A DNA stretch of 61,931 nucleotides. Origin: Deltaproteobacteria bacterium. Its GTDB lineage: Bacteria; UBA10199; JACPAL01. The translations under genes and the position numbers were made by a program. Positions within the stretch are counted from its first letter, which is position 1. The number at the start of each line of letters is the position of its first letter. The notes beneath the pieces were generated by a model. It was given only the letters and a program-made list of their open reading frames with translations. It searched no databases and was not told the origin of the DNA. Shown in pieces: positions 1 to 61,931 of this stretch. Location of the stretch: contig JACPAL010000022.1 in NCBI GenBank assembly GCA_016180855.1, forward strand, positions 1 to 61,931. Reading direction: 5' to 3'.

Positions 1-132
1 ATGCCAGGAGCCTCTATTCTTATCCCCATAAAATCAATCAGAAAATTGAGGGGTCAGAAAAGAAAATGGGTGGGAAAATACCCGATGGGTGTTGGGGGGT
101 TGACGGTGACAGTGCCGGATTCAATTGATTTT

Positions 133-1341
133 CTAAGGGAGTAAGGGGCCTAGTTTTGACCAGGAGAGACAATAAATTGTTTGTTTTTCCGGTCCAATCA
201 CTTTTTTGAAGAAATTTTTCTTCTGTGTCACGATAACGCAGGGAACTTGAAAGAGGTGGCTAAAGCGGTAGCAGGCGGAAGAAATATCCGGCGTCCCCTC
301 CTTCGATTCGATCAATAACCACGGCTTTTCTTCACGGCAAATCAAGAAGTCGACCTCGGTTCCGTCATGCGTTCGAACAAAATGGAGCGACATTTTATCA
401 CCAAAGCGGTCCGTATAGAGTGTAACGGCTCGAAAAAGTGAGGAGGCAATATAGTTTTCAAAACGGTTTGTTTGAGCTGCTCTCCAGTCAGTGGGGTACC
501 ATTTCTTTTCTTTTTTATAGCCGCGTTTCAATTTTTTGAAATAGGGAGAAACCGGGAAGACTAATTGAACTCGATTGAGCATTTCCAGCCAGCGCTTGAT
601 GCTTGCATGTGTTGTCTCCAAATCGTTTGCAAGATTTCGATAGCTGACTGGATTTCCAATGCCGGGCTGCAAGAGGTCTAGCAGCTTTTCGATTTTGTCT
701 ATTTCAAGGACTTTTGACAAATCCCTTAAGTCCTCTTGAATGATGAGATCGACATGATTGTTTGACCAGCGCTTCCAAAACTCCTCTCTTCCGGAAAAGA
801 ATGGTTCTGGAAAACCGCCAAGATCCAAAAGGGTCTTGAAGGCCTCTCCATCGGGTTCCTCTGCGGCTCTCAGAATGATCTCTTCGGGGTTTTTTGGTAG
901 GGCAAAATTGTTCTCTTTGAAGTCAGGCAGATTTAAGGGAAAGAGTCGTGTATGAAAATAGCGACCAACCAGAGAATCACCACTTTTACGAAAAGTCTCA
1001 AGCCGTGCGCTTCCTGTGATGACAAATCGATAACGATCTTTGTGAACGTCATAGAGGCCTTTTAAAATATCTTTCCATTGAGGGCGCTTGTGGATCTCAT
1101 CAAAACAGATCCATTCCGAGTGAGCGCCAACAAAAAAATCAGAATTTTTGTGATAAGCGAGTCGGACTTTTCGATCATCCCAATTAAAGTAGGCCTCTTT
1201 TTGAGTGCAGAGGTTCTGGGTCACAAGAGTTGTTTTCCCGACTTGGCGGGGTCCTGAGAGGAAAAGCATTCGTTGGCCTAACCAATCTTTCGTGGTCCAA
1301 AAATGCTCGATGGTTCTAAATTGTTCGTGGGGGGAGCTCAT
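133..1341 (-). CDS. AAA ATPase with C-terminal DUF4143 (COG1373 type)
   Basis: Predicted ATP-binding protein of about 402 residues. A P-loop (GPRQVGKTT) lies near residue 30 and a Walker B-like segment (WICFDEIHKRPQW) near residue 80. The C-terminal part (EVDFLICREEKPWLLIESK) has the restriction-nuclease-like E-x-D...E-x-K look of DUF4143 proteins. Cellular role is unknown; the family is often found in accessory DNA. It lies downstream of gcvPB on the same strand. I chose the ATG at 1341; ATG 1350 and TTG 1377 are also in frame, but the latter would translate a perfect palindrome at 1344-1369. No clear ribosome-binding site precedes any of the three. The family call is good; the start is uncertain. 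A second member lies at 45.3-46.6 kb. Confidence 0.85.
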   Translation of the reverse strand: MSSPHEQFRTIEHFWTTKDWLGQRMLFLSGPRQVGKTTLVTQNLCTQKEAYFNWDDRKVRLAYHKNSDFFVGAHSEWICFDEIHKRPQWKDILKGLYDVHKDRYRFVITGSARLETFRKSGDSLVGRYFHTRLFPLNLPDFKENNFALPKNPEEIILRAAEEPDGEAFKTLLDLGGFPEPFFSGREEFWKRWSNNHVDLIIQEDLRDLSKVLEIDKIEKLLDLLQPGIGNPVSYRNLANDLETTHASIKRWLEMLNRVQLVFPVSPYFKKLKRGYKKEKKWYPTDWRAAQTNRFENYIASSLFRAVTLYTDRFGDKMSLHFVRTHDGTEVDFLICREEKPWLLIESKEGTPDISSACYRFSHLFQVPCVIVTQKKNFFKKVIGPEKQTIYCLSWSKLGPLLP

Positions 1342-1343
1342 AT

Positions 1344-1369
1344 AACCCATTTTACGCGTAAAATGGGTT
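1344..1369. promoter_or_regulatory. Perfect 26-bp palindrome, candidate operator
   Basis: A perfect inverted repeat with 13-bp arms and no spacer (arm AACCCATTTTACG), centred on CGCG. It ends 2 bp before the ATG at 1341 on the minus strand. The position suggests a dimeric repressor site or autoregulation. It has no T-run, so it is not a typical terminator of the gcv operon. The function is inferred; the palindrome itself is read directly. Confidence 0.6.
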
Positions 1370-1392
1370 GTCAGCAAGCCAAATCACAATGC

Positions 1393-2829
1393 TTAAAACT
1401 CAAACCGGAGCTTGAGTTGACGAACCGCCTTCGCCTCGTCAAGGCGGCGCCATGGGGTCGTATGGGGGGCCTTCAGGAGGAGTGAAGGATTTTCCTGTGC
1501 CTCCCGCGCAATTGCGATCATCGCGTCACAGAACTGGTCAAGGGTCTCTTTCGATTCGGTCTCTGTCGGTTCGATCATGAGGGCGCCGATCACGATTAAG
1601 GGGAAATAGATTGTCGGTGGATGAAAACCATAATCAAGGAGACGTTTTGCGATGTCCATTGTTGAGACACCGGTCTCCTTCTGTTTTTTATCCGTAAAGA
1701 CGACCTCGTGGAGGGAACGCTCCGAAAAGGGGAGGTGATAGTAAGACTCCAGACTGGCACGGAGATAGTTGGCGTTCAGGACAGCCAATTCGGCGACCTG
1801 CTTCAAGCCTTCGGGCCCCATCTCCCGGATGTAGGTGTAGGCCCGGACCAACATGGAAAAATTTCCGAAAAAGGCACGCACCCGGCCGATCGACCGAGGG
1901 CGGTTATAATCGAGGACGTATTGTTCCTCCTTTTGGGTAATTCTCGGAATTGGCAGGAATGGTTCGAGATTTTTTTTAACGGCGACTGGTCCTGAACCGG
2001 GTCCACCACCTCCATGAGGGGTCGTGAAGGTTTTATGAAGGTTGTATTGAATCAGATCGACCCCAAGGTCGCCGGGACGGCACTTTCCAAGGATCGCGTT
2101 CATATTTGCGCCATCACCGTAGACCAAACCTCCTTTTGTATGGACAATCTCACAGAGTTCCCGGATGTCTGATTCGAAAAGTCCGAGTGTACTCGGATTC
2201 GTCAACATGAGCGCTGCGACATCGTCATTCATATGTTCCTTGACGACCTCAGGACGCAATCGACCCTCCCGATCTGTCTTCAGTGGGACGACCTTGTAGC
2301 TTCCCATCGCGCAGGAGGCCGGATTAGTGCCATGAGCGGAATCGGGAATTAAAATAGTGGTGCGTGGATTTCCCCTTGTCTTATGACAGGCACGGATCGT
2401 CAGAATACCCGTCAACTCTCCATGGGCCCCTGCGGCCGGTTGGAGCGTCACGGCATCCATCCCGCTAATTTCAGCGAGCATCTGCTCCAACTCATACATC
2501 AATTGAAGGGCCCCCTGGATTGTTTCATCCGGCTGATAAGGGTGGGCATGGGCAAAGCCGGCATAACGGGCCACTTCTTCATTGATCCTCGGGTTGTGTT
2601 TCATAGTGCAGGAGCCGAGGGGGTAGAAATGGGTATCGATAGAGAAATTTAATTGGGAAAGCCGGCTAAAATGACGGACGACATCCGGTTCGGAGACCTC
2701 CGGAAGCCTTGCCGGTTTCTGACGAAGCAAAGAAGAAGGAGGAGAATCAAAGCGGTTTCTCTTGGGAAGTGAATGCCCCTCTCTTCCGTCGCGGGAACGC
2801 TCAAAAATCAGGGGTTCTGTCGGTGTCAC
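1393..2829 (-). CDS. gcvPB: Glycine dehydrogenase (decarboxylating) subunit 2
   Basis: The PLP-binding half of the split P-protein of the glycine cleavage system. With subunit 1 it decarboxylates glycine and passes the aminomethyl group to lipoyl-GcvH. 478 residues, the usual size. The PLP lysine is Lys266 in [14 protein letters not shown], followed by the glycine-rich loop GPGSGP. It starts with GTG, and that start overlaps the gcvPA stop by 4 bp, which indicates translational coupling. Last gene of the folate/glycine operon on the minus strand. Confidence 0.97.
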
Positions 2830-4169
2830 AGGTTCTCCAACGCCCTGACGAGGCGGTCTCTATCATCGTCCGAATTCATTTCCGTCGTACAGATCAGAAG
2901 ACTGTTTTCCAATTCGGGGTACAAGGCATCGAGCGGAACCCCTCCCAGAATTTTTTCTTTCTGAAGTTTTTTCAAAACGCCGCTGGTCACCTTGGGGAGG
3001 CGAATCACAAACTCGTTGAAGTGGGTCGATTCAAAAGGGCTGGAAAGGTTCGCTATTTTTTTGATTCTCTCTCGGAGCTCCAGGGCGTTCTGATAGTTGG
3101 TTTGAGCCAGCTTCTGGAAACCCTGCTTGCCCCACAGACTCAGTGTGATGGTGGCCGCGAGGGCGCAAAGGGAGACGTTGGTACAGATGTTGGAGGTGGC
3201 CCGTTCCCGTCGGATATGCTGCTCCCGTGTTGAAAGGGTAAGGACAAAACCCCTTTTTCCCTCCTGGTCGGTTGTCTCTCCGACAAGGCGTCCCGGAACG
3301 CTTCTCGCGTGTTTTTTTAAGGTGGCAAAGAGTCCCAGGGAGGGACCTCCAAGGCTCACCGGATTTCCAAAGCTTTGCCCCTCCGCAACGGCGATATCGG
3401 CGCCCATCTCTCCCGGAGACCTGAAAAGTCCAAACGCCAGAGGCTCACTGGTGGTTGTGATCAGAAGAGCTCCATGCTGGTGGGCGTTTTCAGCAACATC
3501 CGTCACATCATCCACAACCCCAAAAAAATTGGGGGTTGCTGCAACAACACAGGCGGTTTTGTCATCAATATTCCGTTTCAAAAAATTGCGATCCAGAGTC
3601 CCCTCTGGGCCAAACGGGATTGTCTCGATCTGGACCCGCTGATTGTTAAGATAGGTCTCGATAACAGCCCGGTACTCCGGGTGGATGGAACGGCCTATCA
3701 GGACCTTCGGCCTTTCGTTCAGGCGGAGTGCCATCAAGACCGCTTCCGCCGTTGCCGTGGAGCCGTCGTAATTGGAGGCGTTGGCGATCTCCATTCCAAG
3801 GATCTCGGCAGCCATCGTTTGAAATTCAAAGATTGCCTGAAGAGTTCCTTGTGAGACCTCCGGTTGGTAGGGCGTATAGGCGGTCAGGAATTCGCCGCGT
3901 TGAATCAGATGGGAAGCGGCACTCGGAATATAATGAGAATAAGCGCCTCCTCCCAAAAAGGAGGCCCACTCTTCGCCGTGGGCATTCTTTCTCGAAATCT
4001 CTCTTAAGAGCTGCCTCAACTCAATTTCATTCAAAGGGGGAGGGAGTTTGAGCGGTCCTGCCAACCGGTCTCGTTTTGGGATAGATTCAAACAGAGATTC
4101 GATTGTATTGACTCCAATGGCCTGGAGCATAGACCGAATTTCCTCTTCTGTATGAGGGAGGTAGCGCAC
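2826..4169 (-). CDS. gcvPA: Glycine dehydrogenase (decarboxylating) subunit 1
   Basis: The partner half of the two-subunit P-protein, 447 residues. The N-terminus ([19 protein letters not shown]) is characteristic of the family. Later segments such as [13 protein letters not shown] and [20 protein letters not shown] are the conserved substrate/PLP-pocket regions. It lies 17 bp after gcvH and overlaps gcvPB by 4 bp. A split P-protein is common outside enterobacteria, so the two-gene form is normal and not a frameshift. Confidence 0.97.
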
Positions 4170-4186
4170 GATAACTTTAAAGCCGT

Positions 4187-4573
4187 CTAAGACTCTTCTT
4201 TAATGAACGCTTGGTAATGTTCGGCACTCATAAGAGTCCCGAGTTCTTTGGGGTTGGTCACCTCGACCTTGACGAGCCACCCCTCGCCATAGGGATCTTC
4301 ATTGACCGTTTCAGGGGTGTCGGAGAGTGGATCGTTGACCTCAATAACCTTTCCAGAGAGTGGCGAAAAAACATCGCTTACCGATTTAACCGACTCTACC
4401 ACACCAAAGGTGTCATTTTTCTGTAGCTCCTCCCCTTCGGCCGGAAGTTCTACAAAGACAACTTCTCCTAACTGGTCTTGGGCATAGTCGGTTATACCGA
4501 TCGTCGCCATATTGCCATTGATCCGGACCCATTCATGCTCTTTGGAGTATTTGAGATCTTCCGGAAAGTTCAT
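4187..4573 (-). CDS. gcvH: Glycine cleavage system H protein
   Basis: The lipoylated carrier that shuttles the aminomethyl group between the P- and T-proteins. 128 residues, standard length. The lipoyl-lysine is Lys63 in the conserved GVVESVKSVSD. The purine-rich stretch AAGGGGGAA just upstream of the ATG serves as the ribosome-binding site. It sits between gcvT (11-bp gap) and gcvPA (17-bp gap), so the three are almost certainly co-transcribed. Confidence 0.98.
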   Translation of the reverse strand: MNFPEDLKYSKEHEWVRINGNMATIGITDYAQDQLGEVVFVELPAEGEELQKNDTFGVVESVKSVSDVFSPLSGKVIEVNDPLSDTPETVNEDPYGEGWLVKVEVTNPKELGTLMSAEHYQAFIKEES

Positions 4574-4584
4574 AATATTCCCCC

Positions 4585-5655
4585 TTATTTCACCCCTTGT
4601 TTATGAAGGGGGAGACGAACAATTTCTGCTGTTCGGCTCTTCTCTCGGATAGTGATCCGCACTCTTTTTCCGACTAATTCCTCCTTTGTCAAGCAACAAG
4701 TCACAGAGGCCAGGGCGATTCCAATTTCCAGAAGTGGCGAAAAAGTTCCACTCGTGATCCGACCGACCTCTTGATCCTCCAGCAGAACCGGGTAGCCCTG
4801 TCGTGGAATCCCGCTCTCGATCATCTTGAGGCCGACCGGTTTTTTGTCATTACGGGGCTCTTTCAAGGCGGTCCGGCCGATGAAGTCTCCTTTTTGCATT
4901 TTGACAATCCAGTCGAGCCCTGCCTCCCACGGAGTTGTTTTGTCATCAATCTCATGACCGTAGAGGGGATAGGCCGCCTCCAGCCTCAGGGTATCCCTTG
5001 CACCGAGTCCGCAGGGAAGGAGTCCCAAAGGTTTTCCGCGCTCGAGAATTTCGGTCCAGATTTTTTCCGCATCACTGGCGGGACAGAAGATTTCGAACCC
5101 GTCCTCGCCGGTATATCCGGTGGCGGAGAGAAGGACGGAAGCACCGTAAAGTTTTGTCTCCTCAAAAAATGTTTTTTTGAGTGAGGAAGAGAGGATCTGA
5201 CGAGCGAGTGGTCCTTGCAGGGCGATCAATCCCCAAGCGTTACTCCGGTTTTCGATTGTGACATCGGGTTGCCTGTGGGACAGAATCCATTCAAAGTCTT
5301 TTAGCGTGTTTGAGGCATTGACGCAGAGGAGAAAATGATCCTCCGCACGTCGGTAAACCATGATGTCATCGACAAAGGTTCCCTGCTCTGTCAGGAGGGC
5401 CGAATACTGGGAACGTCCGGATTCGAGTCGCGAGGCGTCGTTGCAGGTGAGTCTTTGAACCAGTGTCAGTGCCCCCTGGCCATAGATTTCAATCTCCCCC
5501 ATGTGGCTGACGTCGAACAACCCCGCTTTTTTTCGAACCACCAGGTGTTCCTCCTTGATGCCGGAGTACTGCACCGGCATCTCCCAACCGGCGAAATCGA
5601 CCATTTTGGCGCCGAGTTTTTTGTGCAGGGAATGAAGTGGGGTCTGTTCCGTCAT
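4585..5655 (-). CDS. gcvT: Aminomethyltransferase (glycine cleavage T protein)
   Basis: Transfers the methylene group from aminomethyl-lipoyl-GcvH to tetrahydrofolate, making 5,10-methylene-THF and releasing ammonia. 356 residues, full length. The N-terminal motif FAGWEMPVQY and the VRKKAGLFDVSHMGEI segment are diagnostic. The start codon overlaps the metF stop by 4 bp. Its product is the substrate of the two preceding genes, metF and folD, so the operon makes metabolic sense. Confidence 0.97.
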   Translation of the reverse strand: MTEQTPLHSLHKKLGAKMVDFAGWEMPVQYSGIKEEHLVVRKKAGLFDVSHMGEIEIYGQGALTLVQRLTCNDASRLESGRSQYSALLTEQGTFVDDIMVYRRAEDHFLLCVNASNTLKDFEWILSHRQPDVTIENRSNAWGLIALQGPLARQILSSSLKKTFFEETKLYGASVLLSATGYTGEDGFEIFCPASDAEKIWTEILERGKPLGLLPCGLGARDTLRLEAAYPLYGHEIDDKTTPWEAGLDWIVKMQKGDFIGRTALKEPRNDKKPVGLKMIESGIPRQGYPVLLEDQEVGRITSGTFSPLLEIGIALASVTCCLTKEELVGKRVRITIREKSRTAEIVRLPLHKQGVK

Positions 5656-6509
5656 ACAAGCCTTTCTATCACGCGTCGGACGGAGTCGGCTTTATTTAAG
5701 GTGTAAAAATGGATTCCGGGCACTTTTTTTTGAATCAGGTCACGACACTGTCGAATGGCGTGTTGAATGCCGACCTCCCGGACCTTGTCCGGATCGGACT
5801 CACTTTGTGCGAGATCCTTATAGAGCTCGCGTGGAATCCTGGCGCCGCACATGCGGGTAATTTTCTCGATCTGTTTCAAACTTAAGATTGGCATGATCCC
5901 CGGGATGATCGGGACCTTGATGCCGATCTGGCGGGCCCTGGCAACAAAGTCGAAGTAATCGGCATTATCAAAGAAAAGTTGGGTAATGACGATATCGGCC
6001 CCTGCCGCCACTTTTCTGGCGAGGTTTTTGAGGTCGGTCTCCTTGTCGGGAGACTCGATATGTCCCTCCGGGTAGCCGGCCACGGCGATACTGAATCCCC
6101 CGATCTCCTTAAGATAAGTGACGAGTTCGTTGGCATAGGAAAAGCCGTTCTCGGGTTTGACAAAAGAACCGCTTCCGGTCGGGGGATCCCCCCGGAGTGC
6201 AACAACAAGACGTAGACCCTCTCTCTTCAATTGCTCGACGTAATCACGAATAGAATCCCGGTCAGAGCCAACACAGGTGAAGTGGAATGCTGTTTCAATG
6301 CCGAGTTCCCGGTGGATCCGGACGGCAAGATCGCGCGTCAGGTTGCGTGTCGAACCCATGGCCCCATAAGTGACCGAAATAAAGGCAGGCTGGAGGGTAC
6401 GGAGTGTCTGGAGGGCCTCAAAAAGGGCCGGGAGCCCTTCCTCCTTTGGCGGGAAGATCTCAAAGGAATAGGCGATTCGGCCTTTCTGGTAGAAATCATG
6501 AAAATTCAT
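5652..6509 (-). CDS. metF: 5,10-methylenetetrahydrofolate reductase
   Basis: FAD-dependent TIM-barrel enzyme reducing 5,10-methylene-THF to 5-methyl-THF for methionine synthesis. 285 residues. Recognisable segments are SFEIFPPKEEG near the N-terminus, ISVTYGAMGSTR, LRGDPP and ITQLFFDNADY. It overlaps folD upstream and gcvT downstream by 4 bp each. The enzyme is full length and nothing is unusual. Confidence 0.97.
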   Translation of the reverse strand: MNFHDFYQKGRIAYSFEIFPPKEEGLPALFEALQTLRTLQPAFISVTYGAMGSTRNLTRDLAVRIHRELGIETAFHFTCVGSDRDSIRDYVEQLKREGLRLVVALRGDPPTGSGSFVKPENGFSYANELVTYLKEIGGFSIAVAGYPEGHIESPDKETDLKNLARKVAAGADIVITQLFFDNADYFDFVARARQIGIKVPIIPGIMPILSLKQIEKITRMCGARIPRELYKDLAQSESDPDKVREVGIQHAIRQCRDLIQKKVPGIHFYTLNKADSVRRVIERLV

Positions 6510-7363
6510 GCCGGAAGGGTCCTCTTGGCAGATTGCAGCGTGTTCCAGAGCAGCATTGCAATCGTCATGGGGCCGACGCCTCCGGGTACGGGGGTGATCC
6601 AGCCAGCCCTCTTTTGGGCCTCTCCAAATTCGACATCACCAACCAGTCTGCCATCGGCGAGACGATTGATACCGACATCGATCACGACAGCTCCTTTTTT
6701 GATCCAGTCTCCTTTAACCATCTCAGGCCGGCCTGCGGCTGCGATGAGGATATCGGCTCGGCCGACTTTTTCCGCAAGATTGGCAGTTCGGGTATGACAA
6801 ACCGTGACCGTGGCGTTTCTCTGCATCAGAAGGAGGGAGACCGGTTTTCCGACAATGTTGGATCGGCCGACGACGACCGCCTCTTTCCCCTCAATCTTGC
6901 AGTCAATCGCCTCCAACATCCGGATCACTCCAAAGGGGGTACAGGGAAGAACGGTGGGACAACCGGCGAGGAGCTTCCCCATATTGAACGGGTGAAAACC
7001 ATCGATATCCTTTTCCGGCAGAACCGCCTCAAGAATTTTTCGCTCGTCGATCTGTTTTGGGAGAGGGAGCTGGACGAGGATACCATGAATTCCCGGGTTA
7101 TGATTTAGTTTTTCGATCAGGAGAAGAACCTCTCTTTCCGTGGAGGCGGCTGGCAAGAGATATTGCTCGGCAACCATCCCTGCCTTTTTACAGGCGATCT
7201 TCTTGTTACGAACGTAGATCCCGGACGCCTCATTGTCGCCAATCAAGATGGCAGCAAGGCCTGGAACAATGCCAGACCGTTTTTTCAGGAGAGAGACTTC
7301 GTGGGCGATCTCCTCCCGAATCTGCTCAGCGATTTTTTTCCCGTCGATGATTTTGGCAGGCAC
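6506..7363 (-). CDS. folD: Methylenetetrahydrofolate dehydrogenase / cyclohydrolase
   Basis: Bifunctional Rossmann enzyme interconverting 5,10-methylene-THF, methenyl-THF and 10-formyl-THF with NADP. 285 residues. Signature stretches are the catalytic YVRNKKIACKKAG, GILVQLPLPKQID and the C-terminal TPVPGGVGPMTIAML. It lies 48 bp downstream of the FHA-GGDEF gene on the same strand and overlaps metF by 4 bp. The short upstream gap leaves no room for a glycine riboswitch. Confidence 0.97.
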   Translation of the reverse strand: MPAKIIDGKKIAEQIREEIAHEVSLLKKRSGIVPGLAAILIGDNEASGIYVRNKKIACKKAGMVAEQYLLPAASTEREVLLLIEKLNHNPGIHGILVQLPLPKQIDERKILEAVLPEKDIDGFHPFNMGKLLAGCPTVLPCTPFGVIRMLEAIDCKIEGKEAVVVGRSNIVGKPVSLLLMQRNATVTVCHTRTANLAEKVGRADILIAAAGRPEMVKGDWIKKGAVVIDVGINRLADGRLVGDVEFGEAQKRAGWITPVPGGVGPMTIAMLLWNTLQSAKRTLPA

Positions 7364-7411
7364 CGGGATTGGATAAGACGGAAACAGAGAGCTTTCAAGA
7401 AACTTTTTGAA

Positions 7412-8293
7412 CTACCCACTGACCCGGTTCCGGCCGGCATTCTTGGATTGGTAAAGGCATTGATCGGCGATCCGGACCATCTCTTCATGACTCGCATGAT
7501 TTTTTCCAAGGAGGGATGAGAGACCTATGCTGATCGTGATCTGGATACTGTTTTCCTCAAACTGAAAGAGAGACTCTTCAATAAGTTTCCGGAGCCGTTC
7601 GGCCAGTACACGGGCACCGGCGGCATCCGTCCCCTTGAGGATCGCAACGAACTCTTCACCGCCATAGCGGGCGAAGATATCTTCGTTCCGGATGATCGAT
7701 TTTGCGAGTGCAGCGACCCGTCCCAGGATGAAATCACCGGCGGGGTGACCATAGCTGTCATTGACCTGTTTGAAATGATCGATATCGATCATCATGAGGG
7801 AGAGGGGGACGTTGTTTCTGAGACAGTAGCTGAACTCCTCATTGAGCCTCTCCTCAAAATATCTCTTGTTGTAAGCGCCGGTCAGCGCATCGACAACCGC
7901 CATCTTGTACAGTTCCGTATGAAAGATATTTTCTATCTTGTCCTGATGGGCGAATTTGATGATCGTGGATGAGGAGACCTGTATCTTGTCTCCGTCCTGC
8001 AGTTCCGCCTCCGCAACCCGGCGGCCATTCAGATAGGTTCCATTGGTGCTGCCCAGATCTTTAATGGTCGCCCGGCCATTTTTGTATTCAATGCGCAGAT
8101 GGACGCGTGAGATGCCGAGGTCATTGACCGGGATATCGGTCTCTTGCGATCGACCGAGCTCAACCTTCCCATCGGTCAAGAGATGGATCTTGCCGACGAG
8201 GGGGCCTGACAGAAAAACAATATAGGCCTGCTTCTCCCTCTTGTCGACTTCCGGAATAGGTGTGACGACTGTTTCGTCGCGTGGTTCATCCAT
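7412..8293 (-). CDS. FHA-domain diguanylate cyclase (FHA-GGDEF)
   Basis: 293 residues with an N-terminal forkhead-associated domain (about 25-115; GRSQ, ISRVHLRIE and LGSTNGTYLNG motifs) and a C-terminal GGDEF domain (about 130-290). The cyclase signature is GGEEF at 211-215, intact. The inhibitory RxxD site is at 202-205, the right five residues upstream, so c-di-GMP feedback is expected. No transmembrane segment, so it is cytoplasmic. It lies 25 bp downstream of the Ser/Thr kinase on the same strand. FHA domains bind phosphothreonine, so the kinase, or a target of it, is the natural partner; that link is inferred. Confidence 0.93.
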   Translation of the reverse strand: MDEPRDETVVTPIPEVDKREKQAYIVFLSGPLVGKIHLLTDGKVELGRSQETDIPVNDLGISRVHLRIEYKNGRATIKDLGSTNGTYLNGRRVAEAELQDGDKIQVSSSTIIKFAHQDKIENIFHTELYKMAVVDALTGAYNKRYFEERLNEEFSYCLRNNVPLSLMMIDIDHFKQVNDSYGHPAGDFILGRVAALAKSIIRNEDIFARYGGEEFVAILKGTDAAGARVLAERLRKLIEESLFQFEENSIQITISIGLSSLLGKNHASHEEMVRIADQCLYQSKNAGRNRVSG

Positions 8294-8318
8294 AGATCAG
8301 CTATAATACCTGTCTTGC

Positions 8319-10118
8319 TTATCGTAAAGCCTTTGATTTGGGAAGCTTCTTTAAGCCGACATTCACAACCTCTTTCTTTCCACCGAAGATCCTGATGGGA
8401 CGGTTCCACTCTTCATAGCCGGGCATCGAGAGACGGATCTCATAAACTGTTTCGGGGGCAACCTGTTTACGCAGAAAGGGGGTCTGTCCGACAAACTCCC
8501 CGTTCAAGAACAGATTCGCTCCGGAGGGAAGTGTATTCACCTCCAGGTCGCCGTAATTCAGTTTGAGTGGTACCGAAAGCGAGACGGTTTTACCGGGATC
8601 GACCTGAATGGTCCCCTCCCAGAAAAGGTAACGATCGGCATGAAGACCGATCTTGTAAACCTTCCCCGCCGGGAGTGAGAGAATTCCAGGTGTAGCGGAC
8701 TCTGTTTTTTGATCGTCGAGAAAGATGACGGCCCCCAGAGGTTCGGAGCTGATGGAGAGACTCCCGGAGGTTATTTCCGGCGAGGGAGGAGGTTTCTGTT
8801 CGGGAGGAGGAGGCGTTTTGGCGATCGTCTTCCTCTTTGAGACGTCCCAGGAGAGGAGAAACTGATTCATCAGGGATCGGATCTCGTGAAAGGCAGGGGG
8901 GAAGAATTCGATGCTTAAGAAAAAGAGAACAACAATCGAGGTGAACCAAGAGGCCTGTCGGAAATATTTTTTAATGGGTGGAAATTGAAACGGTTTTTTG
9001 GGAACCTTTGAAATCGCAGTTTTTTCCTCGCGTGATTCCGTGTAAACCTCCTGGTCGATGAGACGCTGCTCTATGAGGTCGGGAGAGGCATGGGCGGTCT
9101 CCTCGTGTGTATCGGACTTTTCAACGGAGGGGAGGTCCTTCTGGGTTTCCGTTGTCGATTGTTGAAGTTTTTCTTTAATGAGTGGAGTCACATCAGGAAA
9201 GAGTTCTCCCAAATAGGAGACCAGCTCACGGGGCGAAAAATCGGGATGCTGTGTTACAAGGTATTTGGTTAGTTCTCTTTGAAATTCCTCCGCGGTCTGA
9301 AATCTCTTCGTCCGATCCTTGGCGAGTGCCCTGAGAACAATCTGGTCGAGGCTTCGTGAAATCTTCTTCCGGCGGGAGGAGGGAAGGGGGACATGACCTT
9401 TTTTAACATTATGAATCGTCTCCTTGTTGTTTTTTCCCTTGAAAAGTCGCTCGCCGGTCAACAGCTCAAAAAGGATGATTCCTAACGAAAAAATGTCAGC
9501 TCGGTAGTCCAGTCGTTCCCCTTCCGCATGCTCCGGTGACATGTAGGCAAACTTGCCCTTCAAAATTCCGGAATCAGTGGTGGAGACCTTGGTCTTTGCC
9601 TTGGCAATGCCGAAATCGATGATCTTCACGGTGCCGGAGGTGGAGAGGATGATATTCTGGGGGCTAATGTCACGGTGGACGATGTGGAGCGGGTTTCCCT
9701 CCAGATCCGTCTTGCGGTGCATGTAATCAAGTCCATTCGCCACCTCGGAGCAGAGCCAGACGGCATGGGAGACCGGGATCTTTTTGTTGAGTGTCTTGAG
9801 CCTCTTCATGATCTGGGAGAGGGTCTTGCCGGGGACGTATTCCATGACGATGAAGTAGTCATCAGCCACTTTTCCAAGATCATAGACCTGTGCGATGTTG
9901 CCGTGGGAGAGCATGACAGCAATCTTCGCCTCATCCACCAGCATCTCAACAAACTCAGGTGAAGCAGCGATTTGGGGCAAGATCCTCTTGATGACGACCG
10001 GCTTTTCAATGCCTTGGGAGTCAAGGGCCCGGCCGCGGAAGATCTCCGCCATTCCCCCTTGCGCGATCTTCTCAAGGAGTTGGTATTGGCCGAATTCGTT
10101 GGTTGGCAGGTCGCTCAT
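8319..10118 (-). CDS. Membrane Ser/Thr protein kinase with two PEGA domains
   Basis: PknB-type kinase, about 599 residues. The glycine loop (KIAQGGMAEIF) is near residue 20, the catalytic IVHRDISPQN near 147-156, and the DFG near 168; all key residues are present. A single transmembrane segment (SIVVLFFLSIEFF) lies near residue 390. Two tandem PEGA-type beta domains at about 455-590 would be on the outer side. This layout is common in myxobacteria and relatives. I chose ATG 10118 because the fold begins soon after it. ATG 10145 is in frame but lies in a repeat-derived sequence (10134-10165). It is divergent from the FlhB-like gene and upstream of the FHA-GGDEF gene. Confidence 0.93.
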   Translation of the reverse strand: MSDLPTNEFGQYQLLEKIAQGGMAEIFRGRALDSQGIEKPVVIKRILPQIAASPEFVEMLVDEAKIAVMLSHGNIAQVYDLGKVADDYFIVMEYVPGKTLSQIMKRLKTLNKKIPVSHAVWLCSEVANGLDYMHRKTDLEGNPLHIVHRDISPQNIILSTSGTVKIIDFGIAKAKTKVSTTDSGILKGKFAYMSPEHAEGERLDYRADIFSLGIILFELLTGERLFKGKNNKETIHNVKKGHVPLPSSRRKKISRSLDQIVLRALAKDRTKRFQTAEEFQRELTKYLVTQHPDFSPRELVSYLGELFPDVTPLIKEKLQQSTTETQKDLPSVEKSDTHEETAHASPDLIEQRLIDQEVYTESREEKTAISKVPKKPFQFPPIKKYFRQASWFTSIVVLFFLSIEFFPPAFHEIRSLMNQFLLSWDVSKRKTIAKTPPPPEQKPPPSPEITSGSLSISSEPLGAVIFLDDQKTESATPGILSLPAGKVYKIGLHADRYLFWEGTIQVDPGKTVSLSVPLKLNYGDLEVNTLPSGANLFLNGEFVGQTPFLRKQVAPETVYEIRLSMPGYEEWNRPIRIFGGKKEVVNVGLKKLPKSKALR

Positions 10119-10133
10119 AACTGATGCTTTAAA

Positions 10134-10165
10134 CCCAAAAGCCATTTTTCAACACGCTCATTATA
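10134..10165. repeat. Solo repeat arm shared with 46532-46563
   Basis: 22 identical bases (10134-10155 and 46532-46553), extending to 32 with 2 mismatches. The other copy is the outer right arm of the GTAC-core palindrome at 46.4 kb. Both sit at the 5' end of a minus-strand gene and carry an in-frame ATG. It is probably a remnant of the same palindromic repeat family. Confidence 0.6.
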
Positions 10166-10269
10166 ACAGAAATAGGGCTTATTTAAATTATCTTTTTGTT
10201 ATAGTATGTTAGCATCTTAATGGGACAAATGAGCCGATAATTTTGGTATAAGGACTTAAAACAAGGCCA

Positions 10270-11352
10270 ATGGCTGAATCAAGCTCCCAGGAAAAGACCG
10301 AACAACCGACCCCCAAACGGCTCCGTGACGCCCGTAAAAAGGGGCAGGTCTATAAAAGCCGGGATATGGAGACGGTCATGGTGATGATAGCCGCCTTTGC
10401 TACCCTCGCCCTGAGCCTGCCCTACGTTTCGGCCGAGCTGAAGACGTTGATGGAGAACAGCTTCAAGGCGATTGGACAGAGCGATTTTGAACCGAATCTC
10501 ATAGCGGATCTTGGACGCGCTTCTCTTATCACCCTGATCAAGGTCTCCGCCCCGTTGCTGGCGACCGTCTTTTTAGTGGCGGCCCTGATCGGATTTCTTC
10601 AGGTGGGGCCTGTTTTTTCGGTTGAACCGCTCAAGCCCCAGACGAAACGGCTCAATATGGTTGAAAATCTCAAGAATCTCCTTAAGCCAAAGATCCTGTT
10701 TGAGCTGGCCAAAAATATTTTCAAGGTTGTTGTCGTTTTTGCCATTGCCTATTTTGTTTTGAAATCGCTGCTTGAACCTTTTCTCATGACTGTGACTGTT
10801 CCCCTGGGAGGTTCAGCCCGGTTTGCGGGACTGATACTGATTCGCTTTCTGGTGAGATTTTTCATCTTCTTCATCATTATTGCGATTATCGATTTGATGA
10901 TGCAGCGGCGCGAATTCATCAAGAACCTCCGGATGACGAAAGAAGAGGTGAAAAGGGAATATAAGGAGGATGAGGGGGACCCCCTCATTCGATCGCAGCG
11001 TCGCCAGATCCATATGGAGATGGCGATGGGGGATACCCGCCAGGCGGTCCGCCAGGCGGACGTTGTTGTGACAAACCCGACCCATCTTGCGATCGTTATC
11101 AAATACAATCGTGAGGAGATGGTTGCCCCCCAGATCGTTGCCAAGGGGCAGAGACTTTTTGCCGAGCAGATCCGCGCCTATGCAGAGGAGTTTGGGATAC
11201 CGGTCGTCCGGAACATTCCACTTGCCTGGTCGCTGATCGAACTTGAGATCGGCGATGAAATCCCCGAAAAACTATATCTGGCCGTGGCCGAGATCCTGAC
11301 CTTTGTTTACCGGCTCAAGGAACAGAAGCAAGACCGGCCGAAGACGACTTGA
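10270..11352 (+). CDS. FlhB/SctU family type III export switch protein
   Basis: 360 residues. The N-terminus (EKTEQPTPKRLRDARKKGQV) is typical of FlhB/YscU proteins. Four hydrophobic segments lie at about 35-55, 90-115, 145-175 and 185-210. The autocleavage motif NPTH is at 269-272, followed by the conserved soluble domain. In this family the protein sits in the inner membrane at the export gate and switches substrate class. No other flagellar or type III gene lies in the window, so flagellar versus non-flagellar cannot be decided. Its last 38 bp overlap the 3' end of the convergent lipoprotein gene. Confidence 0.92.
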   Translation: MAESSSQEKTEQPTPKRLRDARKKGQVYKSRDMETVMVMIAAFATLALSLPYVSAELKTLMENSFKAIGQSDFEPNLIADLGRASLITLIKVSAPLLATVFLVAALIGFLQVGPVFSVEPLKPQTKRLNMVENLKNLLKPKILFELAKNIFKVVVVFAIAYFVLKSLLEPFLMTVTVPLGGSARFAGLILIRFLVRFFIFFIIIAIIDLMMQRREFIKNLRMTKEEVKREYKEDEGDPLIRSQRRQIHMEMAMGDTRQAVRQADVVVTNPTHLAIVIKYNREEMVAPQIVAKGQRLFAEQIRAYAEEFGIPVVRNIPLAWSLIELEIGDEIPEKLYLAVAEILTFVYRLKEQKQDRPKTT

Positions 11353-12805
11353 GTTCGCAGCAACCGGTCGTTGTGTTACATTGCACGTTAGAGGTCTCAA
11401 ACTCATCCCGTGGGTTGTCGTCGGCAAAGAGTTGACACTCAAAGTCGTTGGCACAGGCCGATGTTTCACACGCATCGGCATCGACCGGGCACCCTTCGGC
11501 AAAGCTGTTTGTCTCGGTACTGTCGAAATCGTCGCAGTCGTCACAATAATCGATTCCGTCGTTGTCAAAATCGGTGGCACATGCCTCCTCCCCGTAACAT
11601 TCCGTTGTCTTAACGGGATCGAAGTCGTCGCAATCGGTGCAGATGCCAAAGTCATCGTTGTCGTTGTCCTGCTCGCAGAAATCGGCCATAGCGGTACTGT
11701 AGCATTCAGTTTGCACAAGGGCATCGTCGTCATCGCAGTCGATGCAGAGTCCAAAGCCGTCTGCGTCGTTGTCCTCCTCACAGAAGGCGTCACTAAAACA
11801 CTCATAGCTGCTGTCCGGATCCCAGTCGTCGCAGTCGTCACACAGTCCGAAGCCGTCATTGTCGCTGTCGATCGCACAGAATTCATCCTCGTAGCATTCC
11901 ACCGTGGAAGTCGCATCGCCATCGTCGCAATCGACGCAGAACGGGACCCCATCACTATCCCCATCGTCACCACAGGCGTCGTAGAGGTCCGGAATGCAGT
12001 CGCCGTCGGTGTCTTCGGAATCGGGTGTGCAGGCAAAATCACTGTCGCAGAAGTCGGGGACATCATCGTTGTCCGAATCCTCAAAAAAGGTGTCAAGCTG
12101 ACTTTTAGCCCCTCCCAACCTCAGCGCCTGGAGCTCGCTGGACCAAAGGGACTCATAGATATCGGGCACGTTGTCGCCATCGCTGTCGAACTTGTCGGCA
12201 TTCACGCAGCCGGTGTCGTTTTGAAAGTCACCCGCGTCAGTAACACCATCACCATCATCGTCCGTATCAGCCGAATCGGCAATCCCATCGTCATCCTGAT
12301 CCACCTGCGTACAAATATCGATCGCCGAAACGACATTACTTCCCTGAACGTCGCCGCTCCCCAGATTGATCGCCGCTGTTGAGTTGTCATCATCCGCAAA
12401 GACAGGAATAGCCCCCTCATAACTGTTTGCAGAACAGCCCAGTGAGGCGACATAATTATCCGGGCAACCATTGCTATCACCATCGCTGCCGGAGAAGAGG
12501 GCGCAGTAGCAGAAACTCTCAAGCGGGAGGTCAATCGTGAAGCTGCAATCAGACCCAATCTTTTTCACACTGACTGTTCCATCATATCCGCTACAGCAGA
12601 CCGAGACATCCCCACAGGCAAGCGTTGCTTTTTTGATTGTGAGGGCCTGATGAGGACTTTTCAGACGGACGCTCTGCAAGGAACTTGCCGAGACTGATCC
12701 CGTCATTGCTCGAGTTGCCCCAGCCGTTCCACTACTGCCGCATCCTTGCAAACTGACGAGAAGTAGGACAGCCAAGACAGCTACTCCATGATGGAATCGA
12801 TACAT
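11315..12805 (-). CDS. Lipoprotein with Cys/Asp-rich calcium-binding-type repeats
   Basis: 496 residues. A lipoprotein signal peptide ends in the lipobox SLQGC. A middle stretch carries TSP3-like DxDxDG units (QVDQDDDGIADSADTDDDGD). At about residues 280-430 there are five or so modules of roughly 32-35 residues of the form DNDGFGLCDDCDDWDPD followed by ECxxxxxFC. These resemble MopE-type metal-binding motifs with paired cysteines added. Ca2+ binding and disulfide stabilisation are inferred. The product is probably anchored to the outer membrane or exposed outside the cell. It is convergent with and overlaps the FlhB-like gene. Confidence 0.85.
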   Translation of the reverse strand: MYRFHHGVAVLAVLLLVSLQGCGSSGTAGATRAMTGSVSASSLQSVRLKSPHQALTIKKATLACGDVSVCCSGYDGTVSVKKIGSDCSFTIDLPLESFCYCALFSGSDGDSNGCPDNYVASLGCSANSYEGAIPVFADDDNSTAAINLGSGDVQGSNVVSAIDICTQVDQDDDGIADSADTDDDGDGVTDAGDFQNDTGCVNADKFDSDGDNVPDIYESLWSSELQALRLGGAKSQLDTFFEDSDNDDVPDFCDSDFACTPDSEDTDGDCIPDLYDACGDDGDSDGVPFCVDCDDGDATSTVECYEDEFCAIDSDNDGFGLCDDCDDWDPDSSYECFSDAFCEEDNDADGFGLCIDCDDDDALVQTECYSTAMADFCEQDNDNDDFGICTDCDDFDPVKTTECYGEEACATDFDNDGIDYCDDCDDFDSTETNSFAEGCPVDADACETSACANDFECQLFADDNPRDEFETSNVQCNTTTGCCELKSSSAGLASVP

Positions 12806-12835
12806 AGAACCTCCTTGTGTAAGATTAGACTTCTT

Positions 12836-12961
12836 CTTAGTACTTTGACTCGTAATTACTATGACGTATATACAAAACCAAAAAAATCAACAAAATTACT
12901 CGCTCAGCACTAGTCCTGAGTAAATAAATTCGTCACCGAATTTATGAATCGAAGGACTTAG
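12836..12961 (+). mobile_element. MITE-like repeat, copy 1 (126 bp)
   Basis: A full-length copy between the divergent lipoprotein and rpsB genes. Left end CTTAGTACTTTGACTCGTAA; right end, read on the complement, CTAAGTCCTTCGATTCATAA, giving imperfect terminal inverted repeats of about 24 bp. It has internal hairpins CTCAG/CTGAG and ATAAATTCG/CGAATTTAT. Near-identical copies lie at 31856-31980 (inverted) and 40826-40924 (right end missing). It is too short to encode a transposase. Confidence 0.75.
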
Positions 12962-13051
12962 AGCAAAACAGGTGTTGTTAATCAAGAACTTTTCGCTTGC
13001 AAATGGGCTTAATTTAATGGAATCAAAGACACTTTTGTAAAAAGGAGGCGT

Positions 13052-13918
13052 ATGGCTGTAAAAGAAATGCTGGAGGCGGGGGTTCATTTTGGGCACCAGA
13101 CGAGCCAGTGGAACCCTGCGATGAAACCGTATATTTTCGGGGCGCGCAATGGGGTTCATATTATTGATCTCCAAAAGACCGATAAGCTTTTTGCCGAGGC
13201 CCGCCAGTTTATGTCTCGTGTTGTTTCCGAGGGTGGGAACCTTCTCATTGTAGGGACCAAGAGGCAGGCCCAGGCGGTTGTTGAGGATGAGGCAAAAAGG
13301 GCCCAGATGTTTTATGTCAACCGACGCTGGTTGGGTGGAACCCTTACAAATTTCAGGACGATCAAGGCCTCCATCGACCGACTGAAGGACCTTGAGAAGA
13401 AGAGGGACGAGGGATCGTTTGAAAAATTAACGAAGAAGGAACGTCTCGGGATTGAGCGGGAGATCCAGGACTTAAGCCGGTCTTTAGGCGGGATCAAGGA
13501 GATGACCCGTCTGCCGGCGGCCCTTTTTCTCATTGATGCGACGAAGGAACATATTGCTCTCAGTGAGGCGAATCGTCTCGGGATTCCCGTCGTTGCCGTA
13601 GCAGATACCGACTGCAATCCGGTGGGGGTCGATTACCTCATTCCCGGGAATGATGATGCGATCAAGTCGATTCGCTATTTCTGCAAGGAGGTAGCGGACG
13701 CCTGTCTGGAAGGGTTGGCGGAGAGAGATCTTGTCTTAAGTCGGAAGGTGAGAGGGGGAGAAACTGATGTGGAGACATTACCTCGTGAGCGCCTCATGGA
13801 AGGGAAGGGGCGTGCCTATGTCTCCAAACCGGATGCCTATGAGAAGACGGTTGATGGGGAGTACAGCCAGAAAGATGCTTATGAAGAGGTGACGAACAAG
13901 GAAGGGGAGTCTTCATGA
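13052..13918 (+). CDS. rpsB: 30S ribosomal protein S2
   Basis: 288 residues. S2 hallmarks are the N-terminal MLEAGVHFGHQTSQWNP, YIFGARNGVHIIDLQKT, NRRWLGGTLTNF and the VDYLIPGNDDA segment. It is longer than E. coli S2 (241) because of a charged C-terminal extension of about 45 residues. A strong ribosome-binding site (AAAGGAGG) precedes the ATG. First gene of the plus-strand rpsB-tsf-pyrH-frr-uppS-cdsA-dxr-rseP series. The stop overlaps the tsf start by 4 bp. Its promoter must lie in the 90 bp between copy 1 of the repeat and the start, or within the repeat. Confidence 0.98.
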   Translation: MAVKEMLEAGVHFGHQTSQWNPAMKPYIFGARNGVHIIDLQKTDKLFAEARQFMSRVVSEGGNLLIVGTKRQAQAVVEDEAKRAQMFYVNRRWLGGTLTNFRTIKASIDRLKDLEKKRDEGSFEKLTKKERLGIEREIQDLSRSLGGIKEMTRLPAALFLIDATKEHIALSEANRLGIPVVAVADTDCNPVGVDYLIPGNDDAIKSIRYFCKEVADACLEGLAERDLVLSRKVRGGETDVETLPRERLMEGKGRAYVSKPDAYEKTVDGEYSQKDAYEEVTNKEGESS

Positions 13919-14763
13919 TGGTGAGTGCTGATCTGGTACGGGAGCTTCGGGAGAAGTCCGGCGCAGGGATCATGGACTGTAAAAAGGCCCTTTCCGAGAC
14001 GAGGGGGAATTTGGCCGATGCGATCGATTATTTAAGGAAGGCAGGAGTGGTGAAGGCGGCCAAAAAAACAGGCCGTGCCGCTTCCGAGGGGCTCATTGGT
14101 GAAAAGGTTTCTTCGGACCAGAAAATGGCGGTTCTTGTCGAGGTGAATTGTGAGACCGATTTTGTCGCCCGCACGGATCAATTTCAAAATTTTGTCCGTC
14201 AAGTCGTTGATGTCATTCTGGAGAGTCATCCCTCCGACCAGGGTTCGCTTTTAAAGCAACGGATTCGCGAGGGGAGCCTGGAAGAAGGGTTGAAGATGAT
14301 GATCAGCCAGCTGGGCGAGAATATGGCGATCCGGCGATTTTTTCTTATGAAGGCAGAATCGGGGGAAAGGATTGGCCATTATTTGCACGCGGGTTCCAAG
14401 ATAGGTGCGTTGGTCAGGATTCGCAGCACCAAGATTGGTGAGGAGGTCTCCCGTGAGCTGGCGATGCATCTGGCGGCGATGCATCCATTGTATCTGGATC
14501 GCCAGTCGGTTCCTGAGGAGGTGTTGCAAAAAGAGAAGGAGATTTTAAAGACCTCTCCTGAGCTTGCGAAAAAGCCCTCCGAACTTGTCGGAAAAATCAT
14601 TGAGGGAAAGTTGGTACGCTATTTCAGTGAAAACTGTTTTCTGGAACAGCCATTTATCAAAGATACGACCGGTAAACGGACGGTGGCGGGTTACTTAAAG
14701 GAAAAGGATTCTGAGGCCCGGGTCCTTGAGATCGCGCGTTTTCAGGTAGGTGAGGGCGTTTAA
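13915..14763 (+). CDS. tsf: Elongation factor Ts
   Basis: Guanine-nucleotide exchange factor for EF-Tu, 282 residues. The N-terminal UBA-like region contains the signature LREKSGAGIMDCKKALSE, and VEVNCETDFVARTDQF marks the core. Two adjacent ATGs overlap the rpsB stop. It follows rpsB directly, the usual arrangement. Confidence 0.98.
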   Translation: MMVSADLVRELREKSGAGIMDCKKALSETRGNLADAIDYLRKAGVVKAAKKTGRAASEGLIGEKVSSDQKMAVLVEVNCETDFVARTDQFQNFVRQVVDVILESHPSDQGSLLKQRIREGSLEEGLKMMISQLGENMAIRRFFLMKAESGERIGHYLHAGSKIGALVRIRSTKIGEEVSRELAMHLAAMHPLYLDRQSVPEEVLQKEKEILKTSPELAKKPSELVGKIIEGKLVRYFSENCFLEQPFIKDTTGKRTVAGYLKEKDSEARVLEIARFQVGEGV

Positions 14764-15522
<759 letters not shown>

Positions 15523-15541
15523 AGGGTTAAGGAGGGTTCGT

Positions 15542-16102
15542 ATGTCTTCACAAAAAAATCTTGAAGAGGCGCGCGTCAGGATGGGCAAGGCGATTGAGGC
15601 GCTTAAGGGGGAGTTCGCAAAATTGAGGACCGGCCGGGCGTCGCCTAATCTGTTGGATCATGTCGTCGTTGATTGTTATGGCAGCTCTATGCCGCTGAAC
15701 CAGATCGCTTCACTCTCCATCCCGGAAAGCAGGACGATCGTAATTACTCCGTGGGATAAATCAACGCTCTCAGAGATCGACAAGGCAATTAAAAAATCCG
15801 ATTTAGGCTTGAACCCGATCAATGATGGAAAGGTGGTCCGGATCGGCTTGCCCTCTCCAACGGAAGAGAGGCGAAAGGAGCTTGTCAAGCAGGCGAAAAA
15901 GATGGCGGAGGAGGGGCGTGTTGCGGTTCGCAATGTCCGACGGGAGGCGAATGAGGTTGCGAAGAAGCTGCAAAAGGGCGGGAAGATCTCGGAGGATGAG
16001 CTTCGAAAGGGAGAGGTGGAAATCCAGAAGTTGACCGATCAGTTTACCAGTCAGGTCGATCAGCTGCTGACCCATAAAGAAAAAGAGATTATGGAAATTT
16101 GA
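15542..16102 (+). CDS. frr: Ribosome recycling factor
   Basis: Splits post-termination ribosomes together with EF-G. 186 residues, the standard length. The conserved LRTGRASPNLLDHV near the N-terminus and the Arg/Lys-rich helical C-terminal half (EERRKELVKQAKKMAEEGR) fit. A good ribosome-binding site (AAGGAGG) precedes the ATG. uppS follows after 4 bp. Confidence 0.98.
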   Translation: MSSQKNLEEARVRMGKAIEALKGEFAKLRTGRASPNLLDHVVVDCYGSSMPLNQIASLSIPESRTIVITPWDKSTLSEIDKAIKKSDLGLNPINDGKVVRIGLPSPTEERRKELVKQAKKMAEEGRVAVRNVRREANEVAKKLQKGGKISEDELRKGEVEIQKLTDQFTSQVDQLLTHKEKEIMEI

Positions 16103-16106
16103 CTGC

Positions 16107-16838
16107 GTGAAACCTGACTTTAAAAAACTTCCCCAGCATATAGCGATTATCATGGATGGAAACGGTCGATGGGCAAAGGCTCGTGGTCTGCCCCGTATTG
16201 AGGGACATCAACAGGGGGCTGAGCGAGTCGATGAGATCGTCACTGTTTGTCGTGAGTTGGGGGTTCGATACCTGACCCTCTACGCCTTTTCGATGGAGAA
16301 TTGGGCCCGTCCCAAGGATGAGATTGCAGCGCTGATGATGTTGCTCAAGCATTTTTTAGTGACGAAGAGAGAAAAGCTTCTCAAGAACGAAATTCGTCTT
16401 GTCTCGATCGGTGACACCGAGCGGTTTCCACCGGATGTGCTGCAGACCTTGAGAGAGACCGAGGAGATGACCCAGTCTTGTACCCGAATGGTCCTTAATC
16501 TGGCCCTCTCGTACAGCTCTCGTGATGAGGTGATCCGGGCGATTAATACCATTCTGAAAGAGAAGGAGAAGGGGACTTTCAGGGATAATTTTATTTCGGT
16601 CGAACGCTTCTCTGACTATCTGGATACGTCTGGTATGCCGGACCCCGACCTGATCATACGAACCAGTGGGGAGAACCGGATCAGCAATTTTCTTTTGTGG
16701 CAGGCCGCCTATGCGGAGCTCTATTTCACGGAGACTCCTTGGCCCGATTTTGGCCGGGAGGGCCTGTACAAGGCGATTGGTGATTATCAGAGTCGTGAAA
16801 GGCGTTTTGGCAAGACCTCGGAACAGGTTCGGTCTTAA
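16107..16838 (+). CDS. uppS: Isoprenyl (undecaprenyl) diphosphate synthase
   Basis: cis-Prenyltransferase making the C55 lipid carrier for cell-wall synthesis. 243 residues. The catalytic HIAIIMDGNGRWAKARG motif is near residue 10-26, and the C-terminal PDLIIRTSGENRISNFLLWQ is diagnostic. It begins with GTG at 16107, 4 bp after frr. It supplies substrate for the envelope pathway encoded by its neighbours. Confidence 0.97.
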   Translation: MKPDFKKLPQHIAIIMDGNGRWAKARGLPRIEGHQQGAERVDEIVTVCRELGVRYLTLYAFSMENWARPKDEIAALMMLLKHFLVTKREKLLKNEIRLVSIGDTERFPPDVLQTLRETEEMTQSCTRMVLNLALSYSSRDEVIRAINTILKEKEKGTFRDNFISVERFSDYLDTSGMPDPDLIIRTSGENRISNFLLWQAAYAELYFTETPWPDFGREGLYKAIGDYQSRERRFGKTSEQVRS

Positions 16839-16850
16839 AAGAGAGCACTT

Positions 16851-17669
16851 ATGTTTATCAAGAGGGTCATTTCGTCACTCCTTCTCGTGCCAGCCCTTCT
16901 GGTTGTCCTTTTCAGTCCTTGGGTTTTTTTCTTCAAGATGGTGGTGTTTATCGCACTGACTCTTGGGCTCCGCGAGTTTTTCAATATGGAAAAGTTCGGT
17001 TCTGGAGAACGACGGATCGGCTATCTTCTGGGGTGTGGTCACATTCTTTTCCTTCTTTTTTACCCTTGGAACGGGGCAACCTTGTTTTTGGAAGAGATCC
17101 TCCTCGTTTTGCTTGTGTTCATCTCCACTCTTTTTGTTCATGCGGGTCTTCAGGGGATTGGAAAAAAAATCGGTCTGATGTTTCTGGCCATTTTTTATAT
17201 TGGAACTCTGGGATCGACGGTCGGCCTCCTGAGAGATTTTCCGGACGGTGCCTATTGGGTGCTGTTGCTTTTGGCCCTCACATGGCTCAATGACACCTCG
17301 GCCTATTTTTTTGGGCATTGGTTTGGGAAAAGGAGACTTGCCCCGCTGATCTCCCCCGGCAAGACGGTTGAAGGGGTTATCGGCGGTTTTATCGGCAGCC
17401 TGCTGACCTTCGGTCTCTTTCATCGCTTTTGGAACCTTTCGCTCTCCTGGAGGTCGGGGTTCGTTCTGGTTTTGTTGATTAGCCTTTTCGGCCCTCTGGG
17501 GGATCTCTCGGAATCGCTCCTCAAAAGGAGTTCTGGCGTAAAAGATTCGGGGGTTCTCATCCCGGGTCATGGGGGTATTTTGGACCGAATCGACGCCTTG
17601 CTCTTTAATGCCCCCGTAGTGTATGCCTTCGCCTCCTGGATTCATTGGAATAGTATGAGAATAGAATGA
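16851..17669 (+). CDS. cdsA: Phosphatidate cytidylyltransferase
   Basis: Integral membrane enzyme making CDP-diacylglycerol from phosphatidate and CTP. 272 residues with about seven hydrophobic segments. The family signature is seen as KRSSGVKDSGVLIPGHGG followed by ILDRIDALLFNAP. Its product feeds pssA and psd, encoded at 23.7-25.2 kb. The stop overlaps the dxr start by 4 bp. Confidence 0.96.
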   Translation: MFIKRVISSLLLVPALLVVLFSPWVFFFKMVVFIALTLGLREFFNMEKFGSGERRIGYLLGCGHILFLLFYPWNGATLFLEEILLVLLVFISTLFVHAGLQGIGKKIGLMFLAIFYIGTLGSTVGLLRDFPDGAYWVLLLLALTWLNDTSAYFFGHWFGKRRLAPLISPGKTVEGVIGGFIGSLLTFGLFHRFWNLSLSWRSGFVLVLLISLFGPLGDLSESLLKRSSGVKDSGVLIPGHGGILDRIDALLFNAPVVYAFASWIHWNSMRIE

Positions 17670-18808
17670 AACGACTCGCTATACTTGGTAGTACAGGATC
17701 AATTGGACGGCAGGCACTTGATTTAGTGGCCCGTCACACGGACCGGTTTGCGGTTGAAGCACTTGTGGCCGGTGAAAACCTTGACCTCCTCTCAAACCAG
17801 ATCCGACAGTTTCATCCACATCTCGTTTCTGTGAGACGGGAGAGTGATGCCCGAATCCTCCGGTCGGCGTTTGGTTCAGGGCTTAGGGTTTTGTCGGGAG
17901 AGGAAGGGGCGGTCGAGATCGCCGTTGAGTCGAATGCCGATTTAGTCCTTTCCGCAATCGTTGGGGCCGCCGGCCTTAAACCGACGTACGTCGCGCTCCG
18001 AAAGGGGAGGGATGTTGCACTGGCCAACAAGGAGAGTCTGGTTATTGCTGGTGAATTGATGACGCGCGAGGCGCAGAAATCGGGAGCGAAGATACTGCCG
18101 GTTGACAGTGAGCACAGTGCAATTTTTCAATCACTCCAGGCCGGGCGCTACGAAGAGGTGAGTCGTCTGATCCTTACGGCGTCGGGTGGCCCTTTCTTTA
18201 CGCGCTCCAGAGATTCCATGGCGACCGTCACGGTCGAGGAGGCGCTCAAACATCCCAACTGGACGATGGGTTCCAAGATTACGATTGATAGTGCCACCCT
18301 CATGAACAAAGGGCTCGAGGTGATTGAGGCGCGATGGCTTTTTGGTTTTTCCGTGGGTCAGATCGATGTCCAGATCCATCCGCAAAGTATTATCCATTCG
18401 ATGGTAGAGTATAAAGATGGTTCGGTGATTGCCCAGATGGGGATGCCGGATATGCGTTGTGCCATCTCCTATGCCTTGGCTCATCCGGAGAGGATCGAAT
18501 CGGGTGTGGAGAGACTTGATCTCTCCCGGATTGGGTCGCTCACCTTTTTTCCACCCGATCTGGAAAAGTTTCCTTGTCTGAAACTTGCGTTTGAAGCGGG
18601 TCGGAAGGGTGGGGCGGCCCCAGCCGTTTTGAATGCGGCCAACGAGATCGCTGTGGGCCGCTTCTTAAAAGGGGAGATCGGATTTTTGAAAATCGCACAA
18701 TTGGTCGAAACAGCCCTGGAGAAACAGGGCGATGGAGATCTTCGTTCCCTGGAGGAGCTTGTGCAGATTGATCGATCGGCCAGGGAGTTGACGGAGACGC
18801 TTCAATGA
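17666..18808 (+). CDS. dxr: 1-deoxy-D-xylulose 5-phosphate reductoisomerase
   Basis: First committed step of the MEP isoprenoid pathway, NADPH-dependent. 380 residues. It has an N-terminal Rossmann motif (LAILGSTGSIGRQALD), ALANKESLVIAGE, the metal-site region LPVDSEHSAIFQ, and the mobile loop HPNWTMGSKITIDSATLMNK. It overlaps cdsA and rseP by 4 bp each, in the common cdsA-dxr-rseP order. Confidence 0.98.
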   Translation: MKRLAILGSTGSIGRQALDLVARHTDRFAVEALVAGENLDLLSNQIRQFHPHLVSVRRESDARILRSAFGSGLRVLSGEEGAVEIAVESNADLVLSAIVGAAGLKPTYVALRKGRDVALANKESLVIAGELMTREAQKSGAKILPVDSEHSAIFQSLQAGRYEEVSRLILTASGGPFFTRSRDSMATVTVEEALKHPNWTMGSKITIDSATLMNKGLEVIEARWLFGFSVGQIDVQIHPQSIIHSMVEYKDGSVIAQMGMPDMRCAISYALAHPERIESGVERLDLSRIGSLTFFPPDLEKFPCLKLAFEAGRKGGAAPAVLNAANEIAVGRFLKGEIGFLKIAQLVETALEKQGDGDLRSLEELVQIDRSARELTETLQ

Positions 18809-20163
18809 CCCTCTTTTATTTTATCATCGCGTTGGGGATCCTGATCTTTATCCACGAGCTGGGGCATTTCCTTGTTGCCAAGAAGAGGGGCATAGGCGTT
18901 GAAAAGTTCTCCTTGGGTTTCGGTCCCAAACTGGTCAGTTTTAAAAAGGGAGAAACGACATACATGGTCTCCGCCCTTCCGCTGGGGGGGTACGTCAAGC
19001 TACGCGGAGAAGAGCCCCAGGAATCGGAACCAAATGATCCGACCTCTTATGCCGCGCGTCCTCTCTCCCACCGGTTGAGTGTTGTTTTTGCGGGGCCGTT
19101 CATGAATCTACTCTTGGCCGTCCTGATCATGCCGGTTGTCTTTATGATCGGTCGGAGCGAACCGCAATTCTGGCAGGAGCCCGCAATGGTCACGGCGGTC
19201 CGTAGAGACTCTCCAGCTCAAAAAATTGGGATCGTCTCGGGGGATCGTATTGTAGCGATTGACGGCAAGGAGATCGGGGCGTGGCGCGAGCTCATGAATG
19301 AAGTTTTGATTCGACCGGAACAGACGATCGAGGTGGAATGGGAGCGCGGTTCCGAGCGCATTCGGAGAGAGGTGACGGTGGCCAAGGACCGGGAGACGCG
19401 CGGAGGATATCTTGGTATCGAGCCGATTTTTTTCATCGGGAATGAGGCGATTGTCGATGGAGTGATTCCCGGAAGCCCGGCGGAAAAGGCGGGCCTCCAA
19501 TTAGAGGACGAAATTTTGGAGATTGATGGGAAGCCGGTGAGTGACTGGGTTGATATGTCTGAAAAGGTCGGCCTGGCTGCAGGGAAGACGGTCCAGATTC
19601 TTTTCAGGCGCTCTGGCGAGGCCCAAGAGGTCGGGCTGACGCCGGTTCGTGACGAAGGGAGCGGTCGCTGGATGATCGGGATCCGGAAAGATTTTGAAAA
19701 GAGGGCCGGCCCACAGGTGATGCGAAAATACCCGTTTTTTGAGGCGATCCGGCTTGGGACTGAGGAGAATCTGAAGCTCTCCGGTCTCACGGTGACTATT
19801 TTGGGGCGATTATTGTCGTTTCAGCTCTCCTACAAAACGCTGGGGGGACCGATCCGCATCGCCCAGGCATCGGCTGCCGCCGCCAAGAGTGGCCTTTCCC
19901 ATTTCCTTTATTTCATTGCCTTTCTCTCGCTGCAACTCGGCATCCTGAATTTTCTTCCGATCCCCGTTCTGGATGGGGGGCATATCCTCTTTATGGGGAT
20001 TGAAGCGGTCATCAGGCGACCTGTTTCCAATCGCCTGCGCATGGTGGCGGACCAGGTCGGTTTTGCCCTCCTGTTGACCCTCATGGCGCTCGTAACGTTG
20101 CACGATGTTGATTCCGTCTGGGGGTTTGGAAAGATCCTGGAGTGGGTCAAGACTTTATTGTGA
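18805..20163 (+). CDS. rseP: RIP site-2 zinc metalloprotease RseP
   Basis: Intramembrane protease that in characterised bacteria cleaves anti-sigma factors in the envelope stress response. 452 residues. The zinc motif HELGHF is at about 17-22 in the first membrane helix. Two PDZ domains lie in the middle, and the third zinc ligand region is NFLPIPVLDGGH near residue 380. Full length. A GTAC-core palindrome begins immediately after its TGA stop. Confidence 0.96.
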   Translation: MTLFYFIIALGILIFIHELGHFLVAKKRGIGVEKFSLGFGPKLVSFKKGETTYMVSALPLGGYVKLRGEEPQESEPNDPTSYAARPLSHRLSVVFAGPFMNLLLAVLIMPVVFMIGRSEPQFWQEPAMVTAVRRDSPAQKIGIVSGDRIVAIDGKEIGAWRELMNEVLIRPEQTIEVEWERGSERIRREVTVAKDRETRGGYLGIEPIFFIGNEAIVDGVIPGSPAEKAGLQLEDEILEIDGKPVSDWVDMSEKVGLAAGKTVQILFRRSGEAQEVGLTPVRDEGSGRWMIGIRKDFEKRAGPQVMRKYPFFEAIRLGTEENLKLSGLTVTILGRLLSFQLSYKTLGGPIRIAQASAAAAKSGLSHFLYFIAFLSLQLGILNFLPIPVLDGGHILFMGIEAVIRRPVSNRLRMVADQVGFALLLTLMALVTLHDVDSVWGFGKILEWVKTLL

Positions 20164-20287
20164 TAACCTCTCAAAAAGGTCCAGATGCAAGGCAGGCCAA
20201 CGAGGCGCGACGCAGGCGTACTTGCGGTTGTACGTTGAGGAGCGTCCGAGGCGGCCAACGCTGCAGATGGGCCTTTTTCAGAGGTTA
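20164..20287. repeat. GTAC-core palindromic repeat, copy A
   Basis: A 124-bp imperfect palindrome that exactly fills the gap between the rseP stop and the tsaB start. The outer arms TAACCTCT/AGAGGTTA are perfect, followed by AAAAAGG(T/C)CCA(G/T)... on the complement. The centre reads GCGTACTTGCGGTTGTACGT. As RNA it would form a long hairpin that could act as an operon attenuator or terminator. Related copies are at 27.4, 41.8 and 46.4 kb. Confidence 0.8.
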
Positions 20288-20290
20288 TTT

Positions 20291-21031
20291 GTGAAGATTT
20301 TAGCGGTTGATACCTCTACACTGACCGGTAGCGTTGCCCTCCTCTTTGAGGAGGAAAAACAACTCAAAACTATTGGTGAGATCACCCTCTCGGTTTCTAC
20401 CGTCCATTCCGAACGGCTCCTCCCTGCCCTTCAACGCCTCCTGGAAGAGGCCGGAGCCTCTCTCGCCGAGATCGACCTTTTTGGTGTGGCGCACGGCCCC
20501 GGCTCCTTTACAGGCCTTAGGATCGGGATGGCAACGGTTCAGGGGCTCTCTCTCTCGACTGGAAAGCCGGCCATTGGTGTCTCCAGTCTCGAGACGCTCG
20601 CGATGAACGCCGTTCTTCATGACGGTTTGGTCGTGCCGATGTTCGATGCACGACGGGGAGAGGTCTACTCGGCCGTTTACAAGGCGAATGGTGCGAGGCG
20701 GAGGGGGCTCGAATCGGTTGAACCGGAGGTCGCTGTTTCCCCGGAAAAATTTCTGGAGCTCCTTTCTTTGAGGGATGAGCCGACCTTCCTCATGATTGGG
20801 AGGGGGGCCGAGGTCTATCGAACAGTCATCCTTGAGAGGTTGGGGTCAAGGGCGCTCTTTGCCCCGGCCTTGCTGAACATCCCCCGTGCCTCCCATGTCG
20901 GTTTGTTGGCTTGGGAGGGCGCTTCTGAGAACAGACCGGCTCGTGAAAATCCTCTTTCACCACGCTACCTTCGGAGCGCCGAAATAACATTTCCAAAACC
21001 CACCAAAATTTTAGGCAACCATTTCGGGTAA
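20291..21031 (+). CDS. tsaB: tRNA t6A modification protein TsaB
   Basis: Partner of TsaD in making threonylcarbamoyl-adenosine at tRNA position 37. 246 residues from GTG 20291. The N-terminus KILAVDTSTLTGS and the GPGSFTGLRIGMATVQGL motif are diagnostic. The reading frame is open further upstream, but that part would translate the palindromic repeat, so the GTG directly after the repeat is the better start. No strong ribosome-binding site is seen; the repeat arm (AGAGG) may supply one. Confidence 0.93.
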   Translation: MKILAVDTSTLTGSVALLFEEEKQLKTIGEITLSVSTVHSERLLPALQRLLEEAGASLAEIDLFGVAHGPGSFTGLRIGMATVQGLSLSTGKPAIGVSSLETLAMNAVLHDGLVVPMFDARRGEVYSAVYKANGARRRGLESVEPEVAVSPEKFLELLSLRDEPTFLMIGRGAEVYRTVILERLGSRALFAPALLNIPRASHVGLLAWEGASENRPARENPLSPRYLRSAEITFPKPTKILGNHFG

Positions 21032-21088
21032 AAGGCGATAATCTAACCAGATGTATTGTTCATTATTTTTACAAAAGCAGGAGGTACT

Positions 21089-21319
21089 ATGTCGTTAACA
21101 GTTGCTGACAGAATCGTTGACTGCGAGATTTGTTGGACGCAGAGAGAGTTGCCAGCAATAGCTCCACGTGTTGCGAGGATGGCCATCACCGAACCCTCGG
21201 CAGCGTTGGCTCGTCTCACTGCCAATACCCCATTTACGGTTGGAAGCTATATGAGGATCGCTGCCTTTTTTGGCGCTATTGCGGCGGCGGGCTGGCTTTC
21301 CTCAAGATCTAAAGGTTAG
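21089..21319 (+). CDS. Small membrane protein, unknown
   Basis: 76 residues, unrecognised. A very good ribosome-binding site (AGGAGGT) sits 5 bp before ATG 21089. The C-terminal part (YMRIAAFFGAIAAAGWL) is a plausible single transmembrane helix ending in a basic tail. The N-terminal half has two cysteines (DCEIC). It stands alone between tsaB and ilvB. It is supported only by the ribosome-binding site, length and hydrophobic segment. Confidence 0.5.
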   Translation: MSLTVADRIVDCEICWTQRELPAIAPRVARMAITEPSAALARLTANTPFTVGSYMRIAAFFGAIAAAGWLSSRSKG

Positions 21320-21482
21320 TAATATCTGAAATCTTAAAAGGGGGATTTCATGGCGACAGGCCCCACACGCTTTCAACTCACCCTCTTTCAAAAGGTTGCT
21401 TGACAAGAATTTCTAAAAAATGCGAGATTTCAATAACTTATAGGACAACCAGGAGAATTTTTGATGACCCAGAAAATGATTT

Positions 21483-23159
21483 TTGAAGGCGTTGGAGGAT
21501 CTGGGGGTTGAGTATCTCTTTGGCTACCCGGGCGGCGTTGTTCTTTATATCTATGATGAAATCCACAAGCAGAAAAAAATCAAACATATTTTGGTTCGCC
21601 ACGAGCAGGGGGCAACCCACATGGCGGATGGTTATGCCCGTGTGACCGGAAAACCAGGTGTTGTTCTTGTAACCTCTGGTCCTGCGGCGACCAATACCGT
21701 AACCGGTTTAACGACGGCGATGATGGATTCGGTCCCGATCGTCTGTTTTACTGGTCAGGTGCCGGTCCAACTGATCGGCAATGATGCGTTTCAGGAGTGT
21801 GACATCGTCGGGATCACCCGCACCTGCACAAAACACAACTATCTCGTGAAGGATGTGAAGGATCTCGAGCGGATCATCCATCAGGCGTTCTACATCGCAA
21901 CGAGCGGGAGGCCGGGGCCGGTGCTTGTCGATATCCCGAAGGATGTCAGCATGGCGATGACGGAGTATCAGGGGATTAAAAAAGTTGAGCTTCGAGGCTA
22001 CAAGCCCAAGAAGGTTCCCGCCCAAGGGCCACTGGAGGAGGCGGTTGAGTTGATTTTTAAGTCAAACAAACCGGTTCTCTATATGGGGGGTGGCGTTGTG
22101 GCCTCCGGGGCCTCCGGCATTGTAACGGAATTCGCCGATCTTTTGGGTATTCCAGTTACGATGACGCTGATGGGGCTCGGTGGTTTTCCGGGCGATAATC
22201 CGCTTTGTTTGGGGATGCTCGGGATGCATGGCGGTTATTGGGCGAACATGGCGATGAACAACTCCGATCTCCTGATCGCGCTCGGTCCACGATTTGATGA
22301 TCGTGTGACGGGCGATCTCAAAAAGTTTGCGGTTCATGCGAAAAAGATCCATCTGGATATCGATGCCAGCTCGATTGGGAAGATCGTCAATGTTGATATC
22401 GGCCTCGTCGGAGATGCCAAGGAAGTCGTGAGCAAGATCGTTTCCCTTGCAAAGAAAGATCCCGAACGGGTGCGCAGGTATCGGAACAGTCTTAAGCCGT
22501 GGAAAGAGCAGATCCAGAGGTGGCAGAAGGAACATCCCCTCTATTACCCGCAGGAGATCGGTGGTACTCTTCGCCCCCAGTATGTCATCCAAAAAATTTA
22601 TGAGGCAACAAAAGGGGAGGCGATCATCACGACCGATGTTGGTCAGCACCAGATGTGGACGGCGCAGATCTATAAATTTAATGGCCCCCGCCGCTGGTGC
22701 ACATCGGGAGGACTTGGAACCATGGGCTTTGGACTCCCTGCCGCGATCGGGGCCCAGCTCGCTTATCCTAACGATACCGTTTTCTGCATTTCAGGAGATG
22801 GGTCCATCCAGATGAATATCCAGGAGCTCGCAACGGCGGTTCAAAACAAACTGCCGGTCAAGGTGGCGATCATCAACAATTTCTATCTGGGGATGGTTCG
22901 GCAATGGCAGCAGTTCTTTTATGAACGGCGGTATTCAGAATCGGAGATGCTCGCGATGCCCGACTTTGTAAAATTGGCGGAGAGTTATGGGGCGGTCGGT
23001 TTTTTGGTTAAAAAACCGTCAGAGGTTGAGACGGTTTTGAAGGAGTCGCTCAAGATTAAAGACAGGCCGGTTCTCATCGATTTCCATGTGGTGAAGGAAG
23101 AGAACGTTATGCCGATGGTCCCGGCGGGCAAAGGATTGGATGAGATGTTGTTAGCATAG
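21483..23159 (+). CDS. ilvB: Acetolactate synthase large subunit (frame break at 5' end)
   Basis: ThDP-dependent enzyme of branched-chain amino-acid synthesis. About 558 residues are readable from TTG 21483. Motifs are YLFGYPGG with the catalytic Glu in RHEQGATHMADGYAR, GLGTMGFGLPAAIGA, and the ThDP/Mg site GDGSIQMNIQEL...NN. The natural start is probably ATG 21464, which has AGGAG 8 bp upstream, but that frame stops at 21509. Removing one T from the T5 run at 21480-21484 joins MTQKMI to LKALEDLG. The break is therefore one base, either a sequence error or a real frameshift. Confidence 0.93.
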   Translation: MKALEDLGVEYLFGYPGGVVLYIYDEIHKQKKIKHILVRHEQGATHMADGYARVTGKPGVVLVTSGPAATNTVTGLTTAMMDSVPIVCFTGQVPVQLIGNDAFQECDIVGITRTCTKHNYLVKDVKDLERIIHQAFYIATSGRPGPVLVDIPKDVSMAMTEYQGIKKVELRGYKPKKVPAQGPLEEAVELIFKSNKPVLYMGGGVVASGASGIVTEFADLLGIPVTMTLMGLGGFPGDNPLCLGMLGMHGGYWANMAMNNSDLLIALGPRFDDRVTGDLKKFAVHAKKIHLDIDASSIGKIVNVDIGLVGDAKEVVSKIVSLAKKDPERVRRYRNSLKPWKEQIQRWQKEHPLYYPQEIGGTLRPQYVIQKIYEATKGEAIITTDVGQHQMWTAQIYKFNGPRRWCTSGGLGTMGFGLPAAIGAQLAYPNDTVFCISGDGSIQMNIQELATAVQNKLPVKVAIINNFYLGMVRQWQQFFYERRYSESEMLAMPDFVKLAESYGAVGFLVKKPSEVETVLKESLKIKDRPVLIDFHVVKEENVMPMVPAGKGLDEMLLA

Positions 23160-23193
23160 GGGGAAGGGTTAGCGATAAGGGCAGGGAAATTCT

Positions 23194-23706
23194 ATGGAGA
23201 AAAGACACACGATCTCTGTTTTGGTCGAAAACGAATTTGGTGTCCTGGCCCGGATTGCGGGACTCTTTGCGCAGAAGGGGTACAACATTGAAAGCCTCTC
23301 GGTCTCGCCGACAACCGATGCAACCCTCTCACGAATGACGATTGTGACGGTTGGAAACGATCATGTTGTTCAACAGATTATCAAACAGCTGGATAAATTG
23401 ATTAACGTACTTCGGGTGGAAGATCTTTCACACGAGAAGCATGTGACCCGGGAGCTGTTTCTTGTTAAATTAGAAGGTCGATCACGCTCTCGGTCCGAGG
23501 CGGAAAAGCTTGCGCTGGAGATGGGGGGAAAACTGATCGATTACAGCGCTGCAGCATTCGTTGTCGAGGTGACCGGAAACGAGGAGGAAGGGACTTCCTG
23601 CCTTGAGAAACTTAAAAAGCAGGGGATTCTTGAAGTCGTAAGAACGGGCGTAATCGCCGTTCAGCGGGGTGAGCATGTCCTCGTCTCTCCGAAGGAGAAA
23701 TTATAA
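23194..23706 (+). CDS. ilvH: Acetolactate synthase small (regulatory) subunit
   Basis: 170 residues. The N-terminal ACT domain (HTISVLVENEFGVLARIAGLF...GYNIESLSV) binds valine for feedback inhibition in characterised homologues. The C-terminal regulatory domain includes RELFLVKLEGRSRSRSE. It lies 34 bp after ilvB. The stop overlaps the psd start by 1 bp. ilvC, often next in related clusters, is absent here. Confidence 0.96.
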   Translation: MEKRHTISVLVENEFGVLARIAGLFAQKGYNIESLSVSPTTDATLSRMTIVTVGNDHVVQQIIKQLDKLINVLRVEDLSHEKHVTRELFLVKLEGRSRSRSEAEKLALEMGGKLIDYSAAAFVVEVTGNEEEGTSCLEKLKKQGILEVVRTGVIAVQRGEHVLVSPKEKL

Positions 23707-24326
23707 TGGTTAAGGAAGGGTATCCTTTTCTCTTGGCGGGGCTCCTTTTAGCCGTCCCCTTCCTGGTTTGGGGCGGGCCTTGGGGTTTGTTGGCCCTTAG
23801 TATTCCGTTTTATGTGGTCTGGTTTTTTAGAAATCCCAGGAGAGTGCCCCCTTCCGATGAAAAGAGTCTGCTGTCACCTGCTGATGGGAAAATCATTTTT
23901 GTGGGAGAGGTCGAGGAGCAGAGATATCTCGAAAAGAAGATGCAAAAGGTCAGCATCTTTATGTCTCCTGTTGATGTCCATGTGAATCGGATTCCGATCA
24001 CCGGCCAGATCAAGGGGATTTATTATAACAAAGGGAAATATTTCTCTGCCTTCAAGGAGAAGGCGTCTCTTGATAATGAACAGAACGCCGTTTCGATGGA
24101 GTCGACAGGGGGGTATCCGATCCTCTTTGTCCAGATTGCCGGTTTTTTGGCAAGAAGGATTGTTTGTTATCTGAAAGTAGGTGATAATGTCCGTCGCGGT
24201 GAGCGGTATGGGCTGATTCGTTTCGGTTCACGAATGGATGTGTATATGCCGACCGATTTTAAGCTGACTGTCAACCTGGGGGAGAGAGTACGGGGTGGTG
24301 AGACCATCCTGGGGAGGCTTTTATGA
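23706..24326 (+). CDS. psd: Phosphatidylserine decarboxylase (short type)
   Basis: Makes phosphatidylethanolamine. 206 residues, the compact type of proenzyme. Two N-terminal hydrophobic stretches are followed by SPADGKIIFVGEV and the DVHVNRIPITGQIKG region. Self-cleavage to the pyruvoyl form would occur at the serine in IRFGSRMDVYMP near the C-terminus. The gene overlaps pssA by 4 bp. Confidence 0.95.
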   Translation: MVKEGYPFLLAGLLLAVPFLVWGGPWGLLALSIPFYVVWFFRNPRRVPPSDEKSLLSPADGKIIFVGEVEEQRYLEKKMQKVSIFMSPVDVHVNRIPITGQIKGIYYNKGKYFSAFKEKASLDNEQNAVSMESTGGYPILFVQIAGFLARRIVCYLKVGDNVRRGERYGLIRFGSRMDVYMPTDFKLTVNLGERVRGGETILGRLL

Positions 24327-25150
24327 AAAGGATTCCATTGTCGCGAGGAGTGGCTCTGCTGCCAAATCTGTTCACGACCGGCAGCCTTTTCTGCGGTTTT
24401 TATGCGATGGTTCGTGCGATCTCAGGTGATTTTTTTGATGCGGCCCTGGCGATCGGTTTCTGTTCCCTCTTTGATATGCTCGACGGCCGGATTGCCCGGA
24501 TGACAAAGAGCGAGAGCGATTTTGGGGTGGAATATGATTCGCTGGTTGATCTCTCCTCTTTTGGCATTGCCCCCGGTATCCTCATTTATGTCTGGAGCCT
24601 TGCCGATTTTCAGCGCATCGGCTGGCTTGCGGTCTTTTTGTATGTCGCTTGTGCTGCCCTGCGGCTTGCCCGGTTTAATGTCCAGCTGCAGTCGGTTGAA
24701 AAGAAACGGTTTCAGGGGCTACCCACTCCCGCTGCTGCCCTTTTGCTGGCGAGTCTTGTCCTTCTCTACGAGAGTGGATATGGACCGGACGGATTTAAAG
24801 GGTCATTGAGTGTTGGATTGACCTTTCTCTTAGGACCCCTCATGGTCAGCCAGATTCGATATCGGAGCTTCAAAGATCTTGATCTGAAGAGCCCAAACGC
24901 CTTTTATTTTCTCGTAGCAGCGGTTGGATTAATTCTTGTCCTCGCCCTTCATCCGGAGTTCATGCCTTTTATTGTTTTTTCTACGTATGTCCTTTCAGGT
25001 CCGGCAGAGGAGATTTTGTTCTTAAGGAAGAAGGCGGGCGAGGCCGTTTCTGCAAAATTGCGTCGAAAACACTGGCCAAAGGCAAATCTGGTCTCGCTTG
25101 AGGGGAAGAGAAGGGAATCATACCATGAGGGATCGGGTAAAGATCTTTGA
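24323..25150 (+). CDS. pssA: CDP-diacylglycerol-serine O-phosphatidyltransferase
   Basis: Makes phosphatidylserine from CDP-diacylglycerol and serine, the substrate of Psd. 275 residues with several transmembrane helices. The CDP-alcohol phosphotransferase motif is intact as DMLDGRIARMTKSESDFGVE followed by YDSLVD (DG..AR...G...D...D). The basic C-terminal tail overlaps the leuA start by about 26 bp. Confidence 0.96.
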   Translation: MKRIPLSRGVALLPNLFTTGSLFCGFYAMVRAISGDFFDAALAIGFCSLFDMLDGRIARMTKSESDFGVEYDSLVDLSSFGIAPGILIYVWSLADFQRIGWLAVFLYVACAALRLARFNVQLQSVEKKRFQGLPTPAAALLLASLVLLYESGYGPDGFKGSLSVGLTFLLGPLMVSQIRYRSFKDLDLKSPNAFYFLVAAVGLILVLALHPEFMPFIVFSTYVLSGPAEEILFLRKKAGEAVSAKLRRKHWPKANLVSLEGKRRESYHEGSGKDL

Positions 25151-26660
25151 TACGACCCTCCGCGATGGGGAACAGTCGCCCGGTTACAGCATGAATCTTG
25201 ATGAGAAGCTTCGGATGGCCCACCAGTTGGCCCGTCTGGGGGTGGATGTCATCGAGGCCGGTTTCCCGATCGCCTCACCGGGGGATTTTGAGTCCGTTCG
25301 TCGGGTCGCGGAGGAGGTCAAGGGGCCTATTATTTGCGGTCTTGCACGGGCAAATTCACTCGATATTGACCGGTGCTGGGAGGCGGTCAAGATTGCGGAA
25401 CGACCCAGGATTCACGTCTTTCTCGCAACCTCTGATATTCATCTAAAACACAAATTGAGGATGACGCGGGATGAGGCGCTTGAAGAGGCGGTGAAGGGGG
25501 TCCAGTTGGCCAGGAGCTTTACGCAGGATGTCGAGTTCTCTGCGGAGGATGCCACCCGGAGCGATCCGGACTATCTGGCCGAAGTTTTTCAGGCCGTCAT
25601 AGAGGCAGGGGCGACGACGCTGAATGTCCCCGATACCGTGGGATATACCTTCCCGCTGGAATATTCGAAGCTGATCCACTTCCTGAAGGAAAAAATTCCC
25701 AGTAGTGGACAGGCGACGATTAGTGTTCATTGTCACAATGATCTGGGGCTCTCCGTTGCCAACTCGCTGGCGGCGGTCCAGGCCGGTGCCCGGCAAGTGG
25801 AATGCACGATTAACGGAATTGGCGAGAGGGCGGGAAATGCCTCTTTGGAAGAGATTGTGATGGCGCTTAAGGTTCGTGAGGAGGCGCTGGGCCTGGAGAC
25901 AGGGATTGAGACAACGCAACTCTACCCCGCAAGCCGCCTCCTCGCCCATATCACCGGTATTGGAGTCCAGCCAAACAAGGCGATCGTTGGAGCAAACGCC
26001 TTTGCCCACGAGTCAGGGATCCATCAGGCCGGCCTGCTGAGGTCCGAGTTGACTTATTCGATCATGACGCCCGCCCAGGTTGGCCTGACGGCGCACCAAT
26101 ACGTGATGGGAAAACACTCGGGGCGGAATGCGTTTCGAGAAAAGCTCAAGGCGATGGGACATGAGCTTACACCGGAACAGTTTGAGAGTGCCTTCATAAA
26201 GATGAAGGAGCTTGCCGATAAAAAGAAACGGGTTTTTGATGAGGACATCGACGCGATTGTGGCGAGTCTGCTGACTCAAGGAGAGGAGAGATACTCGCTT
26301 GAGGAGATCAGAATTCAGAGCGGAACCCGCATGATACCAAAGGCAACCGTGATACTACGGGTGAATGGCAAGCGACGGATGGCCTCAGCAAAGGGTGATG
26401 GACCAGTCGACGCCGCCTTTTCGGCAATTAGAAAACTGACCAAGTTCAAAGGGGCCCTTTCCAAATTTAATATTAATGCGGTGACGGGTGGGACGGATGC
26501 CCAGGGAGAGGTGACCGTTGCCCTGGAAGAGAAAGGGAAGACAGTTCGTGGCATCGGTTCGCACACCGATATTGTCATTGCTTCCGTAAAGGCGTTTCTT
26601 GTGGCGCTCAATCGGCTTGATTCAACCTCTAAACGGCTTCATCCGCAGGAGGGGGTTTAG
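25125..26660 (+). CDS. leuA: 2-isopropylmalate synthase
   Basis: First step of leucine synthesis. 511 residues from ATG 25125; an earlier in-frame start at 25098 adds nine unconserved residues. The TIM barrel has FDTTLRDGEQSPGYSM near the N-terminus and the metal-binding SVHCHNDLGLS. The C-terminal LeuA regulatory domain (IQSGTRMIPKATVILRV...) is complete, so leucine feedback is expected. The stop lies 4 bp from the stop of a convergent membrane protein gene. Confidence 0.97.
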   Translation: MRDRVKIFDTTLRDGEQSPGYSMNLDEKLRMAHQLARLGVDVIEAGFPIASPGDFESVRRVAEEVKGPIICGLARANSLDIDRCWEAVKIAERPRIHVFLATSDIHLKHKLRMTRDEALEEAVKGVQLARSFTQDVEFSAEDATRSDPDYLAEVFQAVIEAGATTLNVPDTVGYTFPLEYSKLIHFLKEKIPSSGQATISVHCHNDLGLSVANSLAAVQAGARQVECTINGIGERAGNASLEEIVMALKVREEALGLETGIETTQLYPASRLLAHITGIGVQPNKAIVGANAFAHESGIHQAGLLRSELTYSIMTPAQVGLTAHQYVMGKHSGRNAFREKLKAMGHELTPEQFESAFIKMKELADKKKRVFDEDIDAIVASLLTQGEERYSLEEIRIQSGTRMIPKATVILRVNGKRRMASAKGDGPVDAAFSAIRKLTKFKGALSKFNINAVTGGTDAQGEVTVALEEKGKTVRGIGSHTDIVIASVKAFLVALNRLDSTSKRLHPQEGV

Positions 26661-26664
26661 TTCT

Positions 26665-27279
26665 CTAGTCAGCAAGTTTCGATCTTGCATAAAGCCAGGT
26701 GACAAAAGCCAGCGATGCCCCAACCGCTTGGGATGTGAGTGTGTAGGCGTCGAACGGATTTTTGAATCGCCAGGCGACCTTTTTTGTTACAGAGCAGGCG
26801 ATCCTGTGAGTGGCCAGTGCTGTTGTTCCTCCCAGCACAGAGCCTGCGAGGAGAAAAAGAGGCAGCCTGGAGTTATCAGATTTCGATTTTTCTAGAGAAG
26901 GGACCCCAAAAATATACTGCGTTAATATAAGTGCCAAGGTGGCACCAATAAGGAGACCTACCAAGACGACGGGGATGTTATTTTTTTTGCCAAACTGCAT
27001 AACACCATCCGACAATCTCCTTTTTACCTCTACAAGATCCGGTGTTAGGCGCACGGCTCCAAAAGGATATCCGGAAAGTGCAAATTTTTCTCCCATCCCG
27101 AATATATGACTCGCCTCTCGGGCAAGAAACCCTCTCGTAAATTGAGATCTTGATACGGCATCTTCCAGATAAGTACCGACGATTGGTGCCGTAAGGCTGG
27201 TACCAGTTTGTACAAGGAGTAACAGACCCGCTTCAGTGATAGGATGCTGACTTGGAAAATAATTTTCTAGTTTTGGCAT
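26665..27279 (-). CDS. Predicted membrane protein, unknown
   Basis: 204 residues, family not recognised. Hydrophobic segments are near residues 17-35 (GLLLLVQTGTSLTAPIVG), 105-125 (IPVVLVGLLIGATLALIL), 140-160 (LPLFLLAGSVLGGTTAL) and the C-terminus. ATG 27279 has AAGGA at good spacing. Longer in-frame starts run into a palindromic repeat and were rejected. It is the only minus-strand gene within the leu/ilv block and sits where leuC/leuD might be expected, so it may be an insertion. Confidence 0.65.
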   Translation of the reverse strand: MPKLENYFPSQHPITEAGLLLLVQTGTSLTAPIVGTYLEDAVSRSQFTRGFLAREASHIFGMGEKFALSGYPFGAVRLTPDLVEVKRRLSDGVMQFGKKNNIPVVLVGLLIGATLALILTQYIFGVPSLEKSKSDNSRLPLFLLAGSVLGGTTALATHRIACSVTKKVAWRFKNPFDAYTLTSQAVGASLAFVTWLYARSKLAD

Positions 27280-27330
27280 AGGATCCTTGGTTCTCTTTCT
27301 GTTGTTATGTGCTCTATCGTAGGCGACAAC

Positions 27331-27515
27331 CACAATTCCGCAGTTGCGGAATTGTGAAATCACCGTAACTCGCCTCATCTCTTCGTTGGCCTTCGGTCGG
27401 GACTCGTTCGACGTACCACCCAAGTACGCCTCACTCGCCCTCCCTCGACCGCCTCGATCTGAAGCGATTCCGGCAATTTACCTAAATTCCCCCGTCAGGA
27501 ACTGCGGAATTTAGG
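27331..27515. repeat. GTAC-core palindromic repeat, copy D
   Basis: Fills most of the gap between a minus-strand membrane protein and the zinc-ribbon gene. Outer arms AATTCCGCAGTT (27334-27345) and AACTGCGGAATT (27500-27511) are perfect. Each end also folds locally: CACAATTCCGCA/TGCGGAATTGTG with a 2-base loop at 27331-27356, and CCTAAATTCC/GGAATTTAGG at 27481-27515. The centre reads ACGTACCACCCAAGTACGCCT. It has the same core as copies A, B and C but quite different arms. Confidence 0.7.
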
Positions 27516-27563
27516 CAAGAATTGGTTGTGGATTTTTTGAAGAATTTTAGTACCTTCTAGCTC

Positions 27564-27857
27564 ATGGCAACCTGCTTTTCTTGTGGGAAGGAATTCATTC
27601 TGCAGGAGAAGGTTGGTAGAAGGGACACCTGCTCCGGTTGCGATGCCGAGATTCATTGTTGCTTTAATTGTGAGTTTTACGATGAACATGCCTACAACGA
27701 GTGTCGGGAACCCCAAGCAGATCGGGTATTAGACAAAGAGAGGGCCAATTTCTGTGATTTTTTTCAGTTAGGTAAACAGTCTCGGCATCGCCTCAAAAAA
27801 AGGGATGAGGTGGCAGAGGCGAAGAAGAAACTGGAGGAGTTATTCCGAAAGAGATAA
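27564..27857 (+). CDS. Small cysteine-rich (zinc-ribbon-like) protein
   Basis: 97 residues. Seven to eight cysteines occur in pairs: [27 protein letters not shown], then NEC and NFCDFF. This suggests one or two zinc sites. The C-terminus is a basic coiled-coil-like helix ([13 protein letters not shown]). It precedes leuB directly and its stop lies 5 bp before the leuB TTG, so they are probably co-transcribed. The function is unknown. Confidence 0.75.
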
Positions 27858-27862
27858 AGATA

Positions 27863-28933
27863 TTGGTGCTGCCAGGTGACGGGATTGGGCCGGAGGTGAC
27901 GACAGCCGCTGTTCGCATTCTACAGAAGGTAGGGGGTGCTGACCTACCGCTACAGTTTGAAATGGCCGTTGTTGGCGGTGCCGCGATTGATACCACTGGC
28001 GTGCCATTGCCAGCCACTGTTTTAAAGGGTGCTAAAAAGGCGGACGCCGTTCTTTTGGGGGCGGTTGGAGGGCCGAAGTGGGATTCACTCCCTCATCAGG
28101 GGCGACCTGAACAGGCCCTCTTGGGGCTTCGTTTCGGTTTGGGACTTTTTGCCAATCTGCGTCCGGCCCACGTTTTTGATTCTTTGGTCCAGGCCTCGAC
28201 CTTGAAGGAAGAGGTTGTGAGGGGGACCGATATTCTTGTCGTACGTGAGCTAACCGGCGGGATCTATTTTGGAACCCCAAGGGGGATCCGTCGTCGGGCA
28301 GGGAAGAGGGTAGGGTTTAATACAGAGATTTATTCTGTGCCTGAAATGATGCGGATTGCAAAGGTTGCCTTTGAAGCGGCACGACGGAGACGCAAAAAAG
28401 TTGTCTCCGTTGACAAGGCCAATATCCTGGAAAGCTCCATGCTCTGGAGAGAAACCGTCAGCCGGGTTGCCCGACGGTATCCGGATATTGAATTGGTCCA
28501 TATGTATGTCGATAACTGTGCGATGCAGCTCGTGAGAAATCCCCTGCAATTTGACGTCATCCTCACAACGAATATGTTCGGTGACATCCTCTCTGATGAG
28601 GCGGCGATGCTGACCGGCTCAATCGGGATGCTCCCTTCGGCCTCTCTCGGTTCAGGGAAAAACAGTCTTGGACTGCCTCGTGGGATGTACGAACCGGTTC
28701 ACGGGACCGCACCGGATATCGCCGGAAAAGGGCTTGCGAATCCGCTGGCGGCTATCTTATCTTCTGCACTTCTTCTTCGGTATTCATTGGGAGCGGATGA
28801 CTTGGCCAGTCGTGTTGAGGAGGCGGTTCAGGTCGTGTTGCAGGAGGGGGGAAGGACATCGGATATCGGGGGAGGAGGAGTGAAGAGGTTCTCAACCTCC
28901 GAAATGACAGAAGCGGTTTTGGAAAGACTATGA
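27863..28933 (+). CDS. leuB: 3-isopropylmalate dehydrogenase
   Basis: NAD-dependent oxidative decarboxylation in leucine synthesis. 356 residues. Motifs are [12 protein letters not shown] at the N-terminus, the substrate-binding [21 protein letters not shown], and [12 protein letters not shown] with [11 protein letters not shown]. The first plausible codon is TTG 27863. The conserved Lys-Ile before VLPGDG is also in frame upstream (ATA codons), so the exact start is unsure. leuC and leuD are not adjacent. Confidence 0.96.
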
Positions 28934-29949
28934 CAAAGAAATATAAAATAGGGGTGGTGGGGGCGACCGGGGCGGTCGGCCGCGAGATGGTCTCGATTCT
29001 GGGGGAGAGAAAGTTTCCTGTCGAGTGCCTGCGCCTTTTTGCCTCTGAGAAAAGTGTCGGTGAGAAGATGACCTTTTGTGGCAAGGCAATTTCGGTTGAA
29101 CTCCTGCAGGAAAATTCGTTTCAAGGGGAGCAGATTGTCTTATTTTCCGCCGGGGGAACGGTTAGTCAACGGTTTGCACCGCTTGCAGCCGAGGCGGGAG
29201 CTGTCGTCATTGACAATAGCAGCGCCTTTCGGATGGCGGAGGATATCCCCCTCATCGTTCCCGAGGTCAATCCGCAGGATGTTGGTCAATACAAAAAGAG
29301 GCGGATCATTGCGAACCCCAACTGTTCGACGATCCAGCTCGTTGCGGTTTTAAAGCCTCTTCATGATGCGGCCGGTCTTCGTCGTGTCGTTGTTTCGACC
29401 TATCAGTCAACGGCGGGGGCGGGGCAGAAGGCGATGAAAGAGCTCTCCGAACAGGTGGTTGCCCTCTTCAACCAGAGGGAGATTGAAAAACGGGTTTTTC
29501 CGCATCAGATTGCGTTCAATTGTATCCCTCACATCGATGTCTTTCTCGACAACGGTTACACCAAGGAGGAGATGAAGATTGTGAACGAGTCCCGGAAGAT
29601 TATGGGGCTCCCCACCCTTCGGATCACCTCAACGGCGGTTCGGGTTCCCGTTTTTTGCAGTCATTCCGAGTCGGTCAATGTGGAATTGGAGAGAAAATTG
29701 TCGGTTGCTCGTATTCGAGAGATCCTTTCCAAAGCACCGGGCGTTACGGTTTATGATGATCCGTCAAAGAACCAGTATCCGCTCGCTGTAGAGTCAACGG
29801 GAAAAGATGACGTCTTTGTCGGCCGGATCCGGATAGACGAATCGGTTGAAAACGGTTTTAACCTGTGGATTGTCTCTGACAATCTACGCAAGGGGGCTGC
29901 CTTGAACGCCGTGCAGATTGCCGAGTTGCTTGCCGAAAAATATATTTAG
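28930..29949 (+). CDS. asd: Aspartate-semialdehyde dehydrogenase
   Basis: NADPH-dependent step common to lysine, threonine and methionine synthesis. 339 residues. The Rossmann start [16 protein letters not shown] and the catalytic cysteine in [10 protein letters not shown] (near 130) are intact, with the His-containing substrate site in the C-terminal half. It overlaps leuB by 4 bp, the familiar leuB-asd linkage. Confidence 0.97.
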
Positions 29950-29961
29950 ATTTATTTTTTT

Positions 29962-31875
29962 GTGACCGGGGGGCCTTTGTTTAAAAAAGTTGTCGTCCTA
30001 ATCCTCTTCCTGGCGGGGGGGATTCTCTTTGCTTATCCCGACTCAGAGAGGGCACCCTCTTCCCTCTCTGAACCACCGCTGAACCTTGTCTCCTCACAGG
30101 CGGACTTCATGGTGATCGATAATGATAATTATCTTTTTGTAAGTTTTGGAAGCACCATTAAGAGGATTGATCTGGAAACCTGGACATTGGCTTCCGAGCA
30201 AGTGCCTGCACTACAGGACAACAGTAAAGAGACGGGTGGACAGGATCTCCGCGGCGATATCAAAGGGCTCTCACTTCGCGGGAGCACACTTTTTGCCGCC
30301 CAGGCAGATGGGGATCTCATTGTTATTAACTTGAGCAAGATAACCGAAAATCCACGTAGTATTGACCTGGGAAGTGACACGCTGGGGCAGGTGGTGGCCG
30401 ATCAGGAGACTGCCTCCGATGATGACAAGCTCTATATTGCCGATACCACGAATAATGCCATCCTCATTTACGATATCAGTGATGAGAAGGTGACAACGAC
30501 TATTTCACTCAAGGATGCACAGGGGACCGGCATTAAGCCGGTTGCGTTGACCTTGGCCCAGTTCCCAAGCGCCTCGAGCAACACCTCAACAGACACCCTC
30601 TATGTGACGACGGATAAGGGAAAGGTCTTCGTCATTGATGAAGGTTCTACGGCCGTGACCGCGACGATCACCCTCGCAACAACGGATAAAAGTCTCCCGG
30701 CATTGGCCACGTCCCCCGAACGAAATTTTCTCTTTGTCGTCAATTCAACCGACAGTTCCTTGCATGTCATTAATACGTTGAATGATACGGAGGTGGACAC
30801 CAGCTTATCACAGTCCGGGACGAATCCGATCTCGCTGTCGCCGAACGGTTCACTCAAGGGGGTCGCTGTTACGAGTGTGACCGATCCAACGGACATCTAT
30901 GCCTATGTCACAGGGTCCGGTGGAGTTTCTGTTGTGGATCTTGATTTAGGGACGAGCAGTTTTGACAGTTTTACCGTCAAGGATTTCAATGATACCGGCT
31001 CCAGTGATACAGAGGATAATCCCCTCCCACTCTCTTCTGCTCCCGGCCCGATTGTTACTACGTCTGGCAGTGAAGCCCGGTTATTTGCCTCGCTCTCCAA
31101 TGCGAAAATTGCAATCATTCAGGACCATCCGTTTGTGACGATTCAAAGTACCTCTTTGGGGACGAGCTCTTTGACACAAGGAGGCTCTTTTACGATGACC
31201 TTCCAGGCGGATGAGGCGGGAACGTATACCGTCCGTGTCGGTGGCAATCGTACACAGAGCGGCACATCAGTTGATTCCGGAACGGTCAGTTCCGGTAATA
31301 CTGATCAGACGACGGCCACAATCAATTATGATTCGAAGACATTTTCAGAAGGGACCAATCGCCTCTTTGTTTTTGTGACCGATAGTGAGGGAAACGTTGG
31401 GCGTGATGCCGTGGATATAACCGTCGATACTCCGCCGCCGGCGGTCACAATCCGTGAGGTCGGTTTTGGTAATGAGAGCCTGTATGTGACGTTTGATCGG
31501 CTAAGTGCCTCGGATGTGAGATCCTACCGGATCTATCTCGACAAGACGGACGCCTCGTTGGCAACCCTCTCTTCGGCCGGCTCCGTTTCACAACCGGCTG
31601 CAACGGAGTCAACGGTTACGGCAAAGATCTCCGGGCTGGATAATGGGGATCTCTATCAAGTTGGTGTCGAGGCGGTTGACAACGGTGGCAACGTTGGCTC
31701 CCGGACGACAACATTATCAGGAGGGGTAGCAGCATCAGGCCGTCCTGAGGCAACGGTAGGGGTTGCGGGTAGGGCAGGGGAGGCAGGGTGTACCTTACTT
31801 AAGGGAACCTTCCTTTTTCCGAGGTTCCAGAGAGGGGGGGGGCTAAAGATGCTTCCTAAGTCCTTCGATTCATAA
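29962..31875 (+). CDS. Secreted beta-propeller / fibronectin-III protein, C-terminus altered
   Basis: 637 residues from GTG 29962; TTG 29977 is an alternative. A signal peptide (VVVLILFLAGGILFAYP) is followed by YVTN-like propeller blades (about 40-395), an Ig/FN3-like stretch (about 395-490) and a FN3 domain (about 490-595). The tail GRAGEAGC resembles the start of the Cys-containing C-terminal sorting domains seen in deltaproteobacteria. After it the sequence turns unrelated, and the last codons (PKSFDS and stop) are read from a MITE-like repeat. The C-terminus was probably clipped by that insertion. Function unknown; probably on the cell surface. Confidence 0.75.
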   Translation: MTGGPLFKKVVVLILFLAGGILFAYPDSERAPSSLSEPPLNLVSSQADFMVIDNDNYLFVSFGSTIKRIDLETWTLASEQVPALQDNSKETGGQDLRGDIKGLSLRGSTLFAAQADGDLIVINLSKITENPRSIDLGSDTLGQVVADQETASDDDKLYIADTTNNAILIYDISDEKVTTTISLKDAQGTGIKPVALTLAQFPSASSNTSTDTLYVTTDKGKVFVIDEGSTAVTATITLATTDKSLPALATSPERNFLFVVNSTDSSLHVINTLNDTEVDTSLSQSGTNPISLSPNGSLKGVAVTSVTDPTDIYAYVTGSGGVSVVDLDLGTSSFDSFTVKDFNDTGSSDTEDNPLPLSSAPGPIVTTSGSEARLFASLSNAKIAIIQDHPFVTIQSTSLGTSSLTQGGSFTMTFQADEAGTYTVRVGGNRTQSGTSVDSGTVSSGNTDQTTATINYDSKTFSEGTNRLFVFVTDSEGNVGRDAVDITVDTPPPAVTIREVGFGNESLYVTFDRLSASDVRSYRIYLDKTDASLATLSSAGSVSQPAATESTVTAKISGLDNGDLYQVGVEAVDNGGNVGSRTTTLSGGVAASGRPEATVGVAGRAGEAGCTLLKGTFLFPRFQRGGGLKMLPKSFDS

Positions 31876-31980
31876 ATTCGGTGACGAATTTATTCACTCA
31901 GGACTAGTGCTGAGCGAGTAATTTGATTGATTTTTTTGGCTTTTCAGATACGTATGGTAATTACGAGTCGAAGTACTAAG
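31856..31980 (-). mobile_element. MITE-like repeat, copy 2 (125 bp, inverted)
   Basis: Full-length copy in the opposite orientation to the other two. It begins CTAAGTCCTTCGATTCATAA and ends GAGTCGAAGTACTAAG. The stop codon of the propeller gene (31873-31875) lies inside it, and the ATG of the next gene (31981) is the first base after it. Confidence 0.75.
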
Positions 31981-32616
31981 ATGCATCGTATCCTTCTTGG
32001 CCTCTTTCTCATGTTTACGTTGTATCAGCCGTCACTGAGAGCTGCCGAACTGACCCCCCAGTGGTGGTCATTCGAATTTAAGGGCTCCCTTTTTCTCCCA
32101 AAGGGGCAGTTGTTAAAAGACTTTTTAAACTGCTGCTATCCTTCAGGCTCGATGGAATTTGGACTCCTCATTGGTTCAAAATTGGGGGTTGAGGTGGGAG
32201 GGGGTTTTATGACGGCCAAGGCGAACTCGGTTGGCCGTACGAGTGGGCAGGTTGCCGCGGAGGAGTTTCGTTTGACCCTCATACCTCTCTATAACTCAGT
32301 GACCTTTCGGGCCGATTTCAAGGAGGATCAGATTCTTGTTCCCTATGTTAAGGTGGGGCCTGATTATGTCTTCTACCGGGAGAATGTCCAGGGGACGACC
32401 ACCAAAGTGGTGAAATACGGGCTACATTTTACCGGGGGACTCCAATTTCTCCTGGAGGTTGTTGATGAGATCTCCCATTCCTTTGAGGCCGATGTGGGAG
32501 TCAATGATATCTATCTGACACTGGAGGGACGCTATAACTGGATTGATAGTTTTGGCAGTGGCGGCCTTGATTTAAGCCATTGGTCTGCTTCGGCGGGTTT
32601 TTTATTCGAATTTTAA
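31981..32616 (+). CDS. Outer-membrane beta-barrel-like protein
   Basis: 211 residues. A signal peptide (RILLGLFLMFTLYQPSLRA) is followed by alternating aromatic/polar beta strands and a terminal Phe (SASAGFLFEF), typical of small outer-membrane barrels. The frame is open further upstream, but that part is repeat sequence, so ATG 31981 is preferred. No ribosome-binding site other than repeat sequence is seen. It overlaps the convergent RTX gene by 4 bp. The specific role is unknown. Confidence 0.7.
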   Translation: MHRILLGLFLMFTLYQPSLRAAELTPQWWSFEFKGSLFLPKGQLLKDFLNCCYPSGSMEFGLLIGSKLGVEVGGGFMTAKANSVGRTSGQVAAEEFRLTLIPLYNSVTFRADFKEDQILVPYVKVGPDYVFYRENVQGTTTKVVKYGLHFTGGLQFLLEVVDEISHSFEADVGVNDIYLTLEGRYNWIDSFGSGGLDLSHWSASAGFLFEF

Positions 32617-34703
32617 AGAGGCATGTAGCCGTTTTGCCAACCACCAGTCGGACCACTGTTCCCTGAATCCTCGGAGTCGTTGGAAGAACCGTTGGGTGGG
32701 AACGGCCCTGTGGGGGCCCCCGGGGTGCCATTTGTCTGCCACTGATTGAAGGTGCCGCTACCGGGCGATTCCGTAAACCAGGCTTGTCGTTCCGCATCCT
32801 TGAGGAGGACATAGTTCATAGCCAGTTGATGGAGCTGTTCGGAGATCAGTTGGCGGATGTAAGGCAGGTCGTCTTGCTCCATATTGACAATCTCTGTCAG
32901 TTCGACAGCCGAAGCCCCTTCGCCGCCGTACTGTGTAAGGTAGGACTGCAAGCCGTTTAAATCCTCAATACCCGCCTCAATGCTCATCGTGGCACCGTTG
33001 TAGGCATTGGTGACATCCATGCCTCCGCCGCCATCCACAACCTCTTGCGTACCACTGCCAATCGTCGTGTTTGCCGTCCAGAGGGTATCATTACCAGCAT
33101 CTCCGTAGAGCCGGTTTTCCCCGGTACCACCGTAAATATAGTCATTCCCTTCACCGGCAACGAGACGATCATCTCCTGCGGCGCCTCGGAGGATGTCATC
33201 ACCCCCCTGTCCGTAGAACTCGACACGGTTATCATCGGTGACAGCTGCCGTATCATCGCCGGCGCCCAGATAGACGCGACTTTGATCTCCACCGACGGTG
33301 TAGACGAGATCGTCCCCTGAACCGCCTGAAATTTCAACGCTGACCTGCGAGTCAAGCCTCTGCCCGATATCAGAGAGCTGAATCTTAAGCTCTTCAAGGA
33401 TGTCCATTCCACCCCGCAACACAAATTTGATTTTTGTCTCTCCCGATCTGTTCTTTCCCTCGAGGACAAGCGACTGACCGTCCTGAACAGCGGTCCATTG
33501 TTTCAACTCTTCTCCCTCGAACTGATCCAGCAGGTTGAAGGTTAGATCAGACTGATCCGAGACATCATACTCAATCGTACGGACCCCTTCACGTACCCGA
33601 TCCTCTTCCTCGGGGAGATCATCGCGGTTAAAGGGGTTAATGACGGATGAGACATCCATTGCGCCGCTGGCCCAGCTGTCCGTTCCGGAAGCGATGTAGA
33701 TGCCGGTTTCCGCATAACCGTAGGAATTGGTTGTCACGAGGCCTTGGGGATCAAAATTGACGAACTGTAAATTGGCTTCACCAAAAAAGTAGAGCTTCTT
33801 TTGTTCAAAATCAGGGATCAACAGACGACCGGTTCCTGATCCATTTTCAAAATCGATTCGAAGCGTTGAATCCTGACGGGAGACCCGGATCTCTCCTCCC
33901 TCTTCCGGTGCCTGGATAACATACGTCCCGCCACCGCCTGCCACTGAGCTTGTTTGGCCATTCGGTGTCAGTGTCATTGTCTGATAATTTCCCGTGGGGC
34001 CTCCCCACTGGACGCCCCCATTCCCTCCCACCGCCTGGGTTCCGACAGTTCCAGGAACACCACCATCACTTGCGGTCGCAGCGAGTCCAAGTGTGCTACG
34101 AACCTCAGATCGAAGTTGTGCGCTGTCAATAATGCCGTCATGATTGGCGTCGGCACTCCGACCGTTCCCCATCTGGACCAGACCGGGGTCTCCCAGCTGG
34201 AGCCCCAGATTTCGAAGCCGGATTTCATTGTCGTCGCTGATTCCGTCACCGTCTGTATCCAGACTCAAAGGATTGGTTCCATCCTCAATTTCGCGGGCAT
34301 CAAGAATATTGTCACCATCAGAGTCCGGATCAAATCCATCGGGGAGTCCATCACTGTCCATGTCTTGAGACAATTGCTGTTCTAATCTGGGGATGATCTG
34401 TTCGATTTCAGACAGGAGCTGTTGGGCTGCCTGATCCCCTCCGGTTGCGAGCGGGCGTAACTGGTCTCTCAAGGCGATTAACTGCTGAAGTTGCTGTTGT
34501 CGTCTTTCGAGCGAGATCGATTCACTTCCGGGTGTTGGGATATCAGCGGCCCCGGTCCCAACCGTCGTTGAGATAAGAACCGTCTCCTGATTTGGGCCAC
34601 TGGTGATACCGACAAGAGGGCCGGATGAACCTCCCTCTGAAATTGGTTCGGCCGAATCTATTTCTATCCTCTCTGATCGATTTCCAACCGGATTAACAGC
34701 CAA
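32613..34703 (-). CDS. Large protein with TSP3-like and RTX calcium-binding repeats
   Basis: 696 residues. No signal peptide at the N-terminus (MAVNPVGNRSERIEID). A Gln/Leu-rich coiled-coil-like stretch lies at about 65-115, then TSP3-like acidic repeats (DMDSDGLPDGFDPDSDGDN and on) at about 115-165. A beta-rich middle follows, then RTX-type nonapeptides (GQGGDDILRGAAGDDRLVAG, GNDYIYGG, GDAGNDTL) at about 490-560. The C-terminus is Gly/Ser/Asn/Pro-rich and low complexity. RTX repeats without a signal peptide suggest type I secretion, or another Sec-independent route; no type I genes are nearby. Ca2+ binding is a family inference. Confidence 0.8.
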   Translation of the reverse strand: MAVNPVGNRSERIEIDSAEPISEGGSSGPLVGITSGPNQETVLISTTVGTGAADIPTPGSESISLERRQQQLQQLIALRDQLRPLATGGDQAAQQLLSEIEQIIPRLEQQLSQDMDSDGLPDGFDPDSDGDNILDAREIEDGTNPLSLDTDGDGISDDNEIRLRNLGLQLGDPGLVQMGNGRSADANHDGIIDSAQLRSEVRSTLGLAATASDGGVPGTVGTQAVGGNGGVQWGGPTGNYQTMTLTPNGQTSSVAGGGGTYVIQAPEEGGEIRVSRQDSTLRIDFENGSGTGRLLIPDFEQKKLYFFGEANLQFVNFDPQGLVTTNSYGYAETGIYIASGTDSWASGAMDVSSVINPFNRDDLPEEEDRVREGVRTIEYDVSDQSDLTFNLLDQFEGEELKQWTAVQDGQSLVLEGKNRSGETKIKFVLRGGMDILEELKIQLSDIGQRLDSQVSVEISGGSGDDLVYTVGGDQSRVYLGAGDDTAAVTDDNRVEFYGQGGDDILRGAAGDDRLVAGEGNDYIYGGTGENRLYGDAGNDTLWTANTTIGSGTQEVVDGGGGMDVTNAYNGATMSIEAGIEDLNGLQSYLTQYGGEGASAVELTEIVNMEQDDLPYIRQLISEQLHQLAMNYVLLKDAERQAWFTESPGSGTFNQWQTNGTPGAPTGPFPPNGSSNDSEDSGNSGPTGGWQNGYMPL

Positions 34704-34843
34704 GGTACTCTTCCTCCCTCTTTAATAGGATCGGCAACCTATAGCAGTCGAGTTGCCGGCCTTCCTACTGACTTAAGAGCAATTTGCATGCCATATTTTC
34801 AATGGGAGCATTATATAACAACATAAAATCATTGCAGTTTTTT

Positions 34844-34910
34844 ATGGGTCTCGGTGCGGAGGTCATTCTCGCTGCGTTTTTGAGGACATCTTGGGGGGGC
34901 GAGACCCCAT
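34844..34910. repeat. Imperfect inverted repeat in a divergent promoter region
   Basis: ATGGGTCTCG (34844-34853) pairs with CGAGACCCCAT (34900-34910) with one bulged base. It lies in the 255-bp gap between the divergent RTX and TPR-like genes. Nothing else in that gap is recognised apart from AT-rich promoter-like DNA. Confidence 0.35.
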
Positions 34911-34958
34911 GAGTGCCATCTTGACTTTAAGGGGGAAAAGACATGAAAGAGGGCGCTG

Positions 34959-35672
34959 ATGAATCGTATCATTGTTCAGGTTTTTTTTCTGTTTTGCCTC
35001 TCTTTTTCAAAATCTATTTTTGCCCAGGAAGGAACTCCGGAGAAGAACAGTTATAGTCAGGGAATCAGTGAGGCCCACGCATTGGCTGATCATGGGAAGA
35101 TCGATCAGGCGATTGAAAAACTGAAAGAGCTCCTCATTGAAATACAGAAAGAGAAGATCAATCCGCTCCGTTTGAAATACGACCTGGCGAATCTCCTCTT
35201 TCTTCAGGGGCGTTACCAAGAGGCGGAAGTTGTCTACCGAGAGGTGGTCAAAATGGCCGAGGAGGAGAATGAACTGCTTCAAAGATCTCAGGCGCGTGTT
35301 CACCGGATGCAAGAACGAGAGACCAAAAAGACAGATCAAATGGCGATTAAATTGATTGAAATCGAAACCGCCTTAAATCAGGAGGAAAGGCCTGCTGCGG
35401 GCAGTCGCGAGTACCTTCAGAAAGTGCCACTGGAATCTCTTCATTACGAGAGGGCCGGGTCGCTTCTCTCACGTCTTCAGCTCCTCGAAAACAAAATGGC
35501 AGGGCAGATGTTAAATGAGGCGAGACAGATTTTTGATAGTCGTAAAGATTATCCAAAGGTCATTGAAATTCTAAAATCGATTGAGCAGGAATTTCCTGGC
35601 ACGGACGAGATGTCGTCTGTCCTTATTCTGAGGCAGGAGACCGAAAAGAAATTAAAACGGAAACTGTTCTAG
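34959..35672 (+). CDS. Periplasmic TPR-like protein
   Basis: 237 residues. The signal peptide IIVQVFFLFCLSFSKSIFA ends near residue 22. TPR-like helices (AHALADHGKIDQAIEKLKEL; LLFLQGRYQEAEVVYREVV) lie at about 38-100, with charged coiled-coil character after. The C-terminal part has another TPR-like unit (DYPKVIEILKSIEQEFPG). A scaffold or assembly role is possible but not shown. It ends 5 bp from the convergent ahcY. Confidence 0.75.
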   Translation: MNRIIVQVFFLFCLSFSKSIFAQEGTPEKNSYSQGISEAHALADHGKIDQAIEKLKELLIEIQKEKINPLRLKYDLANLLFLQGRYQEAEVVYREVVKMAEEENELLQRSQARVHRMQERETKKTDQMAIKLIEIETALNQEERPAAGSREYLQKVPLESLHYERAGSLLSRLQLLENKMAGQMLNEARQIFDSRKDYPKVIEILKSIEQEFPGTDEMSSVLILRQETEKKLKRKLF

Positions 35673-35677
35673 GAACT

Positions 35678-36934
35678 TTAAGTCCCTTCATCCCAGGAGG
35701 AGAGATATTTCTCCTGCTCCGGTGTTAGGTGATCAATGCCGACCCCTATGCCATTTAGCTTCAGACGTGCAATCTCCCGGTCAATCACTTCGGGGACCGC
35801 GTAGACCTTCTTCTCAAGCTTCTTGAAGTTTTGGAAGAGATACTCTGCCGAAAGAGACTGGTTGGCAAAGCTCATATCCATAACACTCGAGGGATGACCT
35901 TCAGCCGAGGCAAGGTTGATAAGACGTCCTTCCGCCAGTAGATTAATCTTTCTACCGTCCGCCAAGCGATGTTCCACGACATAGTCCCGGATGGCTCGCT
36001 TTGAAACGGTTATCGATTCAAGGGCAGGGATATCAATCTCAACGTTGAAGTGTCCCGAGTTCGAGACAATCGCTCCGTCTTTCATCTTTTCAAAATGTTC
36101 CTTCCGAATCACCGACTTGTTCCCGGTAACAGTGCAGAAAAAATCACCCAGCACGGCTGCCCGTTCCATCGGCATCGCTTCAAAACCATCCATGACCGCT
36201 TCGAGAGCGCGAATCGGATCTATTTCTGTGACAACGACTCTTGCTCCCATACCACGGGCCCGTGAAGCGAGTCCCTTGCCGCACCATCCGTAACCGCTGA
36301 CCACGAAAACAGAGCCTGCCATGAGCCGGTTGGTTGCGCGAACAATACCATCAAGAGTGCTCTGTCCTGTTCCATAACGGTTGTCAAAGAGATGCTTCGT
36401 CAGTGCCTCATTGACGGCGACAATCGGATAACCAAGGACCTTGTTTTTCTCCATGCTACGGAGTCGGATCACTCCGGTGGTTGTCTCTTCAGTTCCACCG
36501 ATCACTTCCGACATCTGGGAAGTCCTTTTCTGATGGAGAACGGAGACAAGGTCGGCCCCGTCATCCATCGTGACAGTCGGGTGACTGTCGAGAACCGCAT
36601 TAATGTGCTGGTAATAGGTTTTTTCATCCTCCCCCTTGATGGCGAAAACCGGCATGTCGTGGCGAAAGGCCAGGGCGGCCGCGACATCATCCTGTGTGGA
36701 AAGGGGATTTGAGGCACAAAGGGCGACATGCGCGCCGGCCGACTTGAGTGTCACAGCCAAGTTGGCTGTCTCTGTCGTTACATGAAGACAGGCGGCAATC
36801 TTCAACCCCTTGAGTGGCTTTTCCTTTTCAAATCGTTTCTGGATCAGACGAAGGACGGGCATATTTTGGGCGGCCCATTCCATTTTTAAAATCCCCTGTT
36901 CCGCTAGCGATTTGTCTTTAATGTCGCATGACAT
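35678..36934 (-). CDS. ahcY: Adenosylhomocysteinase
   Basis: Hydrolyses S-adenosylhomocysteine to adenosine and homocysteine; NAD-bound. About 418 residues from ATG 36934. That ATG has AAGGAG 6 bp upstream, overlapping the metK stop. Motifs are [13 protein letters not shown], the NAD site [20 protein letters not shown], and the C-terminal [12 protein letters not shown]. It lies right after metK, so the two complete the SAM cycle. Confidence 0.97.
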
Positions 36935-36944
36935 AGGCATCTCC

Positions 36945-38189
36945 TTAATTAAGTTCCGGTTGATCACGAAGGGCTAACCGTTCATCATTTTTTAGGGATT
37001 TTCCGTTTCCCTTTTCATGCCGATACGACTCACCAAGAGTCCTTAACTGTTTAACACGATCGGTTGTTTCCCAGGTAAAATCGGTATCATTTCGCCCAAA
37101 ATGTCCGTAAGAAGCAGTCTTCTGATAGATGGGACGTTTGAGCTTCAAGGTTTCAACAATTGCTGCCGGCTTGAGACTCCAGGTTTTAAGGGCGATTTCT
37201 GTGATCTCTTCATCCTTGAGAGCCCCTGTGCCGAATGTGTCAACCATGAAAGAGACGGGCTCCGGATAACCGATGGCGTAAGCGATTTGTACCTCACATC
37301 GCTCTGCCAACTCAGAAGCCACGATGTTTTTGGCGATATGCCTGGCCATATAGCAGGCGGAACGATCTACCTTGGAGGGATCTTTTCCTGAAAAAGCGCC
37401 GCCCCCATGACGTCCCCATCCACCGTAGGTATCGACAATGATCTTCCGTCCCGTCAGACCGGAGTCACCCAGAGGGCCTCCCGTCACAAAGCGTCCAGTG
37501 GGATTGATGAGAAAATGTGTTTTGTTAGAAAGCAAGGAAGAGGGAAGGACCTTTTTGATCACTTCCTCAATCATAGCTTCCTTCAAGGTCTCATAAGCAA
37601 CATCAGGCGAATGTTGTGTTGAGAGGACAACCGTCGGGATATGGTGTGGGCGTCCGTTAACATATTGGACAGTCACCTGTGACTTCCCGTCAGGCCTTAA
37701 AAAATTGACAACGCCCTTCTTCCGTATCTGGGCAAGCCGTTCTGTCAGCTTGTGAGCATAGAGGATTGGCATCGGCATTCGTTCCGGGGTCTCGTTGGTT
37801 GCATAACCAAACATCATCCCCTGGTCTCCTGCTCCTTGCTCCTTGAAAAGGCCCTCTCCCTCGGTGACCCCCTGAGAGATGTCGGGGGATTGTTTGCCAA
37901 CCGCAATCTGGATCCGGCAGGTAGTGGCATCAATACCCCATTCTTCATTGGTATAGCCGATCTCGCGAATGACCTTGCGAGCAATCTTTTCATAATCAAC
38001 GGTTCCCCTTGAGGTAATTTCGCCAGCAATGACGACCAGATTGCCGGCTGCTAGTGTTTCGCAGGCAACACGGGAATCAGGATCCTGTGCCAAAAAGCCG
38101 TCCAGAACTGCGTCCGAGATCTGATCGCATACCTTGTCTGGATGACCTTCTGTGACCGATTCGGAACTGAAGAGAAAACTGGAACCCAT
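36945..38189 (-). CDS. metK: S-adenosylmethionine synthetase
   Basis: Makes SAM from methionine and ATP. 414 residues. Motifs are the N-terminal [20 protein letters not shown], the [12 protein letters not shown] hexapeptide region and the [16 protein letters not shown] loop. A strong ribosome-binding site (AAAGGAG) precedes the ATG. The 93 bp upstream (to the HPr stop) show no SAM riboswitch that I can recognise. Confidence 0.98.
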
Positions 38190-38282
38190 AGAGACTCCTT
38201 TCTTAATTTTTAATAGTCGGATTCTAGAACCTGAGAGGGCTATCCAAAAAGGCGGAGGGCGTCAAGGGAATTGACCTCTAGT

Positions 38283-38600
38283 TCATTCACCAAATCCCGA
38301 TTCAATAAGCTTGCCCAGTTCATGTAATGCCTCTTTGGCATCTTCTCCGACTATTTTGACTTTAATTTCCGATCCCTTGGCTGCCGCTAGCATTAGAATA
38401 CCCATAATGCTTTTTCCATTGACCTTGTTGGTCCCCTTGCTCACCTGGATTTCTGATTTATAGCGCGAGGCGAGCTTGACGAAAAGGGCCGCAGCTCTGG
38501 CATGAAGCCCAAGTGTGTTCAACACCCTGAACGATTTGGAGAAATTAAGACCGGTTGCCGTGGAGGACTTCTGTGGCCCGCGCGATATTTTTTTGCCCAT
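38283..38600 (-). CDS. ptsH: HPr phosphocarrier protein
   Basis: 105 residues. The EI-phosphorylated histidine is His33 (LGLHARAAA) and the HprK target serine is Ser64 (NGKSIMGIL), 31 residues apart as in classical HPr. It has an unusual N-terminal extension of about 18-20 residues. The start overlaps the EIIA gene by 56 bp and no later start codon fits. It ends the PTS-like regulatory cluster. No EI gene lies in the window. Confidence 0.93.
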   Translation of the reverse strand: MGKKISRGPQKSSTATGLNFSKSFRVLNTLGLHARAAALFVKLASRYKSEIQVSKGTNKVNGKSIMGILMLAAAKGSEIKVKIVGEDAKEALHELGKLIESGFGE

Positions 38601-38955
38601 AGTTTTTTATAAAATCGGCGATCTCCTCCAGAGACTTTTTCTCCTTGAGGCTTGCCATCTTGATCAACATCGGAAGGTTGACTCCTGTCACGACCTCGAC
38701 CTTTCCCTCCTTAAGAAATGAAAGGCAGAGGTTAGAAGGAGTCCCTCCAAACATATCTGAAAGAAGTAGAACTCCTTCGCCACTATCCATCTCCCGGATT
38801 GCCTGTTCAATCTTGTGGCGCATCTGGTCGACCGATTCGCTTTGTTCAAGAGCAACACCGACAAGCGGGTTGGGCTCCCGAACGATCGTTTGAACGGCTC
38901 TTACCAATTCTTTGCCGATACCTCCATGAGTGACAACAATTGTTCCTACCATCAT
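38545..38955 (-). CDS. PTS EIIA of the mannose family
   Basis: 136 residues. The N-terminal MVGTIVVTHGGIGKEL has the phosphorylatable histidine (His10), and LLLSDMFGGTPSN is the family core. It lacks EIIB/C partners nearby, so a regulatory rather than transport role is likely. It begins immediately after the rapZ stop, with an AGGAG ribosome-binding site inside rapZ, and overlaps HPr by 56 bp. Confidence 0.93.
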   Translation of the reverse strand: MMVGTIVVTHGGIGKELVRAVQTIVREPNPLVGVALEQSESVDQMRHKIEQAIREMDSGEGVLLLSDMFGGTPSNLCLSFLKEGKVEVVTGVNLPMLIKMASLKEKKSLEEIADFIKNYGQKNIARATEVLHGNRS

Positions 38956-39843
38956 TCAATCTCCTCTCACGATATCTCTATGATACATGTTAACCGCGTA
39001 ACCCTCCCATTTCAACTGTTGTGCCACCTTTCTGGCGATGGCGACGGAACGGTGGCGTCCTCCCGTACAGCCAAAGGCCAAGGTCAAATAAGACTTCCCC
39101 TCTTTTTGATAACAGGTGAGCAGAAAGCGGAGCATTCTTTTCAGGTGTTTGATGAACAACCGTGTCTCATTTTTGGCAAGCAAAAACCGGAGGACCCTGT
39201 TGTTTTCCCCGGAAAGGGGGCGCAACGAAGGCACAAAATGGGGATTAGGGAGAAATCGGATGTCGAGAACCAGATCGGCCTCGAGGGGAACGCCAAACCG
39301 GTAACCAAATGAGAGAATGTTGACGACCAGTTTTTTTATGCTTTTTTTCTGATGGACAAAGTCAAGGATACGCTGACGCAATTGATGTACGGAAAGTGTC
39401 GACGTGTCGAGATTTTGGCTCGATTGAAGGCGGAGCGGGCTGAGTAGTTTCCTTTCACGCTGAATTCCTCGAAGAACCATGCCGGAAGGGGCAAGCGGGT
39501 GTTTTCGGCGTGTTTCTGAGAAGCGGCGGATGAGTACGGAGTCTCTCGCCTCCAGATAAAGAATCCGCAGCGGCAGGCCTGTCCTTCTGAAAAGCTGAAG
39601 GTGTTTCTGGAGATTGTTGAGAAACTCACTGCCACGGGCATCCATGACAAGGGCTAATTTTCTGTAGCGTTGTCGACTGCCAGAGCGTTTCAGCATTTCG
39701 GCAAGTTGGGGTAAAAGCTCTCCCGGCAGGTTGTCGATGGCGTTGTAGCCCAGATCTTCAAAGACATGGAGTGCCGAAGATTTTCCGGCTCCGGAAAGGC
39801 CACTTAAGATGACAATCTCGTTTTTTTTTGTGGGGGCCATCAT
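38956..39843 (-). CDS. rapZ: RNase adapter / nucleotide-binding protein RapZ
   Basis: P-loop protein of 295 residues. Walker A is GLSGAGKS at 15-22, followed by FEDLGYNAIDNLP. The C-terminal domain carries the conserved LAFGCTGGRHRSVAIARK. In E. coli it directs decay of the GlmZ small RNA, but in distant bacteria the target is unknown. It overlaps hprK by 4 bp. Confidence 0.95.
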   Translation of the reverse strand: MMAPTKKNEIVILSGLSGAGKSSALHVFEDLGYNAIDNLPGELLPQLAEMLKRSGSRQRYRKLALVMDARGSEFLNNLQKHLQLFRRTGLPLRILYLEARDSVLIRRFSETRRKHPLAPSGMVLRGIQRERKLLSPLRLQSSQNLDTSTLSVHQLRQRILDFVHQKKSIKKLVVNILSFGYRFGVPLEADLVLDIRFLPNPHFVPSLRPLSGENNRVLRFLLAKNETRLFIKHLKRMLRFLLTCYQKEGKSYLTLAFGCTGGRHRSVAIARKVAQQLKWEGYAVNMYHRDIVRGD

Positions 39844-40811
39844 TTTTTCCAGCCTTCGGGCAAGCTCCCCTTTTTTCCACCCGCCAGAATAGCCTGTGCC
39901 AGTTTTTCCTGAAATTCGTGCGCAGAGTAAATCCCTTTTTGTTTGAGCAGCTGGTTTCGGGCCGCCACCTCAATGACGGAAGTTAAACTTCGGCCAGGCC
40001 GGACAGGGATCCGGATCAGCGGAAGTCTGACCCCAAGCATTTCTCTCGTTTTTTCGTCAACTCCCAGTCGCTCGTATTCCTCACGAGGCTTCCACTCGAT
40101 CATATCAATCACCATTTCAATTAGTTTTTGATCACGAACCGAGGCAACCCCGAACAGATCTTTTATATTGATAATCCCCAGCCCCCGGATCTCCATATGA
40201 TACCGAAGCAAATCGCTTGCTGATCCATAAAGCTCGTTGGGAGCCCTTTTTTGGATATGAACGATGTCATCGGCAACAAGTCGATGACCTTTCATAACCA
40301 ATTCCAGACCACATTCGCTTTTACCCATGCCGCTTTTTCCCGTGAGGAGGATGCCAACTCCAAACACGTCAACAAGCACTCCATGGGCGGTTGTTGTTTC
40401 AGTCAGATTTTCCTCAAGAAATTTTGAGATTCGAACAATAAAAATCGCACTCGAAAGAGCCGTGGTGAGCAAGGGAATGCCTGCCCGTTCTGCTTGCTTC
40501 ACGAAGATCGCAGGAGGTTTTCGAGCGTCTGTGATGACAAAGCAGGCCAGATCAAGGTGGCATAATTTTCGAAAAAGAGTATCGAGCTCCGCAGGCTTCG
40601 TTTTTAAGAGGAATTTCATTTCGGGATTTCCGAGCACCTGGACACGGCCGGGATGGAGGTTGGAGGTTTCACCGGTCAAGGCAAGTCCCGGTTTTTGGAT
40701 ATGAGGGATGATAATCTTTTTCTTGTCGAGCCCTTTTCGACCGGCCAGGAGCTCCAGTTGGAGGTGGTAGCGGGTATCGGAAAGAAGGCGCCGGACAGGC
40801 AAGGCAATCAT
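39840..40811 (-). CDS. hprK: HPr kinase/phosphorylase
   Basis: Phosphorylates and dephosphorylates HPr on the regulatory serine. 323 residues. Walker A is GKSGMGKSE at about 158-166; the C-terminal signature region includes RGLGIINIKDLFG and the capping RPGRSLTSVIEVAARN. The ATG lies 14 bp from a MITE-like repeat, whose end (CTAAGGA) is the nearest ribosome-binding-like sequence. Its target serine is present in the HPr of this cluster. Confidence 0.96.
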   Translation of the reverse strand: MIALPVRRLLSDTRYHLQLELLAGRKGLDKKKIIIPHIQKPGLALTGETSNLHPGRVQVLGNPEMKFLLKTKPAELDTLFRKLCHLDLACFVITDARKPPAIFVKQAERAGIPLLTTALSSAIFIVRISKFLEENLTETTTAHGVLVDVFGVGILLTGKSGMGKSECGLELVMKGHRLVADDIVHIQKRAPNELYGSASDLLRYHMEIRGLGIINIKDLFGVASVRDQKLIEMVIDMIEWKPREEYERLGVDEKTREMLGVRLPLIRIPVRPGRSLTSVIEVAARNQLLKQKGIYSAHEFQEKLAQAILAGGKKGSLPEGWKK

Positions 40812-40825
40812 TTAGGAATTCCGTC

Positions 40826-40924
40826 CTTAGTACTTCGACTCGTAATGACTATGACGTATATACAAAGCCAAAAAAATCAACAAAATTACTCGCTCAGCAC
40901 TAGTCCTGAGTAAATAAATTCGTC
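40826..40924 (+). mobile_element. MITE-like repeat, copy 3 (99 bp, right end missing)
   Basis: Same left end as copy 1 (CTTAGTACTTCGACTCGTAA) and near-identical to 40924. The last 27 bp, including half of the second hairpin, are replaced by ptsN coding sequence. It sits between ptsN and hprK. The ptsN stop (40900-40902) is inside it. Confidence 0.75.
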
Positions 40925-41355
40925 GAGTAGATTTCATCTTCGTTCTTTGCTTCCAGAAGTTTGTTGCGGAAATGAATATCCTTTAAAAGGCGGGAGAGGC
41001 GGGCCAAGGCCTTCAGGTGAAGGCTGGCAGCATTTTCAGGGGCCAGAAGAACGAAGAAAAGATGGGCCGATTTGCCATCCTGGGCTTCAAACGGAACTCC
41101 CGGGACACTCCTCGCAAAACCAGTGACAATTTGAGGCAGTTGGGGAAGCTTCCCATGGGGGATTGCTACGCCGTTGCCGATTCCTGTGCTTCCCAGTTTT
41201 TCTCTCTCCATGAGAACCGAGGCAATCACCTCCGGTGTGATTCCCGGACATCGGCGCACCAAAAGTTCGGCTAATTCCTTAATGACTCCCTCTTTGGTTT
41301 GGGCGGAGAGAGAGGAGAGAATCGTTTCCTTTGACAAAATCTGTTTAATCTTCAT
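40900..41355 (-). CDS. ptsN: PTS-Ntr EIIA (PtsN), C-terminus read from a repeat
   Basis: Fructose/nitrogen-type EIIA, 151 residues from ATG 41355. Earlier in-frame starts lie inside hpf and were rejected. The active histidine is His67 in GNGVAIPHGK. The body is complete up to AKNEDEIYS; the last residues (TNLFTQD) and the stop come from the MITE-like repeat. Only a few terminal residues are replaced, so it probably still works. It is part of rpoN-hpf-ptsN-hprK-rapZ. Confidence 0.93.
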   Translation of the reverse strand: MKIKQILSKETILSSLSAQTKEGVIKELAELLVRRCPGITPEVIASVLMEREKLGSTGIGNGVAIPHGKLPQLPQIVTGFARSVPGVPFEAQDGKSAHLFFVLLAPENAASLHLKALARLSRLLKDIHFRNKLLEAKNEDEIYSTNLFTQD

Positions 41356-41404
41356 GGTGGAGCCGGGGGATGGGTACTTTATTGGGACGGAAAATGCAAC
41401 CCTT

Positions 41405-41713
41405 TTAGCTGACGTCGCCTTTGTGGTGGTGGGACTTGGTTTTCTCTTTGATTTTTTTGAGTTGTCTCTCCAGTTTTGTAACGGCCCCTGTGACGGACTG
41501 ATACATGTCATGGCTTCGGTCTTCAGCAAAGAGAACCTGATGACGCTCCGAAAGGGTGATCTCCGCGATATGACGGGAACCTTCGACGTTCAGGATGACA
41601 TGGGCCTTGGTGGCCTTGAGAAAATACTTCGACAACTTTTCAAGCTTGTCTGAAATTCTTCTTCGCAACACGGGGGAGGGTTCGCTGTGTCGGAAGGTAT
41701 AAGTGACTTCCAT
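41405..41713 (-). CDS. hpf: Ribosome hibernation promoting factor, short form
   Basis: 102 residues from ATG 41713, which has AGAGG 7 bp upstream. The longer open frame upstream would translate a palindromic repeat and is rejected. The sequence MEVTYTFRHSEPSPVLRRRI...HVILNVEGSRHIAEITL...DMYQSVTGAVTKLERQLKK is typical of short HPF/YhbH. It binds the 30S decoding region in stationary phase. It follows rpoN, the classical position. Confidence 0.93.
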   Translation of the reverse strand: MEVTYTFRHSEPSPVLRRRISDKLEKLSKYFLKATKAHVILNVEGSRHIAEITLSERHQVLFAEDRSHDMYQSVTGAVTKLERQLKKIKEKTKSHHHKGDVS

Positions 41714-41742
41714 AAGGGAACCTCTAATAACCCAGATTTTTC

Positions 41743-41906
41743 GGGCACATCGAAAAACGGCCCAGCGGTTCGACAAGCTCACCGTCCTGAGCAAAGTCGA
41801 AGGAATGCAAGGCGCCCGCAAGGCCGCGACCGGAGCGTACTTTCGTGGTACGTGAGGACGTGGACGAAGCGGGCAACACAGCAGATGGGTAGTTTTTCGA
41901 GGTGCC
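41743..41906. repeat. GTAC-core palindromic repeat, copy C, with nested repeat
   Basis: 164 bp filling the rpoN-hpf gap. Arms GGGCAC(A/C)TCGAAAAAC pair with the complement at the right end (41888-41906). The core is GCGTACTTTCGTGGTACGT at 41835-41853. The left arm is interrupted at 41768-41802 by a separate small palindrome (TTCGAC...GTCGAA, containing AAGCTCACCGTCCTGAGC), a type of dispersed repeat seen in many unrelated bacteria. Confidence 0.75.
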
Positions 41907-41912
41907 CATAAG

Positions 41913-43385
41913 TTAAACAGCCTGTCGTCGTCGGGACGACGTATCAATCCCCATCGCTTCCCGGTATTTAGCTACTGTTCGCCGTGAAATATGAATATCC
42001 TGATCCTTCAAAAGCGCCGCAATCTGCTGGTCTGAGAGTGGGGTGCCCCCATTTTCGCGCTCAATGAGATGTTTAATGGAGAGCTTCACCGCTTCCGAGG
42101 TTATTCCATCACCAGAACTTTTTGAAACCCTTGAGTTAAAAAAGAATTTGAGTTCGAACAACCCGCGGGGTGTTTGAACATATTTGCTTGTTGTAACGCG
42201 TGAGACGGTTGATTCGTGCATCTGGATCTCGTCTGCAATATCACGAAGAATCATCGGTTTCAGATGAGAGATTCCTTTTTCGAAGAAATCTTTTTGAAAT
42301 TTTACAATCGCCTGCGTAACCTTATAAAGGGTGCGCTGACGCTGATGAATACTCCGTATCAGCCACATGGCGGAGCGGAGTTTATCCTGTACATATTCCT
42401 TGGCTGCTGTCGGCATGCTATTCTGCATCAGGGCGTTTCTGTAAAAGGAACTGACCTGCAGTTTGGGCAGTCCATCGTCATTTAGAAGAACGACGTACTC
42501 CGTCCCGACTTTTTCAACAAACACGTCCGGAATAATGTAGTTGGGAGTCTCTCCGCCGAACGGCCGGCCCGGTTTTGGTTCCAGGGTGCCGACGATGTGG
42601 GCCAGCTCCCTCAGACGATCCATGGAGATATTCAGTTCCTTGGCAATAAGGTGATAATTTCTTTTTTCAAGATTCGTCAGGTGGTGTTCAATCAAGGTCT
42701 TCAGAAGAGTGTGATCTTTTTCAAATGGTCGGATCTGCAAGAGAAGACATTCGACAAGGTCTCGTGCCCCGACTCCGGTGGGATCAAACTCCTGGACCAT
42801 TTTGAGAATGAATTGGACCTGTTCCTCTGAACAGTTATTCGACTTGGCCATTTCAGCGGTATTCCCCTGAAAATAGCCGTCGTCGTTAATGTTGGAGATG
42901 ATCTCTTCGGCGATCAGCGCCTCTTCGTGTGACATGTCCGAGAGATGCAACTGCCATAAAAGATGATCCTGCAGATTACGGATAGGAGAAGACTTGTTTT
43001 CGTACGAGGGAGGTTCATCGGACATTTCATGACGGCCTATCCCTCCTTCTGGTTCGGCTGCATTATAAGTCCCAAGATAATTCTCCCAGTCAAAATTGGT
43101 TGGTTCCTTGAGTTCGCCGTCTTTGGTACCGACCTCGGCGGTTTTTTGCTCCTTGTCGTGCACCTCATGCGTCAGGGTCATTGGCTCCGTAACAGAAACC
43201 TCCTCAGCCTCTTCCTTGCCCGGTTCCTCGGTCTCCTCCAGAACAGGGTTCTCCATGAGTTCGTGCTGAACAAGATTTTGAAGATCAAGGCGCGAAAGTT
43301 GAAGAAGTTTAATCGCCTGCTGTAACTGAGGTGTGATGACCAGCTGCTGGGCCAGTCGGAGCGTCTGCTTGATTTCGAGCGCCAT
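41913..43385 (-). CDS. rpoN: RNA polymerase sigma-54 factor
   Basis: 490 residues. The Gln-rich region I (LRLAQQLVITPQLQQAIKLL) contacts activators; region II is acidic; the core-binding region and DNA-binding domain follow. The C-terminal RpoN box is ISRRTVAKYREAMGI. Full length. It leads the rpoN-hpf-ptsN-hprK-rapZ cluster, although a palindromic repeat now separates it from hpf. Confidence 0.98.
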   Translation of the reverse strand: MALEIKQTLRLAQQLVITPQLQQAIKLLQLSRLDLQNLVQHELMENPVLEETEEPGKEEAEEVSVTEPMTLTHEVHDKEQKTAEVGTKDGELKEPTNFDWENYLGTYNAAEPEGGIGRHEMSDEPPSYENKSSPIRNLQDHLLWQLHLSDMSHEEALIAEEIISNINDDGYFQGNTAEMAKSNNCSEEQVQFILKMVQEFDPTGVGARDLVECLLLQIRPFEKDHTLLKTLIEHHLTNLEKRNYHLIAKELNISMDRLRELAHIVGTLEPKPGRPFGGETPNYIIPDVFVEKVGTEYVVLLNDDGLPKLQVSSFYRNALMQNSMPTAAKEYVQDKLRSAMWLIRSIHQRQRTLYKVTQAIVKFQKDFFEKGISHLKPMILRDIADEIQMHESTVSRVTTSKYVQTPRGLFELKFFFNSRVSKSSGDGITSEAVKLSIKHLIERENGGTPLSDQQIAALLKDQDIHISRRTVAKYREAMGIDTSSRRRQAV

Positions 43386-43477
43386 GTGATGTTGCTCTCA
43401 ATACTTGTGCGAGACAGCTAAATAATAAAACTTTGAGAGGAGGGAGTCAAGAAATCGATCTGAAAAATTAGAAACTT

Positions 43478-46559
<3,082 letters not shown>

Positions 46560-46583
46560 TATATCCCTTGCAAAAGGCGTTCA

Positions 46584-49031
46584 TTACTTCGCCACCTTTT
46601 TGATGGTGGAGGGGCCGGGAGTTTGTTGACTGCCAGAAGATTCTACAAAGAACATACTGTCGCCAACAAAGTTCGACCACCTTAGTGATCCCGTGAGGCC
46701 GCTCGCATGTGTCGTACAGGTCGATCCGGAGGTGGCACATTTCATGATCGATCTTCCGTCCGACGATAGTAGGCTAAAATATAGAAATCCCCCCGAGAGG
46801 CCAAGTCCCCCAACAGATGCGGAGGAGTTTGAGAGATAGGTCGTCGTCGTCCCCCCGCCAACCGGTTTGCAGGAGGCTGCCCTGTCCGACCCCGTATCCG
46901 ATCCCTCCGTCCAGCAGAAGGTTGTTCCGTCTGAGGCAATAGCTTGTATTTGAGAGGAGGTTGTTGCCAGGAGGGTCGGGCTCCCGCCTGAGGTCGAGAT
47001 CTGACTGACTCGTGTAAATTGACCATTAACGAGGGTGTGATCAAAAAAGAGCGTCGAGCCGGAGAGACCATCGCTGCGAATGAGAGGAGTAGACAGGTTT
47101 GTCAACGAGAGTCCGCTACTGATCGCCGTGTCATCTCCATTGACCGTAGTGACAGGCACGCTGTAGATCTGTCCCATCGGCTCGCCTGCATTCCCCCAGT
47201 AGAAGTTTGTCCCATCGTTGACAAAGCCGTTTGACATCCCGAGATGTTCGTTCGTTCCCGTTACGACCGTTGTGATGGCGCCGCCTGTTTTCGAGATACA
47301 ATAGATCGTACCGGTATTGAATAGTACCCAACAGGCCTTTGTTCCGGTGAGCGAGAGGGCCTTTGGTTTGTTGAGACCGGTGACGAGGCAGGAAGAGGAG
47401 CTCCCATCGAGTGAGACCTTGCAGAGGGCACCATCAGTCGTCGACAGTATGTTTGAAATATAATAACAGTTGCTTGTGTCACAGGAGAGAGCGCCGGCAT
47501 TGGTGATGCCAGAGAGGAGTGTTGTAAAGGCTGAACTTGTCTGACTCGATCCACCTCCCCCGGCTACACTGTTCCCCGAGGTGTAACAGTCCCTTGGATC
47601 GGTTCTGTTTCTTATGGCCTGATCCAGGCAACTTTGCACAGAGGCCTGTCCAATCGTTGCGGCCGTCGGGATAAATTGATCCAGTGTTGAGGCCGTGAAG
47701 GTACAGGTTGAACAGGCGGCGACCGCCTCGATGGCCGCACCAACCTGCTCAAAGATCTTCGTGTCAAATCCGCCTCCGCTCCCCTTGAAATAATTAAGCC
47801 CCTTTGCATCGATCGTCTGTTTCATGTGCTGGAACTCATCCCGACAATCACTCACGCTTGTTCCACAATTGATCCCGCCATTGACAACGGAATAATACGT
47901 CGCCTCGATGGACGAACTGTCGCACGAGTCCTCTCCGGTACAAGCAGTCTCCCATGCGCCACTGTACTGCTCCACCATTGCACCCGTCTTGATTGCATCG
48001 TAGAGCTCTCCATTCGCCTCAAATTGGTCAAGCACCCCCTTGAGTAACGTAAATGCCCTCGGGTCGTTGAATTTGGACGGATCATCATGTACGAGCAGCG
48101 TTTTCATCGTGTTCTCAAGATCGGTCAGATCTTCAAACTGGTCCGCCACATCGAGAAAATGCTCCCTCACCACCTCCTTCACCTGTTTGAAACCGGTTAC
48201 AAAGGTCGAATAGTCATCAAAGGTTGATTGATCGACCCCCAAAGTCGTCGCTGCCTTTGAGGCAACGGTCTCTAACGAGGTGAGATCCCCCTTCAATACG
48301 GCTTGGATAAACTCAAACGGCTTCGTATATCCGACCTGATCCGCCTTTCCTCCCCCAGCAAAAAAGGCCGTAATGAGCCCCTTGATCTTGCCGACGGACG
48401 CCTGGTTTGACTCACCGGTCAGATCGGATACCTCCCAGATCGCCTTCGCCGCTTTATATAAATTTTCAATATCCAGACCTGACTTCGTGATCGCCACTCG
48501 GTAATTGCTCCCCCATCCCTGATACCCCTCAATCTCTGTGGCCATCGCTTGGGAGGCGAGTGTCGTTGTTGGGTCCGAGGTCCCCATATCAATCGAGGTT
48601 GTCTTTCCTTCTGTGATTTCAACCTTGAGATAGGTCTCTGACGGGGCCCCGTTACAATCGGACGACAAGATCAGATCCTGGGAATAGGATGTGGAACTTG
48701 TAGAGACGTCCGAGGGGCGGATGAGGTCGTAGCTTGAGGCGTCGAGTGTTACCTGACCTGTAGATGTGATCTCCCCCGTAGCGATCTGCACCCCATCAAG
48801 GGTATAGAGGGTTGCTGTTCCGCCGGTGCAGGCAGCGGTTGAGACGGCCGATTTGGTACCGGAGAGTGTCAGAGAGGAGCTGCTCGAGGCGGGGATCTCT
48901 ACGGAGGCGGAGACAGTTAAGACAGCACTTGGCTGTGTGACGGCTGTGACTACCTCTCCCCCATCGCCGCTACCACAACCAACGATCGTGGTGAGCAAGA
49001 GAAGAAAAGAGACTGCACACCAACGCCTCAT
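46584..49031 (-). CDS. Large surface lipoprotein, unknown
   Basis: 815 residues. A lipoprotein signal peptide (VSFLLLLTTIVGCGSG) has Cys at about position 19. A Ser/Thr-rich beta stretch (about 30-150) is followed by a helical middle (about 160-480) with scattered cysteine pairs. A C-terminal propeller-like region (about 500-805) has repeats of the type LCKVSLDGSSSSCLVTGLNK and IYCISKTGGAITTVVTGTNE. It is probably outer-membrane anchored. I do not recognise a named family. A G24 tract lies about 105 bp upstream of its start. Confidence 0.8.
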   Translation of the reverse strand: MRRWCAVSFLLLLTTIVGCGSGDGGEVVTAVTQPSAVLTVSASVEIPASSSSSLTLSGTKSAVSTAACTGGTATLYTLDGVQIATGEITSTGQVTLDASSYDLIRPSDVSTSSTSYSQDLILSSDCNGAPSETYLKVEITEGKTTSIDMGTSDPTTTLASQAMATEIEGYQGWGSNYRVAITKSGLDIENLYKAAKAIWEVSDLTGESNQASVGKIKGLITAFFAGGGKADQVGYTKPFEFIQAVLKGDLTSLETVASKAATTLGVDQSTFDDYSTFVTGFKQVKEVVREHFLDVADQFEDLTDLENTMKTLLVHDDPSKFNDPRAFTLLKGVLDQFEANGELYDAIKTGAMVEQYSGAWETACTGEDSCDSSSIEATYYSVVNGGINCGTSVSDCRDEFQHMKQTIDAKGLNYFKGSGGGFDTKIFEQVGAAIEAVAACSTCTFTASTLDQFIPTAATIGQASVQSCLDQAIRNRTDPRDCYTSGNSVAGGGGSSQTSSAFTTLLSGITNAGALSCDTSNCYYISNILSTTDGALCKVSLDGSSSSCLVTGLNKPKALSLTGTKACWVLFNTGTIYCISKTGGAITTVVTGTNEHLGMSNGFVNDGTNFYWGNAGEPMGQIYSVPVTTVNGDDTAISSGLSLTNLSTPLIRSDGLSGSTLFFDHTLVNGQFTRVSQISTSGGSPTLLATTSSQIQAIASDGTTFCWTEGSDTGSDRAASCKPVGGGTTTTYLSNSSASVGGLGLSGGFLYFSLLSSDGRSIMKCATSGSTCTTHASGLTGSLRWSNFVGDSMFFVESSGSQQTPGPSTIKKVAK

Positions 49032-49138
49032 GAATCCCCCTTACCCGAATGAAGAAAACTTCCCGCTTAGGTAGAGCATATTCTATGCCAATTATCTAAA
49101 AAATAAAGGGATTGAAATGAATCATCTTTTCTTATGGT

Positions 49139-49162
49139 GGGGGGGGGGGGGGGGGGGGGGGG
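49139..49162. repeat. G24 homopolymer
   Basis: A run of 24 consecutive G residues, directly read. No other run close to this length occurs in the window. It could be a phase-variable tract, an assembly join or a polymerase artefact. Confidence 0.9.
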
Positions 49163-49361
49163 TAAATTTTTCCAACAAGTTCAATAAGCTTCTTCAGGAA
49201 TTTCGCGAAGTCATCCGTCAGTTTATCCGCCTCCGCCAGAAAACCCTGCCGTCTCGCGGCGGGGAGCTTCATTTCAAACCTGTTTGCCTCCGTCCAAATC
49301 TTTGCCGACCTGAACGGTAATCGTCGTCTCGATCCTGAGGAGTTTGTTCGCGAGTAACGTA
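49163..49361. other. Possible degraded coding DNA next to the G tract
   Basis: No intact gene is convincing. On the plus strand one frame ends in FADLNGNRRLDPEEFVRE and stop (TAA at 49355-49357), a good EF-hand loop (D-x-N-G-N-x-x-L-D-x-E-E). On the minus strand another frame reads a helical KLTDDFAKFLKKLIELVGKI and runs into a poly-proline from the G tract. These may be gene remnants, or one may be chance. Confidence 0.35.
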
Positions 49362-49775
49362 TTACCGCTCATGGATGATCAGTGATTTTCCAGTCAGTCC
49401 CAGATGCCGGTCAGTAGACCAGCATTGATCCGTTTTTTGCTTTGTCATCAACCAGAGACCGGTAGTGTCTGCCAAGGTTAATTCTTCATCCGAAAATCGT
49501 CTGAGATAGCGGGTTGCTTCTTGAATCTCTTTTTTTCCAACAGGATAGATGGTTAGAGGCTTCAAGGATTCGATAAAATTCATAAATTGGAGGGCACGCG
49601 TCACATCATAACGTCGGAGGAACCACCCTTGGCCCTCAGCAATAACGAGTGGAGTGGTTACCAGAGATGGCGGTTCACTGAATAACTGAAGAAAAAGCGG
49701 ATGAAAGCTGTCGGAACGATCGAGGAAGGCAATGAATGCGGAGGTATCAATGTAGGCCTTAATCCTTGTGGCCAT
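49362..49775 (-). CDS. PIN-domain toxin (VapC-like)
   Basis: 137 residues from ATG 49775; ATG 49790 is possible. Acidic PIN residues are visible in order: YIDTSAFIAFLD, VIAEG, LTLADTTG and STDRHL. PIN toxins cleave RNA, commonly tRNA. The start overlaps the preceding ribbon-helix-helix gene by 17 bp, typical of toxin-antitoxin operons. The target is unknown. Confidence 0.85.
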   Translation of the reverse strand: MATRIKAYIDTSAFIAFLDRSDSFHPLFLQLFSEPPSLVTTPLVIAEGQGWFLRRYDVTRALQFMNFIESLKPLTIYPVGKKEIQEATRYLRRFSDEELTLADTTGLWLMTKQKTDQCWSTDRHLGLTGKSLIIHER

Positions 49776-49983
49776 AGATGAGTTCGTCAATCTTTTGGCT
49801 TGCCTCGGAATCGCCGGAGGAAACCAGTCCCGCGAAGCGCATCCAGGGTTTTCCGGTCTTGGCAGGGAGGAGGTGGCGCAGCGAACGTCTTAAAAGCTCG
49901 GCCAATGACAGACCGAGCCGCCTCGCCTCTTTTTTCGCCCAGGAGTACTCCTCCGGCTCAAGACTGATCTGTGTTCGAATCAT
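49759..49983 (-). CDS. Ribbon-helix-helix antitoxin (VapB/CopG-like)
   Basis: 74 residues. The N-terminus MIRTQISLEPEEYSWAKKEA followed by RRLGLSLAELLRRSLRHLL has the beta-strand plus two-helix pattern of ribbon-helix-helix DNA-binding antitoxins. The C-terminal tail would bind the PIN toxin encoded by the overlapping downstream gene. Autoregulation is expected from the family. Confidence 0.8.
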   Translation of the reverse strand: MIRTQISLEPEEYSWAKKEARRLGLSLAELLRRSLRHLLPAKTGKPWMRFAGLVSSGDSEASQKIDELIYGHKD

Positions 49984-50047
49984 GATAACAAATTATATAA
50001 AAACGTTATCACCTGTCAAGCGGCATTTATTAAGCGGTGGTTGACAC

Positions 50048-51283
50048 CTACCTCTCGAAAAACTCAACAATCTCTTTATGATTCGAACGGGCATCTTCGA
50101 AGCCGAGTTCGATCAGTTTTTTTAAGTATTCCGGAATGAAGGCGATGTAGGAGAGAAAGTCAACGCCACCGGAGGGGTCGATATCCAGAAAACGGACTAG
50201 GAACTTCTCAAAATTGCTGAAATACTGGTCACGATGCTTTCGGAAGGCGTGGTCGAAGATATCACCGATAATCTCGCTCGGCCGGATTCGAAGTACCCTG
50301 AGCCGCTTCAGTCCCCGGTCAGCCACATCACCACGGATCTCCTTCCGGCGAAGCATCTGATTTAAATCTTCCAGATAGTTTTCTCCGTACAGCTCTTCAC
50401 TCCAGTCGATGATCCGGTTGATCCGTTCGAGCTGCTCTAGGTCGTATTGGGTCCGGTCGAGGAAGATCGAGTTCATGACGCGGCCAAGGACCTGCCCCAT
50501 CGATGGCGGGACGCCTTTCTTGCCGATCGAGGGGATCTTCTCCCCCGGTTTGGCGCGGTGATGAAGCCCGATGATAAAAAGTGAGTCGGCCCCGAGCTGA
50601 ATGGCGGGGGACATTGGGGTGTTCAGTCGAAGACCCCCGTCGGTGTAGGGAATTCCATCCACATCGACTGTCGGAAAGATAATCGGAATCGCCGCGGAGG
50701 CCATTGTGTGAATCGGCCTGATCTTTGTGAAATGGGTGATGTAGCTTCCTGAGTACTCGACGTCATCCCTCTTCTGTATGAAGAGCTCGAGGCGGCCGGT
50801 GAAGACGTTAGTGGCGGAGATCGAAAGGGCCTGGACAAGCCCCGCCTTGATATTTCGTGTGATCTGTTTCCAATCGATCTCCTGTTCCATAAAAGGAAGG
50901 AAGGGAGAGGTGTCCAGAAATCCGCGAAAGTGCGGAATGCCGGTCTGATTGCGGCGAATGAAATTCATGAGGAGTCCGCGCCCCCCTTTTCTTAAAAAAT
51001 CGAGGAGGGCGATCGTCTGCCGGCGGTAGATCCTGTCGGGTGTCAGCTTTGACCAGACTTCATGAATTCTTCTCCCCTGTAATTCGAGATCATGGGCTGA
51101 ACTGGCCATAAAGGAGGAGTTAATGGCGCCAACGGAGGAGCCACATTGAATATCGAAAGAATGGTTTCGTATCTTTGGCGGAAGCATCGTTCGTAAATAA
51201 TGAATGATGCCGGCCTCATAAGCACCGCGGGCGCCTCCACCGGAGAGGACAAGTGCCGTCTTCCTGGTCTGGTCTTTTTTCAC
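50048..51283 (-). CDS. Patatin-like phospholipase
   Basis: 411 residues, GTG start. The oxyanion-hole motif GGGARGAYEAG is near the N-terminus, the nucleophile Ser is in GSSVGAINSS (about 50), and the catalytic Asp is in YTDGGLRLNTP (about 217). All catalytic elements are present. No signal peptide, so it is cytoplasmic or exported by another route. The C-terminal ~130 residues are helical and unassigned. The substrate lipid is unknown. Confidence 0.9.
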   Translation of the reverse strand: MKKDQTRKTALVLSGGGARGAYEAGIIHYLRTMLPPKIRNHSFDIQCGSSVGAINSSFMASSAHDLELQGRRIHEVWSKLTPDRIYRRQTIALLDFLRKGGRGLLMNFIRRNQTGIPHFRGFLDTSPFLPFMEQEIDWKQITRNIKAGLVQALSISATNVFTGRLELFIQKRDDVEYSGSYITHFTKIRPIHTMASAAIPIIFPTVDVDGIPYTDGGLRLNTPMSPAIQLGADSLFIIGLHHRAKPGEKIPSIGKKGVPPSMGQVLGRVMNSIFLDRTQYDLEQLERINRIIDWSEELYGENYLEDLNQMLRRKEIRGDVADRGLKRLRVLRIRPSEIIGDIFDHAFRKHRDQYFSNFEKFLVRFLDIDPSGGVDFLSYIAFIPEYLKKLIELGFEDARSNHKEIVEFFER

Positions 51284-51354
51284 AGCCGAACCTATTATAC
51301 CGGAGATTCAATTTATTGAAAACATTATTGTTTTCTTTGTTTTTATCAGGGGCT

Positions 51355-52413
51355 TCAGAAGACTTGATTGAGGAGCCAGCCGATCAAGAAAACTTGAGGG
51401 AGGGCGACTCCCACCATCCAGAGGGCGGTTCGCCATCCAAGATTCGTTCCAACGAGCCCCACCTCCGTATAATCGGTGACGAAACCACCCATCAAAAAGG
51501 CAAAGGTGTTTCCGAGGGCACCGGTATTTTTATAAATCTCAAAGGCGAGAGGAGCCGATCCTTCGGAACATATTTCGATGACGGTAGCCGCTACCAGGGT
51601 CAGGAGCAAACCGGTCACGGTTCGTCCCAGGTAGTTATTAAAGAAGGTGGGAGGGACAAAGGCGCCGATCAGACTGGCGAGCGTTATCCCAATCAGCAGC
51701 CACCAGAGGATCATGTTGGCGAGGCTCCAGGAGCCGTGCAGGATCAGAACAAGGTCGCTCCCTATCTTCTTTAAGGGCGCGTGAAGATAGACCGCCCTGT
51801 TCCGGTTCCATCGTCTCTTGAGGTCATTCCCGATTGAGAAATCTGAGTCGACGGTTAACGTATTCTTGTTTTTTTCAATCAGCCCTGCTCGATCGAGGGC
51901 CAAGAAAATGAATCCCGTGACGATTGAGACTAAGATGGCAGAGAGGATGATCAAAAATCCGTTGATCTTGAAAAGGCTCACGAGAAGCAGGGTGACGGGA
52001 AGATTCGCCCAGGGGCTTCCCAGGAGAAAACTGATGATCGCCGGGCCGGAGGCCCCCTTTTTGTGAAGTTGCATCGCAATGGCCAGAATTCCATGACTGC
52101 AGGCGCTTAGGATCAGGCCGAGACCTGCAGAATAAATAATGGTCCGTTTGGAAGGATGTGCCAGGATTTTTGAAATGTATCTCGAGGGGATGTATCGGTC
52201 GATTAGGCCGGCCAGCAAGAACCCCAGAAGGAGGGCCCACCAGGTCAGGCGCACATAATGAAGAAACGATTGCTGGAATGGCTTAAGGAGAGGAAAGATC
52301 CAGCCGGATACAAACAGGCCGCCTGAGGCCAGCGAGGCCAGAATCAGCCTGTTTTTATACCAGGCCCTTTTTCGAGGTTCATCACAGCAGGAGTGATCGG
52401 ACTCTAGGCCCAT
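51355..52413 (-). CDS. Permease of the DUF318 / ArsP-like family
   Basis: 352 residues with about eight to ten transmembrane segments. Two inverted-repeat-like halves are visible: LSACSHGILAIAMQLHKKGA with FLLGSPWANLP, and EICSEGSAPLAFEIYKNTGA with LMGGFVTDYTE. This is typical of PF03773-type permeases, some of which export metals or organoarsenicals. The N-terminus has a Cys/His cluster (DHSCCDE) that might bind metal. It overlaps the thioredoxin-like gene by 10 bp. The substrate is not determinable here. Confidence 0.85.
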   Translation of the reverse strand: MGLESDHSCCDEPRKRAWYKNRLILASLASGGLFVSGWIFPLLKPFQQSFLHYVRLTWWALLLGFLLAGLIDRYIPSRYISKILAHPSKRTIIYSAGLGLILSACSHGILAIAMQLHKKGASGPAIISFLLGSPWANLPVTLLLVSLFKINGFLIILSAILVSIVTGFIFLALDRAGLIEKNKNTLTVDSDFSIGNDLKRRWNRNRAVYLHAPLKKIGSDLVLILHGSWSLANMILWWLLIGITLASLIGAFVPPTFFNNYLGRTVTGLLLTLVAATVIEICSEGSAPLAFEIYKNTGALGNTFAFLMGGFVTDYTEVGLVGTNLGWRTALWMVGVALPQVFLIGWLLNQVF

Positions 52414-52967
52414 TTAATGGAGCATCCAATCGGGTGTGATTCGGGATGTGAGACCGCTTTGACCGACAGGAGTGCCAGAACGGCATCCCGCAGGTAATGT
52501 CTCGTCGCCTTTTTGGGATTTTCGTAGTTGTCATCAATCCTTCCGTGAAAACGGAGGAGGCGTTTCTCATCAAAGACAAAAATCTCGGGCGTACAGGCGG
52601 CATCATACGCTTTTGCAATTTTCTGTGTCTCATCTCGGAGATAAGGAAAGTTGTAGTGCAGTTCTTTGGATCGAATAATCATCTTTTCCAGACTATCTTC
52701 AGGATAATTTTTTGTATCGTTTGAATTGATCGCTATCAATTGAACCCCTTTGTCTGCGTAATCTTTCTGGATGGTGATCATCCTTCCCTCATAAGCCTGA
52801 ACGTAGGGGCAATGGTTGCAGGTGAACATGACGACTAAGATTTTCTTGTCCTTAAAGGAAGCGAGGGAATAAATCCTCCCGTCAACACCGACCAAGGAGA
52901 AATCAGGGGCCGGATCTCCAAATTTCAGCTTGGGGGCATTTTGGGTGATCAGAACCATGACAGCCAT
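52404..52967 (-). CDS. Thioredoxin-like (AhpC/TSA-fold) protein
   Basis: 187 residues. FGDPAPDFSLVGVDG is followed by the redox motif FTCNHCPYVQAYEGR (CxxC) near 50-53, then YLRDETQKIAKAYDAACTPEIFVFD with the cis-proline. Such proteins form a distinct peroxiredoxin-like family. No signal peptide is obvious. Its stop overlaps the start of the permease, suggesting a joint role, perhaps in metal or thiol stress. Confidence 0.87.
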   Translation of the reverse strand: MAVMVLITQNAPKLKFGDPAPDFSLVGVDGRIYSLASFKDKKILVVMFTCNHCPYVQAYEGRMITIQKDYADKGVQLIAINSNDTKNYPEDSLEKMIIRSKELHYNFPYLRDETQKIAKAYDAACTPEIFVFDEKRLLRFHGRIDDNYENPKKATRHYLRDAVLALLSVKAVSHPESHPIGCSIKWA

Positions 52968-53033
52968 TTACGATCGAAACTTAGCAACGGTCAAGAATTC
53001 GTTACGATCTACCCTGTATTCAAGGAGGGGATC

Positions 53034-54656
53034 ATGCTGACACCGGTGTCCGGAAGTTCTCAAAATCCAGTTCAGGAGGTCTCGGAGCGGCGGGATTTGC
53101 ACCTACCGTTTGCGCTGCAGCGGAGAACAGGTTTTGATCCAACACGATGGTATCTCCTGACGGCGGGGGTTTCCCTCTCCGTACCTCTCGTCATGATGGC
53201 TCTGCCAGCAGTCCGAAGGGCACTATCGGCGGAGAGTGAGGTGCTCAAGGCGGCGCTTGGAAAGATCAAACCAACACAGATTGGCGAAGATGTTACTTAT
53301 CTTGCCTCCGACGCACTGAAGGGGAGGGGAACACCGAGTGAAGGACTTACTTTGGCCGGCAAGCATGTTGTCGATAGAATAAAGGCGCATGGCTGGCAGC
53401 CCGGAGGGCCCGGAGGGAGCTATGAACACAAATATACCTTGCTCCGAGCCAAGCTGGATCGGCAAAAAACAGGCCTTACGTTTGGTATCGGGGGGTCAAA
53501 ACGGAGTTTAGTATTTGGGGATGATTACTTCTACGGCTCTCTCTCCTCCCGGGGGGCTTCTGATATCGACCTCCCGGATGCCGGCACTCTGGTCTTTGGT
53601 GGTTCCGGACGGGCGGAGGATCTGGCCGCCGTGGATGCGACGGGAAAATGGCTCGTTTGTCGTGATTCCGGGCTTCCTGCTTCGATCCGGCGAGAGAATG
53701 CGATTGCAAAAGGGGCCCGAGGAATTATTTTGCTTCCCCCGGAAGGGCGGCTGTCCAGCCGCTATCTCCGGAGATTGCAAAGCCGACTAGCCCTGGCGAA
53801 GGAAAAGGGTGAGGTTCTTTCTTCACCGGACCATACCATTGATGAAATTGTTTTGTCTCCCAAGGCGGCGAAGCGCCTCCTTGATCGTCTTCATGGCGGC
53901 TCCCGTTCGTCATCGAGACTGAGTCTCGGACGCCCCCTCACCGCCGGGCGTCATCCTGTTCGGGTTGAGGTCACCCAAACGAGTCCCGTCGGTCTTGAGG
54001 GTGTCACGAGGGAAGAGGCGTCGAACTTTGTCGGCTTTTTCCCTGGCAAGGATCCTGAACGCTCCAAAGAGGTGATCATCATTTCGGCCCACCTCGATCA
54101 TTTGGGAGAGCGATGGGGGAAGATCTATCCTGGTGCCGATGACAATGCCTCGGGGAGCTCCGCACTGCTGGCCCTTGCCGAGGCGATTCCGGCGCTTCAG
54201 CACGAACATTCTGTCTTGCTGATCTGGACGACCGGGGAGGAATTAGGTCTCCTCGGTTCGGAGGCCTGGGTGAGAAACCCATGGTTGCCTGCGGGGACCC
54301 GTCCCTGGGCCAATATCAATATCGATATGGTTGGCAGAAATGCAGCCGAGGAACTCCTCGTCACGCCGACATCAAGGCTGGGTCAATATTACAATGGGAT
54401 TGTGAGGCGGATCGAACGACATGCGCCCGCTGAAGGGATTACTACGTTGAAGAGTGGGGACGAGTACTGGACACGATCGGATCAGTATAACTTCGCCAGT
54501 ATTCTCAAAATTCCCGCTGCCTTTATTACCAACGATACACATCCCGATTATCATCGTACGACAGACATCGCCTCAAAAATCAAGCCGGAAACGATCGCCC
54601 GACGAACCCGCCTGATCGTAAGGGTGCTCGATGATTTGAGAGGATCGTTGGACTAA
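53034..54656 (+). CDS. M28-family zinc metallopeptidase with PA domain
   Basis: 540 residues from ATG 53034, which has AAGGAGG at good spacing. A hydrophobic segment (WYLLTAGVSLSVPLVMMAL) near residue 40 acts as signal or anchor. A PA-type insert (about 180-260, AIAKGARGIILLPP) precedes the peptidase core. All di-zinc ligands and the catalytic Glu are visible: SAHLDHLG, GADDNASG, TTGEELGLLGS, NIDMVGRN and THPDYHRTTD. It is probably a periplasmic or membrane-anchored aminopeptidase. Confidence 0.92.
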   Translation: MLTPVSGSSQNPVQEVSERRDLHLPFALQRRTGFDPTRWYLLTAGVSLSVPLVMMALPAVRRALSAESEVLKAALGKIKPTQIGEDVTYLASDALKGRGTPSEGLTLAGKHVVDRIKAHGWQPGGPGGSYEHKYTLLRAKLDRQKTGLTFGIGGSKRSLVFGDDYFYGSLSSRGASDIDLPDAGTLVFGGSGRAEDLAAVDATGKWLVCRDSGLPASIRRENAIAKGARGIILLPPEGRLSSRYLRRLQSRLALAKEKGEVLSSPDHTIDEIVLSPKAAKRLLDRLHGGSRSSSRLSLGRPLTAGRHPVRVEVTQTSPVGLEGVTREEASNFVGFFPGKDPERSKEVIIISAHLDHLGERWGKIYPGADDNASGSSALLALAEAIPALQHEHSVLLIWTTGEELGLLGSEAWVRNPWLPAGTRPWANINIDMVGRNAAEELLVTPTSRLGQYYNGIVRRIERHAPAEGITTLKSGDEYWTRSDQYNFASILKIPAAFITNDTHPDYHRTTDIASKIKPETIARRTRLIVRVLDDLRGSLD

Positions 54657-54667
54657 GTCCTTCGATG

Positions 54668-54751
54668 TGCCCGGGACAGGACTCGAACCTGCACAGCCTT
54701 GCGGCTACTAGCTCCTGAAGCTAGCGCGTCTACCAATTCCGCCACCCGGGC
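54668..54751 (-). tRNA. tRNA-Leu (anticodon CAG)
   Basis: 84 nt. The acceptor stem GCCCGGG/CCCGGGC is perfect. The D-loop has TGGTAGACGC; the anticodon arm is CTAGC-TTCAGGA-GCTAG with CAG. A long class II variable arm (AGCCGCAAGGCT) and T-arm GTTCGAGTC follow. CCA is not encoded. The 14 bp just beyond the 3' end (54653-54666) match one end of the MITE-like repeat. Confidence 0.96.
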
Positions 54752-54765
54752 CCGTTCGACTCTAC

Positions 54766-54972
54766 CTAAACATCTTCCTCGTCGTCCCGTTTATTGAAGC
54801 CCCCGTTTCCTCCGCCTCCCTCTTCCTCTTCATCCACCTCTTCAAGGCCGGAGTCGTCAAAGATCTCTTCACCACAAACGGGACAAACGGAATCTCCTCC
54901 CGTATACCCCCCACAGTGAGGACAATAATCGTCCATCATGTCGTCGTCATCTTCGCGTCTTGTGAACATCAT
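54766..54972 (-). CDS. Small acidic zinc-ribbon protein
   Basis: 68 residues from ATG 54972, which has AGGAGG 8 bp upstream. Two CxxC knuckles (YCPHCGGY and SVCPVCGEE) form a zinc ribbon. The N-terminus (REDDDDMMDD) and C-terminus (EEVDEEEEGGGG) are strongly acidic with a Gly tract. The function is unknown; the acidic tails suggest protein or RNA-polymerase contact, but this is speculation. It is divergent from the RNase gene. Confidence 0.75.
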   Translation of the reverse strand: MMFTRREDDDDMMDDYCPHCGGYTGGDSVCPVCGEEIFDDSGLEEVDEEEEGGGGNGGFNKRDDEEDV

Positions 54973-55034
54973 AAATAGGTCCTCCTCTCTCTTCCCCAGT
55001 GAAATAGGATTGCCTAAAGCCTTCCCGATATGCC

Positions 55035-56582
55035 ATGGCAGGAGGCGTGAAATCAATCTCTTTTGCGGAAGGAATCGAACGGATTATTCAAGAGTTTGAG
55101 CTTCCTGTTGAATTTAAGCGACAGACGCTTCGTGAGGCGGAACATTTGCAACAGGTGGGCCTCCCGAATGAGAAAAGGGAAGACTTAAGACAAGAAACCT
55201 TCATTACGATTGATGGCGAGACGGCGCGGGACTTTGACGATGCGGTTTTTTTATGTCGTCAAAAGGATGGTTCCTATCTTCTTAAGGTTTCAATAGCTGA
55301 TGTGAGTCACTATGTGAGCCCAGGGTCCCACTTGGATCAAGAGGCCTACTCCAGGGGGACCAGTGTTTATTTTCCCAATCGTTGTCTGCCGATGTTTCCG
55401 GAGCCTCTCTCGAATGATCTTTGCAGTCTGGTACCGAATCAGGATCGTCTGACGATGACAGCGGAAATGCATTTTGACTCCGAAGGGCATCTTCGAAAAA
55501 AACGTTTTTATCCTTCCATCATTCATAGTGTGGCACGGCTGACCTACCGCCAGGTTCATGAGATTCTGATAACAAAATCCCCTTTGTTACGGGAGCGATT
55601 CAGGTTGGTTGTGCCGATGCTGGAAGAGATGGTCGAATTATTTGAGGCCTTGCGCAAAAGCCGGATTAAGAGAGGCAGCCTCGATTTTGATCTCCCGGAA
55701 CCGGAAATCATTTTGGATATGGACCATGAGTCTGTTGAACAAATTATCAAGGCGGAGAGATATATCAGTCACCGGATGATTGAGGAATTCATGATTGCCG
55801 CCAATGAGGCGGTCGCCAGTTTTATAACTGAAAAAAAGGTTTCAACATTGTACCGAATCCATGAGGCAAAGAACTCGGAAAAAATATCGGCCTTGAAGAT
55901 ATTGCTCCATAATTTGGGTCTTGCCCTTCCGGCGCAAAAGCAGTTGAGACCTCTCGATCTCGCCAAGGTGGTCAGGGCGGTTCAGGGGAAACCTTATGAG
56001 AAACTGGTCAACACCGTTTTGCTTCGTGCCTTGGGGAGGGCGGTGTATGATTCACAAAATCGTGGGCATTTTGGGCTTGCCTCTTCTTGCTATACCCATT
56101 TTACCTCACCCATTCGCCGTTACCCTGATTTAGTGGTTCATCGTATCCTGAAATCAGTGCTTAAAATGGTTCCTCAGAATGATGATTTGGCCGTTTTGCA
56201 CTCTGAACGCCATTTGAGGAGTGTCGCTGAACATTGCTCAGAGAGAGAGCGATGGGGGATGAAGTCGGAGTGGGCGAGTCGTGATTTGGCGGGTGCTTTC
56301 TTCATGAAAGACAAGGTGGGAGAGAGATTTATGGGAATTATTGCCGGTGTTTCAAAGGCGGGACTTTATGTGGAACTTTTGGGCTACTTTATTGAAGGGT
56401 TGGTTCCGATGAGAAATTTGAAGGATGATTATTATGTTTTTCGTGAGAAGCAGGATGAGATCGTCGGCAGGCGAAACAAGAAGAAGTACCGCTTGGGGGA
56501 CCCCGTATCGGTTCGGGTAGAAAAGATCAACCTTGAGAAAAGATGGATAGATCTCTGTCTAGCAAACGACGGGCCAGCTTGA
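55035..56582 (+). CDS. RNase II/R family exoribonuclease lacking N-terminal cold-shock domains
   Basis: 515 residues against about 700-800 for typical RNase R. The RNB catalytic domain is complete: TIDGETARDFDDAVF (about 58-72) has the metal-binding aspartates, and YTHFTSPIRRYPDLVVHR follows near 355. A C-terminal S1 domain (GIIAGVSKAGLYVELLGYFI) ends the protein. The usual N-terminal helix-turn-helix and two cold-shock domains are missing. Upstream DNA holds a divergent gene and a tRNA, so no lost exon-like part is nearby. The enzyme is a 3'-5' exonuclease by family. Confidence 0.92.
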   Translation: MAGGVKSISFAEGIERIIQEFELPVEFKRQTLREAEHLQQVGLPNEKREDLRQETFITIDGETARDFDDAVFLCRQKDGSYLLKVSIADVSHYVSPGSHLDQEAYSRGTSVYFPNRCLPMFPEPLSNDLCSLVPNQDRLTMTAEMHFDSEGHLRKKRFYPSIIHSVARLTYRQVHEILITKSPLLRERFRLVVPMLEEMVELFEALRKSRIKRGSLDFDLPEPEIILDMDHESVEQIIKAERYISHRMIEEFMIAANEAVASFITEKKVSTLYRIHEAKNSEKISALKILLHNLGLALPAQKQLRPLDLAKVVRAVQGKPYEKLVNTVLLRALGRAVYDSQNRGHFGLASSCYTHFTSPIRRYPDLVVHRILKSVLKMVPQNDDLAVLHSERHLRSVAEHCSERERWGMKSEWASRDLAGAFFMKDKVGERFMGIIAGVSKAGLYVELLGYFIEGLVPMRNLKDDYYVFREKQDEIVGRRNKKKYRLGDPVSVRVEKINLEKRWIDLCLANDGPA

Positions 56583-56621
56583 GCTCCGCGGCCTGAATTT
56601 TCTTTTTTTACCGCAATCCGC

Positions 56622-56650
56622 TTGACACGAACCGCCCCCAACTTTAGTAT
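56622..56650 (+). promoter_or_regulatory. Sigma-70 promoter of 6S RNA
   Basis: TTGACA (56622-56627), a 17-bp spacer and TAGTAT (56645-56650). The expected start near 56657 coincides with the 5' strand of the closing stem of the 6S RNA. Confidence 0.8.
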
Positions 56651-56656
56651 TTGTCT

Positions 56657-56847
56657 AGCCTCCCCTCTCTTGTGCGTGAGGGATCGGTATCGTTTAGAAC
56701 CGATAGTATAAAATAGGGGCTTTTCCCTGGCTGTGGTGAGCAAGCCCGTCGTTCTGGAACGGGAAGCCTAAAGCAGCCATAAAGGTCCCACCTGGTTGAG
56801 CCAGGGTTCAAAACGTAAAGATCCACACGGCAAAGACAGGGGGGCTA
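56657..56847 (+). ncRNA. ssrS: 6S RNA
   Basis: About 190 nt. The ends pair (AGCCTCCCC... at 56657 with ...GGGGGGCT near 56846), continued by CTCTTGTGCGTG with CACACGGCAAAGA. The interior matches the E. coli 6S layout in order: GGTGAGCA-AGCCCG, GAAGCCTAAAGCAGC, CCCACCT, and GAGCCAGGGTTCAA. It lies directly upstream of fthC (5-FCL), the same linkage as ssrS-ygfA in E. coli. It binds sigma-70 RNA polymerase as a promoter mimic. The ends are approximate. Confidence 0.88.
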
Positions 56848-56852
56848 AATAT

Positions 56853-56878
56853 CATCCTCCTTGAATTAGAGGAGGATG
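56853..56878 (+). terminator. Hairpin after 6S RNA
   Basis: CATCCTCC pairs with GGAGGATG around a 10-base loop. There is no T-run after it, so it may be a processing or partial termination structure. The remaining 230 bp to fthC hold no convincing gene. Confidence 0.4.
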
Positions 56879-57109
56879 GGATTTGGGTCCTGCGGAAGGG
56901 AAGGGATCTTGGTTTTAGATTCGCAGGGCGGTGCGTTAACAGGAGGCAGTTGTAAGGAAGAAGTGGATTTTTGGGAGACAGCGCTCATGAGATTGGTTTT
57001 TATGAAGGAATTTTCCATTAAAGATTTGTTGTCCGGTTTTTTAAGGGGTAACAACGATTCCTTTCTTGAGAGAGCGGGCTCCCTTCGGTCTTCCTCACTG
57101 TAATTTTTC

Positions 57110-57667
57110 TTGAACGACAAACAGGGGTTGCGCCAACACTATCTGGAGAGGCGTCTTGCCTTATCACCAGAGGAGATTAGGTCGAGAAGCCTTGCCGTTC
57201 AGAGGAGGGTGATCGGCTCCCTTTCTTTTGCTACTTTTGAAAACATCGCCTTTTATTATCCGATTCGGGGTGAGGTCGAAATCTGGTTGCTCCTTCAAGA
57301 GTTTTACAAAAGAAATGGGGGGGTGTTTTTTCCAAAGGTTGTCGAACATAACCTGGAGCTGGTCCGTTGCCACGAAGGGACTTCGTTTATCAAGGGATCG
57401 TATGGTATTCCAGAGCCACCTGACGTCTCGTCGGTTTCCGAATCAATTTTGGACTGTATTTTTGTCCCCGGCGTTGCCTTTGACCGCCAGGGTTTTCGAA
57501 TTGGTTATGGGGGAGGATATTATGATGCCTTTCTCAGCCGGTTTCCTTGCCTTAAAATTGGGCTTGCCTACGATTTTCAACTAATCGATCGGCTTCCGGT
57601 TCATGAGGGGGATGTTCCTTGTGACGGGGTCGTTAGTGAATCTGAAATAATTGGGAGGGTTCTATGA
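57110..57667 (+). CDS. 5-formyltetrahydrofolate cyclo-ligase
   Basis: Converts 5-formyl-THF to methenyl-THF with ATP. 185 residues. LRQHYLERRLALSPEEIRSRS at the N-terminus, YPIRGEVEIWLL, and the C-terminal VPGVAFDRQGFRIGYGGGYYD are diagnostic. The start is TTG 57110 without a clear ribosome-binding site. It overlaps rny by 4 bp. Linked to 6S RNA, and metabolically to the folate operon at 1.4-7.4 kb. Confidence 0.95.
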   Translation: MNDKQGLRQHYLERRLALSPEEIRSRSLAVQRRVIGSLSFATFENIAFYYPIRGEVEIWLLLQEFYKRNGGVFFPKVVEHNLELVRCHEGTSFIKGSYGIPEPPDVSSVSESILDCIFVPGVAFDRQGFRIGYGGGYYDAFLSRFPCLKIGLAYDFQLIDRLPVHEGDVPCDGVVSESEIIGRVL

Positions 57668-59217
57668 TTTCTATATGGATTCTTGTGGGAGGTGCTGGAC
57701 TCGGTTTGGTCATCGGATTTTTGGTTCGGCATATTCTTTCTGCAAAAGAAAAAAGCTCTGAGCAAAACAGGTTGAAGCTTCTGGCTGAAGAGGCGGAGGC
57801 GAGAGCGAGAACAATTCAGAAAGAGGCCGAAGTTTCGGCCAAAGATCTTCTTTTGAAAACTCGCTTACAGGCCGAGGAAGAATCGAAGTCACGGCGGCGT
57901 GATCTGGAGGTTCTGGAAAGAAAGGTGGGATTACATGAGGAGGAACTGGAGAGAAGACGGCGCGAGTTCGACAACCGGGAACAGGATCTTCGCCGTTTGG
58001 ACCAAAGTGTCAATGAGCGGAGGGGGAAACTTGATCGATTAGAAGCGGAATATGGCCAACTCGTTGAAAAAACCAAAAAGGGTTTGGAGCAGATCGCCGG
58101 GCTCTCTTCCGAAGAGGCAAAAAAGCGACTCATGGATGAGATGATTTCCGAGGCCCGCCACGAAGCGGCACGTGAAATGAAGCGCATTGAAGATGAGGCG
58201 ACTGAAAATGCCGAGAGGGAAGGGAAAAAAATTATCAGCATGGCGATTGGACGAATTGCGGGTGACTGGGTTCAGGAATCAACTACTGCAGCGGTTAAGC
58301 TCCCATCCGATGATATGAAGGGAAGGGTTATCGGGCGTGAAGGGAGAAATATTCGTACGCTTGAGGCGCTGACAGGTGTCGATTTGATTATTGATGATAC
58401 TCCCGGTGCGGTGATTCTCTCCTGTCATAATCCGGTGAGGCGCGAGATTGCACGAATTACGCTTGAAAAATTACTGCAGGACGGGAGGATTCATCCGGCT
58501 CGCATTGAGGAGATTCTCAAGAAGGTAACCCAGGATGTTGAGAAGGGAATCAAGGAGGCGGGTCAACAGGCCCTTTTGGAAATGGATATTCACGGAGTGC
58601 ATCCGGAAATTGCGCGGCTTCTTGGAACCTTGAAGTATCGTTACAGTTATGCCCAGAATGTTCTCCAGCATTCCATTGAGGTCGGTTTTTTCTGCGGCAT
58701 GATGGGGGCGGAGCTTGGGCTCAAGCCAAAGGTTGCGCGACGGGCCGGTCTTTTGCACGACATTGGAAAGGCATTGTCTCATGAAATTGAGGGATCTCAT
58801 GCGGTGATTGGGGGAGAGTTTGCCAAAAAGTATGGAGAACTACCTGAGGTCGTTCATGGTATCTGGGCTCATCATGAAGACATTCCTCAGGAGTCCGTGC
58901 TTGATCATCTTGTTGAGGCGGCGGATGCGCTCTCAGGGGCCCGTCCAGGGGCCCGGATGGAACAGGCCGAGGCCTACGTCAAGCGGCTGGAGGATCTGGA
59001 AACGATTGCTTACTCGTTTGAAAATGTGGAAAAGGCATACGCGATTCAGGCGGGACGTGAGCTTCGGGTTATGGTGGAACCCGACAAGATTTCCGATGAT
59101 GGAGCCGTCTGGCTTTGCAAGGATATTAGTAAACGGATTGAAAAGGAGTTGACCTATCCAGGCCAGATACGCGTTATGGTGATTCGGGAGAAGCGTGCCG
59201 TGGAGTTCGCAAAATAA
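57664..59217 (+). CDS. rny: Ribonuclease Y
   Basis: Membrane-anchored endoribonuclease starting bulk mRNA decay. 517 residues. An N-terminal transmembrane helix (about 3-22) is followed by a long coiled coil (about 25-190). A KH domain (GRVIGREGRNIRTLEALTG, about 220) and an HD domain (LLHDIGKAL, about 363) come next. All parts are present. Interestingly, RNase Y and an RNase R-like enzyme are near neighbours. Confidence 0.97.
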   Translation: MISIWILVGGAGLGLVIGFLVRHILSAKEKSSEQNRLKLLAEEAEARARTIQKEAEVSAKDLLLKTRLQAEEESKSRRRDLEVLERKVGLHEEELERRRREFDNREQDLRRLDQSVNERRGKLDRLEAEYGQLVEKTKKGLEQIAGLSSEEAKKRLMDEMISEARHEAAREMKRIEDEATENAEREGKKIISMAIGRIAGDWVQESTTAAVKLPSDDMKGRVIGREGRNIRTLEALTGVDLIIDDTPGAVILSCHNPVRREIARITLEKLLQDGRIHPARIEEILKKVTQDVEKGIKEAGQQALLEMDIHGVHPEIARLLGTLKYRYSYAQNVLQHSIEVGFFCGMMGAELGLKPKVARRAGLLHDIGKALSHEIEGSHAVIGGEFAKKYGELPEVVHGIWAHHEDIPQESVLDHLVEAADALSGARPGARMEQAEAYVKRLEDLETIAYSFENVEKAYAIQAGRELRVMVEPDKISDDGAVWLCKDISKRIEKELTYPGQIRVMVIREKRAVEFAK

Positions 59218-59218
59218 C

Positions 59219-60004
59219 ATGAAAGTGCTTTTTATTGGTGATGTTTTTGGCGAACCCGGTCGGCGTGCCATCAAACAACTTCTTCCGCCTCTTCGAAAAG
59301 AATATGGAATCGACTTTGTCATTGCCAATGTCGAAAATGCCGCTCATGGAAAAGGGGTGACCCCAAAAATTATTGAAGAGCTCCAAGAGGCAGGGGTCGG
59401 GGCATTTACTTCGGGAAATCACATTTGGGACAACAGGGAGATCATCCCCTATATCAAGGAATCAAAGGTGCTGATTCGGCCGGCCAATTATCTTCCTACA
59501 AATCCGGGTCGTGGGTCGCTCTGTTTTGATGTTTACTGTGGCGTGAAACTGGTCATTATTAATCTGGAAGGCCAGCGTCTTATGGGGAATGGTGTCTCAT
59601 CTCCTTTTCAGGTTGTTGATGGAGAACTTGAGAAATGGAAGGGGAGGGCTGATCTTGTGATTGTGGATATTCATGCTGAGGCGACCAGCGAGAAGAGGGG
59701 TATGGGATGGTATCTTGATGGACGCGTTGCGGCCGTTGTTGGGACCCATACACATGTTCCAACAGCCGATGAGGAAGTTCTTCCAAAGGGTACGGCCTAC
59801 ATTACGGATATCGGGATGACGGGTCCCTATGCCTCTGTCATCGGTTTAAAGAAAGAAGTTGCCTTGGAAAAGTTTGTGAAACAGATGCCAGCCACTTTTG
59901 AGATGGCCACGGAGGATATCCGCCTCTATGCCGTGCTGTTGGAGCTTGAAGAACGGACAGGTATTGCGAGAAAGATCACACGGGTGGAAAGGCGACTCAA
60001 ATGA
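59219..60004 (+). CDS. YmdB/TIGR00282-family metallophosphoesterase
   Basis: 261 residues from ATG 59219, one base after the rny stop. Metal ligands are visible in [40 protein letters not shown] and [11 protein letters not shown]. In Bacillus, YmdB is a phosphodiesterase affecting RNA decay and biofilm, and it is coupled to RNase Y as here. It overlaps tyrS by 4 bp. Confidence 0.95.
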
Positions 60005-61206
60005 CAAAGAAGGTGGAGGAGCAGATTCGAGAGTTGAGGAGGGGAGTTGTTGAGATCCACTCGGAAGAGGAGCTGATCCAAAAACTTGAGAGAGGAAAAC
60101 CACTCAGGGTCAAGGCTGGTTTCGATCCAACGGCCCCTGATCTTCATTTGGGGCACACGGTTTTGATGCAGAAACTTAGGCAGTTTCAGGATCTTGGTCA
60201 CCAGGTGATTTTTTTGGTGGGAGATTTTACGGCGCAAATCGGAGATCCGTCCGGACGTTCCGAGTCGCGTCCGATGTTGTCAGAAGCACAAATCAAGGAC
60301 AATGCAAAAACCTATCTCGATCAGGTCTCCAGGATTCTCAATATCCAGAAAACGGAGGTGCGCTACAACTCCGAGTGGCTTTCCCGGATGTCTGTTCTGG
60401 AGTTTGCAAGACTAGGAGCGATGCAAACGGTCGCCAGAATGCTGGAGAGAGATGATTTTAAGAAGAGGATCAGGGCCGGTCAGGATGTGAGTCTTCTCGA
60501 ATTTTATTACCCGCTCATGCAGGCGCAGGATTCAGTTGTTCTCAAGGCCGATGTTGAATTAGGGGGGACTGATCAGCTGTTTAACCTCCTCATGGGAAGA
60601 ACAATTCAGAAAAGATCCGGTCAAGAGCCACAGGTGGTGATGACCCTTCCGCTTCTTGTTGGTACCGATGGGACACAGAAAATGAGTAAAAGTTATGGAA
60701 ACGCAATTGGCATCAACGAAACTCCGACAGAGATGTTCGGAAAGCTGATGTCGATCACCGATGAACTGATGTGGAACTATTATGAATTACTTTCCTGTCT
60801 CTCTCTGGATCAGATCGAGACATTGCGGAAATCCGTGAAGGGTGGAAGCGTTCATCCAAAAGAGGCCAAGGGAAGGTTGGCAGAGGAAATTGTCGCTCGT
60901 TTTCATGGTCATGCGTTGGCACAAAAGGCAGCCGAAGAGTTTGAAAAGGTATTTGGGCAAAAGGGGAAACCGGATGAGATTGAGGAAATTTCTCTAACTT
61001 CTGAAGGGAGTGAGAGGCCGGTCGCTTCGTTAATGTTAGAGGCCGGTCTTGCGTCAAGCAAGTCGGAGGCGCGCCGACTGATCCAGCAAAATGCAGTGAT
61101 GATTGATGACAAGAAATTCTCGGACCCTTTGGGGAGTATTAAATCCCAAGGATCCTATCTCTTTCAGATAGGCAAAAGGCGTTTTAAAAAACTTAGATTT
61201 GTTTAG
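60001..61206 (+). CDS. tyrS: Tyrosyl-tRNA synthetase
   Basis: 401 residues. The class I HIGH motif is HLGH at 49-52, and the second signature is KMSKSYG near residue 230. A C-terminal S4 RNA-binding domain ([20 protein letters not shown]) follows. It belongs to the longer TyrRS type. Last gene before the rrn operon; no terminator hairpin with a T-run is seen in the first 35 bp after its stop. Confidence 0.97.
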
Positions 61207-61240
61207 AAATCGCAAATAATTCTGGATGGACGATCTCTTG

Positions 61241-61268
61241 TTGACAGACAATAACTCCTGAGTATAAT
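61241..61268 (+). promoter_or_regulatory. rRNA operon promoter
   Basis: Perfect consensus TTGACA (61241-61246), a 16-bp spacer and TATAAT (61263-61268), about 270 bp upstream of 16S. It is the strongest sigma-70-type promoter seen in the window. Confidence 0.85.
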
Positions 61269-61537
61269 TCGACATTCTTGGGTTGTCCGGTTGGGGGGTT
61301 TTCTGCTCTGACTATTCTTAAGGTCAGCAGACCAGAAGTCGTTGACATTCAAGATTTTTTTCTGATAGACGATGCCGCCCTTGGCATTAGATCGCTCTTT
61401 GAAAACTAAATAGACATGAATCAGTTGGAACTCGTTAGTTTCTTTTGAAAACTAAAGTCCTTTTGGCCTTCATCCTTAAAATGCGAACCTAAAAGTGAGC
61501 GTTGCTTGGGTTGGGGGCTGAAGGGGACAGTTAATAA
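61269..61537 (+). other. rRNA leader with boxA-like element
   Basis: Transcribed leader between the promoter and 16S. A hairpin TCTG..CTGAC/GTCAG.AGA lies near 61302-61334. A boxA-like antitermination sequence (CGCTCTTTGAAAA) lies at 61393-61405, with a partial echo (TTTTGAAAACT) near 61443. No protein gene. Confidence 0.6.

Positions 61538-61931
<394 letters not shown>

Follow-up and report, generated by a model that had tools for sequence, protein, structure and literature searches.

In the 61,931-nucleotide stretch of DNA analysed here (the window), a gene for a membrane Ser/Thr kinase lies directly upstream of a gene for a DgcB-type diguanylate cyclase. By sequence, the two genes form a pair that recurs throughout the phylum of the source organism, with intact domains and motifs, an invariant threonine (Thr8) in the N-terminal tail of the cyclase, and shared absence of the two genes. 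The reading that we regard as moderately probable is that the kinase phosphorylates Thr8 and that the FHA domain of the cyclase binds the phosphorylated residue, which would activate the GGDEF dimer. An unspecified envelope signal would activate the membrane-anchored kinase, and the active kinase would, to judge from the linkage of the genes, phosphorylate Thr8 in the cyclase tail. On the model of DgcB, phospho-Thr8 would then be bound by an FHA domain of the cyclase, either that of its own subunit or that of the partner, and this binding would rearrange the dimer into a form in which its GGDEF domains synthesise c-di-GMP. The product would bind the RxxD site, whereupon synthesis would stop. 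The probable effectors of the pathway are PilZ proteins, which were found in 46/46 genomes of the phylum, with two in the source genome.

The kinase gene (ORF and Pfam; 8319..10145, minus strand) encodes a protein of 608 aa, or of 599 aa if the start is at 10118. This alternative start (Met10), which matches the end coordinate given in the preliminary description, is plausible because the orthologues align from about residue 13 on. After an intergenic gap of 25 bp in the ORF map of the window follows the cyclase gene (ORF, Pfam and PDB match; 7412..8293, minus strand; 293 aa), which is separated by 48 bp from folD (ORF and Pfam; 6506..7363, minus strand) and then metF, gcvT, gcvH and gcvPA, all on the minus strand. 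The spacing of 25 bp between kinase and cyclase and of 48 bp between cyclase and folD-metF-gcv given in the preliminary description was confirmed. The downstream neighbour folD, and flhB (ORF and Pfam; 10270..11352, plus strand), which is divergent from the kinase, are context outside the proposed switch. A promoter scan called two sigma70-like sites, equal to the number in shuffled sequences; one of them (10160-10187) lies just before the kinase but carries no weight as evidence. Convergent with flhB, and overlapping its 3' end by 38 bp, is an ORF for a 496-aa lipoprotein-like protein (11315-12805, minus strand) with many DxDxDG-type repeats and without a Pfam match.

The cyclase consists of a phosphothreonine-binding FHA domain (Pfam residues 45-106, E 1.8e-20; 7976..8161, minus strand) and a GGDEF domain (Pfam residues 132-290, E 5e-47; 7424..7900, minus strand). 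The GGEEF motif (residues 211-215; 7649-7663, minus strand) and the RxxD I-site (R202/D205; 7679-7690, minus strand) are intact, and both are invariant in 38 cyclase orthologues, as are residues R48, S62, R63 and N84 of the FHA pocket; T83 is nearly so (over 90%). The best PDB match was 6hbz (E 3e-53, aligned over residues 25-291), the structure of DgcB, which triggers prey invasion in Bdellovibrio. DgcB was also the top fold match of the AlphaFold model (mean pLDDT 89.6), in which the tail has low confidence (residues 1-3 and 11-18 below 50, residues 4-10 somewhat higher) and which therefore speaks neither for nor against docking. Judged by these matches, the window cyclase adds to a known type of enzyme: it is a DgcB homologue with tail-FHA-GGDEF architecture.

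In DgcB (Bd0742, PDB 6hbz) the ligand of the FHA domain is the protein's own N-terminal tail, phosphorylated at Thr14 (PMC6733907). In the tail of the window cyclase, MDEPRDETVVTPIPEV, Thr8 (codon 8270..8272, minus strand; motif D6-E-T8-V-V-T-P-I) falls at the Thr14 position and is the proposed phosphosite and FHA self-ligand: the stretch RDETVVTPI aligns with LEKpTSIVA of DgcB, with an acidic residue at -2, the threonine, and a hydrophobic residue at +2. Among the aligned cyclase copies of the phylum Thr8 is invariant (44/44), the -2 residue is Asp or Glu (44/44), the +2 residue is always Val, Ile or Leu, and +5 is always hydrophobic. The pattern [DE]xT[VI][VIL] was present in 41/44 tails, whereas shuffled tails gave a mean of 0.8 and a maximum of 6. 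Outside the phylum [DE]xT occurred in 29/37 FHA-GGDEF tails as compared with 10 in shuffles, which suggests that the tail arose early in this type of cyclase. The residue at +3, which is important for FHA specificity but does not define the cyclase type, is Thr in 35/44 copies (T11 in the window), and positions -3, +4 and +7 are variable. Since a hydrophobic +3 residue is absent from the window cyclase, the assignment is to a DgcB homologue of like architecture, not of identical ligand specificity. By analogy with DgcB we infer that in the window cyclase the FHA domain binds phospho-Thr8 and that this activates the enzyme.

In the kinase, the catalytic domain (Pkinase residues 21-287, E 3e-42; 9285..10085, minus strand) has K53, HRD (157-159) and DFG (177-179), and K53, D159 and D177-G179 are invariant in the orthologue alignment. 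The catalytic motifs of both proteins and the inhibitory site of the cyclase had been described before as intact, and the motif check and the orthologue alignments bear this out. Hydropathy predicts a transmembrane segment at residues 401-419 (8889..8945, minus strand). Beyond it are PEGA domains (Pfam, two stretches, E 3e-20), the second at residues 532-599 (8349..8552, minus strand) and the first repeat just before it, which in the topology that we infer are presumably outside the cytoplasm. A membrane helix was found in 34/34 aligned orthologous kinases and PEGA in 30/34. Three kinases (L072, L073 and L079) stop just after the helix, without PEGA, yet retain the cyclase neighbour; a further one (L075) has a short tail beyond the helix and no PEGA. 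Since 3/34 orthologous kinases end in this way, PEGA is usual but not required for pairing, and the earlier proposal that PEGA is the sensor does not hold generally.

The linker between the catalytic domain and the helix bears on a different reading, in which the kinase autophosphorylates on a Thr of its activation loop or of this juxtamembrane linker, the FHA domain docks there, and the resulting membrane recruitment controls the cyclase in place of a self-tail. Within an otherwise diverged linker there are clade-conserved [DE]-x-T/S motifs: TPxLI[IL][DE]x[TS] in 16/16 kinases of one clade, [DE]xTx[IVL]V[DN] in 5/5 of another, and an EETAHAS-like motif, including [DE]-x-T at Thr350, in 5-6 of the 6 nearest orthologues of the window kinase. 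Thr350 (codon 9096..9098, minus strand; HEETAHASPDLI) may, from the orthologue linkers, be a site of autophosphorylation and FHA docking, and in L076 and L077 the kinase linker and the cyclase tail are alike (EETEVDR/EEKTEVDR and EKTEIRR/EKTEIRK, respectively). Because of these motifs docking on the kinase is conceivable, and it may be a first step before tail phosphorylation. As the main switch we consider it unlikely, because DgcB, the closest solved relative, uses its own phosphothreonine tail and because Thr8 is invariant here, which docking on the kinase leaves unexplained. Moreover, the motifs in the linker are not the same from clade to clade, and the clade-specific patterns, selected once the sequences had been looked at, are no more than a lead. 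Generic [DE]xT was uninformative in the kinase linkers (34/34 observed as compared with 25 expected in shuffles).

Phosphorylation of Thr8 by the neighbouring kinase, the favoured reading, agrees with the distribution of the two genes. A cyclase orthologue was found in 43/46 genomes of the phylum, nearly always as a single copy, and in 37/42 assessable genomes the fetched neighbourhood had the kinase immediately upstream in the same orientation. Several pairs overlap by 4 bp (stop/start), which suggests translational coupling. As for the exceptions, in G010 the kinase is upstream with one ORF intervening, in four genomes (G020-G023, families f12/f13) the cyclase is located away from the kinase, and in G011 both genes are at contig ends. 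The intervening ORF in G010 (L042:7790-9118) is on the opposite strand and encodes 442 aa. In family f13 a 218-aa FHA-only protein is encoded between the kinase and flhB (L167:3806-4462, L170:1407-2063). Outside the phylum, a Ser/Thr kinase was adjacent in 2/35 FHA-GGDEF loci (L218 and L220). The difference between inside and outside has a Fisher p of 4e-14, which serves as a description only and not as a real probability, because the genomes are related and p is uncorrected for relatedness. Bdellovibrionota and Myxococcota were each represented by one FHA-GGDEF locus (L091 and L085), and no adjacent kinase was detected by BLAST in either. Whereas the folD-gcv and flhB neighbours vary between genomes, the pair persists. 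The source genome (2.2 Mb, 96% complete) has only six clear Ser/Thr kinases and two strong GGDEF domains according to a domain search, and given these small numbers and the recurrence in the phylum, the adjacency exceeds chance. Chance neighbourhood was ruled out on the same grounds and by the rarity of such pairs outside the phylum.

In a maximum-likelihood tree, 35 pair-associated kinases form one clade (support 100/99), which also takes in the unlinked or contig-end kinases of G020, G021, G022, G011 and G018. G018 is uninformative because the contig breaks inside the kinase. In families f12/f13 the kinase still adjoins flhB, so it is the cyclase that has moved. Two genomes, a small number, have neither the cyclase nor an orthologous kinase (G002, 97% complete, and G045, 95%), their best matches belonging to a sister clade. 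In G023 (84% complete) the cyclase is present and no orthologous kinase was seen. The preliminary description had proposed a route from the kinase to the cyclase and had named a pair that is not conserved as a finding that would refute it; the pair is kept across the phylum. The route itself is well supported by this pairing, the single kinase clade, the shared absence and the intact motifs, whereas binding of the FHA domain to the kinase, by which it was proposed to run, is probably not the main switch.

The same distribution argues against the possibility that the kinase has other substrates, that Thr8 is phosphorylated by another or by several Ser/Thr kinases, and that the pair is no more than an old operon. 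There are five further Ser/Thr kinases in the source genome, the genes are unlinked in f12/f13, and the tail Thr of OdhI can be phosphorylated by several kinases (PMC2784874). The pairing nevertheless survives rearrangement of all other neighbours, both genes are absent together in G002 and G045, and it is one orthologous kinase clade that accompanies the cyclase, all of which makes this explanation quite improbable. Still less credence can be given to a switch of the opposite sign, in which binding of phospho-Thr8 shuts the cyclase down as in the closed state of GarA and OdhI. Structurally, these two are the closest FHA proteins with a self-tail, and they work by occlusion (PMC6733907), and their chains were among the structure matches of the window FHA domain in the PDB search. 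Against such a switch, locking the tail of DgcB in the FHA groove activates the enzyme, and the tail-locked mutant is constitutively active (PMC6733907).

A role of the pair as regulator of the folD-metF-gcv operon, or as its passenger, with a link from c-di-GMP to one-carbon metabolism, is hardly credible: no terminator-like site was called in the 48 bp between cyclase and folD, and folD directly follows the cyclase in about 12 genomes of several families, but folD-gcv are housekeeping genes, cyclase and folD are separated by other genes even in L038, the nearest relative, and the other genomes keep the pair without folD. The possible co-expression with one-carbon metabolism noted earlier thus reduces to real synteny; since the pair persists elsewhere without folD-gcv, a functional tie is not indicated, and one-carbon co-regulation was rejected as the meaning of the locus. 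A flagellar tie through flhB was likewise rejected. Although flhB adjoins the kinase in many families, G019 (98% complete) has the pair but no FlhB, and in G002 the reverse holds.

Kinases of the sister clade immediately precede FHA-sigma54 activators at eight loci (L174, L184, L169, L171, L172, L176, L181 and L186). They are PEGA kinases of about 850 aa, with five PEGA stretches in L174. These pairs resemble the window pair in the related kinase clade, in the FHA partner directly downstream and in a conserved threonine in the N-terminal tail of the partner. They differ in output, a sigma54 transcription activator, in the tail motif, T[QE][LIV][LI], and in an FHA domain with GK for the usual GR. 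Their likeness suggests a module of a PEGA kinase and a self-tail FHA effector with exchangeable output. We give even chances to the wider proposal that membrane PEGA kinases, each beside a dedicated self-tail FHA effector with an interchangeable output (c-di-GMP synthase or sigma54 activator), form a phylum-wide class, the cyclase branch of which would supply a candidate type of kinase for enzymes like DgcB. The source genome itself (G000, contig C3, L182:2024-4763) has another FHA-sigma54 activator, which lacks a tail and has a Ser/Thr kinase after it.

If the favoured reading, tail phosphorylation by the paired kinase, is true, it would connect envelope sensing to c-di-GMP simply and directly through a eukaryote-like kinase, and the sister FHA-sigma54 pair suggests that the module is reusable. 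With a DgcB-type cyclase beside one orthologous kinase and Thr8 in all copies, the question of which kinase acts on which site becomes a two-protein question in vitro.

Of the known systems, DgcB is the most closely comparable. The two cyclases can be aligned over their full tail-FHA-GGDEF length with 38% identity and share GGEEF and the RxxD I-site; pocket residues R61, S75, R76, T96 and N97 of DgcB correspond to R48, S62, R63, T83 and N84, and both tails have the Thr with an acidic residue at -2. The +3 residue is Val (V17) in DgcB and Thr in the window cyclase. The kinase for DgcB was not identified in 2019, when Bd3148 was suggested, and a putative phosphatase (bd0740) is encoded in the dgcB operon (PMC6733907); no later identification of the kinase was found in the literature searched. 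The window cyclase, unlike DgcB, has a transmembrane PEGA kinase encoded directly upstream. GarA and OdhI (kinases PknB/PknG) also combine an FHA domain with an N-terminal tail that can be phosphorylated on Thr, but they lack a GGDEF domain, and their targets are separate metabolic enzymes, which they inhibit. The window cyclase does not belong with them, as its tail (DETVVT) is not of the ETTS type and its GGDEF domain is fused. In Sorangium cellulosum, BE21_29150 is a kinase-tail-FHA-GGDEF fusion, the kinase domain of which was compared with Bd3148 and PknG (PMC6733907). Like the window pair it joins a Ser/Thr kinase to tail-FHA-GGDEF, in one protein instead of two and without the separate membrane PEGA kinase. 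What is new in comparison with these systems is that a dedicated kinase goes with the cyclase phylum-wide, together with the existence of the sister module.
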